Assembly (NCBI RefSeq): GCF_002156705.1
Contig: NZ_CP019893.1
Span: forward strand, 1,984,001-2,048,000
Reading direction: 5' to 3'
Source: Natrarchaeobaculum aegyptiacum
GTDB taxonomy: Archaea > Halobacteriota > Halobacteria > Halobacteriales > Natrialbaceae
DNA: 64,000 nucleotides
Shown: piece after piece, positions 1 to 64,000 of the stretch
How the letters are laid out: every line of letters starts with the position of its first letter
How positions within the stretch are numbered: the stretch's first letter is position 1
Notes under the pieces: model-generated
Seen by the model: only the letters and a program-made list of their open reading frames with translations
The model's database searches: none
Told to the model about the DNA's origin: nothing
Position numbers and translations under genes: made by a program

Positions 1-7363: not shown

Positions 7364-10300
7364 ATGTTTCGGAGCAGTTCTGAACTAGGGCCGTCGCGAA
7401 AGTGTCGGTCGGCACGATCAGGTGGATGGTTGAAACCGGATCGAGGGACGAGGGTCGTGTTGTCGATTCTGCTGATAGCGATGGTAGCGCTTGTGGGCGG
7501 GATTTCAGGCGTGGTCGCCGACGGGGAGACCGAGGACGGCTGGCCCCAGTACCAGTCCGACACCACCAACACGGGAGCGATCGATGCGTCGGGACCTGAA
7601 GACGAACTGTCGACGGCGTGGAGCGCACTGGACGATCACGTACACTCGAGCCCCGCTATCGTTGACGATGTTGTCTACGTGGGTAGCAACGACGGATCCG
7701 TCTACGCGCTGGACGCGGACGATGGCGACGAGAACTGGTCGCTGGAGATCGGAGATGGTGTTGACTCGTCGCCCGTCGTAGACCAGGGCGTGGTCTACGT
7801 TGGAAACGACAGCGGCGGCCTCTTCGCGATTGACGCTGACACCGGCGACGAGGTGTGGGCGCACACGTTCGACGTCGGTGGGTTTACGGAGTCCGCAAAG
7901 GCGGTGTCCACGCCAGCGATCTCCGATGGGTACGTGTTCGCTCACGTCGGAAACGGTCTACACGCACACGACGCCACCGACGGGGCCGAACAGTGGAACG
8001 CGACCTCCGGACACAATTCCGGCACCCCTCCCGCCCCGACGGTGGCTGGCGGCGTCGTCTACGTCGGTGCCGGATTTGACGACCACAGGGGTCGCGGTGG
8101 GTACGTCCGTGGTTTCGATGTCGACGACGGGACCGAGGTATTCTCGCCAACGTTCTGGCCTCAAGCGGACGGCTCGCCAGCCGTGGAAGACGATACGCTC
8201 TATCTCGGTGGAGGTGGCGCGACCAGCGGGTACATGTACGCGATCAACGTCGAGACGGAGTCCGAGGAATGGAGAGACGATAGGGAAGGGAGCAAGACCG
8301 CACCGACAGTCGTCGACGAAACGGTGTACTTCGGAAATAGCGAGGCTGGAATTGGTTCGGAATACCACGTAGTCGCACTGAACGCGACGACCAACGAAGA
8401 GAAGTGGACCTTCGAGCTCGCGCACCGAATCGACGGCTCGCCAGCCGTCGTCGACGGGCGCGTGTACGCCACCGACTACTATGGCAACGTCTACACGCTC
8501 GATGCGGAGAGCGGTGATCTACTGGAATCGACCCAACTCCGAGACCCGGACGACTCGAGTACGATGTTCACCTCGCCCGTCGTAACTGGGGATACCGTCT
8601 ACCTCGGGGCGAACGTTTTCGCTAGCGACGACGACACGTTCTACGCGTTGCGCGACGGCGACGGTCTCGTTTCCCCTGACCTCGAGGTCGCCTCCGCGAC
8701 ACTCAGTGATGACGAACTCAAAGCGGACGAGTCGGTAACGATCACCGTAAAGATCGCGAACGACGGCGACGCGGTCGGAACGCACACCGCCGAACTCGAG
8801 GTCGACGGCGACGTCGAGGCCACCGAAACGGTCTCGGTCGACGGAGGCTCCACGACGGAGGTCACGTTCACCCACACCTTCGACGAGACTGGTGAGTTCG
8901 ACGTTCACGTCGACGGCCTCGAGGCGGGTACCGTCACGGTCACCGCGGACGAGGAATCGTCCCAGTCGCCGACCCCTTCAGTACCATCCGGTTCGATATC
9001 CGGCCCGTCGTCGCTTCCGCCGCTCGATCCGGTATCCGAACCAGTAATCTCGGTCGACCCGCTCGAGTCCGGCGCAGCCGTCACGGTGACGGACGCGGTC
9101 GCACACGAACCGACCGCGATCTCGCTCGAGGACGGCGCCGGGACCGACGACACCTCGCTCACCCAGCTCGCGGTGACGCCCGCGACGGACACCGACTTCG
9201 ACGTGACGGTGGTAACCAGCGACGACCTCTCGGACGACGTCGACGAGTTGCCGGACGACGCAGCGCTCTTGCAGGCGCTCGAGGTGGAGTCCTCGCTCGA
9301 GCGCGACGAGATCGAAAACGCGACGTTCGAGTTCGTCGTCACGGCCGACGAACTGGAAGAGCGTGGGCTCGAGCCCGAGGACGTGACGCTGTACCACGAC
9401 GTCGACGGGGAGTGGGTCGAACGCGAGACAGAAATCGCTGCCTACCCTGGCGACATGTGGGAGGAAGCTGGTGCCGACCATCCCGAAGCGCTCTTCCCGG
9501 GCGATCACTGGGCAGAAACCGAGCCGGCCGAAGATCTCTTCCCGGGCGATCACTGGACGGAAGCCGAGACAGCCGAGGACCTCTTCCCGGGAGACCATTG
9601 GGAGGAAGCAGGCGTGGATGATCCGGACGCGCTCTTCCCCGAGGAGCGGATCGAAGCAGCCGAGAAGGCCGAAGATCTCTTCCCGGGTGATCACTGGGCG
9701 GAAGCCGAGACGGCCGAGGACCTCTTCCCAGGTGATCATTGGGAGGAAGCAGGCGTCGACGATCCGGACGCGCTCTTCCCCGGCGACACGTGGGAGGAAG
9801 CCGAGACAGCCGAAGATCTCTTCCCCAGCGACACGTGGGAGGAAGCCGAGACAGCCGAAGATCTCTTCCCCGGCGACACGTGGGAGGAGGCCGAAACTGC
9901 CGAGGACCTCTTTCCCGGTGACACGTGGGAGGAGGCGTACCCCGGTGACATGTGGGATACCGTCACCTACGAAGCCGAGACGCCCCACTTCTCGGCGTTC
10001 GCCCTCGCCGCAGATCGCCCTGGTCTCGAGGTGGACGCACCGTCGATCTCGCCCACAGAGCCGTCGGCCGGCGAGGAGCTAACGATCGAAACGACGGTCA
10101 CAAACGACCGCAGCACACCCGACGAGATCGACCTCCTCCTCGAGGTCGACGGGACGGTCGTGACGACGAAGACCGTCTCTCTCGAGCCGGATGAGAAACG
10201 CCTCGTCACGTTCACGCACACGTTCGACGAACCCGGCGTGTTCGACGTTCGCGTCGGCGACCTCGAGGTCGGTACGGTGACGGTCGACGCCGAGACGGAC

Positions 10301-10459
10301 GAGGACGGGACTGGCGACGACGCGGCCGACGAGGGTGGAGCCGCCGAAGACGGAACCGATGGCGTCCCCGGATTCGGCGTTCTCGTAACCGTCGCCGTGA
10401 TGCTCGTCGTCGCGACGCTGTTCGCTGCCGTGACGCGCTCGACCCGTCCCCGACCGTAG
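7364..10459 (+). CDS. Exported PQQ-type propeller protein with CARDB, PGF-pre-PGF and PGF-CTERM anchor
   Basis: 1031 aa. A basic N-terminus and a hydrophobic helix (~29-48) ending VVADG form a Sec signal. Residues ~60-430 carry propeller blades (VVDDVVYVGSNDGSVYALD and variants). A CARDB-type domain follows (~440-530), then a PGF-pre-PGF-like domain (~565-880, ending YEAETPHFSAFAL) whose last loop holds a 171-residue tandem repeat. A second CARDB domain (~885-970), an acidic spacer and VPGFGVLVTVAVMLVV with a basic tail (~1000-1031) complete it. PGF-CTERM signals are processed by archaeosortase A and attached to membrane lipid in haloarchaea, so this should be a cell-surface protein. The ATG at 7364 sits 1 bp after the upstream stop; an in-frame start at 7328 would overlap that gene. 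Confidence 0.9.
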   Translation: MFRSSSELGPSRKCRSARSGGWLKPDRGTRVVLSILLIAMVALVGGISGVVADGETEDGWPQYQSDTTNTGAIDASGPEDELSTAWSALDDHVHSSPAIVDDVVYVGSNDGSVYALDADDGDENWSLEIGDGVDSSPVVDQGVVYVGNDSGGLFAIDADTGDEVWAHTFDVGGFTESAKAVSTPAISDGYVFAHVGNGLHAHDATDGAEQWNATSGHNSGTPPAPTVAGGVVYVGAGFDDHRGRGGYVRGFDVDDGTEVFSPTFWPQADGSPAVEDDTLYLGGGGATSGYMYAINVETESEEWRDDREGSKTAPTVVDETVYFGNSEAGIGSEYHVVALNATTNEEKWTFELAHRIDGSPAVVDGRVYATDYYGNVYTLDAESGDLLESTQLRDPDDSSTMFTSPVVTGDTVYLGANVFASDDDTFYALRDGDGLVSPDLEVASATLSDDELKADESVTITVKIANDGDAVGTHTAELEVDGDVEATETVSVDGGSTTEVTFTHTFDETGEFDVHVDGLEAGTVTVTADEESSQSPTPSVPSGSISGPSSLPPLDPVSEPVISVDPLESGAAVTVTDAVAHEPTAISLEDGAGTDDTSLTQLAVTPATDTDFDVTVVTSDDLSDDVDELPDDAALLQALEVESSLERDEIENATFEFVVTADELEERGLEPEDVTLYHDVDGEWVERETEIAAYPGDMWEEAGADHPEALFPGDHWAETEPAEDLFPGDHWTEAETAEDLFPGDHWEEAGVDDPDALFPEERIEAAEKAEDLFPGDHWAEAETAEDLFPGDHWEEAGVDDPDALFPGDTWEEAETAEDLFPSDTWEEAETAEDLFPGDTWEEAETAEDLFPGDTWEEAYPGDMWDTVTYEAETPHFSAFALAADRPGLEVDAPSISPTEPSAGEELTIETTVTNDRSTPDEIDLLLEVDGTVVTTKTVSLEPDEKRLVTFTHTFDEPGVFDVRVGDLEVGTVTVDAETDEDGTGDDAADEGGAAEDGTDGVPGFGVLVTVAVMLVVATLFAAVTRSTRPRP
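9443..9955 (+). repeat. Coding tandem repeat, consensus FPGD(H/T)WEEAETAEDL
   Basis: About ten units of 15 or 17 residues (45 or 51 bp) inside the surface protein. Most begin FPGDHW or FPGDTW and end AEDL, with a 17-residue variant ending VDDPDAL occurring twice. The array begins and ends with YPGDMW. One unit (FPEERIEAAEKAEDL) has diverged. The last four units are nearly identical, which suggests recent expansion at the 3' side. Confidence 0.95.
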
Positions 10460-10552
10460 CGAATCGGATCACCGTCGGTCACACACGACGGCGACCGGTC
10501 GGCTCGAGGCGGTGGCCTCGACCATTTCTCCCGAAAACTCCGAGACTACTCC

Positions 10553-11692
10553 CTACCACAGCCACGTCTCCGCTACCCGCCGGTAGGTCTCGGAACAGCG
10601 CTCGAGCACCGCCACCGACACACTTTCGTCCGCCGTGTGGGCTTCGCCGGGCTCTGCGGGACCGCAGATAACGCACTCGGTGCCGGCCTCGGAAAGCCAG
10701 CCGGCGTCGGTCGCGTGCGGCTTGGTCACGAGTTCCGGCGTCTCCGCCTGGGCGGCGTCGGCGGCCTCGAGCACCGTCTCGGCGAACGCGTCGTCGCCAC
10801 ACCGCATCGGCGGGACGTCCTGGTCGACGCGCACGGAGACGCCCTCGACGTCCTCGACGCGCTCGAGCGGCGCGCGTTCGCCCGGAACCGTCCGCTCGTC
10901 GATCGTCACCGTACACTGGTCGGGAACGACGTTCATCGCGGTCCCGCCTTCGATTTCGGTGACCGTCAGGCTCCCCTCGAGTGCTTCCCCCGCGATCTCG
11001 ACGCCCGGCGGTGATTCGGCGAGGTTCCGGACGATCGAGACGGCCTCCGTGGCCCGGTAGATGGCGTTTTCGCCCTCGCCGATCTCGCTCGCGTGGGCGG
11101 CGCTTCCGGTCGCCTCGATCGTACTCCCGCGGCGACCCTTGTGGGCGACGGCGACGTCGGTCGTTCCGGGGCTCGAGTAACCGGTCGAGCCCTCGCCGAC
11201 GATGGCGTAGTCGGGCGCGAAGCCCTCCTCGATGGCGTGCCGTGCGCCGACGCCGCCGACTTCCTCGCCGACGAAGCTGGCGAAGACGAGTTCACCCGCC
11301 GGGTCGCCGTCGCCGGACGGCTCTGGACTGCTCGAGGTGCCGGGAACCTCGCTGTCGCGGAACGCGAGCATGGCCGCGGCGACTGCGCCTTTCATGTCTG
11401 CCGTCCCGCGGCCGTAGAGACGGCCGTCGCGTTCCTCGACGACGTACTCGCCGTCGTCGTCGATCCGCACCTGCTCGTCGGTGGGTTCGACGACGTCGTG
11501 GTGACCCACGAGTGCGAGCGACGGGTCGCCCGCTCCCCGGCGAGCGATGACGTTGCCGACGTCGTCCCGTCGGACCGTCGCGTTCGTCTCCGCGCGGAGC
11601 CACTCCTCGATGGCGTCGCCGACTGCCGTCTCGTCGTCGTGGCTCGGAATCGACGCGAGATCGCGCGTCAGCGCTACGAGTTCACTGCTCAT
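10553..11692 (-). CDS. M20 family metallopeptidase (DapE/ArgE-like)
   Basis: 379 aa cytosolic di-zinc hydrolase. Visible family motifs are VGHHDVVEP (first His ligand), GRGTADMKG (bridging Asp), SFVGEEVGGVGAR (catalytic and ligand Glu pair), a dimerisation lid segment, and PGEAHTADE near the C-terminus (last His ligand). The enzyme would hydrolyse an amide such as N-acyl amino acids or N-succinyl-diaminopimelate. The exact substrate cannot be read from the sequence, and no lysine or arginine biosynthesis genes are adjacent. It ends about 90 bp beyond the convergent propeller gene. Confidence 0.88.
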   Translation of the reverse strand: MSSELVALTRDLASIPSHDDETAVGDAIEEWLRAETNATVRRDDVGNVIARRGAGDPSLALVGHHDVVEPTDEQVRIDDDGEYVVEERDGRLYGRGTADMKGAVAAAMLAFRDSEVPGTSSSPEPSGDGDPAGELVFASFVGEEVGGVGARHAIEEGFAPDYAIVGEGSTGYSSPGTTDVAVAHKGRRGSTIEATGSAAHASEIGEGENAIYRATEAVSIVRNLAESPPGVEIAGEALEGSLTVTEIEGGTAMNVVPDQCTVTIDERTVPGERAPLERVEDVEGVSVRVDQDVPPMRCGDDAFAETVLEAADAAQAETPELVTKPHATDAGWLSEAGTECVICGPAEPGEAHTADESVSVAVLERCSETYRRVAETWLW

Positions 11693-11725
11693 ACCCGCGA
11701 CGACGCACTCGAGGGGAAAGAGCGT

Positions 11726-13366
11726 TTACCGCTCGAGGTTCTCCACCGGGCCGGCGTACATCGCGGAGACGTCTTCGTCGTCGGTGAGCCGCGAGACCGT
11801 TTCGTCGACGGCTGCGAGACTGGCGGTCTGTTCCTGACTGGCGGCGGCGACCGACTCGGCGGCGGCAGCGACGCGATCGGCGGTATCGGCGATTTCGTCG
11901 ACGGTGTTGGCAGCCCGTTCGACGTTCCGGGCCTGCTGGTCGGTCGCCGTCGCCACGTCCTCGACGCTCGCGGCCGTTTCGCTCGCCGCCTCGTGGATCG
12001 TCTCGAGCGAGCCGATCGTCTCGCGCACTCGGTCGGTTCCCTGGTCGACCCGCTCGGCAGCGTCTTCGGTGGCGGCTGCGGCCTCGTCGGCCTCCTCTCG
12101 AACGGCCGTCACGGCCGCCTCGATCGCCTCGACGTCGGTGCGCGTCTGGGCGGCGAACGACTCGACCTCGTCGGCGATGACGGCCATCGGACCGGCCCCC
12201 TCGCCGGTCGACCGGCTGGCCTCGATCTTTGCGTTCTTCGCGAGGATCGACGTCCGTTCGGTGACGTCCTCGAGTCGCTCGAGTGCTGCGTCGATCTCGT
12301 CGGTTCGGGCCTCGAGTCTGGCTGCTGCCTCTGCAGCCCGGTCGGTCGCGGCCTCGATCGCTGCGAGTTCGGAGACGGTCTCGTCGGCCGAATCGACGCC
12401 CGCGGCCGCCAGTCGCTCGGTTCGCGTACTCTCCTGGTGGACCTCTGTGGCAGCACTGGCGATCTCTTCGACGGCGGCGCTCACCTCGGCCAGTTCCGCC
12501 GCCACGTCGTCGACGGCGACTGCCTGCGTCGAGGTGTGATCGCTGATCGCTTCCGCTCGCCCGGCGACGACCTGACTCGCCTCGTGGAGTTCTCCGATCG
12601 GTCCCTGCACGTCGGTCTCGACGTCTTTTGCCAGTCGCTGCTGGCGCTCGATCGCCCGCTCGAGTCGCTGGGCGTAGGCGTCGACGTAAGTGTCGGCGGC
12701 GACCTGCATGTCGAGGTTGACGATCCGCAACAGCGCGAGGACGTCCATCATTCCGTCGTCGATCGCCTCCCGGATGGTCGCCTCGAACCCGGCCTCGAGC
12801 CCGTCCTGTTCCGTCTCGCCACCGAACCCGAGCGCGCTGGCCAGTCCACCGAGTCCGCCCGCGTCGTCCTGTTCGGCGGCCCACTCTTCGACGGCGTCGA
12901 CGACCTGCTGCTGAATCCGCTCGTTCAACTGCTCGAGCAGCAGGTCGTAGTAGACGCCGTACTGCCCGAGGTAGTGTTTCAGCGGCATGTCGAGCAGTTC
13001 GTGAAGTTTGCCGATCCGGGCGCGCTGTTCGAAGTACCGCCGGTCGTATTCGCCGCCTGCGAGCGAGACGAGATAGTCTCGCTGGGTCTCCTTGAGTGCC
13101 TCGACGCCCTTCGGCGAACGGCCGACGATTTCCCGAGCGGAGTCGTGGGCCAGCAGGTTGTCGTAGAAGTCGTCGGCGATCCGGTCGCTGTTCGCCCGGA
13201 GAAGCGGCTCGAGGTCGGCCAGCCGTTCGGCGTCGGTTTCGTCGAAGCCGACGAACTCCTTTCGCCAGGCAATCTCATCGTCGTCGAGTCCGACGTTTTC
13301 GACCAGCTGCGCGACGTCGACGTATTCGTTCAGTCCACCGCGTCCAAACGTCTCCTCCGGGTCCAT
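11726..13366 (-). CDS. Globin-coupled soluble transducer (HemAT-type aerotaxis protein)
   Basis: 546 aa without membrane helices. Residues ~20-190 are a protoglobin sensor: the stretch RIGKLHELLDMPLKHYLGQY contains the expected proximal histidine of the F helix. A long coiled coil leads to a methyl-accepting signalling domain whose hairpin reads TSILAKNAKIEASRS, a diverged form of the usual NLLALNAAIEAAR motif. Known HemAT proteins sense oxygen through heme and signal to CheA. The ATG at 13366 (MDPEETFGRGG) is preferred to an upstream one at 13486 that adds 40 basic residues. No other che genes lie in the window, so it must act on a distant array. Confidence 0.9.
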   Translation of the reverse strand: MDPEETFGRGGLNEYVDVAQLVENVGLDDDEIAWRKEFVGFDETDAERLADLEPLLRANSDRIADDFYDNLLAHDSAREIVGRSPKGVEALKETQRDYLVSLAGGEYDRRYFEQRARIGKLHELLDMPLKHYLGQYGVYYDLLLEQLNERIQQQVVDAVEEWAAEQDDAGGLGGLASALGFGGETEQDGLEAGFEATIREAIDDGMMDVLALLRIVNLDMQVAADTYVDAYAQRLERAIERQQRLAKDVETDVQGPIGELHEASQVVAGRAEAISDHTSTQAVAVDDVAAELAEVSAAVEEIASAATEVHQESTRTERLAAAGVDSADETVSELAAIEAATDRAAEAAARLEARTDEIDAALERLEDVTERTSILAKNAKIEASRSTGEGAGPMAVIADEVESFAAQTRTDVEAIEAAVTAVREEADEAAAATEDAAERVDQGTDRVRETIGSLETIHEAASETAASVEDVATATDQQARNVERAANTVDEIADTADRVAAAAESVAAASQEQTASLAAVDETVSRLTDDEDVSAMYAGPVENLER

Positions 13367-13543
13367 ACCGGACGCTCTCGCTTTCGTTCCTAAAACGAAT
13401 CGGAAAATTCTCGGCGGACAGGATTCCTTCGAAACTCCACCGTTCCCGTCACGGTATCGTGGTGGGGGTTCACAGGGGTCGTACAAGAGTGCCGTTCGAT
13501 CGTCTCCCGCACCCTTTTACGCGCTGGCTCCGAATTTACCGAC

Positions 13544-15427
13544 ATGAACGTCGTGCCGGATACGAGCGTGGTCATCGACGGTCGCGTCTCGACGGCGATC
13601 GAAGACGGGCAGTTCGAGGGAGCGACGATTTCGGTACCGGAGGCCGTGGTCGCAGAACTCGAGGCGCAGGCCAACGACGGCATCGAGACCGGATGGGACG
13701 GCCTGGAGGAGCTGAAACGGCTCGCCGACCTGGCCGACGACGGGGCGATCGACCTCGAGTACGTCGGGGATCGTCCCAGCGCGATCGAACGCGGTCACGC
13801 TTCCGAGGGCGAGATCGACGCCGTGATTCGCGACCTCGCGGAGGAACTGGGAGCCACGTTCGTCACGAGCGACGTCGTCCAGGCCGAAGTCGCCGAGGCC
13901 AAGGGTCTCGAGGTCGAGCACGTCTCGCCGGAGACTCGTGAAGTGGGCACGCTCTCCGTCGAGGGCTACTTCGACGAGAGTACGATGAGCGTCCACCTCA
14001 AGACGGGCGCAGTGCCGATGGCAAAGCGGGGCGCTCTCGGCGACATGCACTACGAGCCGATCGCCGACGAGCCACTCGACGAGGGGACGATGGACGAGTA
14101 CGCCCGCGAGGTCGTCGACGGCGCGAAGGAGTCCGCCGAGGGGTTCATCGAACTCTCCGAGCCGGGCATGAAGATCGTCCAGTTCCGGGACTACCGGATC
14201 GCGATCGGCCGCCCACCGTTCGCCGACGGCATCGAGATTACGGCCGTTCGACCCATCGCCCAGACCGACCTCGAGGACTACGAGAACGCCGACGAGTTGA
14301 AAGAGCGGCTGCTCGAGCGCCAGCGCGGCGTCCTGATCTCGGGGTCGCCCGGGGCGGGGAAGTCGACGTTCGCGCAGGCGGTCGCCCGTTTCATCTCCGA
14401 GCACGACTACGCAGTCAAGACGATGGAGAAACCGCGAGACCTCCAGGTCGGCCCCGAGATCACCCAGTACACCGAACTCGGCGGCGAGATGGCCAAGACC
14501 GCCGACGCCCTGCTGATGGTCCGGCCCGACTACACCATCTACGACGAGGTCAGGAAGACCGACGACTTCGAGGTCTTCGCGGACATGCGTCTGGCAGGCG
14601 TCGGGATGATCGGCGTCGTCCACGCCACGCGACCGATCGACGCCCTCCAGCGCCTCGTCGGCCGGGTCGAACTCGGGATGATCCCGCAGGTCGTCGACAC
14701 CGTCGTCTACGTCGACGCCGGTGAGGTCCACACCGTCTACGACGTCCGGACGGAGGTCAAGGTCCCCGCTGGCCTCACCGAGGAAGACCTCGCCCGCCCC
14801 GTCATCCAGGTCACGAACTTCGAGACCGGCGAACCCGAGTACGAGATCTACACGTTCAACCGCCAGGTCGTCACCGTCCCCCTCAAAGACGAAGAGGGCG
14901 GCCCCGCCCAGGAATCCGGCGTCGACCGCATCGCCAAACAGGAGATCGAACGCGAGATCCGCTCGATCGCCCGCGGCTACGTCGACGTCGAACTCAAGAG
15001 CCAGGACAGGGCCGTCGTCTACGTCGAACAGGACGACATCTCGAGTGTCATCGGCAAAGGCGGCGGTCGGATCACCGACGTCGAGAACCGCCTCGGAATC
15101 GATATCGACGTCCGAACCCACGACGAGAACCCACACCACGGCACGAGTGCCGGCGGTGCGAGCGCCAACGGCGGTGGAGGCGGTGGCGGTGCTGGCTCAC
15201 AGGCGGGCCAGATGGTCACGCCCGAAGTCACCTCGAGACACATCGTCATCCCGGTCGACGGGAACCACGGCGAGACCGTCGAGGTCCAGGCCGGCGGCGA
15301 GTACCTCTTCACCGCCACCGTGAGCCGCGGCGGCGAGATTCAGGTCTCGAGGGGCAGTGCGATCGCGGACGAACTCGAGTCGGCGATCGATCGGAAGCGG
15401 CCGATTACGGTCGTGCCGTCCTCGTAA
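13544..15427 (+). CDS. PINc/VapC-type ATPase with KH domain
   Basis: 627 aa. The N-terminal PIN domain (~1-135) has the acidic residues D6, E40-region and [14 protein letters not shown] expected of this nuclease fold. It is followed by a VirB11/PilT-like ATPase (Walker [10 protein letters not shown] at ~267) and a KH RNA-binding motif ([18 protein letters not shown] at ~502). A glycine-rich linker and a small beta-rich C-terminal domain complete it. This combination is widespread and conserved in Archaea but its role is not established; ATP-dependent RNA binding or cleavage is the usual inference. The last 95 bp of the gene plus 5 bp beyond its stop are repeated exactly 201 bp downstream. Confidence 0.93.
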
Positions 15428-15432
15428 ACTGT
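15333..15432 (+). repeat. Direct repeat, copy 1: 3' end of the PINc-ATPase gene
   Basis: 100 bp comprising the last 95 coding bases including the TAA and 5 bp after it. It matches 15534-15633 at every position by direct reading. Confidence 0.95.
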
Positions 15433-15533
15433 ACCGCGAGCGACCGTCGGGAGCGAGCGGCTTTTTAGCGTAGATTTTTCGAGGAGTGGTGAGCGACCAT
15501 TGAGAGCGAACCCGACGAGAAAAAGGTACGTGT

Positions 15534-15633
15534 GCGAGATTCAGGTCTCGAGGGGCAGTGCGATCGCGGACGAACTCGAGTCGGCGATCGATCGGAAGCG
15601 GCCGATTACGGTCGTGCCGTCCTCGTAAACTGT
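15534..15633 (+). repeat. Direct repeat, copy 2, in the intergenic region
   Basis: Exact second copy of 15333-15432, offset by 201 bp. The rest of the 309-bp gap 15428-15736 holds T-rich stretches after copy 1 (CTTTTTAG at about 15460, ATTTTTC at about 15474) that may terminate transcription, and no gene. Confidence 0.95.
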
Positions 15634-15736
15634 TTCGGGAGCGACGCGCGATTCGACACGACTGCGGAGGTGAGATCCGCGAATCCGAACGGGGAGTGAG
15701 TGATCCGTGAGCGCACCGAGTCAGTCCGAATCGTGG

Positions 15737-17389
15737 TCAGCCACCGTTGCGGAGCCCTTCTCCGGGACCGATCTCGTCCCATCCGCGGTCCGCCGCTTCG
15801 GATGCGTCCCCCGGTGACTCCTCATCTGTCTCACCGATGACGTCGTTTTCGGTTACCTCGAGTTCGCCACCGTCGCCGCTGTCGGTGGGCTGACCCGGTT
15901 CCGTCTCCGCTCCCGACTCCGTTTCAGGTTCTGACTCCGGGCCCGTGCTCTCGTCCGCACCCGCGTCTCGATCTGGCTCCTGATCGGTGCCCTCGACTGC
16001 GTCTCGTTCGGCTTCTTCGATCACTTCCTCGTCGGGATCGACGGCGTCTTCCGTCTCGTCGTCCTCGATCGCCTGTTCGTCTGGATCGTCGACGACGTCG
16101 TCGCCGACCTCGGCCTCGCCAGCGCGTTCCTCGAGGTCGGCCTCGAGTTCGCTGGCACCGGCGAGTAGCTGGCCTGGCGTCGCCACCTGCAACAGGCCCT
16201 GTGTCACCAGCTCGTCGATCCGGGAGACGAGGTCCTCGAGCGCCTCGCGATCGTCCTCGCTGTCGAACGTGGTAAACGCGATCGACGTGAAGCCGCCGCG
16301 GGCGGCGGTCCACTCGAGGAGCTCGACGGCCTGGTCCGGGCTGGGGTCGGTGACGACCGCACAGCGATGCGGGTCGGCGGGATACCCCTGTGAGATCCCC
16401 CACCCCGAAAACGCCAGATCGTAGTGCTCGCGAACCGCCTCGTAGGAGTCAGCAGAGTACCGTGAGCCCGGAACCGCGAGGAACCGGGCGCCATCGTCGA
16501 AGCCGCGGTCGGTGAGCCACTCGATAGGACCGACGATATTCTGCTCCATGACCTCGCCAGCGCCGCTGATCGTGGTTCCGCGGGCGCCGTAACTTCCGAT
16601 CGTCCACCCGGCCGACGAGAGAGTCTCGAGCTGGTCGAGCGTCAGTCGGTCGTCGTCGGTCTCCTCGCTTCCTGTCTCCCGAATTCGGTCGGTTGGCACG
16701 AACGCTGTCGCGGGGATATCGGTCTCGGCGTCGTCGACGATCTGGGCGGCTGCCATGTGGGACTCGTAGCCGCCGTGGAACTGGAGGAGGACGGTTCCCG
16801 TCCCGACGGTCGGCACGAAATAGAAGTCGTCGATCCAGAGTTGCCCCTCCCCGAACCAGCTGACGATCTGCAGTGTGACGACGTCCGTGAGGTCCGGCTC
16901 GCCGCTGACGCGGGTCAGCCCGAAGTTGTCGCGAACGAACGGCATCCCCTCCCTGACCTGTCGGCTGAACTCGACGTAGTGGCCGTCGCTGTCTTGCAAC
17001 TGGATGCGAACCCTCGCTGACCGGTCGGCAGCCACCGCGAGACCTGGTGCGACGCCCCGGACGTCGATCGGTTCGTCCAGTTCCCGACGGACGCGAACCT
17101 GCCCGTCTTCCTCGCTCGACTCGAGGAGTGCAGACTGCGTTCCCGTAGCGACGTAGTCGGTCGCCGCCGAAATCGACCCGATGTCCTGGTAGGCACGCCA
17201 CGACTCGAGGGATTCGAAGTCGTCGAACGTTCCGACGAGGTCGGTGGGTCCCAGGGGATCCCCGTTCCCGGCCTCGTCGTCAGCGTCGCCACCGCCGTCG
17301 TCGGTGTCGTCTCCGTCTTCGGCCAGTTGATACGAAATCGGCACGCCTGCCATCGATGCCATCGTCGACAGATACGCTCGGCGCTCCAT
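15737..17389 (-). CDS. Exported polysaccharide-deacetylase-like protein, apparently without catalytic residues
   Basis: 550 aa. It starts MERRAYLSTMASMAG, a weak Tat-like signal with a short hydrophobic part. Residues ~50-190 look like a beta-sandwich carbohydrate-binding domain (FDDFESLESWRAY, then LWIDDFYFVP). Residues ~195-410 resemble a NodB (polysaccharide deacetylase) barrel: LLQFHGGYES takes the place of the metal-binding TFDDG, SYGARGTTISG takes the place of the HxxxH segment, and FLAVPGSRYSADSYEAVREH takes the place of the arginine/proline motif. A 140-residue Asp/Glu-rich tail follows. Likely a surface carbohydrate binder rather than an active deacetylase; that is inference from the missing residues. 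Confidence 0.7.
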   Translation of the reverse strand: MERRAYLSTMASMAGVPISYQLAEDGDDTDDGGGDADDEAGNGDPLGPTDLVGTFDDFESLESWRAYQDIGSISAATDYVATGTQSALLESSEEDGQVRVRRELDEPIDVRGVAPGLAVAADRSARVRIQLQDSDGHYVEFSRQVREGMPFVRDNFGLTRVSGEPDLTDVVTLQIVSWFGEGQLWIDDFYFVPTVGTGTVLLQFHGGYESHMAAAQIVDDAETDIPATAFVPTDRIRETGSEETDDDRLTLDQLETLSSAGWTIGSYGARGTTISGAGEVMEQNIVGPIEWLTDRGFDDGARFLAVPGSRYSADSYEAVREHYDLAFSGWGISQGYPADPHRCAVVTDPSPDQAVELLEWTAARGGFTSIAFTTFDSEDDREALEDLVSRIDELVTQGLLQVATPGQLLAGASELEADLEERAGEAEVGDDVVDDPDEQAIEDDETEDAVDPDEEVIEEAERDAVEGTDQEPDRDAGADESTGPESEPETESGAETEPGQPTDSGDGGELEVTENDVIGETDEESPGDASEAADRGWDEIGPGEGLRNGG

Positions 17390-17805
17390 GCTCGAGGGGA
17401 GTCCACACGTGATCGGATGACTGGGCTGCCGGCAGTGACAGGGCGTTTTTCAGGGACCACGACGCCGTCTTCGTATTGTTTTCCTGTCACGAAAACGGGG
17501 TCGATGACACCCGACTGGTCCCGCTACCGACGGCTCGACTGCGTCTCGAATCGTCGGGTTTCCCGCGAAAAATCCTCCACTGCGCAGTCGTCTCGAGTCG
17601 ACGTACCGACGAATCCCCGGTCTCTCGACGTGGCGGCTGGGAGTCGAGTATCGACGTGCGTGTTTCGTTTCGGATCGTTTCGAGGGTGACTATGTGCGCC
17701 TACCGGGACCGCTACGGCGACCGTACCGGGAGTACGCCCGGCCTATCGATGTGGCCGATGCGTTCTGCGGGAACTACAGCAACTGATCCCGACCGAACCG
17801 TCCGA
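17390..17805. other. 416-bp intergenic region with no recognised gene
   Basis: Both strands were read. No convincing ORF, tRNA-like fold or long repeat was seen. The segment near 17390-17470 should hold the promoter of the deacetylase-like gene. Confidence 0.5.
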
Positions 17806-18477
17806 TCACTCCTCGTACTCGCGACGGTCCTGAAACCGCCGCGCGACCAGCACGAACAGCCCCGAGAGCGCGAGATATAGCTGCCAGCCGCTCTCGGCGA
17901 TCGGCACCAGAAGCGGATCGTCGGGCTCCGGTTCCGGCGAGAGTTCGACGGGATTGGCCACGTGGGTGTCCGCCGTCGTCCCGACTGCCCCGACGTCCCG
18001 GGTCGTTTCTCCCGTCGTCGGGTCGGTCTGGAACTCCACGAACGTCTGGACGATCCCGTCGGCACTCGAGAGGTACAGTTTCCCCTCGAGTCGGACGAAC
18101 GTATCGTAGAGGGGGTAGAACGCGTTGATCCCCTCGAGGTGGGCGTAATCGAGCAGGACGTGGGCGAACAGGTGGACGAAGAGTGCGACCCACGCGACGC
18201 GAACGCCCCACGCGCCCCAGCGACGACGAATCCAGCTTCGCTCTCGAGCGCGCAGGCGGGTGTCCCAGGTGAGCCAGACCCCTGCTACGATGGGGATAGT
18301 GAGGTTGTGCAACACGGCGCGGTGGGCACCGTCGATCCACGGGCCGAGGAGCGTGTCGGCTTCGGGAAGGACGACGATCACGAGCAAGACTGCCAGTGCG
18401 CGTCGGTCGAACGCTCCCTTCAGGAGGCCAGCAGCGAGCAGGAGGGCGAATCCGGCGTGGACGATCGTCGACGGCAT
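17806..18477 (-). CDS. DUF457-like polytopic membrane protein (paralogue A)
   Basis: 223 aa. Its opening MPSTIVHAGFALLLAAGLLK, the acidic turn LPEADTLLG, AVLHNLTIP and the later HLFAHVLLDYAHLEGINAFY place histidines and aspartates at helix ends as in the DUF457/YdjM-like 'metal-dependent hydrolase' membrane family. The last helix (~190-212) is followed by a short charged tail. Its ATG overlaps the stop of the upstream paralogue by one base (TAATG), so the pair is translationally coupled. Function unknown. Confidence 0.8.
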   Translation of the reverse strand: MPSTIVHAGFALLLAAGLLKGAFDRRALAVLLVIVVLPEADTLLGPWIDGAHRAVLHNLTIPIVAGVWLTWDTRLRARERSWIRRRWGAWGVRVAWVALFVHLFAHVLLDYAHLEGINAFYPLYDTFVRLEGKLYLSSADGIVQTFVEFQTDPTTGETTRDVGAVGTTADTHVANPVELSPEPEPDDPLLVPIAESGWQLYLALSGLFVLVARRFQDRREYEE

Positions 18478-19121
18478 TACCGATCACGCTCCTCCCAGCC
18501 TCGAACCGCGAGCGCGACCGCAGCCGCGCACACGACGATCAGTTGCCAGCCCGTCTCGACCAGGTGCAGTCGACGCCCTCTGCCGGTCTCGAAGCCGGTC
18601 CCCGGGGTGGGGTTCACCCACGTCGCGACGTGGTGCTCTGCGGTCGTCCCGAGAGCGGTGAGCGGAAGCACTCCCTCGCCGCCCTCGACGAAGGTGAGGA
18701 TCACGCCCTCGTCGCTCGAGAGCAGGAAGGTACCTACGACGGCGTAGAACTGGTCGTGGACGGGGTACAGCAGATTCACCCCTTCGGTCCCGAAGAGGTC
18801 GAGGCCGATCCCGGCGACGAGGTAGGCGGCGAGGGAAACCCAGGCGACCCGGATGCCGTACCAGCCGTAGCGACCGCCGAGCCACGACCGATCTCGGAGG
18901 CAGGTGTCCCAGTAGAGAGCGACGAACGCGAGTCCTGGTATCCAGAGCGTGTGAAAGAGGGCGTTGGTCCCGCCGTGGACGACCAGACTCGCGACGGCGT
19001 CGAGGTCGGGGAGGGCAGCTGCGAGGGCGACGACGGCGATCGAGCGACGATCGAACGCCGCACCCAGCAGTGCGAGGCCGAGCAGGACGCCCACGGCCAC
19101 GTTCACGAGCGTCGGTGCCAT
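18477..19121 (-). CDS. DUF457-like polytopic membrane protein (paralogue B)
   Basis: 214 aa, clearly related to the downstream gene: the opening VNVAVGVLLGLALLGAAFDR, LPDLDAVASLVVHGG, the segment GIGLDLFGTEGVNLLYPVHD, the repeated pattern 'GTTAEHHVATWVNP' against 'GTTADTHVANPVEL', and a final hydrophobic helix. Several histidine/aspartate positions of paralogue A are replaced here, notably HVLLDYAHLEG by GIGLDLFGTEG. It overlaps paralogue A by one base. Confidence 0.8.
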   Translation of the reverse strand: MAPTLVNVAVGVLLGLALLGAAFDRRSIAVVALAAALPDLDAVASLVVHGGTNALFHTLWIPGLAFVALYWDTCLRDRSWLGGRYGWYGIRVAWVSLAAYLVAGIGLDLFGTEGVNLLYPVHDQFYAVVGTFLLSSDEGVILTFVEGGEGVLPLTALGTTAEHHVATWVNPTPGTGFETGRGRRLHLVETGWQLIVVCAAAVALAVRGWEERDR

Positions 19122-19240
19122 GGGTGGGAATACCCATCGGGGACCGTAACTGTGTCGACGGGAGAACTGTCAGCAAGCGACGAGACTGTGCTCCTCGGGC
19201 GAACCGATGTCGTCGGTAGCTCTTCCGGGACTGGAACCGT

Positions 19241-19654
19241 TCACCGCGTCGACTCGGGCCGGTAGACCTCGGGATTGCGCCACCAGAATAGTCCCCAGCC
19301 GAGCGCGAATCCGACGCCCATCGCCACGAGTTCCTCGAGGATCCACGGGAGGCCGCTGCCGAGCAACCCGACGAGCGCGATCGACGATCCGACAGCGGCA
19401 CCGACGATTACGAACACCACGTCACCGACGATTCGGGTGCTCGAGTGCTCCCAGTACCCGCGCCGTTCCTCGTCGTACCAGACGCCGACGTAGATGAACA
19501 CTGGTGCCATCGCGGTGATGACCGTCAGCACGAAGTACTCCTCCGGGAGCCCGACGGGGCCGAGTATCAGGAAGTTCACGAGGTTCGCGAAAATCGCGGC
19601 GGCGAACAGTCCGCCGAGCATCCAGCCCCACCGTGGGAGCGTGTCCCTGTCCAT
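19241..19654 (-). CDS. Small membrane protein with four helices, unknown function
   Basis: 137 aa with four membrane segments (~12-32, ~41-60, ~75-98, ~104-124). It starts MDRDTLPRWGWML and ends WWRNPEVYRPESTR. No family recognised. Confidence 0.7.
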   Translation of the reverse strand: MDRDTLPRWGWMLGGLFAAAIFANLVNFLILGPVGLPEEYFVLTVITAMAPVFIYVGVWYDEERRGYWEHSSTRIVGDVVFVIVGAAVGSSIALVGLLGSGLPWILEELVAMGVGFALGWGLFWWRNPEVYRPESTR

Positions 19655-19710
19655 ACCGGTGGTGGGTCAGCCAGTCAAAATAATCCTGCCGTTTCTACAC
19701 CTGTGAGCCG

Positions 19711-20004
19711 TCACTCCGCGCAGCAGGCGTCCTTTTTCGGCGCCTCCTCGACGCCGTTGCCGTCGGCGGCGACGCGTTCTTCGAGGCGATAGAGACTCTG
19801 ACGAGCGTCCGCAAAGTAGATGTCCTCGTCGACGATTCCGATCTCCTCGAGTCGCTCGAGGGCGTATCGGACCGTACGGGCCGACAGCATCGACTCCTCG
19901 ACGATCTGTTTCTGGGTCAGCGGGCCGTCGTACTCGAGCACCTTGAAAACGAGTTTCGCACTCGGTGGCAGGTCTTCGATATCCTCCCCGTCGGTGTCTA
20001 CCAT
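19711..20004 (-). CDS. Small winged-helix regulator with C-terminal cysteine pair
   Basis: 97 aa. SAKLVFKVLEYDGPLTQKQI and MLSARTVRYALERLEEIGIV form a MarR/TrmB-type winged helix, followed by a beta wing (YFADARQSLYRLE). The tail ends DACCAE; vicinal cysteines could sense redox state or metals, but this is only a possibility. The ATG at 20004 is supported by a TATA box 29 nt upstream; the longer frame to 20124 would run through that promoter. Confidence 0.85.
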   Translation of the reverse strand: MVDTDGEDIEDLPPSAKLVFKVLEYDGPLTQKQIVEESMLSARTVRYALERLEEIGIVDEDIYFADARQSLYRLEERVAADGNGVEEAPKKDACCAE

Positions 20005-20028
20005 GTTACGAATCGAAATCCTCCAGCA

Positions 20029-20037
20029 GTATAAAAG
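20029..20037 (-). promoter_or_regulatory. TATA box of the winged-helix regulator gene
   Basis: Reads CTTTTATAC on the minus strand, centred 29 nt before the ATG at 20004. This implies a leaderless mRNA. Confidence 0.65.
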
Positions 20038-20121
20038 TTGACCCTCACCGGGCTGTTGCCACGATCGTTTGCGAGCGAAAACGGGCTGAATCGTTCGCCT
20101 CGGGTCGTGAAACGCTCGATT

Positions 20122-20149
20122 CACTGACTGATTAACCGGTCAGTCAGTG
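20122..20149. promoter_or_regulatory. 28-bp inverted repeat resembling a TetR/AcrR-family operator
   Basis: Arms CACTGACTGA and TCAGTCAGTG are perfect 10-bp complements around TTAACCGG. TetR-family operators often contain TGAC..GTCA half-sites of this type. It lies about 118 bp from the regulator start (20004) and 191 bp from the large pilin-like gene (20340). The remainder of the divergent region 20005-20339 shows no gene. Confidence 0.55.
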
Positions 20150-20308
20150 TCGAAATCGCTCGCTGTGTGTCGTCGCTTTTCCGTCGAAAACGCTCGGCGT
20201 CGGCGATTCCGAAACCTGCCACTTCCAGCCGCGTGTTTCCCGTTCTCGAAGGCCGTGCGTGGAACTTCAGGCGCAGCCACGATTACAATAACGCCGATTG
20301 TGGGAATA

Positions 20309-20316
20309 TTTTTATA
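20309..20316 (+). promoter_or_regulatory. TATA box of the large pilin-like gene
   Basis: TTTTTATA centred 28 nt before the ATG at 20340. It supports a leaderless start there. Confidence 0.65.
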
Positions 20317-20339
20317 CCTCAGGTGTGATGACTCATAAA

Positions 20340-23300
20340 ATGGCGGGGAAGAACGGCGTCGCTCCATGGGATACCGGAAGCCGTGGTGCAAGTCCGATCG
20401 TTGGAATCGTGATCCTGTTCGGGCTGGTGATTCTGGGCGCAGCGCTGGTCTTCGTTTCGGGGTCGGCGATGATCGACGCCCTCGAGTCGGAGGCCGATCG
20501 GGAACGGCTTTCGCTGTGTATCGACGAGACCGATCACCGGCTCGGAACCGTTGCCGGGACGGGTCACGAGATGCCACTCGACTTCGACGACCCGAGCTGT
20601 CAGTCAGAACTGATCGAAGACGGCGTAATCGAGGTGGTCTGGTACAACGACTCCCCGGACTGGGACGACAACGTCTCGACGGAACTGAACGCACTCGAGT
20701 TCGAGTCGGACGGACAGACGGTCGCCCACCAGGGCGGCGGCATCTGGGAAGATACCGGCGACGAGATCCGGGTCATCTCCGATCCGGCGATCCAGTACGA
20801 CAACGAGACGCTCCAGTTCAACCTGATGGCCCTCGAGGAGGGTGATCTCGAAGGATCGACACCGATCGCTCGCGCAAATCATTCGCAGGCCTCTGACTTC
20901 TCGGACGAGGTCATGGACGAAGCGCGACTCCACGAGAACATCGCGTTCCGGGTCGATAGTTCGTATCACGACGGCTGGAATCGGTCGCTCCACGACACTC
21001 TCGGCAGCGGGGTTCATCCGGGCGTCACGATCGATCACCGGCCCGGGGAAGGTGAGAACGGCGTCGTCGAAGTTACGATCGAGGACGTCCTGGAGGAGCA
21101 CGAAGAGACCGAACTTGCGGTTGTTGATGACGACGGACTAAAAGAACGGAACGGGAACCCGATCGATCCACAGGTGATCGACGGTCCAGGTGGCGGGAAC
21201 CCTGTGTTCCATCTCGGCGGTGTCCTCGAGAACGTCGGTGACGAACCGGTGACTCAGGAAGTAACGGGAACGATCTTGGATCCGTCGGGTACCGAGGTGC
21301 TGAACGCCAGCGAAACCGTCGGACCGGTTGATCCCGGTGACGAAGTACATCTCGGCGACCCCGGCGGTGAAAATCTCCAGTTCGAGCCGGCTCAATACGA
21401 GGGCAACTTCGAGTACGGCACTACCTACAACTATACGATCGAAACCCAGGACGACGAACTGGACGATCCCGGCTCGTTCTACTACGGAATGGCTGGCTCG
21501 AACTTCAACGTCACCGACATCGATACGAGCGAGACATCCGACAACGCGACCGTCACGGCCACCATCACGAACCGCGGCGTCGAAGACGGCACACAGTACG
21601 TCTCACTCGAGGTCGAATCGATCAACGGAACTGCCAACCAGTCTGTCGACCTCGAGTACGGTTCGTCGACGACGGTCGAGTGGACACTGAACCGGTCGGT
21701 GCTGCCTGCCGGTTCGAGTACGGTCACCGTCTCGACGGAAGACGATTCGGATACCGATTCGGTAACCGGCAATCCGATCGACGCCGAAGACACGTTCATC
21801 GTCGAGGACGGTGGTGTCGGTGACGACTACATCGTCGAAATCGGAACCGAGGCCACCTTCGAGGTGAACGTCACGAGTTATTACCTGACCGATGGCGTCA
21901 CCGAGGATGTCGAACTGTCGATCCCGGGTGCCAATCCCGACGTCGAATCCAAAGAGGTTACCCTCGACAGCGGAGAAACCACGACCCTCGAGTTCGACGT
22001 CGACGTCGACCGTGATACCTTCTCGTCGGGGACCGCCTACGAGTACAACGTGACGACCGACAGCACCGGGTTTGCCGATCCGGGTACCTTCTTCGTCGGC
22101 GAACCTGGATCCGAGTTCGAACTGTCGAATCCGAACGTATCCATCGAAGACGACGAGGACTTCGCGTACGTCACTGCCGATCTGGAGAACATCGGCGTCG
22201 AGAACGGATCACAGGACGTCGAGTTCGACCTCGAGTACCTCGATCCGATGCCAGACGAACTCGTGGACGAGGGGCTGTACGACGACATTCCGCTGGAGGA
22301 CGAGTCCGTCACTCGCGAACCCGGCGAGATCGGGACGATAGCGTTGCCGATCAATCAGACGTTGCTTCTGGACGGGCCGTACGAGGCGACGATCTGGACG
22401 GACGACGCCGGTCCGGTCTCGACGACGTTCGAGATCACCGCTGGTGTCGATCCCGACACTGCTGGACTGGACGACATCGAGAACGCGACGGTCGAAATCT
22501 CGATCGTCAGTTCGCAGGTCTCCGGGATCAACAGGGGTGACCACCAGCTCGGGACGATGACGCTCGAGGTATTGACCGAGCGTGACGGGGTGGCACACTC
22601 CGAACACACCTTCCAGAACACCCAGGGAGGAAACAACGTCAACACCTACCCCGCCTGGGAAGAACAGAGCCAGCACACGTTCAACACGACTCTCGAGATC
22701 GAAGAGAAGTCGACGCTGACGCTCGCGTCCCGGTCGTACGGCACACCGAACTCGCACGTCTGTGACGTGGAAACTGCGAATCGTGTGGGCGGCGGTAATC
22801 ACATCTGGTGTACGGACATCGACACTCAGCAGGCGAATACCATGGTCGACCCGGTCGACGCAACGGCCGACGAAGAAGAACAGAACCTCCGCGTCAGGAC
22901 GGCCGAGGACAACGAACTGCCCGATCAACTCGAGCCGGGGAACGAAGAACAGTTGAGTCTGCCAGATATGCTCGAGGACATCAACGACCCGGCAATCGAC
23001 CGTGACAGCCTCTGGTCGGACGGCGAACTCGACCTGCGAGACAACGAGTTCCTGTTCATCTTCGAGACGACGATCGAGTGTGGGTACGGATGGGGTGGGA
23101 CGACCACGAGCGCCTGCTCGCGCCACGGTGGGATGAACGATCAGGACGCCCTCTGGAACTACGCCATCGAGGAGGGACCGAACGATCCGAACTTCAACGA
23201 CCTCGTCGTCTACGTCCGGGTCGAACGTGCGGACGTCGATCCGGGAACCCCGGAAATCACGATCACGCCTGCCGAAAGTGAGACCGGCGACTTCGGTGGC

Positions 23301-23474
23301 GGTACCCCTCCCAACGGTGGTACTGAACCCGCCGATTCAGAACTCGTCGTCGATGACGGTATCGATGGGACTGACGGACCAGAACTCGGTCCCGGTCAGG
23401 CGAGTGACGAGGACGGCGACTGGTCACGTCCGTCCGGGATCGACGTCGGCTCCGATCACATCGTCATCGGCTAG
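20340..23474 (+). CDS. Very large pilin-like surface protein (class III signal peptide, CARDB-like repeats)
   Basis: 1044 aa. The N-terminus has SRGASPIVGIVILFGLVILG: a basic residue and glycine followed by ASPIVG and a hydrophobic helix (~17-38), as in archaeal pilins and flagellins processed by PibD-type prepilin peptidase. The body contains several CARDB-like beta domains (for example 'DNATVTATITNRGVEDGTQY' and the related 'DFAYVTADLENIGVENGSQD') and many N-x-S/T sites for N-glycosylation. Cysteine pairs occur near residues 61-87 and 910-930. There is no C-terminal anchor motif. Pilins are normally 120-200 aa, so this is an N-terminally anchored large surface protein using pilin-type processing. 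Start at 20340 (MAGKNG) by TATA spacing; 20328 is an alternative ATG. Confidence 0.8.
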   Translation: MAGKNGVAPWDTGSRGASPIVGIVILFGLVILGAALVFVSGSAMIDALESEADRERLSLCIDETDHRLGTVAGTGHEMPLDFDDPSCQSELIEDGVIEVVWYNDSPDWDDNVSTELNALEFESDGQTVAHQGGGIWEDTGDEIRVISDPAIQYDNETLQFNLMALEEGDLEGSTPIARANHSQASDFSDEVMDEARLHENIAFRVDSSYHDGWNRSLHDTLGSGVHPGVTIDHRPGEGENGVVEVTIEDVLEEHEETELAVVDDDGLKERNGNPIDPQVIDGPGGGNPVFHLGGVLENVGDEPVTQEVTGTILDPSGTEVLNASETVGPVDPGDEVHLGDPGGENLQFEPAQYEGNFEYGTTYNYTIETQDDELDDPGSFYYGMAGSNFNVTDIDTSETSDNATVTATITNRGVEDGTQYVSLEVESINGTANQSVDLEYGSSTTVEWTLNRSVLPAGSSTVTVSTEDDSDTDSVTGNPIDAEDTFIVEDGGVGDDYIVEIGTEATFEVNVTSYYLTDGVTEDVELSIPGANPDVESKEVTLDSGETTTLEFDVDVDRDTFSSGTAYEYNVTTDSTGFADPGTFFVGEPGSEFELSNPNVSIEDDEDFAYVTADLENIGVENGSQDVEFDLEYLDPMPDELVDEGLYDDIPLEDESVTREPGEIGTIALPINQTLLLDGPYEATIWTDDAGPVSTTFEITAGVDPDTAGLDDIENATVEISIVSSQVSGINRGDHQLGTMTLEVLTERDGVAHSEHTFQNTQGGNNVNTYPAWEEQSQHTFNTTLEIEEKSTLTLASRSYGTPNSHVCDVETANRVGGGNHIWCTDIDTQQANTMVDPVDATADEEEQNLRVRTAEDNELPDQLEPGNEEQLSLPDMLEDINDPAIDRDSLWSDGELDLRDNEFLFIFETTIECGYGWGGTTTSACSRHGGMNDQDALWNYAIEEGPNDPNFNDLVVYVRVERADVDPGTPEITITPAESETGDFGGGTPPNGGTEPADSELVVDDGIDGTDGPELGPGQASDEDGDWSRPSGIDVGSDHIVIG

Positions 23475-23591
23475 AGATCGCGACCCTCGAGTCGTCGGCC
23501 TCGAGTCGGGCCGTCACGCTCTATCTCGGCGCTGAATCGCCACCAGCCCTAACCCGAACCCCTTTTCACCCCCGACCACGGACGCACGTGT

Positions 23592-23921
23592 ATGTCGACC
23601 GAATCGATCAGCGACCGGCGCGAGCACATCCGCTCGATCAGCGTGACGGCGCTGTCGGCGCTGCTGGGTGTGGGCGTCGCCGTTGCCACGCTGATGCTCG
23701 CGGGTGACTGGGCCGGGGACCCGGAAGCCGTCGCGACGGACACCCGGGGCGTGGTGCTCGTGCTGACGGCGATTCTCGCGCAGTTCATCCTCTACGATTT
23801 CACGAGTATCTACGGTGAAGACGAGTTCGGCGTCAAACACTACCTGTTCATCGTGTTCATGACGTTCTCGTTCTGGTTCCTGACGCTCGGAATCCTGCTC
23901 ACCGCCGCATTCCAGGGATAA
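23592..23921 (+). CDS. EMC6-like small membrane protein
   Basis: 109 aa with a charged N-terminus and three hydrophobic helices. SVTALSALLGVGVAVATLM and the C-terminal FIVFMTFSFWFLTLGILLTA resemble archaeal EMC6-like proteins. EMC6 is a subunit of the eukaryotic ER membrane protein complex that helps insert membrane helices. The family call rests on general resemblance. The stop is 1 bp before the RLI gene, so the two are cotranscribed, which fits a role in membrane-protein biogenesis next to the ribosome-recycling factor. Confidence 0.6.
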   Translation: MSTESISDRREHIRSISVTALSALLGVGVAVATLMLAGDWAGDPEAVATDTRGVVLVLTAILAQFILYDFTSIYGEDEFGVKHYLFIVFMTFSFWFLTLGILLTAAFQG

Positions 23922-23922
23922 C

Positions 23923-25737
23923 ATGGCAGACGATAGTATCGCCGTCGTCGATCTGGATCGATGCCAGCCCGATCGCTGTAGCTACGAGTGTAAAAACTAC
24001 TGTCCGCCAAATCGCACCGGCAAGGAGTGCATCACCCTCCGGGGCGAGGAGACAGACCAGGGCCAGCCCGAACAGATCCACATCTCCGAAGAGATCTGTC
24101 TCGGCGAGACCTGCGGCATCTGCGTCGAGAAGTGTCCGTTCGACGCCATCGAGATCATCAACCTCCCGCAGGAACTGCAGGACGATCCGGCCCACCGCTA
24201 CGGCGAGAACGCCTTCTCGCTGTACGGTCTTCCCGCACCTCAGGAGGGGAAGGTGACCGGCATCCTCGGTCCGAACGGGATCGGGAAGACGACCGCCGTG
24301 CGCATCCTCGCGGGCGAACTCGAGCCCAACCTCGGTCGCCACGACGAACCAGTCGACTGGGACGACGTGCTCGAGGCCTACCGCGGGACCGAGATCCAGG
24401 ATTACATCGCCGACGTTCGCGACGGTGAGGTGACCGTCGCCCGCAAACCCCAGTACGTCGACCAGATTCCAAACACGTTCGACGGCAACACCCGCGAACT
24501 GCTCGAGCAGACGGACGAGCGCGGCGAACTCGAGTCGCTTGTCGAACGCCTCTCGATCGACCCGGTGATGGACCAGTCGATCGACGACCTCTCTGGCGGG
24601 GAACTCCAGCGGGTGGCTCTCGCCGCCACGCTGGCTCGAGACACCGATTTCTACTTCTTAGACGAGATCACGCCGTACCTCGACATCGGCCAGCGGGTGA
24701 CCGCAGCGCGGCTCATCCGCGAACTCGCCGAGGAGGAAGACCGATCGATGCTCGTGGTCGAGCACGACCTCGCGATCCTCGACCTGCTCGCGGACACCCT
24801 TCACGTCGCCTACGGTGAACCCGGCGCGTACGGTGTCGTCACCGCACCCAAGTCCGTCCGAAACGGGATCAACGAGTATCTCGCGGGCTATCTCGACAAC
24901 GAGAACATGCGGATCCGTCCGGACGCTATCGAGTTCGAGGAACACGCGCCCCGAACTGCGACCCGGGCCGACACGCTCGTCGAGTACCCCGACCTCACCA
25001 AGTGCTACGGCGAGGACGAGTTCACCCTCGAGGTCGAGGGCGGCGAGATTCGCGAGAACGAGGTGCTGGGAATCGTCGGACCGAACGGGATCGGGAAGTC
25101 GACGTTCGCGAAGCTACTGACGGGGAACCTCGAACCCGACGAGGGTGACGCCGATCTCGACCTCGAAATCTCTTACAAGCCCCAGTACGTGACGATCGAC
25201 CAGCACATGCGGGTCGACGCGTTCCTCTCGTCGATCACGGACCAGTTCGGTTCCTCTTACTGGAACACCGAGATCGCCCAGCCGCTCCAGCTAGAGCGCA
25301 TCATGGAGCAGAACCTCTCGGATCTCTCCGGTGGGGAACGTCAGCGCGTGGCCATCGCCGCGTGTCTCTCCGACTCGGCGGACCTGTACCTGCTCGACGA
25401 GCCCTCCGCGCACCTGGACGTCGAACAGCGCGTGCAGGCGACCAGTGCCATCCGGCGCTACGCTGAACAGCAGGACGCGACGGTGCTAGTGATCGACCAC
25501 GACATCTACATGATGGACCTGCTCGCGGATCGGCTCATGGTCTTCGACGGCGAACCCGCCGTCCACGGACGTGCCGGCACGCCACAGTCGATGCGCGACG
25601 GCATGAACGAGTTCCTCGCGAACCTCGAGGTCACGTTCCGACGGGACGAGCGCACCTCCCGGCCGCGGATCAACAAGCCCGATTCGCAACTCGACAAACA
25701 GCAGCGCAGCGAGGGCGAGTACTACTACGCTCCCTGA
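23923..25737 (+). CDS. Ribosome biogenesis/recycling ATPase RLI (ABCE1)
   Basis: 604 aa with the full ABCE1 layout: N-terminal iron-sulfur domain (CQPDRCSYECKNYCPP and CLGETCGICVEKCPFDA), first ABC domain (Walker A GPNGIGKTTAVR ~117, signature LSGGELQRVALAA, Walker B FYFLDEITPYLD), hinge, second ABC domain (GPNGIGKSTFAK ~386, LSGGERQRVAIAA, YLLDEPSAHLD) and a basic C-terminal hinge. ABCE1 splits ribosomes after termination in Archaea and Eukarya and is essential. It directly follows the EMC6-like gene. Confidence 0.98.
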   Translation: MADDSIAVVDLDRCQPDRCSYECKNYCPPNRTGKECITLRGEETDQGQPEQIHISEEICLGETCGICVEKCPFDAIEIINLPQELQDDPAHRYGENAFSLYGLPAPQEGKVTGILGPNGIGKTTAVRILAGELEPNLGRHDEPVDWDDVLEAYRGTEIQDYIADVRDGEVTVARKPQYVDQIPNTFDGNTRELLEQTDERGELESLVERLSIDPVMDQSIDDLSGGELQRVALAATLARDTDFYFLDEITPYLDIGQRVTAARLIRELAEEEDRSMLVVEHDLAILDLLADTLHVAYGEPGAYGVVTAPKSVRNGINEYLAGYLDNENMRIRPDAIEFEEHAPRTATRADTLVEYPDLTKCYGEDEFTLEVEGGEIRENEVLGIVGPNGIGKSTFAKLLTGNLEPDEGDADLDLEISYKPQYVTIDQHMRVDAFLSSITDQFGSSYWNTEIAQPLQLERIMEQNLSDLSGGERQRVAIAACLSDSADLYLLDEPSAHLDVEQRVQATSAIRRYAEQQDATVLVIDHDIYMMDLLADRLMVFDGEPAVHGRAGTPQSMRDGMNEFLANLEVTFRRDERTSRPRINKPDSQLDKQQRSEGEYYYAP

Positions 25738-25771
25738 AGCCGAGTTCTCACTTCTTACGGACGTCACGGTC

Positions 25772-26596
25772 TCAGTCTCCCGATTCCGATCGCAGGAGCA
25801 CCGCGAGGCCGAAAAGCACGAGCAGCAGGCCGACGAGTGCGTAGCCGACGACGGCACTCGAGAAGACCACTCCACCGGTCGCGCCGACGACGGCACCGAT
25901 GGCGGCGAGGATGGTCCCGAGAACGACCAGTCCTGCCCCTGCGAGATCCTCGACGACGCGGTCGTCTCCGTCAGCCGTCCCATCTGCGCGCTCGAGCGGG
26001 TCGACGAGGTCCCACTTCCGTTCGCGTTCGCGCTCGAGTCGGAAGCGGCCGCCCGACAGCGACGTCAGCGCGGCGTCACCTGCAGCCGCTATCGACAGCG
26101 ACCACCAGTCGTCCTTCTCGGGGCCGGAGTCGGTTCGTTCGAGATAGATCGGTTCGCCCACGACGTAGTCGATCGAGGCCGCGTCGTAGCCGACGTCTTC
26201 GACGATGCGGGCGAGGAGGAACTCCTCGGACCACGGAATCGGTTTCTCGAGCGTGAACGCGGTCGTCTCGCCGTGGGGGAGCGAGACGACGAGTTCGACC
26301 GTCGTGGCGTCGACTGCAGCGACGTCGGCGATCTGTCCTTCGACGTAGCCCTCGGGTGTGGTCATCACGTCGATACGGCCGAGTTCGTCCGCGAGGTCGG
26401 TTTCGTGGCGCTCGCGACCGGTTTCACGCGGAACGTTCCCGTGGCGAGACTCACCGGGGTCGGTCGGGTCACCTTCGGGGTCGGTTCGGGCTTCCGATTC
26501 GTCGGCTCGACCGCTCGTGACCTCGATTTCGACTTCACCGTCGCTGTCGCTAGTCGTACAGTCGTCGTCCGTCGATTCTCCGGGTCCGTCACTCAC
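25772..26596 (-). CDS. Protein with conserved N-terminal domain and two C-terminal membrane helices, unknown
   Basis: 274 aa if started at the GTG at 26596 (VSDGPGEST), which leaves 67 bp to the upstream methyltransferase stop; longer in-frame versions overlap that gene in a basic, non-haloarchaeal composition. A start at MTTPEGYVEGQ further in is also possible. The acidic N-terminal ~75 residues look disordered. A mixed alpha/beta region follows (GYVEGQIADVAAVDATTVEL to LSGGRFRLERERERKWDL), then two membrane helices (~220-268). Family not recognised. Confidence 0.65.
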   Translation of the reverse strand: MSDGPGESTDDDCTTSDSDGEVEIEVTSGRADESEARTDPEGDPTDPGESRHGNVPRETGRERHETDLADELGRIDVMTTPEGYVEGQIADVAAVDATTVELVVSLPHGETTAFTLEKPIPWSEEFLLARIVEDVGYDAASIDYVVGEPIYLERTDSGPEKDDWWSLSIAAAGDAALTSLSGGRFRLERERERKWDLVDPLERADGTADGDDRVVEDLAGAGLVVLGTILAAIGAVVGATGGVVFSSAVVGYALVGLLLVLFGLAVLLRSESGD

Positions 26597-26663
26597 GACT
26601 GGTCTCGCCTCGAGTGTACGGAATCGAGTGAGGTAAACTCGTCCCCGACACGAGCGGCCCGTC

Positions 26664-27323
26664 TCACTCGGCCGGTCGCGCCCGGACGACGGCGAACAGT
26701 CCGTCGCCGTGGCCCTCGCGGACCTCCGCGCTCTTGACCGGGTTGGTCTCGAGGTCGGCAGGGTCGTCGAAGATCGTCTGTAAGCGCACCTCGATCGTGA
26801 AGCCGGCCGACTCGAGGGCTGCACACGTCGCCTCGCCGCTCAGGAAATCAGCGTCGGCGTAGAACGGACTCGCTTCCTTGCGGTCCTCGTAGCTGGCTCC
26901 GAGCGGGCTCTCTCTGTCGAGGACGGCCACGACGAGCGCTCCGTCGGGCGTGAGCACGCGACGGAGCTCCTCGAGGGTCGCCTCGAGGTCGTCGACGAAC
27001 GCGAGGGCGGTGACGACGACGGCGAGGTCGATCGCGTCGGTCGTGATCGGGAGTGATTCCGCGACGCCCCGGACCGGGTCGATCCCCCGCTCACGAGCCA
27101 GTTCGAGCGAGTTCCGGGCGGGGTCGACGCCCACCGGAATCCCGAGCCCATCGGCAAAACGTCCGGTGCCGACGCCGACCTCGAGTGCCCGGTCACTGCC
27201 GGGATCGAACGCGTCGGGGATGGCGTGCTCGAGCGCGAACAGTTCCGCACGAAATGCTCCCCGGTTCTCGTCGTACCACGCGTCGTATTCGTCGGCCAGC
27301 TGGTCGAAGGGAGCGTGTGGCAT
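26664..27323 (-). CDS. Class I SAM-dependent methyltransferase
   Basis: 219 aa. The SAM-binding loop LEVGVGTGRFADGLG, the acidic residue at the end of strand 2 (IPVGVDPA), AESLPITTDAIDLAVVVTAL and LRRVLTPDGALVVAVLDRES are the standard Methyltransf_11 motifs. The C-terminal FYADADFLSGEATCAALESA helix region is substrate-specific. The substrate is unknown. Confidence 0.88.
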   Translation of the reverse strand: MPHAPFDQLADEYDAWYDENRGAFRAELFALEHAIPDAFDPGSDRALEVGVGTGRFADGLGIPVGVDPARNSLELARERGIDPVRGVAESLPITTDAIDLAVVVTALAFVDDLEATLEELRRVLTPDGALVVAVLDRESPLGASYEDRKEASPFYADADFLSGEATCAALESAGFTIEVRLQTIFDDPADLETNPVKSAEVREGHGDGLFAVVRARPAE

Positions 27324-27394
27324 CGAGATCAGTCGATGGGGAAAATGCAGCGGTACAGTTACTAAGTGTTTCGGGAAACCCGCCGAATCGAACG

Positions 27395-27916
27395 TTAGCT
27401 GATGCGACGCTGACAGCTCCCACAGAGGTTCTCTTCTTTGATGTCGACTTCGCGAACGGTCGGCGAGAAGTTCATCACGCAGCGGTTGTTGTCGCAGTGT
27501 TCGAGTCCGTAGGTGTGGCCGATTTCGTGGACGATCTCCTTGCGGACCCGGTTTTCGAAGATCTCTGCGGCGCTCTTGTTAGAGAAGCCGCCGTCAGATG
27601 AGGTCTGGAGTCGGTAGGTGGAGACGACGCTCCCGCTCCCGTCCAGGTAGGCGAGGCCGAAGACGTAGTTTCGCCGGCGGTAGAAGAGGTCGTGTGGGGT
27701 GATGGCGATGTTCTTGTCACCCCGACCGACCCGTTCTGCCAGCTGGATGAAGGGCTCTGCTGAGTACTGATTGCGGCCGGAGTCGTACGCGCCGTTCGGG
27801 ACGGACTGCGAGTCGGTGATAGAGACGTCGCAGTCGTAAACCGATCGCAGCGCCGCGGAGGCCGCCCGCTTGACGTCCGCGGAGACGCTGCCGACCGGCA
27901 CGATATCGACGAGCAT
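27395..27916 (-). CDS. amzA: Archaemetzincin
   Basis: 173 aa, the usual archaeal length. The extended zinc motif HEIGHTYGLEHC (about residue 131) has three histidines and is followed by the family-specific cysteine pattern CDNNRC...CGSCQRR, which binds a second zinc; MNFSPTVREVD supplies the metzincin Met-turn. Archaemetzincins are soluble peptidases of unknown physiological role. The gene is divergent from the UPF0146 gene with only 39 bp between starts, an arrangement that suggests shared control. Confidence 0.95.
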   Translation of the reverse strand: MLVDIVPVGSVSADVKRAASAALRSVYDCDVSITDSQSVPNGAYDSGRNQYSAEPFIQLAERVGRGDKNIAITPHDLFYRRRNYVFGLAYLDGSGSVVSTYRLQTSSDGGFSNKSAAEIFENRVRKEIVHEIGHTYGLEHCDNNRCVMNFSPTVREVDIKEENLCGSCQRRIS

Positions 27917-27955
27917 AGCGAAGGCTTAGGGGGGAGCCGTCATAAACGTCCCGCC

Positions 27956-28366
27956 GTGTGCGACTCTCGTCAACCTGCGTCTCCGCCGACCCTGTTCGAC
28001 CACCTCCATCGATACGACCGCGTCCTCGAGGTGGGCATCGGCCGACGAACCGACCTCGCGGCGGCGCTCGCGGCCGACGGTGTCTCGGTGACCGGGATCG
28101 ATGTTCATCGCCGGGAGGTCCCCGAAGGCGTGACGTTCGTCCGCGACGATATCGTCGACCCCGACCGGTCGGTCTACGAGGGCTGTGAGGCGATCTACGC
28201 CCGGAACCTGCCGCCGGAACTGCACCGACCTGCACTCGAGGTCGCCCGCGCGGTCGGCGCGGACTTCCTGTTTACGACGCTTGGCGGCGACCAGCCCGCG
28301 GTACCGGTCGAGCGGAAGACGATTCGCGAGGGGACGCTGTACGTCGTCGTCGCCGACCGCGGGTAA
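27956..28366 (+). CDS. UPF0146 family protein
   Basis: 136 aa from a GTG start at 27956. A Rossmann-like, methyltransferase-shaped fold: RVLEVGIGRRTDLAAALA, VTGIDVHRREVPEGVTFV, then EAIYARNLPPELHRPALEVA. UPF0146 proteins are short archaeal relatives of SAM-binding folds, with no proven activity. The start is favoured because it follows a divergent promoter space of 39 bp and gives the normal family length. Confidence 0.85.
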   Translation: MCDSRQPASPPTLFDHLHRYDRVLEVGIGRRTDLAAALAADGVSVTGIDVHRREVPEGVTFVRDDIVDPDRSVYEGCEAIYARNLPPELHRPALEVARAVGADFLFTTLGGDQPAVPVERKTIREGTLYVVVADRG

Positions 28367-28430
28367 CGGGTCCGTCCTCGCGGTTTCGCCACCGTCGTCT
28401 CAGGATACGACGGGAGCCGAGGTCGGTCCC

Positions 28431-29204
28431 TCAGTCGCGTTTCCGGCCGCTCACGGAGCAGCTCTTGACGCCGTAGGTCTCACAGGCGTTCGTCGCTCGC
28501 TCGGAGGTAAACTCGTAGTCGTCGTTTTCGACGACGGCGGTCACGTCGACGCCTGCCGCTTCGACGACGTCTGTGTAGCGGTCGACGTGTTCAGCGCCGC
28601 CGATACACGCGGCCCAGAGGTCCGCGTCGCTCTTGATGGAGGCCGGCAGTTGTTCCTCGCTGACGATGTCCGCGATGGCGAGTCGCCCCTCGGGTCGAAG
28701 CACCCGGACCGCCTCCTCGAAGACGCGGCCTTTCTCGGCAGAGAGGTTGATGACGCCGTTCGAGATCACGACGTCGAACGATTCGTCGTCGAACGGAAGG
28801 TCCTCGATGTACCCCTCTCGAATCTCGACGTTGTGGAACCCGTGTTCTGCCGCGAGGGTCCGGGACTTCGCTACCTGTTCGGGCGTCATGTCGACGCCAG
28901 TGACCGTCCCGGTCTCGGTCACCTGCATGGCCGCGACGAACGCGTCCATGCCCGACCCGCTCCCGAGGTCGAGCACCGTCTCGCCCGCCTCGAGGGCAGC
29001 GAGGTCGAACGGGTTCCCAACGCCCGCGAAGGAGTCGATCGCGGCGTCCGGGACGTACTCGAGGTCGACAGGGTCGTAGCCGAGCCTGTCGGCGAGTTCC
29101 CGTCCCGTCTCGAAGTGGAACTCGGCGTCGCCTGCGGTCGCGACGTCCCGATACATCGAGGTGACCTCGCGCTCGAGTTTCGCCGTGTCGAGTGTGTCGC
29201 TCAT
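28431..29204 (-). CDS. ArsM-like class I methyltransferase
   Basis: 257 aa. VGNPFDLAALEAGETVLDLG with GSGSGMDAFVAA is the arsenite-methyltransferase-like SAM site, followed by GVDMTPEQVAKSRTLA and SNGVINLSAEKGRVFEEAVR. However, the cysteine that normally precedes NP (GCGNP in ArsM) is absent, and the only cysteines are in AACIGG and CETYGVKSC. Arsenite methylation is therefore uncertain; methylation of another thiol or small molecule is possible. It follows the OsmC gene after 8 bp, in the same operon. Confidence 0.82.
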   Translation of the reverse strand: MSDTLDTAKLEREVTSMYRDVATAGDAEFHFETGRELADRLGYDPVDLEYVPDAAIDSFAGVGNPFDLAALEAGETVLDLGSGSGMDAFVAAMQVTETGTVTGVDMTPEQVAKSRTLAAEHGFHNVEIREGYIEDLPFDDESFDVVISNGVINLSAEKGRVFEEAVRVLRPEGRLAIADIVSEEQLPASIKSDADLWAACIGGAEHVDRYTDVVEAAGVDVTAVVENDDYEFTSERATNACETYGVKSCSVSGRKRD

Positions 29205-29212
29205 CGGTTTCC

Positions 29213-29818
29213 TCAGTCGTCACCCGCCACCTGGGCGGGCGTGTCGATGGTCATTTCGACGTCCTGTTCGAGCGAGACGAGCGTGTAGACTGGTGCCCGT
29301 CGTGCCCACTCGTCGATCTGTTCGGGTTCGAGGTCCGGCCCCTCGATCCGGACGTCGGCGGTCAGGTTCTCGAAGACCGAAGCCGACTCGCCGAGGTCCG
29401 CGAGGCTGAAGAGGACCGCCGGATCGAAGTCTGCCTGTACGCTGGTCTCGAGGTGATCGATCGTCACGTCGTTCGCGGCGGCGTTGATGGTGATACCGAC
29501 GTTGATACAGGCCGCGAGTGCCGAGAGGGCCGCTTCGACCGGTTCCAGCCGGTCGGTCGGGTCGACCCAGCCGCCGGCCTCGAGCACTTCCTTCCAGCCG
29601 CCGTAGGGAAGGGTGTACTCCCGGGTTTCCCGGGTGATCGTCTCGCCACCGAGGTCGTAGTCGTCGATCTTCGCCAGACTGTGGGCCGCTGTCCCCTCGT
29701 AGGTCGCCCTCGCGCCGAGGCCGAGTTGAACTGCCGCTGGCTCTTCGGCCGCGTGTTCGGCGAACCCCTCGAGTGTCTCGAGGTCAATTCCGTGTGCGAT
29801 GTGCATTTCGTCGGTCAT
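29213..29818 (-). CDS. OsmC family protein
   Basis: 201 aa. The OsmC/Ohr fold is recognised by PYGGWKEVLEAGGWVDPTDR, EAALSALAACINVGITINAA (the conserved cysteine helix) and the acidic strand ASVFENLTADVRIEG. OsmC proteins reduce organic hydroperoxides or bind thiolated compounds; only one of the two usual cysteines is obvious here, so peroxidase activity is uncertain. The start at 29818 (MTDEMHIAHG) is chosen over an ATG six codons upstream. An inverted repeat lies about 95 bp upstream. Confidence 0.85.
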   Translation of the reverse strand: MTDEMHIAHGIDLETLEGFAEHAAEEPAAVQLGLGARATYEGTAAHSLAKIDDYDLGGETITRETREYTLPYGGWKEVLEAGGWVDPTDRLEPVEAALSALAACINVGITINAAANDVTIDHLETSVQADFDPAVLFSLADLGESASVFENLTADVRIEGPDLEPEQIDEWARRAPVYTLVSLEQDVEMTIDTPAQVAGDD

Positions 29819-29908
29819 GTGTCTCGCCCCCTGCAACCTGTGCTACGAACTGCCACGACTTCTAGCTATTTCGTGACGAATATCCAGTTTCTGGTGGAGT
29901 TTCACCGG

Positions 29909-29932
29909 CTGCAACCGAGTCACTGGTTGCAG
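29909..29932. promoter_or_regulatory. Inverted repeat CTGCAACC-N8-GGTTGCAG
   Basis: Perfect 8-bp arms around GAGTCACT, in the 248-bp space between the FilR1-like regulator stop and the osmC start. Its core closely matches the inverted repeat at 6658-6681. The rest of this space has no gene. Confidence 0.6.
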
Positions 29933-30066
29933 TTTTCGCACCTGCCGCCAGCGAACGCTCCCGGTCACCGTCGGGGCGGCGTGGCCCGATTCCCTGCAGA
30001 CAGCGTGTGGGGTCGACCCGGTGTCGGCACCGAACGTCCGACCGAGTAGCCGATCGCTCGAGTGAG

Positions 30067-30891
30067 TCACTCGAGGGGGCGCGGTGGGTCGAACGGTCGG
30101 GCAGTGGCCGCGTACCGATCGTAGACGGTGTTTGCCCACTCGCGAATCGTCGGATCGTCGGTATCGACCATCGCCTGCACCGTTCCACTTTCCTCTTCGT
30201 AGGCGGTGACGACGACGCGTTCGTCGAGGAGCCCGGTTCCGTACGCTGGAAGGTCCTGGGCTTCTAGGACGGTGAAATTCTCCTGCTCGAGCAGTTTCGA
30301 ACACTGCTCGGGATACGTCGAGACGAAGTACGCGTGGCAGTTCGGTCGGTCGATCAGTGTCACGTCGACGCCCTCGTCGATCCGTCTGCACAGGTGGTCG
30401 AACGATGGATCCATCAACGCAACCTCCGGCCGGAGAAACCGTATCGTGGACGTCTGCTCGAGCAACGACTTGAATCGGTCGACCGGCCGGTACGGAGCGT
30501 CGGGTTCCGCGACCGTGATCGTGAGCCCGGTCCACGTCTCGACCGGAGCCTCGCGTATCTCGTCGGGCAGCCAGTGCCAGTTGTCACGCACCATCTGTTC
30601 GGTTTCGACGAGGTCGAGCAGGTCGCTCATTCCGGCGGCGACCGTCTCTCCCAGTCGCGTCGCCGCGTACTCGTAGCCCTCTTTGTGGACCCAGTGTCGG
30701 TCCTCGAACTCGGCCAGCGTTCGTCGCATCGTCGACGATGACACTTCGGTTAACTCACAGAGTTCGGGGCGACCGCGTGGGCGTTCGGTCAGCGCGAGGA
30801 GAGCCGGAACACGGTGTTCGGACCGGGCCAGATAGGCGATGTCGCCAATCGGCGAATCGGGCGTACGGAACGCTGTGCTATTCGGACCCAT
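30067..30891 (-). CDS. Winged-helix regulator with FilR1-type effector domain
   Basis: 274 aa. Residues ~15-90 form a winged helix ([40 protein letters not shown]). The C-terminal part (~120-265), with [20 protein letters not shown] and [20 protein letters not shown], resembles the middle domain of methanogen FilR1 regulators, found in many haloarchaeal transcription factors. Reading in the same direction as osmC and the ArsM-like gene, it is their likely regulator through the inverted repeat between them. A divergent HAD gene starts 89 bp away. Confidence 0.82.
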
Positions 30892-30951
30892 GGTGGGAGT
30901 ACACGACAGGGAGCGAAAACGGTTGGCCTACCCGTTCGAAAATCGACCGTC

Positions 30952-30957
30952 TTTATT
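30952..30957 (+). promoter_or_regulatory. TATA-like box of the HAD gene
   Basis: TTTATT centred 27 nt before the ATG at 30981. It supports that start over the much longer upstream frame. Confidence 0.5.
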
Positions 30958-30980
30958 CGCGCCGGCACGTTCGTGGTGGT

Positions 30981-31856
30981 ATGAACGCAGACGCCGTCGT
31001 GTTAGACGTCGACGGAGTGCTCGTCGACGTCGCCGACTCCTACCGCCGAGCGATCGTCGAGTCCGTCGAGGTCGTCTACGACCGGACGATCCGCACGGAG
31101 GACATCCAGCAGTTCAAGGACGCAGGCGGGTTCAACAACGACTGGGAACTCACCTACGCGGCCGCGCTGTACGTCCTCGCGGCCGGCGAGGGGTACGCCG
31201 CCTCGATCGACGAGTATACCAACTCCATCGCCGAGTCCGGCGGCGGACTCGACGCTGCCGAGACCGTCGTCCGGGACGCGATCGGCGCGCAGGCGTTCCA
31301 GCGCGTCGACGGTCGCTGGGACCGCGAGCGCCTGCGCGACGTCTTCCAGCAGCTGTACCTCGGGGCCGACCTCTACCGCGGCATCGAGGGCGGCGAACCA
31401 GACCGCGAGACTCGCGGGTTCATCCACGACGAACCCGTCCTGCTCGAGGCCGACGCCCGGGATGCGCTGCTCGCCGAGTACGACGTCGGAATCCTGACGG
31501 GGCGTCCGGAAGCCGAGGCCGAGATCGCCCTCGAGCGCGTGGGACTGGACGACGAAATCCCGCTCGAACACCGCTTTACGATGGACGACTGGGAGGAGGG
31601 TAAGCCCCACCCGCGCGCGCTGATGACGCTCGCCGAGCGGTTCGACGCCGACTCGGTCGCGTTCGTCGGCGACACGCTCGACGACGTGCGGACGGCCGTC
31701 AACGCGAGCGAGGAAGACCCGGGCCGCGAATACGGGGGAATCGGCGTTCTCACGGGCGGCCTCACCGGTGACGACGGTCGAGATAAGTACGAGGCTGAGG
31801 GCGCTGCCGCGGTCCTCGAGTCGGTCAACGAGGTTCCGGGCTGGCTCGAGGGCTGA
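30981..31856 (+). CDS. HAD superfamily phosphatase (TIGR01548-like)
   Basis: 291 aa. HAD motif [21 protein letters not shown], motif [13 protein letters not shown], the lysine of KPHP in motif III, and motif [14 protein letters not shown] are all intact, with a helical cap between motifs I and II. The family TIGR01548 groups archaeal/cyanobacterial HAD proteins, sometimes fused to imidazoleglycerol-phosphate dehydratase. Substrate unknown; a small phosphorylated metabolite is expected. Confidence 0.88.
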
Positions 31857-31989
31857 CCGACCGGTTCCGGATTCAGTCTCCTTTCTGACACTCCTCTGGG
31901 GCGACCGTACCCTTGCTCGTCACGTCGATACTATCATCAATTTGAATATAAACAAAAGCGAGTTATTCTAGGCACTGAATTACCAGTGT

Positions 31990-33162
31990 ATGAAGCTCGC
32001 GACAATCGGCGTCGGTAACGCCGGGAGCAAGATCATCGACCGGATGCTCGAGTTCGAACAGGAGACCGGTCGAAACCTCTGCCGTCACGTTCTCGTTATC
32101 AACTCTGCTCGCACTGACCTCGCCAAGCCAGATTACGTCCCCGAAGATCGCCGCGTGCTGATCGGCGACACCCACCAGAAGGCCAAGGGCCACGGCGTTG
32201 GCGGCGACGTCGAGGTCGGCGCGGAGGTCGCGAAACACGACATCGACGAGATCCGCCGCGCGTTCGACGACGTCGAGATCCACGAGGTCGACGCCATCCT
32301 CGTCGCCGCGGGGCTGGGCGGCGGCACCGGCAGCGGTGCCGGCCCGGTCGTCATCGACGAACTCCAGAAGATGTACGACGAGCCGGTCTACGGACTGGGC
32401 ATCCTCCCCGGCGAGTACGAGGGCGGCCGGCCCGCGCTCAACGCCGCCCGCTCGCTCCAGTCGTTCGTCACCAAGGTGGACAACTTCATCGCCTTCGACA
32501 ACGACGCCTGGCGCTCCCGCGGCCAGACGATCGAGGAGGGCTACGAGGAGATGAACCGCGAACTCGCCGTCCGAATCGTCACCCTGCTCGCCGCCGGCGA
32601 GATCGACGAGACCGAGGTCGCCGAGAACGCCATGGACTCGAGTGACATCATGCGGACGCTCGACACCGACGGCGTCTCCTCGATCGGCTACGCTTCCACG
32701 CGGATCGAACAGGACGGCGAGGGCTTACTCGACCGATTCCGCGAGGAACGCGACGATCCCGGCGAGGCGACCGACGCGGCGAAGATCAAGGGCCTCGTTC
32801 GTCGGGCGGTCAACTCCCGGCTCACGCTCCCGTGTGAGATCTCGAGTGCCGATCGGGCGCTGATCGTCCTCTCCGGCCCGTCGGAACTCATCTCCCGCAA
32901 GGGGATCGAGAGCGCTCGCCAGTGGTTAGAAGACGCGGCTGACACCGTCGACATCCTCGCAGGCGACGACCCCCGGCCGAACGCCGACGAACTCGCGGCG
33001 GTCGTCCTCCTCTCGAACGTCACCGAGACGCCGCGGATCAAGGAGATCCAGAGTCAGGCCGTCGACGCCCAGGACAAGATCGAGGAACTCGAGGCCGTCC
33101 GTGAACAGGAGATCGAGGACCTGATCACCGACGACGACGACAAACTGGACCCCGTCGTCTGA
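31990..33162 (+). CDS. cetZ: CetZ tubulin/FtsZ-family cytoskeletal protein
   Basis: 390 aa. Starts KLATIGVGNAGSKIIDRML, a tubulin-type nucleotide loop. The T4 signature GLGGGTGSGAGPVV is at ~109 and the T6 region KVDNFIAFDNDAWRS follows. Haloarchaeal CetZ proteins control cell shape and motility rather than division. The C-terminal domain ends in an acidic stretch (DDDDKLDPVV). Which CetZ subgroup it belongs to cannot be decided by eye. A TATA-like box (GTTATTC) about 28 nt upstream suggests a leaderless transcript. A second, diverged paralogue follows after 24 bp. Confidence 0.93.
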   Translation: MKLATIGVGNAGSKIIDRMLEFEQETGRNLCRHVLVINSARTDLAKPDYVPEDRRVLIGDTHQKAKGHGVGGDVEVGAEVAKHDIDEIRRAFDDVEIHEVDAILVAAGLGGGTGSGAGPVVIDELQKMYDEPVYGLGILPGEYEGGRPALNAARSLQSFVTKVDNFIAFDNDAWRSRGQTIEEGYEEMNRELAVRIVTLLAAGEIDETEVAENAMDSSDIMRTLDTDGVSSIGYASTRIEQDGEGLLDRFREERDDPGEATDAAKIKGLVRRAVNSRLTLPCEISSADRALIVLSGPSELISRKGIESARQWLEDAADTVDILAGDDPRPNADELAAVVLLSNVTETPRIKEIQSQAVDAQDKIEELEAVREQEIEDLITDDDDKLDPVV

Positions 33163-33186
33163 TCGCCGAGTCATGCGAGGAGATCT

Positions 33187-34563
33187 ATGAAACTCGCGTT
33201 CGTCGGCGTCGGTGGTGCCGGCACCCGGATCGTCGACCGCCTGCTCGCTCGCGAGGCCGAGACCGACCGGACCGTCAGCAGGGGCAACGCCATCGTCTTC
33301 GACACTGCCGAACCCGGCGACGCGTTCCGGGGCGTCGAACACGTTCCCGAGGAGTGTCGGGTCACCTTCGGCGACGTCCACCCCGACGTCGGCCCCGCGG
33401 GTACCGGCGGCAATCCGGACCTCGGCGTCGCCGCGGCCCGCGAGGACGTCTACGAACTCCGCCGGGCGTTCGACGCCCTCGAGTTCACCGACGTCGACGG
33501 CGCGGTACTCGTCGCGGGGCTGGCCGGGGGGACCGGTGGCGGCGCAGGGGCCGTCTTGCTCGAGGAACTGCAGGAAGTCTGTGACGACCCGGTGTACGCG
33601 CTGGCGGTGTTGCCGTCGGCCGACGAACCCGCCGGCCGGGCGCTGACCGCCGCGCGATCGCTCCAGTCGTTCGTCCGCATCGCCGACAACGTGGTCTGTT
33701 TCGACAACGAAGCCTGGGACTCCGAAATCGGCCCGCTCGAGGATCTCGAGTCCCGGACGCTCTCCTACGAGGAGTCGGTCGATGCAGACGCCGAGTCGAC
33801 CGACGACTCGAGTCCAGCCGTCGACGCTGACGCCGATGCCGACGCCGACTCGAGAGGGCCCTCGAGCGACGTCGCCAGCGACGACCCCGACGCCGAGGAC
33901 GACTCACCGCCCCACCCCTACGAGACGGTCAATCGCGCCGCAGCCGACCGCCTCCTCTCGATCCTCGGAGCGGGCGAACTCGAGTCGATGACTATCGCCG
34001 AAAACCGGATCGACGCCAGCGACGTCGCGCGAACGCTCGAGACCGGCGGCGTCTCGACGATCGGGCAGGCGACGCTCGAACTCGAGCAGCGCCAGCGAGC
34101 ACCCGACTGGCTGCCGGTTCCCTCGTGGTTGCCCGCGTCGTTCCGGGGGTGGCTCACGGATTCGCCCGAGGACTCTGGACCGACCGACGCCGCGAGGGTC
34201 AAGGACCTCGTCCAGCGGGCCGTCGAGTCCCGGCTCACCGTTCCGTGCGCCGTCGACAGCGCCGATCGCACGCTGATCGTCCTCTCCGGGCCGCCGTCGT
34301 CTGTCTCCCGGAAGGGATTCGAGAGCGCCCGCCACTGGCTCGAGGGAGAAGCCGACACCGTCGACGTGATGGCCGGCGACGAACCGCGAGACGCCGCAGA
34401 ACTCACCGCGACCGTCTTGCTCTCGAACGTCACCGAGGTCCCGCCGGTCGAGGCCGTACAAGAGCGGGCACTCGAGGCGCTCGAACTCCTCGAGGACCGT
34501 GACGGCAGGAAGTCGACCGCGAATGCGGACGATGCCGCCGGAGAGAACGAGTTCATCTGGTAA
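33187..34563 (+). CDS. Second CetZ-like protein with an acidic insertion
   Basis: 458 aa, tandem to the first gene with 24 bp between them and an SD-like GAGGAG 5-7 nt before its ATG, indicating one transcript. It keeps KLAFVGVGGAGTRIVDRLL and the GTP-binding loop as LAGGTGGGAGAVLLEEL. It differs by an Asp/Ser/Ala-rich, probably disordered insertion (~190-246, DADADADSRGPSS and neighbours) after the region matching the first protein's IEEGYEEMN, and by a Trp/Pro-rich loop (PDWLPVPSWLPASFRGWL). Likely a partner or competitor of the first CetZ; function unknown. Confidence 0.88.
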   Translation: MKLAFVGVGGAGTRIVDRLLAREAETDRTVSRGNAIVFDTAEPGDAFRGVEHVPEECRVTFGDVHPDVGPAGTGGNPDLGVAAAREDVYELRRAFDALEFTDVDGAVLVAGLAGGTGGGAGAVLLEELQEVCDDPVYALAVLPSADEPAGRALTAARSLQSFVRIADNVVCFDNEAWDSEIGPLEDLESRTLSYEESVDADAESTDDSSPAVDADADADADSRGPSSDVASDDPDAEDDSPPHPYETVNRAAADRLLSILGAGELESMTIAENRIDASDVARTLETGGVSTIGQATLELEQRQRAPDWLPVPSWLPASFRGWLTDSPEDSGPTDAARVKDLVQRAVESRLTVPCAVDSADRTLIVLSGPPSSVSRKGFESARHWLEGEADTVDVMAGDEPRDAAELTATVLLSNVTEVPPVEAVQERALEALELLEDRDGRKSTANADDAAGENEFIW

Positions 34564-34617
34564 CTCCCGGGGCCCACCCGTTTTTTGCCCGTGGTCGCCG
34601 TAGCCTGCTGGCGAGTC

Positions 34618-36231
34618 ATGCCTGACTTCTCCTGTGACCCCGGCCTGCCCGGTGTCCCGACGTCGCCCTGGCTCGCGAGCACGCTCGAGGGCGACGACGC
34701 AGACGACTTCCACGAGACGGACCTGCGAGATGGGGCCGACGACGGCGACAGTGATCGGGTCGCCGACGCCGGGGAACCACAACTCGAGGGGATCGAATCG
34801 GCCGACGTGGCCGTGATCGGTGCCGGCATCGCGGGGCTCTCGACGGCGATCGAACTCCGGGAGCGAGGGCAGTCGGTCGTCGTCCTCGAGCGCGACCGGG
34901 TGGCAACGGGGGTCACGGGGAAGTCGACGGCGAAGCTGACGAGTCAGCACGGACAGATCTACGACCACCTGCGGTCGGAGTTCGGCCCGCAGGCGGCCCG
35001 TCGGTACGGCCAGCTTCAGGAGCGGGCGATCGACACGGTCGAGCAACGGATCGAGGACCTCGGGATCGACGCCGGTTTCGAGCGGGTCCCCTCCTACCTC
35101 TACGGGAACGATCCGGGACCGCTCGAGCGGGAGGCGAAGGCAGCCCAGGCGGCGGGGCTCGAGGCCACCTACGTGACGTCGGTACCGCCGTTCGAGCGGG
35201 CGGAGGCGGCGGTGCGATTCGACGAGCAGGCGTGGTTTCACCCGCGCCGGTACCTGTGTGCGATCGCCGACGAACTGCGGGCCGACGAGGAGGCGACGAT
35301 CTACGAGCGAACGCGGGTCACCGACCTCGATCCCGGCCAGCCCAACCGGGTGTACACCCGCGACGGCGTCGTCCACGCTCGACAGGTCGTCCTCGCGACG
35401 GGGTTCCCGCTGCTCGACCGGGCGGGCTACTTCGCGCGGATGCACCCGAAGCGCTCGTACGTCCTCGGTCTGGAACTCGAGGGGCCGCATCCGGAGGGGA
35501 TGTACTACCGATCCGGCGAGAACTACCGCTCGGTCCGGAGTTACCGGGGGGACGATGGCGACCTCCTGCTCGTCGGCGGCGAGAACCACAAGACGGGACA
35601 GGGTGGATCGACCGCCCAGCGGTACCGGCGACTGCTCCGCTGGGCCCGCGAGCGATTCTCCGTCGACTCCGTCGCGTACCACTGGTCGACCCAGGACTAC
35701 GTGTCGGCCGACCGGGTGCCGCTCGTGGGACGTGCCGGGCCCGGCACCTCGACCGTCTACGTCGCGACCGGCTTTCGCGGCTGGGGGATGACCAACGGCG
35801 TCGCCGCCGGTCGCCTGCTCGCGCGGCTCTGTACCGGCGAGCGTCCCCCGGCGGCCGACCTGTTCAGGCCGCTCCGGTTTACCCCGAAACCCGCACTCGG
35901 ATCGACGATCACCGAGAACGCCGACGTCGCGAGCCAGTTTCTCACCGACTGGGCGCGAGCGCTCGTCTCCTCGAGTCCACCGCCGCTCGACCCCGGCGAG
36001 GGACAGGTCGTCCGCGAGGGTGGGACGCCCGTCGCCTACGCCCGGGACGAAGACGGCCAGACTCACGCCGTCTCGGCCGTCTGCTCGCACATGGCCTGTC
36101 TGGTCGAGTGGAACGACGCCGAGTGTAGCTGGGACTGCCCCTGTCACGGCTCCCGGTTTTCCCCCGACGGTGCCGTCCTCGAGGGGCCCGCGACCGACGA
36201 CCTCTCGGACCGGGACCCACCTGAACGATAG
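34618..36231 (+). CDS. FAD-dependent oxidoreductase (DAO family) with C-terminal Rieske domain
   Basis: 537 aa. The FAD-binding motif VAVIGAGIAGLSTAIELRER is at ~62, the DAO-type body ends near VAAGRLLARL, and a Rieske [2Fe-2S] domain has CSHMACL (~490) and CPCHGSRF (~507), so both Cys-X-His pairs are present. The same fusion is known in bacterial and archaeal proteins of unknown substrate. An acidic N-terminal extension (EGDDADDFHETDLRDGADD) precedes the FAD domain. ATG 34618 is preferred to an upstream start at 34585. It starts 54 bp after the second CetZ gene. Confidence 0.9.
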   Translation: MPDFSCDPGLPGVPTSPWLASTLEGDDADDFHETDLRDGADDGDSDRVADAGEPQLEGIESADVAVIGAGIAGLSTAIELRERGQSVVVLERDRVATGVTGKSTAKLTSQHGQIYDHLRSEFGPQAARRYGQLQERAIDTVEQRIEDLGIDAGFERVPSYLYGNDPGPLEREAKAAQAAGLEATYVTSVPPFERAEAAVRFDEQAWFHPRRYLCAIADELRADEEATIYERTRVTDLDPGQPNRVYTRDGVVHARQVVLATGFPLLDRAGYFARMHPKRSYVLGLELEGPHPEGMYYRSGENYRSVRSYRGDDGDLLLVGGENHKTGQGGSTAQRYRRLLRWARERFSVDSVAYHWSTQDYVSADRVPLVGRAGPGTSTVYVATGFRGWGMTNGVAAGRLLARLCTGERPPAADLFRPLRFTPKPALGSTITENADVASQFLTDWARALVSSSPPPLDPGEGQVVREGGTPVAYARDEDGQTHAVSAVCSHMACLVEWNDAECSWDCPCHGSRFSPDGAVLEGPATDDLSDRDPPER

Positions 36232-36250
36232 GATCGTTCGGACACTGCGA

Positions 36251-36268
36251 TCGGTAATATTTTACCGA
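36251..36268. promoter_or_regulatory. Palindrome TCGGTAA-TATT-TTACCGA over a TATA-like element
   Basis: Perfect 7-bp arms with an AT spacer that could itself serve as the TATA box. It sits between the DAO-Rieske stop (36231) and the membrane protein start (36304). Binding of a dimeric regulator would block TBP. Confidence 0.5.
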
Positions 36269-36303
36269 CACTCGACGAAGTATTGACAACTCGGTGACCT
36301 CGA

Positions 36304-36987
36304 GTGACGAGAACCGTCAGGCGGTTCCAGACGATCGCCCGCGCTGCGATCGGCGAGATCCTCGCGGCGATCGGCACGTTCGTCCTCCTCTCGTGGACTG
36401 GCCTCCACCTCGTGCGCACGCTCGACGTGGCTGTTACCGCGACGATCGACGCTGCCGTCCCCGAACTGTGGCGCTGGGTGGTCGTCCTCGCGGTCGCGGC
36501 GGCACTCACGATCTGGCTCGAGCGCGGGGGGTACCGCCGGCTGGGCGCCGATCCGACTGGTGGAGGAACCGCCGCGCTGCTGGCCGTCGTCTCGCTTCCG
36601 CTCTCGGTGCTTCCCGTCGGCATCGTGATCGCGTCGCTGGGGGCACTCCCGGCTGCGCTCGTGAATCCGTTTCTCCTCGGCTGCGTCGCAATCGCCTGCT
36701 GGCTCGCCCTCTACGACGGTCTCGACCGTCTGGATCTCGAGTCCTCACAGTTCCTCGTCGCGGCGGCGCTCGCCTGCTGTCCGCTGCTGGCGGTCGCCGT
36801 GGCCGACGCACTGTTCGGGCTCGGCGGCGCGGTGACGACCGTCACAGCGTCGGACCTCGCCACCGTCGTGACGGTCGTGCTGGCGGCCGGCTGGCAGACC
36901 GTCGTACTCGTTCTGGCGTTCGTTCGGCCGGTCTCCGTGGGCGAGCGACGGCCGGCGTTCCCGGACCTCGAGCGCGGGTCCTCGTAG
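36304..36987 (+). CDS. Polytopic membrane protein, unknown function
   Basis: 227 aa from a GTG at 36304, with about six hydrophobic helices (first at ~15-38, last at ~190-207) and short loops. No histidine or cysteine cluster suggests catalysis. Its promoter carries the palindrome at 36251. Confidence 0.68.
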   Translation: MTRTVRRFQTIARAAIGEILAAIGTFVLLSWTGLHLVRTLDVAVTATIDAAVPELWRWVVVLAVAAALTIWLERGGYRRLGADPTGGGTAALLAVVSLPLSVLPVGIVIASLGALPAALVNPFLLGCVAIACWLALYDGLDRLDLESSQFLVAAALACCPLLAVAVADALFGLGGAVTTVTASDLATVVTVVLAAGWQTVVLVLAFVRPVSVGERRPAFPDLERGSS

Positions 36988-37008
36988 CGTCTCGGACGGC
37001 TGATCTGA

Positions 37009-37833
37009 TCAGTCACACTCGAGCAGGCCCGGATACTCCGCGATGACGCCGTCGACGCCCGCTTCGAGCAACTGGTCTGCCTCGAGCCAGGTCTCGACCG
37101 TCCACGCGTTGACCGTCCGACCTTCCTCGTGGGCCGTCTCGACGACGTCGACGTCCGGCTCGCCGACGTCGCCCCCTCCGTACGCGACCCCCTCGAGACC
37201 GCTGCCGACGATCGCGTTCTTCGGCGGATGGATCGCCTCGCAGTCGTACCGGCGGGCGATCTCGAGGCCGGCCTCGGAGTCGTCCCAGACGAGCGGTGCG
37301 GCGGCGTAGCCGGGCGCGACCTCGCGCAGAGCGGCGATCGCTCCCTCGCAGAACGACGAGAAGGTGATCTCGCCGCCGAAGTCATCGCAGTCGGTGACGA
37401 CCCGATCGACGAACGGCTGCCAGACGGCCTGGCGTTCGGCCCGCTCGTCGTCGGGGAGGGACTCGCCCGCGCGCAGGTCGGTCGCCCCCGGATTCTTGAG
37501 TTCCACGTTGACGCCCATCGTCTCGGGGATCGCCTCGAGCAGGGCCGCGAGCGTCGGCACCGTCTCCCCGGTTCCGAGGACGTGCGCCGACTGGAGGGTC
37601 TCGAGCGGCGTCTCCCAGACCAGCCCCTCGCCGTCGGTGAGCGGTCGGCCGCGATCTGCGGTGCCCTCGAGTCGCTCGTCGTGGATCACGACCGGCGTCC
37701 CGCAAGCGGCTGGCTGGACGTCGATTTCGATCGCCGTCGTTTCGGGCTGGGCGGCCGCGAACGAGGCGGCGGCGACGGTGTTTTCGGGGACGACGCCGGC
37801 GTAGCCCCGGTGGGCGATGACGGCTGGTTCCAT
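37009..37833 (-). CDS. Glycerophosphodiester phosphodiesterase (GDPD family)
   Basis: 274 aa TIM barrel. The opening VIAHRGYAGVVPENT carries the two catalytic-site histidine/glutamate residues of the family, followed by IEIDVQPAACGTPVVIHDER, the metal-binding Glu/Asp/His set. NVELKNPGATD and the C-terminal VNAWTVETWLEADQLLEAGV complete the barrel. It would hydrolyse glycerophosphodiesters. Cytosolic, since no signal peptide is visible. The ATG at 37833 (MEPAVIAHRG) is preferred because it starts just before the first strand. Confidence 0.92.
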   Translation of the reverse strand: MEPAVIAHRGYAGVVPENTVAAASFAAAQPETTAIEIDVQPAACGTPVVIHDERLEGTADRGRPLTDGEGLVWETPLETLQSAHVLGTGETVPTLAALLEAIPETMGVNVELKNPGATDLRAGESLPDDERAERQAVWQPFVDRVVTDCDDFGGEITFSSFCEGAIAALREVAPGYAAAPLVWDDSEAGLEIARRYDCEAIHPPKNAIVGSGLEGVAYGGGDVGEPDVDVVETAHEEGRTVNAWTVETWLEADQLLEAGVDGVIAEYPGLLECD

Positions 37834-37946
37834 ACGGGCTCTCTCGGACGGCGGGCTAATGGATGCACTGCCCGGATGCACGACCCGGTGAGAGGCCGGC
37901 GACTCCCGGCACGACGTTCAGAACGCTCGAGTACCGACACCCGTTC

Positions 37947-38204
37947 GTGACAGATCCCACGCTCGAGGACGTCGAACGGCGACTCGACCGGGTGACCGAT
38001 CTCGAAGAGGAAGCGGCCGTGTCGGTGCTCCGGGGGCTCCGCGAGGACCTGCAGGCGCTGGGAAACGACCCCGACGTCGACGAGCAAACGCGACAGGAAC
38101 TCGAGACGCAGCTCGACCAGCACGTCCGCGCGGTCACTGAACGGGAGGCCTACGAGGGTGAACTGGGCGCAGCGATGAACCCGGAGGACGAAGACGCGCC
38201 GTAG
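37947..38204 (+). CDS. 85-aa helical acidic protein
   Basis: Starting at a GTG (VTDPTLEDVERRLDRVTD), this reads as an all-helical, highly charged protein with a possible coiled coil up to residue ~65. A longer frame from 37863 adds 28 residues of less typical composition. Small proteins of this type occur beside housekeeping genes in haloarchaea; function unknown. Confidence 0.6.
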   Translation: MTDPTLEDVERRLDRVTDLEEEAAVSVLRGLREDLQALGNDPDVDEQTRQELETQLDQHVRAVTEREAYEGELGAAMNPEDEDAP

Positions 38205-38459
38205 CCCACCGATGCTAACTCGGCCGTTCGTGCCTGCATTCCGCGTTCGAGGGCTCTCGAGCCGTGTAATCGCCGCCTGAACCGGCGCATCGACTGCACC
38301 CCGGTTCAGTCGCCGACTTCTGCAACCGAGGGTTCGATTCGTCTTCATCTGCCTCCACCAGTTCGCTCGACACGCCCGTAATCGCTGCCTACGACGTTTC
38401 CAGGCCCTCCTTCCGGTGAGGTGGCCTCGAGCGCCGGGAGCTAACGACACCTTGCACCT
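38205..38459. other. Intergenic region without a recognised gene
   Basis: About 255 bp between the small helical protein and the operator at 38460. It contains one isolated GCAACCGAGGGTT segment near 38323, but no ORF, tRNA or terminator that can be supported. Confidence 0.4.
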
Positions 38460-38475
38460 GCAACCGTCCGGTTGC
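38460..38475. promoter_or_regulatory. Palindrome GCAACCG-TC-CGGTTGC next to a TATA box
   Basis: Perfect 7-bp arms with a 2-nt centre, ending exactly where the TATA box of the next gene begins. It shares GCAACC/GGTTGC half-sites with the repeats at 6658 and 29909 but has a shorter spacer. Confidence 0.55.
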
Positions 38476-38481
38476 TTTATC
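38476..38481 (+). promoter_or_regulatory. TATA box of the CARDB-protein gene
   Basis: TTTATC centred about 28 nt before the ATG at 38506, indicating a leaderless mRNA and supporting that start. Confidence 0.6.
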
Positions 38482-38505
38482 AGTCGGTCGGCGGGAGGCC
38501 GCCAC

Positions 38506-39852
38506 ATGGACGGATCTACGCGTCGTCGATTGCTCGAGGGCGTCTCCGCGGCCAGTTTTCTCGCCATCGCGATCGGTGGTACCGGGACCGTCGGCGGCCA
38601 GTCGACCGCCGACGAGACGGGCCCGCTCGAGGTGTCGATCGCCGAGACTGACTCGCCGGTGGCCGCCGGCGACTACCTCCGCGTGACGACGGAGTTACGG
38701 AATCGAAGTGACGAGGACGTTCGAACCGACCTGGAACTGTTCGTCGGTGTGGACGCTGAATCGATCGGACGGCGAACGCTGACGGTGCCAGCGGGGGAGA
38801 CGGAGACGGTCAGGCAAGGATTTTACACCTACCCGGTCCCGACCGACGACTCGTTCCCCGTCCGCGTCGAAACCGACTACGGCGATGACGTGGCGACAGT
38901 CTCCGTCCGTGGGGCCTCCCCGCTTCCCGAATCGCGGCCCGACTCCGACCCGACGGTCACTCCCGGGACGACGCTGTTCTTCGAGGCGTTCGCCATCGAT
39001 CCCGACGACTTCCAGCAGACGATCTGGTGGGTCGACGGCGAGCAAGAAGGTGGGGTCGTCGGCGGCCCCTGGCAGGCGACCTACTTCGCCGAGGTCGGTG
39101 CTGACTACTTCCAGTACGAGTTCGACGACCCGGGGACCTACGAGGTCGCTGCCGCCGTGTTGCCCGACGGCGGTGGTCCGGGAGACGACGGTGCCGACGA
39201 ATCGTACGTGGCCACCTGGACGGTCGACGTCGACCCCGCCGGCAACCGCGAGCCGACGATCGACGATCGCTCGCCGGACGTCGAGGCACTCGAGCTCGCC
39301 CGCGGCGAGTCCTACGAGGTCGAACTGACGGCCACGGACCCGGACGGCGACCTCGAGCGCGTCGTCTGGTGGCTCACCCAGGCCGATCAGATCGTCGAGA
39401 TTACGGACCTCGAGGGGGCGACCGACACGGCGCGGCTCTCGACGGACGCTTTCTGTCACACGTGTTCGATCCTCCCGTGGGTGATCGCAAGCGACGGCAC
39501 CCTCGCCGTGGCACCGGACTGGCAGCTGTTCGAAGCGGACGATCCCGGGGCCGACGGCGAGTGTTCGGTCACGATTCGCTCGACGAACGCCCCCGTCGAC
39601 GCTGGCGCAGATCTCGCGGTGACCGCCGAGGTGCAAAACAGTGGCAACCGTCCGGTAACGCGGGAGGTCGACTACGTCGTCGGACACGATCCGGAGACGG
39701 TCGACTCGCAAACGGTCTCGCTCGAGGCTGGCGAGTCGCGCCGGCTGACGCTCTCCTACGAGACGTATCCGGTCGCTCACGATCAGCAGTTCCCGATTCG
39801 AGTCGACTGCGGTGACGACGAAGACGAGGTGACGGTACTCGTCGAGGCCTGA
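38506..39852 (+). CDS. Exported protein with two CARDB domains and a middle PKD-like region
   Basis: 448 aa. STRRRLLEGVSAASFLAIAI is a compact twin-arginine signal. Two similar beta domains lie at ~45-130 and ~350-448: compare ETVRQGFYTYPVPTDDSFPV with ESRRLTLSYETYPVAHDQQF, and each opens with a stretch such as VAAGDYLRVTTELRNRSDED. The middle (~150-340) contains PKD-like segments (TVTPGTTLFFEAFAIDPDDF, YEVELTATDPDGDLERVVWW) and two cysteines in FCHTCSILPW. No anchor is visible, so it may be secreted or held by interaction. The promoter has an operator-like palindrome abutting the TATA box. Confidence 0.8.
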   Translation: MDGSTRRRLLEGVSAASFLAIAIGGTGTVGGQSTADETGPLEVSIAETDSPVAAGDYLRVTTELRNRSDEDVRTDLELFVGVDAESIGRRTLTVPAGETETVRQGFYTYPVPTDDSFPVRVETDYGDDVATVSVRGASPLPESRPDSDPTVTPGTTLFFEAFAIDPDDFQQTIWWVDGEQEGGVVGGPWQATYFAEVGADYFQYEFDDPGTYEVAAAVLPDGGGPGDDGADESYVATWTVDVDPAGNREPTIDDRSPDVEALELARGESYEVELTATDPDGDLERVVWWLTQADQIVEITDLEGATDTARLSTDAFCHTCSILPWVIASDGTLAVAPDWQLFEADDPGADGECSVTIRSTNAPVDAGADLAVTAEVQNSGNRPVTREVDYVVGHDPETVDSQTVSLEAGESRRLTLSYETYPVAHDQQFPIRVDCGDDEDEVTVLVEA

Positions 39853-39937
39853 TCGGCCGCTCGGTGGCTGACTGTGTTCCGACATCGTCGTTCTCGGAGT
39901 CGCCGTCCTTTTGTCCGCGCGAGTCCAAGACTGGCCG

Positions 39938-40471
39938 ATGGCAACGCCTCGCGTTCCGGGCCCGCCCGACGACCGCCTCGAGGTGCCCTGCGGCGAGACG
40001 GTCGATCCCCACGAGATCGACCTCGGGACCTACGAACTCCAGTGTGACTGCGGGGAGCGTCACGCCGTCGTCCTCGATCCGCACCCGCTGTCGCGGTTCG
40101 TCCCAGAGTCGCTTGTCGCCGTCCTCGAGGAGGTGATCGAGACCGACGACGAGTTCGAGACCTTCTCGACGCCGCACCTGATGGCGATCGTCGCGGAAGA
40201 CAACCCAGATGACGTCGCGGTCTACGACGCCAGCGACGACGGCGCGGTGGGCTACGCCCTCCTGTGGGTCACCGACCCCGACGCCCGCGAGTTCCACGAG
40301 CGCGTGGTCGACCGACTCCTCGAGCTGATGGACCACGCGATCGGTCACGCCGAAGACGCCGACGCAAAACACTCGTTCCAGCGCCAGCTCGAGGAGTTCG
40401 ACGTGCCGACGTTCGTCGAGCAGTACCGTGCCGAGCGGGACTTCGAGAGCGAGCGGGACGTTGCGCGCTGA
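39938..40471 (+). CDS. DUF5815 family protein
   Basis: 177 aa. The N-terminal VPCGETVDPHEIDLGTYELQ and CDCGERHAVVLDPHPLSRFV, a zinc-ribbon-like CxC pair, are followed by a helical domain ending ALLWVTDPDAREFHERVVD and FVEQYRAERDFESERD. The pattern fits DUF5815, a haloarchaea-specific family often found next to purD, as here (118 bp upstream). A TATA-like box (CTTTTGT, 27 nt upstream) supports a leaderless ATG at 39938. Function unknown. Confidence 0.78.
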   Translation: MATPRVPGPPDDRLEVPCGETVDPHEIDLGTYELQCDCGERHAVVLDPHPLSRFVPESLVAVLEEVIETDDEFETFSTPHLMAIVAEDNPDDVAVYDASDDGAVGYALLWVTDPDAREFHERVVDRLLELMDHAIGHAEDADAKHSFQRQLEEFDVPTFVEQYRAERDFESERDVAR

Positions 40472-40588
40472 TCGACTGCACTCTGGAACCGTTACCGTTT
40501 TTCGCGGCCCGTCCTCCGAGATCGCTTCTCGAGAACCACCGTCCGGCAAAGAGCAACGCTTACGGGGGCGTGCGTTCCGCTATCGACC

Positions 40589-41944
40589 ATGACCGAAACC
40601 GTGCTCCTGATCGGCGGTGGCGGCCGCGAACACGCCATCGCTCGCGCACTCGAGGGCAGCGACGCCGACTGCTACGCCTGTGCGGGCAACCGCAACCCCG
40701 GCATCGCTCGCATCGCCGAGGGCTTCGAGACGCTCGAGACGACAGACCCCGAGGCCGTCGTTTCCTACGCCGAGGACGTCGGGGCGACGATCGGCGTCGT
40801 CGGTCCCGAGGCACCCCTCGACGCCGGTGTCGCCGACGCACTCGAGGAAGCCGGCATCTACGCTTTCGGCCCGAAGCAGGACGACGCCCGGATCGAGACG
40901 GACAAGGCCTTCCAGCGCCGGTTCATGGCCGAGGAGGACATCCCCGGCTGCCCGGACTTCGAGACCTTCGACGACGCCGAGGCCGCCTGTGAGTTCATCG
41001 ACGAGTACGACGGCGACCTCGCGATCAAGCCCGCCGGCCTCACCGGTGGCAAGGGCGTGAAGGTCATCGGCGATCAGGTCACCCCCGAGGAGGGCAAGGA
41101 GTACATCCGCGACTCCGGGTACGACCGGATCGTCCTCGAGGAACGACTGATCGGCGAGGAGTTCACCGTCCAGGCGTTCGTCGCTAACGGCACGCTCGAG
41201 ACCGCACCCGCAGTCCAGGACCACAAGCGCGCCTACGAGGGTGACGAGGGACCGAACACCGGCGGGATGGGCAGCTACTCCGACGCGACCCGGGAACTGC
41301 CGTTCATGACCGAAGACGATTACGAGGAGGCCGTCTCGATCATCGAGGCGACCGTCGACGCCCTCGAGGATTATCGGGGGATTCTGTACGGCCAGTTCAT
41401 GCTCACCGCCGAGGGCCCGAAGGTCATCGAGTTCAACGCCCGCTTCGGCGACCCCGAGGCGATGAACACCCTGCCCGTCCTCGAGACGGACTTCCTCGAC
41501 GTACTCACCGCCGCTCGAGACGGTGAGCCGGTGCCCGACCTCGAGTTCGCAGATCAGGCGACCGTCTGCAAGTACGCGGTTCCGGAGGGCTATCCGACGG
41601 ACCCGGAGGCAGGTGCGAAGGTCAAAGTCGATGAGGAGAGCGTAGCGCGGGTGGTCCGCGCCACGGCGGACTCGAGCGGGGAGGGAAGTGACCCGCGAGA
41701 GAGTGCCGGTGACGCCCTGCTGTACTACGCGAGCGTCGACGAGCGCGACGACGGCATCTACACGACGACCTCTCGATCGTTCGCCGTCGTCGGTCTCGCC
41801 GATTCGATCACGGAAGCCGAAAAGATCGCCGAGGACGCGCTGGCGGTCGCCGGCGACGAGGGACTGCACATGCGCCACGACATCGGCAAACCGGAGCTCG
41901 TCCAGCAGCGGATCGACCACGTCGAGGAACTCCGCGGGAACTGA
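40589..41944 (+). CDS. purD: Phosphoribosylamine-glycine ligase (GAR synthetase)
   Basis: 451 aa. ATP-grasp enzyme of the second step of purine biosynthesis, joining phosphoribosylamine and glycine. Visible: VLLIGGGGREHAIARALEGS, the GPEAPLDAGVADAL region, KPAGLTGGKGVKVI, GPNTGGMGSYSDA and EFNARFGDPEAMNTLPVLET. A GPKQDDARIETDKAFQRRFM segment and an ATP-grasp core are intact. A serine/glycine-rich low-complexity loop (~360-375) is inserted in the C-terminal domain. Leaderless start inferred from CTTACG 28 nt upstream. Confidence 0.97.
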   Translation: MTETVLLIGGGGREHAIARALEGSDADCYACAGNRNPGIARIAEGFETLETTDPEAVVSYAEDVGATIGVVGPEAPLDAGVADALEEAGIYAFGPKQDDARIETDKAFQRRFMAEEDIPGCPDFETFDDAEAACEFIDEYDGDLAIKPAGLTGGKGVKVIGDQVTPEEGKEYIRDSGYDRIVLEERLIGEEFTVQAFVANGTLETAPAVQDHKRAYEGDEGPNTGGMGSYSDATRELPFMTEDDYEEAVSIIEATVDALEDYRGILYGQFMLTAEGPKVIEFNARFGDPEAMNTLPVLETDFLDVLTAARDGEPVPDLEFADQATVCKYAVPEGYPTDPEAGAKVKVDEESVARVVRATADSSGEGSDPRESAGDALLYYASVDERDDGIYTTTSRSFAVVGLADSITEAEKIAEDALAVAGDEGLHMRHDIGKPELVQQRIDHVEELRGN

Positions 41945-42009
41945 CGCCGCCGAGTACCGTTCGACGTCGACTCGAGGCTTTCTTTGCCACTTGGCCCCGC
42001 AGTGCACCG

Positions 42010-42381
42010 TCAGTATCCGTCAGCGCCGGTCGAACCCATACCGTTGTCCCTCTCGAGTGCATCGCGCTCTCGGTCGACCGACGACTGGAGGTCCGAGACG
42101 TCGACGCCTTTCTCGAGTTCGTCCGGGTGGATCGCCTGCTCGAGCGTTCCGACGTCGGTCACGGCCTCGAGGCCGCGTTCGTCGACGGCGGTCTGGATCG
42201 ACTGGGCGTCGATGGCAGCGGTGAGTGAGTCCTCGTCGGCAGCCGTCGCGGACCGTACCGCGCGTTTGACGATGACGTAGCCGACCAGGGCTGCGCCACC
42301 CGTGGCGACCGCACCGGGGACGCCGTAGCGTTTGAACCCGAACGTCGCCGCCTTCTTGCCGATGGTGTAGGCACCGATCAT
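42010..42381 (-). CDS. Small protein with one membrane helix, unknown
   Basis: 123 aa from MIGAYTIGKKAATFGFKRYG; one hydrophobic segment (~20-40), then a charged helical region with repeated 'D..S..' motifs (SLTAAIDAQSIQTAVDERGL). A longer frame from 42435 is less likely. No family recognised. Confidence 0.6.
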   Translation of the reverse strand: MIGAYTIGKKAATFGFKRYGVPGAVATGGAALVGYVIVKRAVRSATAADEDSLTAAIDAQSIQTAVDERGLEAVTDVGTLEQAIHPDELEKGVDVSDLQSSVDRERDALERDNGMGSTGADGY

Positions 42382-42518
42382 GTCGGGCGGGAGGTGCGGT
42401 TCCCGGATACGACTCCGGCTTTCGTACGCCGACACTCAGACGGTTTACTGTCCGTCAGTTCCGGCCCAACCGCTGCCTGGGTCGCGGTTGCGCCGGCACA
42501 TCGGTACAGGAATCCGCA

Positions 42519-43871
42519 TCAGATCACGAGCAGCACCGACGCCGCTGCGCCCCCGAGCAACAGGAGCGCGCTGTAGGTCACCACCTGCACGCGGAAATCG
42601 CGATCACTCGAGGTTCCCGCGAGCGCCGCCTTCACCACGATACTCGAGACCGTCGCCAGCAGGATGGCGATGGTCGCCTCCGTCGGCCCGAGCTGGCCAC
42701 CGCGATAGAGCACGACTGCCGAGGTGGTCGCACCGGCACTCGAGACGAAGCCGCTCGCGACCGCCGTCGCGTAGAACCCGAGGGTGCCGAACCACGCCTC
42801 CGCGAGGGAGCCGAACACGAGGACGACGAGGAAGACGCCGCCGAACGCGAGTGCGTTCTGCATCGAAAACGGGCTCTCGAGGTCGATCGGCGTCGATTCA
42901 CGCCAGTCGGCGGTCCAGGCGGCGACCCCCACCGCAAGCAGGATCACCGCCCCGAGCGGGATGACCGCCTCGATGAGCACGTCGCTCCCGCTTCCGATCG
43001 TGAAACCGACGGCGATCGCGAGGTTTCGGGTTGCCATCGCCGCGTTGGCCAGCAGAATCGCCGCGACGGCGTAGGAGGCGGCTTCGGGCCGCTGACTCAC
43101 GTGGTCGAGCATCGTCCCGACGACTGCCGTCGAGGATGCGAGGCCGCCGAAAAAGCCCGTCACCGCGATCCCGCGGCCACCGTAGGTGGAGACGATCGCG
43201 TAGTTGACGATGCCGATCCCCGCGACAGCGACGACCATCAGCCAGATGATCTGGGGCTCGAGCGGCAGGAGGAGTCCGGCGACCTCGACGTCGTACTCCG
43301 GCGGCAACAGCGGGTAGATCACGAACGCGAGGATGGCGAACTCCGTCGTCGCGCGCATCTCCTCGCGAGAGAGCCCCCACGCGAACTCGTGGAGTTCGCG
43401 TTTCAACACGAGCAGCAACGACGAGAGGACGGCGACGGTGACGCCCTCGAGGATGAATCCGGCGGCGACCAGCACGCCGACGCCGTAGGCGACCAGCATC
43501 GAGACCGACGTCGTCAGCGAGAGCCCCGCGTCTTCGCCCCCGAGAAGCCCCTGGACGGCCAGTACGCTGCCCTGGACGATGACGAGGATGCCACCGAGGA
43601 CGAGCAATGCGACGCCGAGGGTCGTCTCGAGCGCCAGCAGGGTGAACACCGCTGCGAGCAGACTGATCAGCGAGAACGTCCGGATGCCAGCCGGCTTCTG
43701 TGACCACTCCCGCTCGAGGCCGAGAAACATCCCCAGTGCAGCGGCGAGCGCCAGTCGGACCACCGTCTCGTCGAGCGGTGCGTCGGCCAGCTGAAGCTGG
43801 AGGCGCACCTGCGAGTGGAGTTGCGCGTACACTCGCAGGTGCACGTCCAGGTGCGACGGATCGTCGATCAC
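42519..43871 (-). CDS. MgtC/SapB family membrane protein with DUF4010
   Basis: 450 aa. The N-terminal ~150 residues match MgtC (RLALAAALGMFLGLEREWSQ, KPAGIRTFSLISLLAAVFTL, the glutamate and arginine of LGLEREW being typical). The remainder matches DUF4010: AFVIYPLLPPEYDVEVAGLL, VSTYGGRGIAVTGFFGGLAS and ASGFVSSAGATTSAVVLYRG. About twelve helices. The family is linked to magnesium or ion homeostasis in bacteria but not proved to transport. The N-terminal ~30 residues are histidine- and glutamine-rich (HLDVHLRVYAQLHSQVRLQL). Confidence 0.88.
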   Translation of the reverse strand: MIDDPSHLDVHLRVYAQLHSQVRLQLQLADAPLDETVVRLALAAALGMFLGLEREWSQKPAGIRTFSLISLLAAVFTLLALETTLGVALLVLGGILVIVQGSVLAVQGLLGGEDAGLSLTTSVSMLVAYGVGVLVAAGFILEGVTVAVLSSLLLVLKRELHEFAWGLSREEMRATTEFAILAFVIYPLLPPEYDVEVAGLLLPLEPQIIWLMVVAVAGIGIVNYAIVSTYGGRGIAVTGFFGGLASSTAVVGTMLDHVSQRPEAASYAVAAILLANAAMATRNLAIAVGFTIGSGSDVLIEAVIPLGAVILLAVGVAAWTADWRESTPIDLESPFSMQNALAFGGVFLVVLVFGSLAEAWFGTLGFYATAVASGFVSSAGATTSAVVLYRGGQLGPTEATIAILLATVSSIVVKAALAGTSSDRDFRVQVVTYSALLLLGGAAASVLLVI

Positions 43872-44072
43872 TCACGGCCGTACCCCGCGGGCGAATATAA
43901 GCAGCGTGCCGAGTCGAAACTGGTGCGAACGCGTGGTCACACTTCCGGACCTGCGGTCACCCGGTGACTGTCCACAGCCGACGACCGCGTTCTCGTCCGG
44001 ACGTTCGGGTCACTCACTACCGTCGATCGATGGCCGGCCGGGCCGGCCGGACGACCTGTTCGTGCCGATCGA
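43872..44072. other. Intergenic region, mostly featureless
   Basis: 200 bp between two genes on the minus strand. It should contain the promoter of the MgtC/DUF4010 gene near 43890-43910, where GAATATAAG occurs. No gene or repeat seen. Confidence 0.4.
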
Positions 44073-44522
44073 TCAGGACCCCCAGAAGTTCTCTCGACTG
44101 CCCAGTTCTGGTGGTCGGGTCGGCCCGTCAGACGCGTCCGTCTCACTCTCACCCGCGTCGTCATCAGCGTCGCCCTCGTCGTCTTCCTCGAGCGGGAGGG
44201 TCTCGATCTCCTCGGCCCGAGCGTGGTTGCTGTGAACGCGCGTGATCTCGACGCGGGCGCGAGCTTCGGGGATGACGCCGTCGACCATCACGATGAACCC
44301 GTCTTCGGTTCGACCGACGCCAGCGCCGCTCTCGTGCATGTCGACGACGTCGATGACGACTTCCTCACCCGCCTTGACTGGCTGGGTCTTGAGATCCTGG
44401 ATCGGCTGGTTGTAGTGATTGCACCACTCTTTTCCGCCACGGTCGCCGTAGTGTTGACACCCCATTCCGGCGATCCGCTCGGAAAAACTCGGACAGTCGT
44501 CGGCGAGTGGACAGTCTGCCAT
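44073..44522 (-). CDS. TRAM domain protein with N-terminal Cys/His motifs
   Basis: 149 aa. The TRAM RNA-binding fold (~45-105) is seen in KAGEEVVIDVVDMHESGAGV, GRTEDGFIVMVDGVIPEARA and RARVEITRVHSNHARAEEI. The N-terminal 40 residues hold CPLADDCPSF, CQHYGDRGGKEWCNHY: four cysteines and two histidines that could bind zinc or an iron-sulfur cluster. The C-terminal tail is acidic and disordered. TRAM proteins bind RNA, for example in tRNA modification enzymes. Start chosen at MADCPL. Confidence 0.85.
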   Translation of the reverse strand: MADCPLADDCPSFSERIAGMGCQHYGDRGGKEWCNHYNQPIQDLKTQPVKAGEEVVIDVVDMHESGAGVGRTEDGFIVMVDGVIPEARARVEITRVHSNHARAEEIETLPLEEDDEGDADDDAGESETDASDGPTRPPELGSRENFWGS

Positions 44523-44728
44523 AACCCGCACTAGCGGCGGCGTCGTTAAACCGTTTCCGTCTCACCGTCGCGCACCGCTATTGCCGCAAACGCTGGTAGC
44601 GGCCGCCGGGAGCCAGACGACCACCGGTAACCGATCGCGTTTCCTCTCCCACACGTGTTAAATGAACGTCACCAACCGGAAGCGGCGTTTCGAAAAGGTT
44701 TACGGGTGTGAGGGTGCAGTGACAAACG

Positions 44729-45520
44729 ATGAAGATCCTCGTTACGGTCAAAGAGGTCGCGACCGTCGAAGACGAGTTCGAGATCGACGGTACTGAAATC
44801 GCCAGTCAGTACCTGAGCGCCGATCTCAACGAGTGGGACGACTACGCCGTCGAAGAGGCCGTCCAGCTCCAGGAAGCTGGCATCGCCGACGAAGTCGTGA
44901 CGGTCACGATCGGTCCGGAAGACGCCGAACAGACAATCCGCCAGGCACTTGCGAAGGGTGCCGACCGCGCCATCCGCGTCTGGGACGACGCCCTCGAGGG
45001 CGTCGACCTCCTCGACGTCGGCGCGAAAACCGACATTCTCCAGTCGGTCATCGAAGACGAGGACCCCGACCTCGTCCTGACCGGCGTCCAGTCCGGTGAC
45101 GACAGCTGGGGCGCAACCGGTGTCGCCCTCGCGAACGAACTCGACTTCGAGTGGGCCGCCGTCGTCAACCACCTCGAGCACGACCTCGAGGACGGCGTCG
45201 CCTCCGTCCGCCGCGAACTCGAGGGCGGGATCGAAGAACTCACCGACGTCGAACTGCCTGCGGTGCTGACGATCCAGACCGGGATCAACGAGCCCCGCTA
45301 CGCCAGCCTGCGCGGGATTCGACAGGCCCAGCGCAAGCCACTCGACGTCCAGAGCCTCGGCGACCTCGGTGTCGACGAGAGCGCCGTCGAGGGTGCGGTC
45401 ACCCTGACCGACATGTACGAACCAGAAAGCGAGAGCGACGTTACCGTCTGGGAGGGCGGTGCCGACGAGACCGCCGGCGAGTTAGCTGACCTGCTCCGCG
45501 ACAAGGGGGTGGTCGCATGA
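44729..45520 (+). CDS. etfB: Electron transfer flavoprotein beta subunit
   Basis: 263 aa. MKILVTVKEVATVEDEFEID is the standard opening; KGADRAIRVWDDALEGVDLL and TGVQSGDDSWGATGVALANE form the AMP/FAD-associated site; IQTGINEPRYASLRGIRQAQ is the conserved beta-subunit loop. With EtfA it forms an FAD/AMP heterodimer passing electrons from acyl-CoA or other dehydrogenases to a quinone oxidoreductase. Its 3' end overlaps etfA by 4 bp (ATGA). No fixC/fixX or dehydrogenase gene is adjacent. Confidence 0.97.
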   Translation: MKILVTVKEVATVEDEFEIDGTEIASQYLSADLNEWDDYAVEEAVQLQEAGIADEVVTVTIGPEDAEQTIRQALAKGADRAIRVWDDALEGVDLLDVGAKTDILQSVIEDEDPDLVLTGVQSGDDSWGATGVALANELDFEWAAVVNHLEHDLEDGVASVRRELEGGIEELTDVELPAVLTIQTGINEPRYASLRGIRQAQRKPLDVQSLGDLGVDESAVEGAVTLTDMYEPESESDVTVWEGGADETAGELADLLRDKGVVA

Positions 45521-46470
45521 GCGACGTTCTCGCGATCACGGACCACCGTCAGGGCGAACTGCGCGACGTCAGCTACGAGATCGTCTCCGCCGGCCGCGAC
45601 CTCGCCGACCAGACCGGCGGCGACCTCCACCTCGCGGTGATCAACGGCGACGTCGACGCTTTCGCCGCCGACGTCAACCGCGACGGCGTCGACGCCATCC
45701 ACACCGTCGACGAGGGTGAGGAGTTCGACCACGGCGTCTACGCACAGGCAACCGCCCAGCTCTACGACGAGCTCGCGCCGCAGTACGTTCTCACGCCGAA
45801 CAGCGTCAACGGCCTCGACTACGCTCCCGCGGTAGCGGCGGACCTCGACCTGCCGATCGTCACCGACGCCGTCGGCCTCAGCGCAGACGGCGACGCGCTG
45901 ACGGTCACCCGCGAGATGTTCGGCGGCAAGGTCGAGACGACGACCGACCTCGAGGGGCAGGCGATCGTGACGATCCGCGAGGCCGAGTGGGCGGTCGCGG
46001 AGGGTGACGGCGACGCGCCGATCGAGGCGTTCGACGCCGACATCGACGAAGGTGCCCTCGGGGCGACGATCACCGGCTTCGAGGAGGTCGGCGGGGGCGA
46101 CGTCGACATCAGCGAGGCGGACGTGCTCGTCTCCGTTGGCCGTGGGATCGAAGAGGAAGACAACCTGCCGATCATCGAGGAACTGGCCGAGGCGCTCGAT
46201 GCGACGGTCTCCTCGTCGCGCCCGATCGTCGACAACGGCTGGCTGCCGAAGAACCGGCAGGTCGGCCAGTCCGGGAAGGTCGTCACGCCGGACGTCTACA
46301 TCGCGATCGGTATCTCCGGTGCCGTCCAGCACGTCGCCGGGATGAAAGGCTCCGACACGATCGTGGCGATCAACACGGACCCCAACGCGCCGATCATGGA
46401 CATCGCCGACTACGCGATCCACGACGACCTCTTCGACGTGGTGCCGGCGCTGACCGAAGAGTTCCAGTAA
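45517..46470 (+). CDS. etfA: Electron transfer flavoprotein alpha subunit
   Basis: 317 aa. The C-terminal FAD domain is unmistakable: SSRPIVDNGWLPKNRQVGQS, GISGAVQHVAGMKGSDTIVA and INTDPNAPIMDIADYAIHDD. The N-terminal domain is of the ETF alpha/beta type. It is coupled to etfB by a 4-bp overlap. The last 36 coding bases and the following 121 bp are duplicated 184 bp downstream. Confidence 0.97.
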   Translation: MSDVLAITDHRQGELRDVSYEIVSAGRDLADQTGGDLHLAVINGDVDAFAADVNRDGVDAIHTVDEGEEFDHGVYAQATAQLYDELAPQYVLTPNSVNGLDYAPAVAADLDLPIVTDAVGLSADGDALTVTREMFGGKVETTTDLEGQAIVTIREAEWAVAEGDGDAPIEAFDADIDEGALGATITGFEEVGGGDVDISEADVLVSVGRGIEEEDNLPIIEELAEALDATVSSSRPIVDNGWLPKNRQVGQSGKVVTPDVYIAIGISGAVQHVAGMKGSDTIVAINTDPNAPIMDIADYAIHDDLFDVVPALTEEFQ

Positions 46471-46591
46471 CGACCGCGAACGAACGCGGTGAGTGAGCGG
46501 CATTTCTCGGGAACGAGGGCTCGGAAGAACCCCGTTCTTCCGACGTTTTTTGGTCGAGATTTTTTGCGCGAGCGGTCACGAACGGCGTGAG
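46435..46591 (+). repeat. Direct repeat, copy 1: end of etfA plus terminator
   Basis: 157 bp; it matches 46619-46775 except at 46460 (a/c) and 46505 (t/c). Confidence 0.95.
46521..46551 (+). terminator. Hairpin plus T6 terminator after etfA, copy 1
   Basis: TCGGAAGAAC pairs with GTTCTTCCGA (10 bp, CCC loop), then CG and six T. Such a complete hairpin-T structure is unusual compared with the plain T-runs common at haloarchaeal gene ends. A second T6 follows at about 46560-46565. Confidence 0.75.
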
Positions 46592-46618
46592 TGACCCGAG
46601 TGGAAAAAAGGTCGTTCT

Positions 46619-46775
46619 GACGTGGTGCCGGCGCTGACCGAAGCGTTCCAGTAACGACCGCGAACGAACGCGGTGAGTGAGCGGCATTCCTCGGGAACGA
46701 GGGCTCGGAAGAACCCCGTTCTTCCGACGTTTTTTGGTCGAGATTTTTTGCGCGAGCGGTCACGAACGGCGTGAG
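46619..46775 (+). repeat. Direct repeat, copy 2, downstream of etfA
   Basis: Second copy of 46435-46591, offset by 184 bp, leaving 27 bp between copies. It encodes the last 11 residues of EtfA and a stop but is not attached to a gene. Confidence 0.95.
46705..46735 (+). terminator. Hairpin plus T6 terminator, copy 2
   Basis: Identical to the hairpin at 46521-46551, carried inside the second repeat copy. Confidence 0.65.
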
Positions 46776-47098
46776 AGCGCGGCGCTTCGTGCCGCGCCAT
46801 CCCGAACCTCGACGCCGTGAGCGACGCGAACTCGAGTGGGACACGGTCGGGCGCGAAGCGGTCTACGTCTCCTGTTGGCTGGTGTTCGGCGTGGGAACAC
46901 GAGTTCAGGCACCCGGCCAGACCGAGACGAAGAAACTCTTATCGGGTTGTGAATTCTCTGATGGGTTGTCGGGAATAAAATTGCCGAGTTTGCCTTTGTA
47001 TGAGGCCTCTACTGAGGTTTAGTCCGGGGCAAGTCGGACAATCTGTATCGAACAATACATCAAAAACACTTATGAAGGGATGATAATATCTATTGCCC
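46776..47098. other. Intergenic region with hairpin and promoter of the transducer gene
   Basis: A GC hairpin GCGCGGC-N7-GCCGCGC lies at 46777-46797. The base composition turns AT-rich from about 46930. TGTAT-N6-ATACA at 47044-47059 and ACACTTATG near 47067 are promoter-like. No gene was recognised in this 323-bp stretch. Confidence 0.4.
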
Positions 47099-49654
47099 AT
47101 GGCTGATCTCTTTCGGAAACTCGTCCCGCGATTTATTCGGCGCAGTTACGCGCTGAAGTTCGCGATCGCGCTGGTCGTCCTCGGCGTGGCGATCGGTGGC
47201 GTCGGACTCGCCGGGACGATGCTCGTTCACGACGGTGTGCAGACGTCGGTGTCGGAGGATCACGGGACCCTCGCACTCCAACAGTCACAGGCCGTGGGGG
47301 CGTTCCACGACGACAACGTCCAGACCCTCGAGACGGTCGCCCGGAGTAGTGCCCTCGAGGCCGACTCGGAGACCGTACAGGAGTACGTTCAGACCGAGAC
47401 GAGCAACCGTGGTGGTGGCGGGGTCGGACAACTCCACTTCCACGTGCTCGAGACCGACGGCGAGGTGCTCGCGAGTTCGAAGGTCAGCCCCGGTGGCGAG
47501 TTGCAGGGCGACTGGGTTGGCGACCTCGACGAGCGAGAGGGGACGTACGTGACCGACGCCTACCGGAGCGGTGGCGTCGACGGCAGCGAACCGCGCGTCG
47601 CGTACGTGACCGACAGCGGCGACGTCCCGGACGGTCAGGTACTGGTCTACACGGTTCCGCTGTCGGACTACCCCGTCAGCAGCGCCGACGCGACCCATAC
47701 CGTCGTCGTCGACGGCAGTGGCACGGTCGCGTTCGACGAGACCTGGAGTGCCGTCCTCGAGTCCTACGACGAGGACGACGCACCGATCCGGGCGGCCGGG
47801 GAGCTGTCCACGAGTGACGCTGGCGGGATGGAAGTCGAGCAGGCTGGCGGCTTCCTCACCGACGCAGACGTAGTCGGGACGGAGTCGTACGTCGTCGGCT
47901 ACTCGACGGTCCCCGGCACTGACTGGGTGGCACTCGTCCACACCTCGACCGCTGAGGCCTACGGTTTCGCAGACGACGTCATGCTTTACGGTAGTCTCGC
48001 GACGATCGTCGCGGTCGCGCTCGTCGGCGCGGTCGGGGCCGTAATCGGCTGGAACACCTCCCGGTCGATCGATCGACTCACCAGCAAGGCCGCCCGGATG
48101 GAGGAGGGCGATCTCGACGTCGACCTCGAGTCCCCGCGGATCGACAGTATCGGCCGCCTCTACGACGGCTTCGACAGCATGCGCTGGTCGCTAAAAGACC
48201 AGATCAGGGAGGCGACGGAGGCCCGCGACGAGGCCGAAACCGCTCAGGCCGAGACCGAGCGCATCAACCGCCACCTCGAGTCGAAAGCCCAGGAGTACCG
48301 CGAAGTGATGCAGACCTGTGCGACCGGGGACCTGACGGCGCGGATGGATCCCGACAGCGACAACGAGGCGATGACCGAGATCGCCACCGAGTTCAACGAG
48401 ATGATCGCCGAACTCGAGGCGACGACGGCCGCGGTCAAGTCCTTCGCTCGCGAGGTTGCAACGGCCTCCGAGGAGGTGACGGCCTCGAACGAGGAGGTTC
48501 ACTCGGCGTCGGTGCAGGTCAGCGAATCGATTCAGGAGATTTCGGCGGGTGCGGACCGGCAGAACGACCAGATGCAGGCAGTGACTGGCGAGATGGAAGA
48601 CCTGTCGACGACGACCGAGGAGATCGCCGCCTCCTCAGATCAGGTCGCCGACATCGCCGAGCGGACGGCCAAGACGGGTCGGCAGGGTCGGCAGGCTGCC
48701 CAGGAAGCGATCGAGGGACTGGACGCGATCGAGTCCGATTCCGAGGCCGCCGTCGAGGAGATCGATCGCCTCGCGGCGGAGGTCGAACAGATCGACGACT
48801 TGCTCGAGTTCATCACCGAGGTCGCAGAGCAGACGAACATGCTGGCGCTGAACGCCAACATCGAGGCCTCGCGGTCGGGTGAGTCCAACGAGGGCTTCGC
48901 GGCGGTCGCGGGTGAGGTCAAGGAACTGGCCGCGGAGACGAAGTCCGCTGCAAACGACATCGAGCAGCGACTCGCTCGGATCCAGTCCCAGACCGACCAG
49001 ACGGCCGAGGCCGTCCAGGAAAGCAGCGAGCGGGTGACCGAACACAGCGACTCGATCGAACGCGCTGCCGAAGCGCTCGAGGAGATCGCCGGCTACGCGA
49101 CCGAGACGAACGTCGGCGTCCAGGAGATCTCTGCGGCGACCGACCAGCAGGCCGCGTCGGTCCAGGAGGTCGTCGCGATGGCCGACGAGGTGGCGACGAT
49201 CGCCGAAGAGACGAGCGCGGAGAGCGAGACGGTCGCCGCGGCGGCCGAAGAACAGACGACGGCGCTCACGGAGGTCTCCCGGAGTGCGAGCACCCTCGCG
49301 GGGCAGGCCGCCCAGCTCTCGGAGTCGCTCGAGCACTTCGAGACGGACCCCGACGCGGGTGCGGAGGTCGACCTCGCGTCGGCGGCCGCTGGTTCGATGT
49401 CCGAGGAGGACGACGAACCGATCGCGCTGCCTGATCCGAGCGGACTCGGCGTCCGTATCGGCGGCGGTGACGGCGGCGACGGTGCCGAGGTCGACGTCGA
49501 CGACGGGATAGGGAGCGACGATGGGATGGATTCGGTGACCGACGATGCGGACGGTTCGGGAGCCGACGGCACAGATTCGGACGACGCGGATGACACGGAC
49601 GCCGCTGACGAGCCAACGATGTTCCAGTTTGACGAGGGAGCCGACGACCGATAG
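47099..49654 (+). CDS. Membrane-bound methyl-accepting transducer
   Basis: 851 aa. Basic N-terminus, helix 1 (~20-45), an extracellular sensor of about 250 residues with Cache-like elements (LHFHVLETDGEVLASSKVSP, DAYRSGGVDGSEPRVAYVTD), helix 2 (~295-318), HAMP (SRSIDRLTSKAARMEEGDL), a second HAMP-like helix, and a methyl-accepting domain with the hairpin TNMLALNANIEASRSGESNE. The ligand is unknown. A long acidic tail ends PTMFQFDEGADDR. Haloarchaeal transducers feed CheA; none is in the window. Confidence 0.93.
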   Translation: MADLFRKLVPRFIRRSYALKFAIALVVLGVAIGGVGLAGTMLVHDGVQTSVSEDHGTLALQQSQAVGAFHDDNVQTLETVARSSALEADSETVQEYVQTETSNRGGGGVGQLHFHVLETDGEVLASSKVSPGGELQGDWVGDLDEREGTYVTDAYRSGGVDGSEPRVAYVTDSGDVPDGQVLVYTVPLSDYPVSSADATHTVVVDGSGTVAFDETWSAVLESYDEDDAPIRAAGELSTSDAGGMEVEQAGGFLTDADVVGTESYVVGYSTVPGTDWVALVHTSTAEAYGFADDVMLYGSLATIVAVALVGAVGAVIGWNTSRSIDRLTSKAARMEEGDLDVDLESPRIDSIGRLYDGFDSMRWSLKDQIREATEARDEAETAQAETERINRHLESKAQEYREVMQTCATGDLTARMDPDSDNEAMTEIATEFNEMIAELEATTAAVKSFAREVATASEEVTASNEEVHSASVQVSESIQEISAGADRQNDQMQAVTGEMEDLSTTTEEIAASSDQVADIAERTAKTGRQGRQAAQEAIEGLDAIESDSEAAVEEIDRLAAEVEQIDDLLEFITEVAEQTNMLALNANIEASRSGESNEGFAAVAGEVKELAAETKSAANDIEQRLARIQSQTDQTAEAVQESSERVTEHSDSIERAAEALEEIAGYATETNVGVQEISAATDQQAASVQEVVAMADEVATIAEETSAESETVAAAAEEQTTALTEVSRSASTLAGQAAQLSESLEHFETDPDAGAEVDLASAAAGSMSEEDDEPIALPDPSGLGVRIGGGDGGDGAEVDVDDGIGSDDGMDSVTDDADGSGADGTDSDDADDTDAADEPTMFQFDEGADDR

Positions 49655-49701
49655 GGCACCGAACCGTCACCTACTTTTTTACCCTCTCCTAAAGCCCGGT
49701 A

Positions 49702-50544
49702 ATGGAACTTCTGGAGCGCCGTCGGGCGCTGATCGAGGATCGACTCGTCGACGTCGTCGACGGGATCGAACCCGGGACGCTCAGGTCGGAAGTTCGCCAC
49801 GCGACGCTGTCGGGGGGAAAGCGGGTCAGGCCGATGGTGACGGTTCTCTCGTGTGAGACCGTCGGCGGGGGTGCCGAGGACGCCGTCGACTTCGGTGTCG
49901 GCATCGAGCTCGTCCACACCGCGTCACTCGTCGTCGACGACATCATCGACCGCTCGGCGCTCCGCCGTGGCACCCAGAGCGCCTGGGCCGAGTTCGGCTA
50001 CGGGCCGGCGATCGTGACGAGTGACGGCCTGCTGGGTGAGGCGTTCGCCCTCTTCTCGGCGGATCCGGACGCTACCCGTGTCGTCGCCGAGGCGATGGTC
50101 GAACTCGGAATCGGCGAGGCCACCGAACTCTCTGCGACTCCGACCAACGAAGACGAGTACATGACTCTCGCCCGGCGAAAGACGGGCGCACTCTTCCGGG
50201 CGGCGGCCGAACTCGGCGCGATTGCCGCCGACTCCGACGGCGTCACCGTCGAGGCCCTCGGTGAGTACGCAGAACGGGTCGGCATCGCCTTCCAGATCAG
50301 AGACGACGTCCTCGACGCCGTCGCCGACGCCGACGACCTCGGAAAACCGACCGGCCACGACGCCGCCCTAGAACGCCCGTCACTCGTTCAGGTGACCGAA
50401 CTCACCCCCGAGGAGGCCAACGCCCGCGCCCGGGCGGAAGCCGACCGGGCCATCGACGCCCTCGAGCGGGTCGAGGTGGCCGATCCGGAGGCAGAAGCCT
50501 ACCTGCTCGAGCTGGCGGAGTTCGTGGTCGAGCGCGATCGCTGA
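49702..50544 (+). CDS. Polyprenyl synthetase (GGPP/FPP synthase type)
   Basis: 280 aa. The aspartate-rich motifs are LVVDDIIDRSALRRG (first) and IRDDVLDAVADADDLGKPTG (second); GKRVRPM opens the fold and RRKTGALFRAAAELGAIAAD lies between. Short-chain trans-prenyl synthase; in haloarchaea such enzymes supply C20/C25 isoprenoids for ether lipids or carotenoids. At 280 aa it is shorter than the usual IdsA (about 345 aa), so it may be a second, specialised prenyl synthase. It follows the transducer by 47 bp with a T-rich terminator between. Confidence 0.9.
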   Translation: MELLERRRALIEDRLVDVVDGIEPGTLRSEVRHATLSGGKRVRPMVTVLSCETVGGGAEDAVDFGVGIELVHTASLVVDDIIDRSALRRGTQSAWAEFGYGPAIVTSDGLLGEAFALFSADPDATRVVAEAMVELGIGEATELSATPTNEDEYMTLARRKTGALFRAAAELGAIAADSDGVTVEALGEYAERVGIAFQIRDDVLDAVADADDLGKPTGHDAALERPSLVQVTELTPEEANARARAEADRAIDALERVEVADPEAEAYLLELAEFVVERDR

Positions 50545-50562
50545 GCGGTCGCTGTGTCTATT

Positions 50563-51681
50563 TCAGGGTTCGCTGACCCGCAACACCGGCTTGATCGTCT
50601 CGCCGCTCTCCGAATCCTCGACGGCGGATTCGATCTCCTCGAAGTCGTAGTAGGTGACGAGTTCGTCGAACGGGAACGTGCCCTGGCGGTAGAGGTCGAC
50701 GAGGTCGGGGATGAACTCCTGTGGATTCGAGTCACCTTCGACGATACCGGTGATCGACCGGCCGTTGAGAATGAGATCGTTGACGTCGTAGCTCGCCCGC
50801 GTCCCGAGGGCCGGTGCGCCGATGACCCCGAGGGTGCCGCGCTGGGTGAGTACGTCGACGGCCTGTTCTGCGACTTCTGGGACCCCGGTCGTCTCGAGAG
50901 CGTAGTCGACGCCGCCACTGGTCAGATCCGTGATGGTTTCGACGACGTCGTCGACGTTTTCGGGGTTCACCGTCTCTGTCGCACCGAGCTCTGCGGCCTT
51001 CTCGAGGCGGTTCTCCTCGAGGTCGATCGAGAGGACCTCCGTACAGCCGACGACGTCGGCGGCCATCACGGCCGAGAGACCGACCGAGCCGGCGCCGAAG
51101 ACGGCGATCGACGAGCCGGCGGTGGGCGCGAGCGTGTTGATGACGCCGCCGGCGCCGGTCTGGATGCCACAGCCGAGCGGGCCCAGCAACTCGAGGGGGA
51201 CGTCGTCATCGTTCTCGACGGGAACGACGTTTCGTTCGGTGGCGATGGCGTGGGTGGCGAACGACGACTGGCCGAAGAAGCGGCCGCTGACCCGGTCGCC
51301 GTCGGCAGCGAGCGGTGAGGTGCCGTCTTCGGGCCGTGCGCCAGCGAAGTTGTGTTCGAAGAACGACGCGCAGTAGGCGGGATGGCCGGCCTGACAGCTC
51401 GGACACTCGTCGTCGTAGTCGAAGCTCAGCACCACGTGGTCGCCGGGTTCGACGGTGGTGACGTTTGCGCCGACGTCCTCGACGACGCCGGAGCCTTCGT
51501 GGCCCAGGACGGCCGGCAGCGGCGTCGGATACAACTGATCACGAACGATCAGGTCGGTGTGGCAGACGCCAACGCCGACGATCCGGACGAGTACCTCCGC
51601 TGCCCGAGGCTCCTCGAGGTCGACGGTCTCGATGTCGAACGATCCACCCTCTTCGGAAACGACTGCGGCTTCGATTTCCAT
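50563..51681 (-). CDS. Zinc-dependent alcohol dehydrogenase (aryl-alcohol DH type)
   Basis: 372 aa MDR-family enzyme. Catalytic zinc ligands GVGVCHTDLI (Cys ~38) and LGHEGSGVVEDVG (His ~61) with LGPLGCGIQTGAGGVINTL, and the NAD site VFGAGSVGLSAVMAADVVG. The structural-zinc loop reads FDYDDECPSCQAGHPAYC: three of the four usual cysteines are there and the first position is Asp. The type resembles benzyl or aryl alcohol dehydrogenases. Start at MEIEAAVVSEEG; a longer frame from 51729 is not preferred. Confidence 0.92.
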   Translation of the reverse strand: MEIEAAVVSEEGGSFDIETVDLEEPRAAEVLVRIVGVGVCHTDLIVRDQLYPTPLPAVLGHEGSGVVEDVGANVTTVEPGDHVVLSFDYDDECPSCQAGHPAYCASFFEHNFAGARPEDGTSPLAADGDRVSGRFFGQSSFATHAIATERNVVPVENDDDVPLELLGPLGCGIQTGAGGVINTLAPTAGSSIAVFGAGSVGLSAVMAADVVGCTEVLSIDLEENRLEKAAELGATETVNPENVDDVVETITDLTSGGVDYALETTGVPEVAEQAVDVLTQRGTLGVIGAPALGTRASYDVNDLILNGRSITGIVEGDSNPQEFIPDLVDLYRQGTFPFDELVTYYDFEEIESAVEDSESGETIKPVLRVSEP

Positions 51682-51800
51682 GGTGGTCCCTACCACAGCA
51701 GTCGGTAAGAGGTTGGCCGTTGGTATCACGAAACACGACTGATGCCGACCGCGACGGGTCGACGCGGTCGTCGACGATCCGCGGGACGGAGCAGCCGAAC

Positions 51801-52934
51801 TCAGTCGGCGCGATCGACTCGCGTTGCCTCTGCGTCGGTTTCACCGTCGCCGCCCGACTCGCCATCTACGTACCACGATTCGAGGACGGCGAACGCGAGC
51901 GTGCTGACGATGCCGAGGAGGGTGCCGACGGTCAGCGCCGCCGCGAGGTAGCTGATTCCGACCAGACCGAGGAAGAAGGCGCTCACCGCGTGGAGGACGA
52001 TGGCGATCGAGACCACGTAGAACGGGGCGTTGAGGTAACGCCACTCGAGGTTCCCGGCGATGTACTCGTCGGTGATCTGTCCGAGACTGGTCGTGACGCC
52101 CGCTGCGGCGAGCCACTGGATCGAGCCGTAGACGAGCGCCGCGAGCATCGTCGGAATCTCGAGGTCGCCGTGGACCGCCTCCGTCTGTTCCAGGGTATTC
52201 ATCCCGCTGACGCCACCGAGGACGAACAGGGTGGCGGCGACGACGTATGCCAGCAGCGTCGTTCGACCGGCGTACAGCGACCGGCGCGCCCGTTCGACGG
52301 CCACGTCCAGTCGATCGCCGAGACCGAGGCCCCGCGAGATGAGGTAAAGCCCCAGCAGGGCCGACGTGGTACCGAGGACGAACCCCGGCCACTCCATCGC
52401 GCTGCCGATCAGCGCGAGCGGGTAGATGAGCAGCAAGATTCCGAGCGGGATGAGCACGGTTCCGCGCGTTTCGGGGTCGTCGAGCACCTGCTTGATCGTG
52501 TAGTACATCGACTCGAGGTTCTGGGCCTGCCGGACGACGACCCGGCGGACGCCGTCGATGGGAACCCGCGAGCGGATGACCGGGATGACCGACTCGTCCT
52601 GCGCGCCGTCGGTGATCACGAGCGCGGTGACGTCTTCGGCGGTCGCGATGTTCGCGAGAACAGTGTCGACCTCGCGACCGACCTGCCGGTTCGCCTCCAC
52701 GTCGCTGCCCTCGGTGCCGGTGACGACCGCGACCTCGACGCTCTCGTCGCGTCCCGCGAGGTCGTCGTAGATCGACAGCCCCTGAAAGATCACGTTGACG
52801 TCGGAGTCTTCGGGGTCTGCGGTCGCGAGCGCGACGGCCGCCTCTTCGACCGGCTCGCGGCCGATGACCGGCGTCGAGAAGCCGGTCTTTCGCCCGAGGT
52901 CGTCGTCGAGGTCGACACACAGCACCAGCAACAT
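51801..52934 (-). CDS. DUF373 family membrane protein
   Basis: 377 aa. The N-terminal soluble half (MLLVLCVDLDDDLGRKTGFS, VVTGTEGSDVEANRQVGREV, TALVITDGAQDESVIPVIRS) and a second half of about six membrane helices match the archaeal DUF373 family, whose function is unknown. The start at MLLVLCVD is preferred because it begins with the first beta strand. The next gene, a histidine kinase, is on the same strand but 99 bp upstream. Confidence 0.88.
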   Translation of the reverse strand: MLLVLCVDLDDDLGRKTGFSTPVIGREPVEEAAVALATADPEDSDVNVIFQGLSIYDDLAGRDESVEVAVVTGTEGSDVEANRQVGREVDTVLANIATAEDVTALVITDGAQDESVIPVIRSRVPIDGVRRVVVRQAQNLESMYYTIKQVLDDPETRGTVLIPLGILLLIYPLALIGSAMEWPGFVLGTTSALLGLYLISRGLGLGDRLDVAVERARRSLYAGRTTLLAYVVAATLFVLGGVSGMNTLEQTEAVHGDLEIPTMLAALVYGSIQWLAAAGVTTSLGQITDEYIAGNLEWRYLNAPFYVVSIAIVLHAVSAFFLGLVGISYLAAALTVGTLLGIVSTLAFAVLESWYVDGESGGDGETDAEATRVDRAD

Positions 52935-53033
52935 CGAGTTCTCGTTGGCCGTCGCGGTACTTCCCTCTTCTGGGGTTGACACGTCTGTGAGCAGCAACCT
53001 TCCACCTTCGCTCCGTCACCGTTCGACGGTCAG

Positions 53034-54899
53034 TTACTCGAGAAAGGTCACGTCCCGAACGTCGAACCGTGCGCCCCCGTCGGCGCTCTCGGCAGCGTCG
53101 ATCGACCAGCCGTGGGCCTCGACGATCTCCGCGACGATCGCCAGCCCCAGCCCGGTTCCGTCCTCGCGTGTCGTGTACCCGAACTCGAAGATCGACTCGT
53201 CGTCCGGGAGGCCGGGACCGTCGTCGGCGACGTACCAGCCTGACGGGGTGTCTGCACCGTCGTTCGATGCCGTTCCCATCAGCCCCACGGATAACGTCAG
53301 CCGGCCATCGGTGCCGTCGCTATGGTCTCCCGCGTGCTCGACCGAATTCCGGAAGAGATTCTCGAACAACTCCCGAACGCGCCCTTCGTCGGCGACGATG
53401 GTTCCCTCGACGTCGGCCTCGAGACGGGCGTCACCCGTCTCGACGTTCTGCCAGGCGTCCCGGACGAGCGCCCGGAGCGAGACCGCGTTCGTCTCGCCGA
53501 CCGTATCCCCCTCGCGCGCCAGTGAGAGTAGCTCCTCGATCAACTCGCCCATCCGCTCGTGAGACCGACGGACGGGGTCGAGGTCTGCCGCGTCGGCACA
53601 GGACTCGGCGTGTAACTCGAGGTGGCCCTCGGCGACGTTCAGCGGGTTTCGGAGGTCGTGAGAGACGATGCTCGCGAACTGCTCGAGGCGTTCGTTCTGT
53701 CGCTCGAGCTGGCGCTGGGAGCGGTGTCGACGCGTGACGTCGCGGATCGCGTGAATCGTGCCCGAAAACTGGCCGTTCTCGAGCGGGAGCAATTCGGTGT
53801 GGACGTCGTGAATTCTCGTGTCGCCGTTCGACAGGTAAAACTCGACCTGATAGATCGCTCGCTCGCGGTCGTTCGACGAGGAGAGTAACTGCCTGACGTG
53901 TGTTGCGTACCGGTCGATCACGGCCTCGTCGTAGTATCCGCGGTCGACGAGGTCGGGGAACGACGTTCCGCGAAGTTCGTCGGCGTCCTCCTCGTATGAC
54001 GCGACGAATTCGTCGTTGAACCAGGTGATGACACCGTTTTCGTCGAGGATAAACAGCGCCGTCGGTGCCAGTTCGACCACGCGCTCGTAGCGCTCGAGCG
54101 TCCGTTCCCGCATGGTCCGGTCGGTGACGTCCCGGATGACGTTCGCCGAACCGGCGTACGCACCGTCGTCGTCGGTCAGTCTGGCGATGTGGACCTCGCC
54201 GATCCGAACGTCCTCGCCACCGTCTTCGTCACTCCGGTCGACGGCAAACTCGATTTTCGTCCGCCGTTTCCCCGTCTCCTGGAGCGCTGCGAGCGCCGCC
54301 GCTCCCTCCTCGTAGGCGTCGTCGTCGACGAATTTCCGTAACTCCTCGCCGACCAGGTCCGCCGGGTCCTGATCGACGAACTCTCCCAGCGCTTCGTTTG
54401 CGATCAGACACCGGCCATGCTCGTCGAGGACGTACATCGGGTCTCCGGCGGTCTCGACGAGCGTCCGGTACCGCTCGAGGTCTCGCGTGTGTTCCCGACG
54501 GGCACGTTCGGCTCGCCGTCGCTCGACTGCGTGTTCGATCCGGTTTGCGAGCACGGCGTACTGTCCGGTACCCGCCCCTTTCCTGAGGTAATCCGTCGCA
54601 CCGGCCTCGATCGCCTCCCGGGCGACCGCGTCCGGATCCCGACCGGTGAAGAGCACGAACGGCACGTCCGGCTCGCGCGCTCGAACCCCCTCGAGAAATT
54701 CGAGGCCGTCCATCCCCGGCATCTCGTAGTCGCTGACGATGCACTCGACGTCACCGACCTCGAGACGCTCGAGCCCGTCGGCCCCAGACCGGGCCGTGAT
54801 CACGTCGATCGCGTCGCTCGCCCGCTCGAGCATAGTCGCCGTCAACTCGAGGTGATCCGGGTCGTCGTCGACACAGAGTACGGTCGTCCCGGATTGCAT
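53034..54899 (-). CDS. Response regulator-PAS-PAS-histidine kinase hybrid
   Basis: 621 aa, soluble. An N-terminal receiver domain (VLCVDDDPDHLELT, phosphoacceptor D57 in VSDYEMPGMDG, LRKGA) precedes two PAS domains (~140-260, ~280-400), then a HisKA site SIVSHDLRNPLNVAEGHL (H414) and an HATPase domain (ELFENLFRNSVEHA, DDGPGLPDD, GTGLGLAIV). Receiver-first kinases without an attached output are very common in haloarchaea and probably act in multi-step phosphorelay. It is divergent from the radical SAM gene; its partner is not visible. Confidence 0.94.
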   Translation of the reverse strand: MQSGTTVLCVDDDPDHLELTATMLERASDAIDVITARSGADGLERLEVGDVECIVSDYEMPGMDGLEFLEGVRAREPDVPFVLFTGRDPDAVAREAIEAGATDYLRKGAGTGQYAVLANRIEHAVERRRAERARREHTRDLERYRTLVETAGDPMYVLDEHGRCLIANEALGEFVDQDPADLVGEELRKFVDDDAYEEGAAALAALQETGKRRTKIEFAVDRSDEDGGEDVRIGEVHIARLTDDDGAYAGSANVIRDVTDRTMRERTLERYERVVELAPTALFILDENGVITWFNDEFVASYEEDADELRGTSFPDLVDRGYYDEAVIDRYATHVRQLLSSSNDRERAIYQVEFYLSNGDTRIHDVHTELLPLENGQFSGTIHAIRDVTRRHRSQRQLERQNERLEQFASIVSHDLRNPLNVAEGHLELHAESCADAADLDPVRRSHERMGELIEELLSLAREGDTVGETNAVSLRALVRDAWQNVETGDARLEADVEGTIVADEGRVRELFENLFRNSVEHAGDHSDGTDGRLTLSVGLMGTASNDGADTPSGWYVADDGPGLPDDESIFEFGYTTREDGTGLGLAIVAEIVEAHGWSIDAAESADGGARFDVRDVTFLE

Positions 54900-55015
54900 T
54901 GACCAAACGACAGGGTACAGATCTACATAATTGTTCTTGCTGGAACGACTGTCACTCGATCCGGGTCGGTCCGTTTCGTGCGGCTTTTGTGACCCGGCCG
55001 TCTAGAGACGCTCGA

Positions 55016-56011
55016 ATGATCTCTCGGGGCTGTGAGCAGTGCGCGAAAGGTGGGAAGATGGTGCTGTTCGTCTACGGTTACTGCGACCAGCGTGACTGCT
55101 TTTACTGCCCCCTCGGTGAGAACCGCAAGAACGTCACCGACGTCTACGCGAACGAACGCCTCGTCGAAGACGACGCAGACGTCCTCGAGGAGGCTCACCG
55201 GATGGATGCCCTCGGGACGTCGATCACCGGTGGCGAACCCCAGGAAGCGCTCGACCGCACCTGTCACTACCTTTCACTGCTCAAAGACGAGTTCGGCGAG
55301 GACCACCACACCCACCTCTACACGGGGATCACGGGCGGCCGCGAGAACATGCGTCGGCTCTCGGAGGCGGGACTCGACGAGATTCGGTTCCACCCGCCAC
55401 TCGAGCAGTGGGGCGACCTCCACGGGACCGAGTGGGAAGATATCCTCTATATCGCTCGCGAAGAGGGGCTCACTCCTTCGTTCGAGATCCCCGGCATTCG
55501 CCCCGAACCGGAGTTCCTCGAGTTTCTGGACGAGGGTGCCGCCGAGTTCTGCAACGTCAACGAATTCGAGATGTCCCACGGCAACTTCCGCCGGATGCAA
55601 GAGCAGGGCTTCGAACTCAAGGAAGGCCACATGAGCGCCGTCGAGGGTGGCCGCGAGGAGATCCTCGAGGTGATGGGCGACCACCCGCGGGTCTACTTCT
55701 GCACCTCGGTGTTCAAAGACGCTGCCCAGCACCGCCGCCGTCTCAAGCGGATGGCCCGCAACGTCCGCCGTGACTTCGACGATGTGACCGACGACGGCAC
55801 CCTCGTCTACGGGAAGACCTACACCGACCCCGCTCGCTTCGAGGAACTCGGCGTCCCCGAGGAGTTCTACACCGTCAAATCGAACCACGTCGAGGTCGCC
55901 TGGTGGTTACTCGAGGAGATGATCGAGGAGGGCGACCTCGAGGACGGCGAAATCGTCGAGCAGTATCCGAGTTACGACGGGCAGGTAGTCGAGCGGACGC
56001 CGCTGGCGTAA
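55016..56011 (+). CDS. Radical SAM protein (COG2108-like)
   Basis: 331 aa from ATG 55016. The cluster motif reads C-DQRD-C-FY-C (residues 23, 28, 31), i.e. CX4CX2C instead of the canonical CX3CX2C, and an extra pair C6/C9 precedes it. GTSITGGEPQEALDRTCHYL is the SAM-binding GGEP motif. The remainder (HPPLEQWGDLHGTEWEDILY, VNEFEMSHGNFRRMQEQGFE) is as in a group of archaeal radical SAM proteins related to pyruvate formate-lyase activases. Substrate unknown. A longer frame from 54899 is not used, because its added residues are non-conserved and run across the divergent promoter. Confidence 0.88.
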   Translation: MISRGCEQCAKGGKMVLFVYGYCDQRDCFYCPLGENRKNVTDVYANERLVEDDADVLEEAHRMDALGTSITGGEPQEALDRTCHYLSLLKDEFGEDHHTHLYTGITGGRENMRRLSEAGLDEIRFHPPLEQWGDLHGTEWEDILYIAREEGLTPSFEIPGIRPEPEFLEFLDEGAAEFCNVNEFEMSHGNFRRMQEQGFELKEGHMSAVEGGREEILEVMGDHPRVYFCTSVFKDAAQHRRRLKRMARNVRRDFDDVTDDGTLVYGKTYTDPARFEELGVPEEFYTVKSNHVEVAWWLLEEMIEEGDLEDGEIVEQYPSYDGQVVERTPLA

Positions 56012-56033
56012 TCGTACCCTTCGCCTCTCGCGT

Positions 56034-57383
56034 TCAGTCGACCTCGGTCGGGTCGACTTCGGGTAACGTGATCAGGTTCTCTCGACCGATTCGGAGCTTC
56101 TCGATTTCGCCGTCGTCGTCCATCTTCGAGAGCAACTGGGAGACCTTGGCGTTCGACCAGCCGGTCTCTTTGACGATGTTGGCCTGTTTCATTCGGCCAC
56201 CGTTTTGCCTGAGCAACCGGTGGACGCGCTCTTCGTCGCTCAACAGCTCGAGGTCGACGTCGTCGTCCAGATCCTCGTCGTATTCGATCCGGGTGCCGGT
56301 CGATGCGTCGGCTGCGCTGGAGTGGGCTGGTTCCGCGTCGGGGTCGCGACGGTCGTCCGGTCTACTGGCGGCCCGGTGGTCGTCGGTCCCTGCCTCGTCG
56401 CTGGTCGTAGCGGGAGGATTCGACTCTCGATCGAGAATTCCCGGAAGCAGACCGTTCGGGAGGTCGATCCCGCTGCGCTCGCGGACATAGCGCAGGAGGA
56501 CGTATCCACCAGCGCCGAGAAGGATGCCGACGACACCGGCGGCGATCCACCACGATCCAACCGCCGAGGAGACGCCGGCACTCGGGACGAAGACGATCTC
56601 GAGGTCGCCGGGTTCGAACTGGTGGGGCCCGTTCCAGGTGAGGCCCGTCGCGGTGTCCAGCGCGTAGCCCGGCGGGCGTTCGATCTCGAGGCGCTGGCCG
56701 TCGACCAGTGCGGGGAACCAGGTCTCCTCGCTGCCGGGGGTCTGGAACGCGTCGCCGAAGTGGATCTGGTCGTCCTCGACGGCGGCGAAGTTCGTCCACG
56801 TGAACGAGTACGAAACGACGCCGACCTGCACGTCGTCGTCTTCGGCGTCGTCCTCGAGGTCGTCTGCGGGTGCCTCGAGACGGGGCTGATCCCAGCCGGC
56901 GTTCTGGATCGCCATCTCGCGACCCGTCGCTGCCGACGCGAGTTCGACGTTGGCGTCGAAGAGTTCGGGCTCGAAGACGCTCTCGCGTTCGCCCTCGACG
57001 ACCGCGGTCGCGTACTCGTCGAACAGTCTCTCGTCCTCGTCGTCGGTCACGAGAAACCGGCTCTCGATCGTCCAGTGGGCGTCGCCAGTTTCGTCGACTT
57101 CGATCCGGATCACCTGTCGGGGATCGGCCGGCTCGAGCGGTGCCCCGTCGCTCGAGGCGGTCGTTTGCAGGTGGGCGTCCGTCGACTGGCTGGCGAGCGG
57201 TGTCGCCGTCGACTCGTGCTGGGGGGAGGTGTGGGTAGTCAGTTCGTACCGCTGATCGGACTCGTGTTCCATGACCGGCTGGGCGGCGATACCGGTCGCG
57301 GGTGCTGCAGCCGCCACCGACCCCAGAAGTGACGTGACGAGGAGGGCTGTCAGGGCGAGCGTAACGGTGGAGGGGACCCGCAT
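56034..57383 (-). CDS. Membrane-anchored sensor with cytoplasmic winged helix (DUF7345/DUF7343 type)
   Basis: 449 aa. A signal peptide (MRVPSTVTLALTALLVTSLL to SVAAA), an extracellular beta-rich domain (~60-270; QVIRIEVDETGDAHWTIESR and VGVVSYSFTWTNFAAVEDDQ), one membrane helix (~271-295, WWIAAGVVGILLGAGGYVLL), an acidic linker, and a winged helix (~378-440; LLSDEERVHRLLRQNGGRMK, KETGWSNAKVSQLLSKMDDD). This places a sensor outside and a DNA-binding domain inside, a one-protein transmembrane regulator known in haloarchaea but with undefined signals. The promoter is divergent from the secreted-protein gene at 57577, which it may control. Confidence 0.85.
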   Translation of the reverse strand: MRVPSTVTLALTALLVTSLLGSVAAAAPATGIAAQPVMEHESDQRYELTTHTSPQHESTATPLASQSTDAHLQTTASSDGAPLEPADPRQVIRIEVDETGDAHWTIESRFLVTDDEDERLFDEYATAVVEGERESVFEPELFDANVELASAATGREMAIQNAGWDQPRLEAPADDLEDDAEDDDVQVGVVSYSFTWTNFAAVEDDQIHFGDAFQTPGSEETWFPALVDGQRLEIERPPGYALDTATGLTWNGPHQFEPGDLEIVFVPSAGVSSAVGSWWIAAGVVGILLGAGGYVLLRYVRERSGIDLPNGLLPGILDRESNPPATTSDEAGTDDHRAASRPDDRRDPDAEPAHSSAADASTGTRIEYDEDLDDDVDLELLSDEERVHRLLRQNGGRMKQANIVKETGWSNAKVSQLLSKMDDDGEIEKLRIGRENLITLPEVDPTEVD

Positions 57384-57576
57384 GCCTACCAACGGGTGGT
57401 TCCCCGGGGGAAAAAACACTTTCCATCCGAAAATAAAACGTTATTGACGGTCCTGAAGGGTCTCGACCGTCCAGATTCCGTCGTTTCCATCGACGATCGG
57501 GCGGGGAACCACTCCTTGTATCGGGGAAACTGGCGTTACGACCACCTTTTATATCAGGAGGCCGTACGGTGAGTCG

Positions 57577-58824
57577 ATGACCAACGCGACGGCTCCCCTC
57601 CTCGCGTTACTGCTCGTCCTGTCGGTCCCGGCGGTGACGCTGGCCGCGGCCGACCCGGGCGGGAGTCACGCCGACGCTGACCCCGTCGCCCTCTCCAGCC
57701 CTGGAGATGGGCCTGCCCTCCACCCCTCGCTGACCGAGGCGAGTGAAACGACCAACCGGCTGTCGCTGGTCGAGCCGGTCGAGACGTCCTACGCGTCCCA
57801 CGGCGCCGACCTCGGATCGACGCTCGCGGGTTCTGATAGTGCGCTCCGGGCCGACCACGCCCAGTTCACGCTCGCCGACCGCGAGTTCGACGAGGCCACC
57901 GAGACCGAGCGAGCCGCGATGCTCGAGTCGCTCGAGGCCGACCTCGACGACCGTATCGACGACCTCGAGTCCCGCGAGCGAACGGCGGTTCGCGAACACG
58001 CCGAGGGCGAGCGATCGGATGCAGAACTCCTCCAGGTCCTCGTGCAAAACTACCACGAAGCTATCGCGTTACACGACGTCCTCAGGACGCTCGAAGAGCG
58101 GAGCGACGAGGTCGCTGACTACTCGATGAGCAGCGGACAACAGCGCGAATACAGCAGGGTGCTCGAGTTCCACCAGTCGTCGATACAGTCCGACCTCGCC
58201 ATGCGCAGCGCTGCCGTCGACAGTACTGAACCGTTCGACGTAACGATCCACACCTCACAGGACGGCTATCGTCTGTCAACGATCGACGACTCGACGTATC
58301 GACTCGAGACGACGCGATTCGACAACTGGGGGTCTGACAGCTCTGATTACTTCGCCAGTATAAATCAGTCTGCCGCAGATTACGCGGCCGACCGCTACCC
58401 GTGGGCTGCTAGCTTGACCACTGGTGGTGAGCCGACCCACCAGGTCAGCGCCGGATCCGTCCAGGATGTCAGGTTCGACCTCGACGAACTCTACCTGCAG
58501 GCGTACATCGACTCGGGCACTGGCGAGATCCACCGGGAACATCAGGAACTCGACGTCGACGCGCTCCCGACAGCAGAACGCGAATCCTGGACCGGCGACG
58601 GCCTCGAACTGGCCATCGAAGCCACACCAGCAGACGGTCCAGTCGAAGTGACCGTCACCGACGCAGACACGGGCGACCCGGTAGCGGCGACGATCACGAT
58701 CGACGGCCAGGAGGTCGGTGAAACGGACGCAGAGGGAACGCATCTGTTCGTTCCGCCGATCGGTGAGTACGAACTGGCCGCAGAGACCGACGACGGGAGC
58801 GTTGGCGCGACGATCGACCTGTAG
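57577..58824 (+). CDS. Secreted protein with helical region and C-terminal carboxypeptidase-regulatory-like domain (DUF7094/7096 type)
   Basis: 415 aa. MTNATAPLLALLLVLSVPAV to AAADPG is a Sec signal. Residues ~105-200 are coiled-coil-like (ERAAMLESLEADLDDRIDDL, ESRERTAVREHAEGE). A beta-rich part follows, then a small Ig-like domain (VEVTVTDADTGDPVAATITI, ending ELAAETDDGSVGATIDL). No anchor motif. A TATA box (CTTTTATATC) near 57548 supports the start at 57577. The sequence resembles conserved haloarchaeal surface proteins; function unknown. Confidence 0.72.
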   Translation: MTNATAPLLALLLVLSVPAVTLAAADPGGSHADADPVALSSPGDGPALHPSLTEASETTNRLSLVEPVETSYASHGADLGSTLAGSDSALRADHAQFTLADREFDEATETERAAMLESLEADLDDRIDDLESRERTAVREHAEGERSDAELLQVLVQNYHEAIALHDVLRTLEERSDEVADYSMSSGQQREYSRVLEFHQSSIQSDLAMRSAAVDSTEPFDVTIHTSQDGYRLSTIDDSTYRLETTRFDNWGSDSSDYFASINQSAADYAADRYPWAASLTTGGEPTHQVSAGSVQDVRFDLDELYLQAYIDSGTGEIHREHQELDVDALPTAERESWTGDGLELAIEATPADGPVEVTVTDADTGDPVAATITIDGQEVGETDAEGTHLFVPPIGEYELAAETDDGSVGATIDL

Positions 58825-58930
58825 CGTTTTCGGCAGCCGACTCAGCACCTCACTACCTTGCCGCCGTCACCGACCAGATCTCCTGGGCCAGCTGCGTCGA
58901 CCACGACGATCGAAACGATTTGGGTGCGAG

Positions 58931-58936
58931 TTTATC
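58931..58936 (+). promoter_or_regulatory. TATA box of the pilin gene
   Basis: TTTATC centred 29 nt before the GTG at 58962, which fixes that start. Confidence 0.6.
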
Positions 58937-58961
58937 CCTCGAGTGGCGGCCACGTCGGGGT

Positions 58962-59480
58962 GTGTTCCCCGACTCGATCCTGCGAACGGATTGCTGCCAC
59001 GCCGAAGCCCCGGATTCGGACGGGCGAGCGATCAGTCCCGTTCTCGGCGTCGTGCTCTTGCTCGCGATCACCGTCTGTCTCGCAGGGGTTCTCGCCGTCG
59101 CGCTGACGTCGGTGTCTGTCGGGACGGCACCCGCTACTGCGACGTTCGACCTCGAGGCCGACGGCGAGACGGACGAGATTCGACTCGAACACGTCTCTGG
59201 TGACGAGATCGACGTCCGCGACCTGTCGATCGTCGTCGCGGTCGACGGAACCGACCTTACCCATCAGCCGCCGGTTCCCTTCGTCGGGGCCGATGGATTC
59301 GACGGCGCGCCGAGCGGGGCGTTCAACGAGGAAGCAGACCCGGTCTGGCGAAGCGGCGAACGGGTCGCGTTCGTGCTCGCGAGTACGAACGATCCTGTCC
59401 TCGAGTCCGGCGACCGGGTGAGGGTGTCGCTGGCCGTCGACGGACAGCAGGTGGCGAGACTCGAGACGACGGCGGTGTGA
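58962..59480 (+). CDS. Archaeal type IV pilin-like protein
   Basis: 172 aa. GRAISPVLGVVLLLAITVCL has the prepilin cleavage region (after G or R at 21-22) and the SPVLG-hydrophobic helix of the haloarchaeal pilin N-terminal domain. The body is beta-rich (IRLEHVSGDEIDVRDLSIVV, ESGDRVRVSLAVDGQQVARL) with two cysteines before the signal (TDCC). Pilins are assembled by PilBC or stay in the membrane; no assembly genes are nearby. It is read after the secreted protein (137 bp) with its own TATA box. Confidence 0.86.
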   Translation: MFPDSILRTDCCHAEAPDSDGRAISPVLGVVLLLAITVCLAGVLAVALTSVSVGTAPATATFDLEADGETDEIRLEHVSGDEIDVRDLSIVVAVDGTDLTHQPPVPFVGADGFDGAPSGAFNEEADPVWRSGERVAFVLASTNDPVLESGDRVRVSLAVDGQQVARLETTAV

Positions 59481-59489
59481 AAACGAGGT

Positions 59490-60116
59490 TCAGTTCTCGG
59501 GTGCGCGAGCGATCGTCGTGATCGCTACTTCGGGTTCGTAGGACGGCCCCTGGAACATGTGTTTGACGTCCTCGAAACCGGCGCGCTTGAACATCCGGTC
59601 GGCCTCGTACTCGTCGTAGAAGAGCATGATCGCGTCGGCCAGCGCCTGCGTGACCGGGTTGTCGGGGTAGTTCGGCCCGACGACGAGCACCTGTCCGCCG
59701 GGTTTCAGGACGCGGTTGAACTCCCGGAGCGCGAGCACGGGGTTCGGCCAGTACTCGATCGACCCGGACGACCAGACGACGTCGAACGTGTCGGTCGCGA
59801 ACGGCAGGCGCTCTGCGTCGCCGCGGTGGAAGTGCACCGGCGGTGCCCGCTTACCGAACTTCGCGTAGGCGCGCTCGAGCTGGTGTTCGCTCTGGTCGAC
59901 GGCGTACACCTCGTCGACGTGCTCGAGGAGTCCCTCGGTCGCGAACCCGGTGCCACAGCCGACGTCGAGGACGGTCATGTCGTCCTCGAGGTCGAGCAGT
60001 TCGAGAGCCTCGGTGCGCATCTCCTCGTTCCAGATGAAGGGGTTGATCTCGTCGTACACCTTCGAGAGGTACCTGTAGAACAGCCGTGCCCGGCCCTTGT
60101 TCTCGAGAATTCCCAT
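59490..60116 (-). CDS. SAM methyltransferase related to plant VTE3 (MPBQ/MSBQ methyltransferase)
   Basis: 208 aa. FYRYLSKVYDEINPFIW and MRTEALELLDLEDDMTVLDV, the SAM loop GCGTGFATEGLL, then SSGSIEYWPNPVLALREFNR and VLKPGGQVLVVGPNYP align with plant VTE3, the tocopherol and plastoquinone pathway methyltransferase, by memory of the family motif SAGSIEYWPDPQRGIRE. A methyltransferase acting on a prenylated quinone such as menaquinone is a reasonable expectation in a haloarchaeon. Convergent with the pilin gene (10 bp). Confidence 0.82.
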   Translation of the reverse strand: MGILENKGRARLFYRYLSKVYDEINPFIWNEEMRTEALELLDLEDDMTVLDVGCGTGFATEGLLEHVDEVYAVDQSEHQLERAYAKFGKRAPPVHFHRGDAERLPFATDTFDVVWSSGSIEYWPNPVLALREFNRVLKPGGQVLVVGPNYPDNPVTQALADAIMLFYDEYEADRMFKRAGFEDVKHMFQGPSYEPEVAITTIARAPEN

Positions 60117-60363
60117 TGGTCGGTGATTTTCGCTCGAGGGGGATATGTCTACTGTTCCGATCGGTTCGTCGGTGGCCAGTGGATCAGCACCCTCTCGTCG
60201 GTCTCGATGTCGCGGGGTTCGAATGCCGTGAAATTGGTCCTGAACGCGCTGTGGCCGAAACCGCCTTTCGAGGCTCGATGTCGGCTCCTGCGGGCTCGCG
60301 CGGGAGCGATGACTTTCGCAACTACCATATACGCGCTCTCACAACCGTTTGACTGCTTAGAGT

Positions 60364-60696
60364 ATGCCGAGGCCAGAGGTTCTCGAACGAATACAGTCGG
60401 CGGAGGAAGAGGCCGACGAGATCGTCGCAGAGGCTGAAGACGACCGCGACGAGCGAATAGCCGAGGCCCGGGAACGTGCCGAGGAGATTCGTTCGGAAGC
60501 GGCACAGGAGGCGCGCGATCTCAAAGAACAACGACTCGAGGAGGCGCGCGAGGAGATCGACGCCGAGTGCGAACGCGTCCTCGAGGAGGGCGAGGCCGAG
60601 CGAGAAGCGCTCGCCGAGCGCGCCCGGGAGCGGGTCGACGAGGTGACCGATCACGTCGTATCCCTGTTCCAGGAGGACGTCCATGCTCAGACCTGA
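60364..60696 (+). CDS. atpH: Archaeal ATP synthase subunit H
   Basis: 110 aa, almost entirely a long charged helix (RIQSAEEEADEIVAEAEDDR, ARERAEEIRSEAAQEARDLK), as in the peripheral stalk of the archaeal A-type ATP synthase where H pairs with E. First gene of the atp cluster. Its end overlaps the atpI start by 14 bp, indicating coupling. Confidence 0.9.
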   Translation: MPRPEVLERIQSAEEEADEIVAEAEDDRDERIAEARERAEEIRSEAAQEARDLKEQRLEEAREEIDAECERVLEEGEAEREALAERARERVDEVTDHVVSLFQEDVHAQT

Positions 60697-62968
60697 GCAG
60701 ATGAGCAAGGTCTCGGTGACCGGTTCCAAGGGCGTCATGCCCACGGTCATCGAGACGATCCACGAGCTGAACCTGGTCCACCTGTCGGACTACGACGGCT
60801 CCTGGGACGGATTCGACAACGGAAACCCGATCGAGGGGGCCGAAGACGCCTCCGAGACGCTGGTGACCGTTCGCGCACTCGAGAGTACGCTCGGAATCTC
60901 CGAGGAGGAGATGGCTCCCGGTCGACTTCCCGAGGACTGGGAGTCCCGGCTCGAAGAGATTCGCACGCAGATCAACGACCTCGACGACCAGCGCAACGAG
61001 GTCCGCGAGCAACTGCGACAGGTCGACGATCGGATCGATCGTGTCGCCCCGTTCGCCGACCTCGGGATCGACCTCGACTTGCTGTCGGGGTACGACTCCG
61101 TCGACGTTCTCGTCGGCGAGGGTTCCGTCTCCGAGGTCGAGGACGCACTCGAGGAGGCAGAGAACGTCCGGGCGTTCGACACGTTCACCGGCGGTGACGT
61201 CGTGGCCATCGTGGCCGCGCCGGCCGACGGCAAACCGGCGGGAACGATCGACGACGCCCTCGTCGGCGTCGAGTTCTCCCGTCACGAGATCCCCGAGACC
61301 GACCGCGGCCCGCGGGCCTACGTTGGCGAACTCGAGGACGAACGCCGCAAGCTCGAGACGCGCATCGACGAGATCGACGCCGAACTCGAGCGACTCAAAC
61401 ACGACGAGGGACCGTTCCTGCGGGCGCTCGAAGAGGAACTGAGTATCGAGGTCCAGCGCGCGGAAGCGCCGTTGCTGTTCGCGACGACCGACCGTGCGTT
61501 CATCTCCGAGGGCTGGATCCCGACCGAACAGGTCGCCGACCTCGAGTCTGCCCTTCGGGATGCCGTCGGCGACAGCGTCGAGTTCGAGGAACTCGAGCGC
61601 GCCGACTACGACGGGCACGGACACGCCCACGAGCACGGCGACGAGGGTGACGGTGGCCACGGCGAGGACGAAGCCGAGGCACCGACCGAGTCGCCCGCAA
61701 CGAAACAGCAGGCGGCAACCGACGGCGGGACGACCGCTGCCGGTGGCGCTGGCGGCGCGTCAGGTGCGGTGACGATGGACGACGAGCCACCGGTCAGGCT
61801 CGACAACATCACGCCCGCGAAGCCGTTCGAGCTGATGGTGAAGATGGTCAGCCAGCCCAAGTACAGCGAACTCGATCCGACGCTGTTCATCTTCCTCACC
61901 TACCCGTTCGCGTTCGGCTTTATGATCGGTGACATCGGCTACGGTATCCTGTACATGCTGATGGGCTGGGGTGCCTGGAAAGTGTTCGATTCCGACGCCG
62001 GGAAGGCCCTGGGTACGATCGGTATCTGGGCCGGTGTGTTCACGGTCGTCTTTGGCTATCTGTACGACGACATCTTCGGCGTGCACATGAGCGATATCGG
62101 CATCCACCTGCCGCTCGCCGGGACGCTCACCAAGGGCCTGCAAACGACCGAATGGGCAATGCTGTGGATCCTGCTGAGCCTCGTGTTCGGTCTGATCCAC
62201 CTCAACCTCGGCCTGATCGCCGGATTCGTCAACGAGCTCAGCCACGGGCTCAAGGCCGCCATCTACGAGCGGTTCTCGTGGATCCTCGCGATGAACGGCC
62301 TGTTCATCTGGATCTTCACGCACAACGAAGCTGGCTCGGCCGGCCTGCCCATCGACACGACCGCATCGGAGACGAAGCCAGACTTCCTCGTGGGGACGCA
62401 TCCCGACGCCGTCCTCTACGAGTTCTTCGGTTTCGCTGGCCTCCCCGAGATCGTCGGTGTCGTCGGCCTCGCGATGCTCTTCGTGGGCATCGTGCTCGTC
62501 GGCATCGGTGAAGGGGTCGCCGGACTGCTCGAGTCGCCGGCGTGGGCGTTCGGTCACGCGCTCTCGTACCTCCGGATGGTCGCGGTCCTGCTCGCGAAAG
62601 GTGGGATGGCGTTCGTGGTCAACCTCCTGGTGTTCGGTGCCTGGGAGACCGAAGAAGGCTACATGAGCTTCTCGTTCTTCCAGCCGCCAGCGGCCCACGA
62701 CGAAGCCGCCGACATCACCTTCGAGGGGCTCGTCTGGATCGGGCTCGAGGGCAGTGTGCTCGTGATGATCCTCGCCCTGCTGGCTGCACTCCTCGTGTTC
62801 GTCCTCGGCCACATCGTGGTCCTCCTGCTGGGGATCACCGCCGCAGGGATCCAGATGCTGCGTCTGGAGTACGTGGAGTTCTTCCAGAAGTTCTACGAGG
62901 GCGGCGGCGAAGAGTACGAACCGTTCGGTCAGGAATCTGGGCCACAGCAGGCTCAGCAGGCCGACTGA
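60683..62968 (+). CDS. atpI: Archaeal ATP synthase subunit I (a)
   Basis: 761 aa. Cytosolic N-terminal half (two long helices and small domains) followed by a membrane half with about eight helices; GYGILYMLMGWGAW, YEFFGFAGLPEIVG and GHALSYLRMVAVLLAKGG are typical, with the ALSYLRM arginine facing the c ring. Between the halves lies a His/Gly/Glu-rich linker (~310-365; HGHAHEHGDEGDGGHGEDE, then an Ala/Thr/Gly stretch). The start at 60683 overlaps atpH by 14 bp; MSKVSVTGS a few codons in is an alternative. Confidence 0.95.
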   Translation: MLRPEQMSKVSVTGSKGVMPTVIETIHELNLVHLSDYDGSWDGFDNGNPIEGAEDASETLVTVRALESTLGISEEEMAPGRLPEDWESRLEEIRTQINDLDDQRNEVREQLRQVDDRIDRVAPFADLGIDLDLLSGYDSVDVLVGEGSVSEVEDALEEAENVRAFDTFTGGDVVAIVAAPADGKPAGTIDDALVGVEFSRHEIPETDRGPRAYVGELEDERRKLETRIDEIDAELERLKHDEGPFLRALEEELSIEVQRAEAPLLFATTDRAFISEGWIPTEQVADLESALRDAVGDSVEFEELERADYDGHGHAHEHGDEGDGGHGEDEAEAPTESPATKQQAATDGGTTAAGGAGGASGAVTMDDEPPVRLDNITPAKPFELMVKMVSQPKYSELDPTLFIFLTYPFAFGFMIGDIGYGILYMLMGWGAWKVFDSDAGKALGTIGIWAGVFTVVFGYLYDDIFGVHMSDIGIHLPLAGTLTKGLQTTEWAMLWILLSLVFGLIHLNLGLIAGFVNELSHGLKAAIYERFSWILAMNGLFIWIFTHNEAGSAGLPIDTTASETKPDFLVGTHPDAVLYEFFGFAGLPEIVGVVGLAMLFVGIVLVGIGEGVAGLLESPAWAFGHALSYLRMVAVLLAKGGMAFVVNLLVFGAWETEEGYMSFSFFQPPAAHDEAADITFEGLVWIGLEGSVLVMILALLAALLVFVLGHIVVLLLGITAAGIQMLRLEYVEFFQKFYEGGGEEYEPFGQESGPQQAQQAD

Positions 62969-63148
62969 CGCCGCCTTCCTGATTCGACGACAGTCGCCTC
63001 GGCGCGTTCTCTCGAGTTTCGTCTCTCACGGTACTGTTCTCGTCGTGACGCTGATTCGTTCCCCGTCTGAAGCACGGGTACTGTCACCACTTATCATTCG
63101 ACTCGTCACCGGGCGAGGACGGTGTTTTCGCGGGATTGTTTCGAGAGC

Positions 63149-63154
63149 TTTATA
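63149..63154 (+). promoter_or_regulatory. TATA-like box ahead of atpK
   Basis: TTTATA about 68 nt before the ATG of atpK in a 250-bp gap. With GAGGG near 63202 it suggests a second promoter inside the atp cluster and a short leader. No other feature was found in this gap. Confidence 0.45.
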
Positions 63155-63218
63155 GGGTGTGCAGAGACAGATACGCCTGTTCGGAGCCAATCGAACCTAC
63201 AGAGGGATTTAATAAATC

Positions 63219-63482
63219 ATGATCGAAGCACTCGAACCCGTCGCCGAGACCGTATTGCAGAATGGAGACGTTACTGAAGCGCCGTTCCTCGAGAACGAGG
63301 GCGCTGCTGCCATCGCCGTCGGCCTCTCGGCTATCGCTGCTGGCTACGCAGAGCGTGGTATCGGTGCCGCTGCGATCGGAGCAATCGCTGAAGACGACGA
63401 CCTCTTCGTCCCGGGCCTCATCATGACGGTCCTGCCCGAGACGCTGGTGATCTTCGCGCTCGTCGTCGTCTTCATCATCTAA
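63219..63482 (+). CDS. atpK: Archaeal ATP synthase subunit K (c ring)
   Basis: 87 aa, a two-helix hairpin: GAAAIAVGLSAIAAGYAERG, a polar loop (AEDDDLF) and IMTVLPETLVIFALVVVFII with the ion-carrying glutamate in the PETLVIF motif. The N-terminal 27 residues (MIEALEPVAETVLQNGDV) are polar. Confidence 0.95.
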   Translation: MIEALEPVAETVLQNGDVTEAPFLENEGAAAIAVGLSAIAAGYAERGIGAAAIGAIAEDDDLFVPGLIMTVLPETLVIFALVVVFII

Positions 63483-63505
63483 GCGACCACCCCCTTCTCT
63501 CACCA

Positions 63506-64000
63506 ATGAGTTTGGACACAGTCGTCGAAGACATCAGAGACGAAGCCCACGCGCGTGCGGAGAACATCCGCGACGACGGTGAGTCTCGCGCCGACGAGAT
63601 CGTCTCGGCCGCCGAAGAGGACGCCGACGAGCTCCTCGAGGACGCCGAGGCCGACGTCGAACGCGAGATCGACCAGTTGCGTGAACAGCGACTCTCCAGT
63701 GCGAAACTGGAGGCGAAACAAACACGCCTGGAGGCACGCCGTGACGTCCTCGGCGAGGTCCGCGAACAGGTCGAAGCCGAACTCGCCGGCATCGAGGGCG
63801 GCGACCGGGAAGAACTGACCCGGGCGCTGCTCGAGTCCTCGAGCGACGAGTTCGACGAGGGCGACGACGTCCGCGTCTACGGTCGCGCTGACGACGACGA
63901 ACTGCTCGAGTCGATCCTCGACGACGAGGAGTTCGACGACTACGAGTACGCCGGCGAGTACGACTGTCTCGGCGGCGTCGTCGTCGAGAGCGACCAGTCC
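63506..64000 (+). CDS. atpE: Archaeal ATP synthase subunit E (partial, cut by window end)
   Basis: The first 165 codons are open up to the last base. MSLDTVVEDIRDEAHARAEN and ERAEADV-type helical heptads followed by ARRDVLGEVREQVEAELAGI are the E-subunit helix; the globular C-terminal domain has begun (DCLGGVVVESDQS). It starts 23 bp after atpK. The gene continues beyond the window, where atpC, F, A, B and D are expected by the usual haloarchaeal order. Confidence 0.93.
   Translation, partial: MSLDTVVEDIRDEAHARAENIRDDGESRADEIVSAAEEDADELLEDAEADVEREIDQLREQRLSSAKLEAKQTRLEARRDVLGEVREQVEAELAGIEGGDREELTRALLESSSDEFDEGDDVRVYGRADDDELLESILDDEEFDDYEYAGEYDCLGGVVVESDQS

Follow-up and report, generated by a model that had tools for sequence, protein, structure and literature searches.

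The ZU5, GAIN and FIIND folds belong to one superfamily (PMC3482391). The canonical cleavage sequence is H-X-S/T, and flaps beside the site of GAIN domains have been found to affect cleavage (PMC13062082). In BAI3, R855 occupies position GPS-2, and hence S857 is the residue after the cleavage point (PMC13062082). Rat NLRP1 is cleaved at F968|S969, and in FIIND domains the histidine is located elsewhere, at H942 in rat NLRP1 (PMC8081665).

Here we describe a haloarchaeal surface protein whose PGF-pre-PGF domain is interrupted by a tandem array rich in tryptophan and acidic residues. The gene lies in a window of 64,000 nucleotides, the whole stretch of DNA analysed, which covers positions 1984001-2048000 of its contig; the features of the gene are collected in Table 1. 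The array is almost certainly a genuine, lineage-specific repeat expansion within one loop. Taken as a whole, the observations are best explained, by a modest preference, by an array grown through recombination, kept by selection and placed in a hairpin loop of a domain of ZU5/GAIN/FIIND fold, where it would form a flexible surface loop for multivalent binding.

Table 1. Features of the host gene and its surroundings (window coordinates)
Feature	Position	Strand	Basis
Accessory cassette: regulator, PQQ protein, membrane protein, SnoaL-like protein, host gene (limits approximate)	2580..10554		Missing from genus-mates
Host gene, 1031-aa surface protein, ATG start	7364..10459	+	Open frame, codon-position GC pattern
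Hydrophobic N-terminal segment, probable signal peptide, VVLSILLIAMVALVGGISGVVA	7454..7519	+	Sequence by eye
PQQ-type beta-propeller	7616..8605	+	PF13360, E 1.4e-58
CARDB domain 1	8672..8911	+	PF07705, residues 449-528
PGF-pre-PGF domain, pre-array part	9035..9442	+	TIGR04213, residues 610-703; AF2 pLDDT mostly above 90
Repeat array, 10 full units of 15 or 17 residues, truncated unit and YPGDMW	9443..9955	+	Tandem Repeats Finder, unit table
PGF-pre-PGF domain, post-array part with TPHFSAFAL	9956..10024	+	Sequence; structural alignment to GAIN/FIIND chain ends
PHFS residues, candidate F/S scissile bond	H 9986-9988, F 9989-9991, S 9992-9994	+	Structural alignment to GAIN/FIIND chain ends
CARDB-like domain 2 (limits approximate)	10025..10290	+	Second PF07705 stretch; match to a genus-mate
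PGF-CTERM-like sorting tail, GVPGFGVLVTVAVMLVVATLFAAVTRSTRPRP	10361..10456	+	TIGR04126, 20.7 bits

Host protein, array and gene neighbourhood

The modules of the host protein follow each other in the order PQQ propeller, CARDB, PGF-pre-PGF with the array, CARDB and PGF-CTERM-like tail. An alternative TTG start at 7328 would lengthen the protein by 12 residues. Residues 97-426 of the propeller resemble TIGR03300 with a score under the cut-off of that family. Membership of the PGF-pre-PGF family is established by a TIGR04213 score of 34.7 bits against a curated cut-off of 28; in the genome search the same domain matched with 29 bits over positions 31-129. The protein is probably secreted, and its C-terminus consists of PGF, a hydrophobic stretch and arginines. 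Anchoring by an archaeosortase is likely, with its own tail below the TIGR04126 cut-off of 24.5 and the tails of two relatives, G109 (26.4) and G113 (34.0), above it.

The array comprises 171 residues in an intact reading frame. It opens with YPGDMWEEAGADHPEAL and continues in units of the form FPGD(H/T)WEEAETAEDL or FPGDHWEEAGVDDPDAL. Three of the full units have 17 residues and seven have 15; one of the units, FPEERIEAAEKAEDL, is without the usual G and W. The truncated unit is FPGDTWEEA, of 9 residues, and the array is closed by the hexad YPGDMW, after which the protein resumes with DTVTYEAETPHFSAFAL. Tandem Repeats Finder reported the array at 9458-9933, with 9.8 copies at a period of 45 bp (score 331) and 3.1 copies at a period of 141 bp (score 529). 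The extent and composition given for the array in the earlier note were thus correct, as was its statement that YPGDMW bounds the array on both sides. The note had also regarded the 3′ units as the most alike and the expansion as possibly continuing; units 8 and 9 indeed share 44 of 45 bases, and units 9 and 10 are 0.87 identical, which supports recent duplication. An array of this kind occurs once in the genome, which is a single contig of 3.93 Mb. Among known repeat families, only DUF1413 (PF07205) resembled the window array, and it was rejected, as the match reaches 22.7 bits over 15 residues against a gathering threshold of 25 and amounts to a DLFPGxxW resemblance. A PDB sequence search with the array gave no match.

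The position of the array was obtained by comparison with the family. In 22 PGF-pre-PGF domains lacking repeats, about 4-8 residues join the W..LET.VV strand to V.FEAETPGFS.FA, and the window and five relatives have their array at precisely this hairpin junction. In a TIGR04213 census of 125 family genomes, whose list omits the sixth array-bearing domain (G113), five array-bearing domains have matches that end at model position 128-130, against 144-153 for the others. The array is inserted in the hairpin loop directly ahead of the final strand of the domain, and it is looped out because both its ends enter adjacent strands of one hairpin. The expansion of a single loop inside a PGF-pre-PGF domain, as proposed in the earlier note, found support in the TIGR04213 match, which ends at the array.

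The host gene is a member of an accessory cassette, since the corresponding region of ~7.9 kb is absent at the same place in the genus-mates G003 and G001 and in G107, where about 125-160 bp stand instead. The regulator of the cassette is of the DUF7347/DUF7351 type. In the window genome (G000), G109 and G117, the host gene occupies the same chromosomal place, between an M32 carboxypeptidase region on one side and an M20 peptidase gene on the other; G113, G034 and G085 have no cassette at that place and encode the array protein elsewhere. As to a mobile origin, no relative was found among the phages or viral contigs searched, and among plasmids the only matches were a weak one in Streptomyces and a protein of the hexad type in Natrinema halophilum. 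The protein encoded just past the cassette, at 11729-13486, combines an N-terminal protoglobin domain with an MCP signalling domain and is of the haem-based transducer type. Farther along the window, at 46435-46775, a direct repeat of 184 bp occurs twice with 98% identity, apparently over a gene end and the following intergenic stretch.

Predicted fold and the PHFS motif

With AlphaFold2 (alignment A1), the core of the domain was predicted at pLDDT mostly above 90 and the array at about 40-82. A Foldseek search with the predicted domain returned NLRP1 FIIND first (E 6.6e-3) and BAI3 GAIN fourth. In VIA-align 2, the top 15 rows were all GAIN, FIIND or ZU5 (Z 6.7-9.3), as were 18 of the 20 best (Z 5.6-9.3); the first 14 VIA-align rows, again all from these folds, span Z 8.2-9.3, and the first other chain stands at 6.7. 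The best values were obtained with CD97 GAIN (8ikj, 9.3), rat NLRP1 FIIND (7crw, 9.1), CARD8 (8.8) and BAI3 GAIN (4dlo, 8.7), and ankyrin ZU5 was also matched. These predictions make a ZU5/GAIN/FIIND fold probable for the host domain, with good confidence.

Searches at the sequence level were negative. None of eight genomes contains a match to PF01825 (GPS) above its cut-off of 22.5 bits, Pfam scans for GPS and ZU5 found neither, hhalign of PGF-pre-PGF against two latrophilin GPS sequences gave a probability of 0.1%, and a PDB search with the domain profile retrieved no GAIN or ZU5 chain. The host domain contains no cysteine, so the paired cysteines of GPS are missing. The superfamily assignment rests on the predicted fold and a short motif, because the sequence methods show no link. 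A literature search with few subscription journals among its sources found nothing on archaeal GAIN domains or a PGF-pre-PGF structure. Should the assignment be right, the ZU5/GAIN superfamily would gain a widespread archaeal domain family that has so far had no explanation.

The short motif is PHFS, which all six array-bearing domains carry and which places an H-X-S/T sequence at the scissile position, as judged from the ends of the alignment ranges. No histidine occupies the motif in about 31 PGF-pre-PGF domains lacking repeats. Nevertheless, HFS is not tied to the array, since it also occurs in the array-free domains of G114 (L177, a non-repeat member) and G130 (L179, a distant member); HFS as a feature exclusive to array-bearing domains is thereby ruled out. 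Serine S320 of the model, the serine of PHFS in the window, aligns to S969 of rat NLRP1, S857 of BAI3 and residue 531 of CD97 on the assumption of no gap in the last 9-10 residues; VIA-align reports only ranges, and an ungapped chain end was assumed for these equivalences. Residue 531 of CD97 is what we take to be its cleavage residue. In GAIN domains an aromatic residue, F at S10.49, stacks on the histidine of the motif; by eye, the candidate counterpart in the model is Y120. The distant domain L179, with LSFWVYDTDAGTW and VTVPHFSTFAISG, is nearer to the GPS layout (F-W, G-x-W, H-F-S) than that of the window.

The strongest rival explanation would make the host domain a self-cleaving ZU5/GAIN-like module, which cuts at PHF|S with the halves staying joined, the array acting as a flap that sets cleavage or release of the outer part. 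The predicted fold, the coincidence of S320 with the cleavage-site serines of rat NLRP1 and BAI3, the distribution of HFS and the influence of GAIN flaps (PMC13062082) all speak in its favour. However, the coincidence depends on the assumed ungapped end, HFS extends to the array-free G114 and G130, the GPS cysteines are missing and each of the four sequence searches was without a match. Nor does H-X-S/T by itself decide the matter, because FIIND domains take the histidine from elsewhere. We regard this module as possible but rather unlikely, and it could coexist with a binding role of the loop. A more far-reaching proposition is still more doubtful. It would make the PGF-pre-PGF domains with arrays functional self-cleaving ZU5/GAIN modules of archaea, organised like adhesion receptors with variable outer modules, a domain cutting itself at HF|S and an anchored C-terminal piece; the hypervariable W-rich loop beside the scissile strand would bind or sense and control the release of the outer part. 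Provided that the fold assignment is right, self-cleavage can be tested directly in surface proteins of haloarchaea.

Growth, selection and possible role of the array

A search of 125 family genomes found seven other genomes that match the array protein. Arrays within the loop are rare and occur in six of the 125, the window included; these represent five genera, and motif and site are common to all. The full units number 10 in the window, 12 in G109, 13 in G117, 28 in Natronosalvus hydrolyticus AArc-curdl1 (G113), 6 in G034 and 8 in Natronobiforma cellulositropha JCM 31939 (G085). The host proteins of N. cellulositropha and Natronosalvus hydrolyticus are 78% identical over 1333 residues and have 8 and 28 units, respectively, so unit number changes between orthologues. 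An old structure fixed at one copy number, the case set by the earlier note against continuing expansion, is therefore not what is seen among these species. The outer modules vary as well, with PQQ propellers in the window protein and G109 and, as judged by eye, beta-helices of the NosD type in G117, G113, G085 and G034. A match of the G117 array to NdhS (27.3 against a cut-off of 27) covers a short domain over parts of neighbouring units and was taken as chance.

The paired [FY]PGxxW pattern was found in 12 of 392 genomes of the order, several of them of a hexad type. The remaining two of the seven genomes that match the array protein, G055 and G006, have a six-residue FPGD type of array in proteins without a PGF-pre-PGF domain. 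Eight proteins (L060, L061, L066, L067, L068, L069, L072 and L077) are probable Tat-type lipoproteins, with RR and a lipobox-like Cys by eye, and contain hexads in tandem, YPGSMW and FPGDTW among them. The hexad lipoproteins are spread over several haloarchaeal families, and one is located on the Natrinema halophilum plasmid NZ_CP084880.1.

In five of the six arrays the best self-match is at a lag of three units (141, 141, 132, 126 and 132 bp), and in the G117 array it is at two units (102 bp). This self-similarity, together with the differing unit numbers of orthologues, indicates that the arrays grow and shrink mainly by recombination between three-unit blocks. Purifying selection keeps the units at [F/Y]PGxxW and an acidic stretch. 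Of 84 units, all 84 retain F/Y and P, 78 retain G and 80 retain W. The within-array dN/dS is 0.08-0.21 in all six arrays, each value being a mean over pairs of short units that are not independent of one another. A selectively neutral product of slippage, with no role of its own, would account for the patchy distribution and for recent near-identical copies, such as units 8 and 9 of the window and units 3 and 6 of G034, which are identical. It is improbable in view of the low dN/dS, of F/Y, P, G and W staying near-invariant despite codon drift and of the motif shared by five genera at one site.

Repeats in surface proteins often act as stalks, and the earlier note had suggested a rod-like spacer; host modules do lie on both sides of the array, which could then keep the outer ones off the membrane. 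The array, however, leaves and re-enters neighbouring strands of one hairpin, so its length need not alter the distance between the flanking domains and it cannot space those before and after it. The array modelled by itself reached a pLDDT of 48 with no confident fold. A rod-like spacer is accordingly disfavoured and quite improbable. Mis-assembly can affect short repeats, but an assembly or collapse artefact is scarcely credible here, as the units are distinct enough for placement, the reading frame is unbroken, the genome forms one contig and five other assemblies carry independent arrays at the same site.

Taken together, these results favour the recombination-grown, selected loop array. 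In this mechanism, a lineage-specific tandem expansion fills the hairpin loop before the last PGF-pre-PGF strand, it grows and shrinks mainly by recombination of three-unit blocks, and selection holds each unit to its aromatic-acidic motif. On the cell surface, a flexible loop would then show many copies of this motif, which may bind multivalently, each weakly, to a cell, matrix or polysaccharide, and the number of units might tune reach and avidity. Binding of a ligand by the array is plausible, and we put forward only tentatively that the loop is a multivalent binding element in which W and acidic residues are shown many times over. The names of two array-bearing species, Natronosalvus hydrolyticus AArc-curdl1 and Natronobiforma cellulositropha, point to the use of polysaccharides, which is only a hint. 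As the array ends at the strand with H-F-S, a link to self-cleavage is possible. Whichever role applies, arrays of 6-28 units at one site, including the orthologues with 8 and 28, offer a natural series for studying the growth of an archaeal surface loop.

Comparison with known systems

With the other members of the PGF-pre-PGF family (TIGR04213), the window domain has in common the invariant W and the FS-x-FA core. It differs from them by 171 repeat residues in place of a short hairpin loop and by PHFS where the members usually have PGFS or PGLS. The lipoprotein arrays of (F/Y)PG(D/S)xW hexads present the FPGxxW core in tandem, as the window array does. Their period, however, is six residues and no PGF-pre-PGF domain is seen in them, whereas the window array is built of 15/17-residue units inside such a domain.

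Adhesion GPCRs, NLRP1, CARD8, ankyrin and UNC5b are the named ZU5/GAIN/FIIND systems, and the predicted fold of the host domain is similar (Z up to 9.3). The window protein further resembles these systems in that HFS stands where they have the cleavage motif, ahead of a C-terminal piece on the membrane side. It is distinguished from them by the lack of a detectable sequence match and of the GPS cysteines and by a W-repeat loop that precedes the candidate scissile strand. The bacterial surface ZU5 proteins (Zhang et al. 2012, PMC3482391) are also large and combine adhesion or propeller modules with a domain predicted to be self-cleaving. They have a CxH motif in a toxin context, while the protein of the window is archaeal, has H-F-S and a PGF-CTERM-like tail, and no toxin domain is seen in it.
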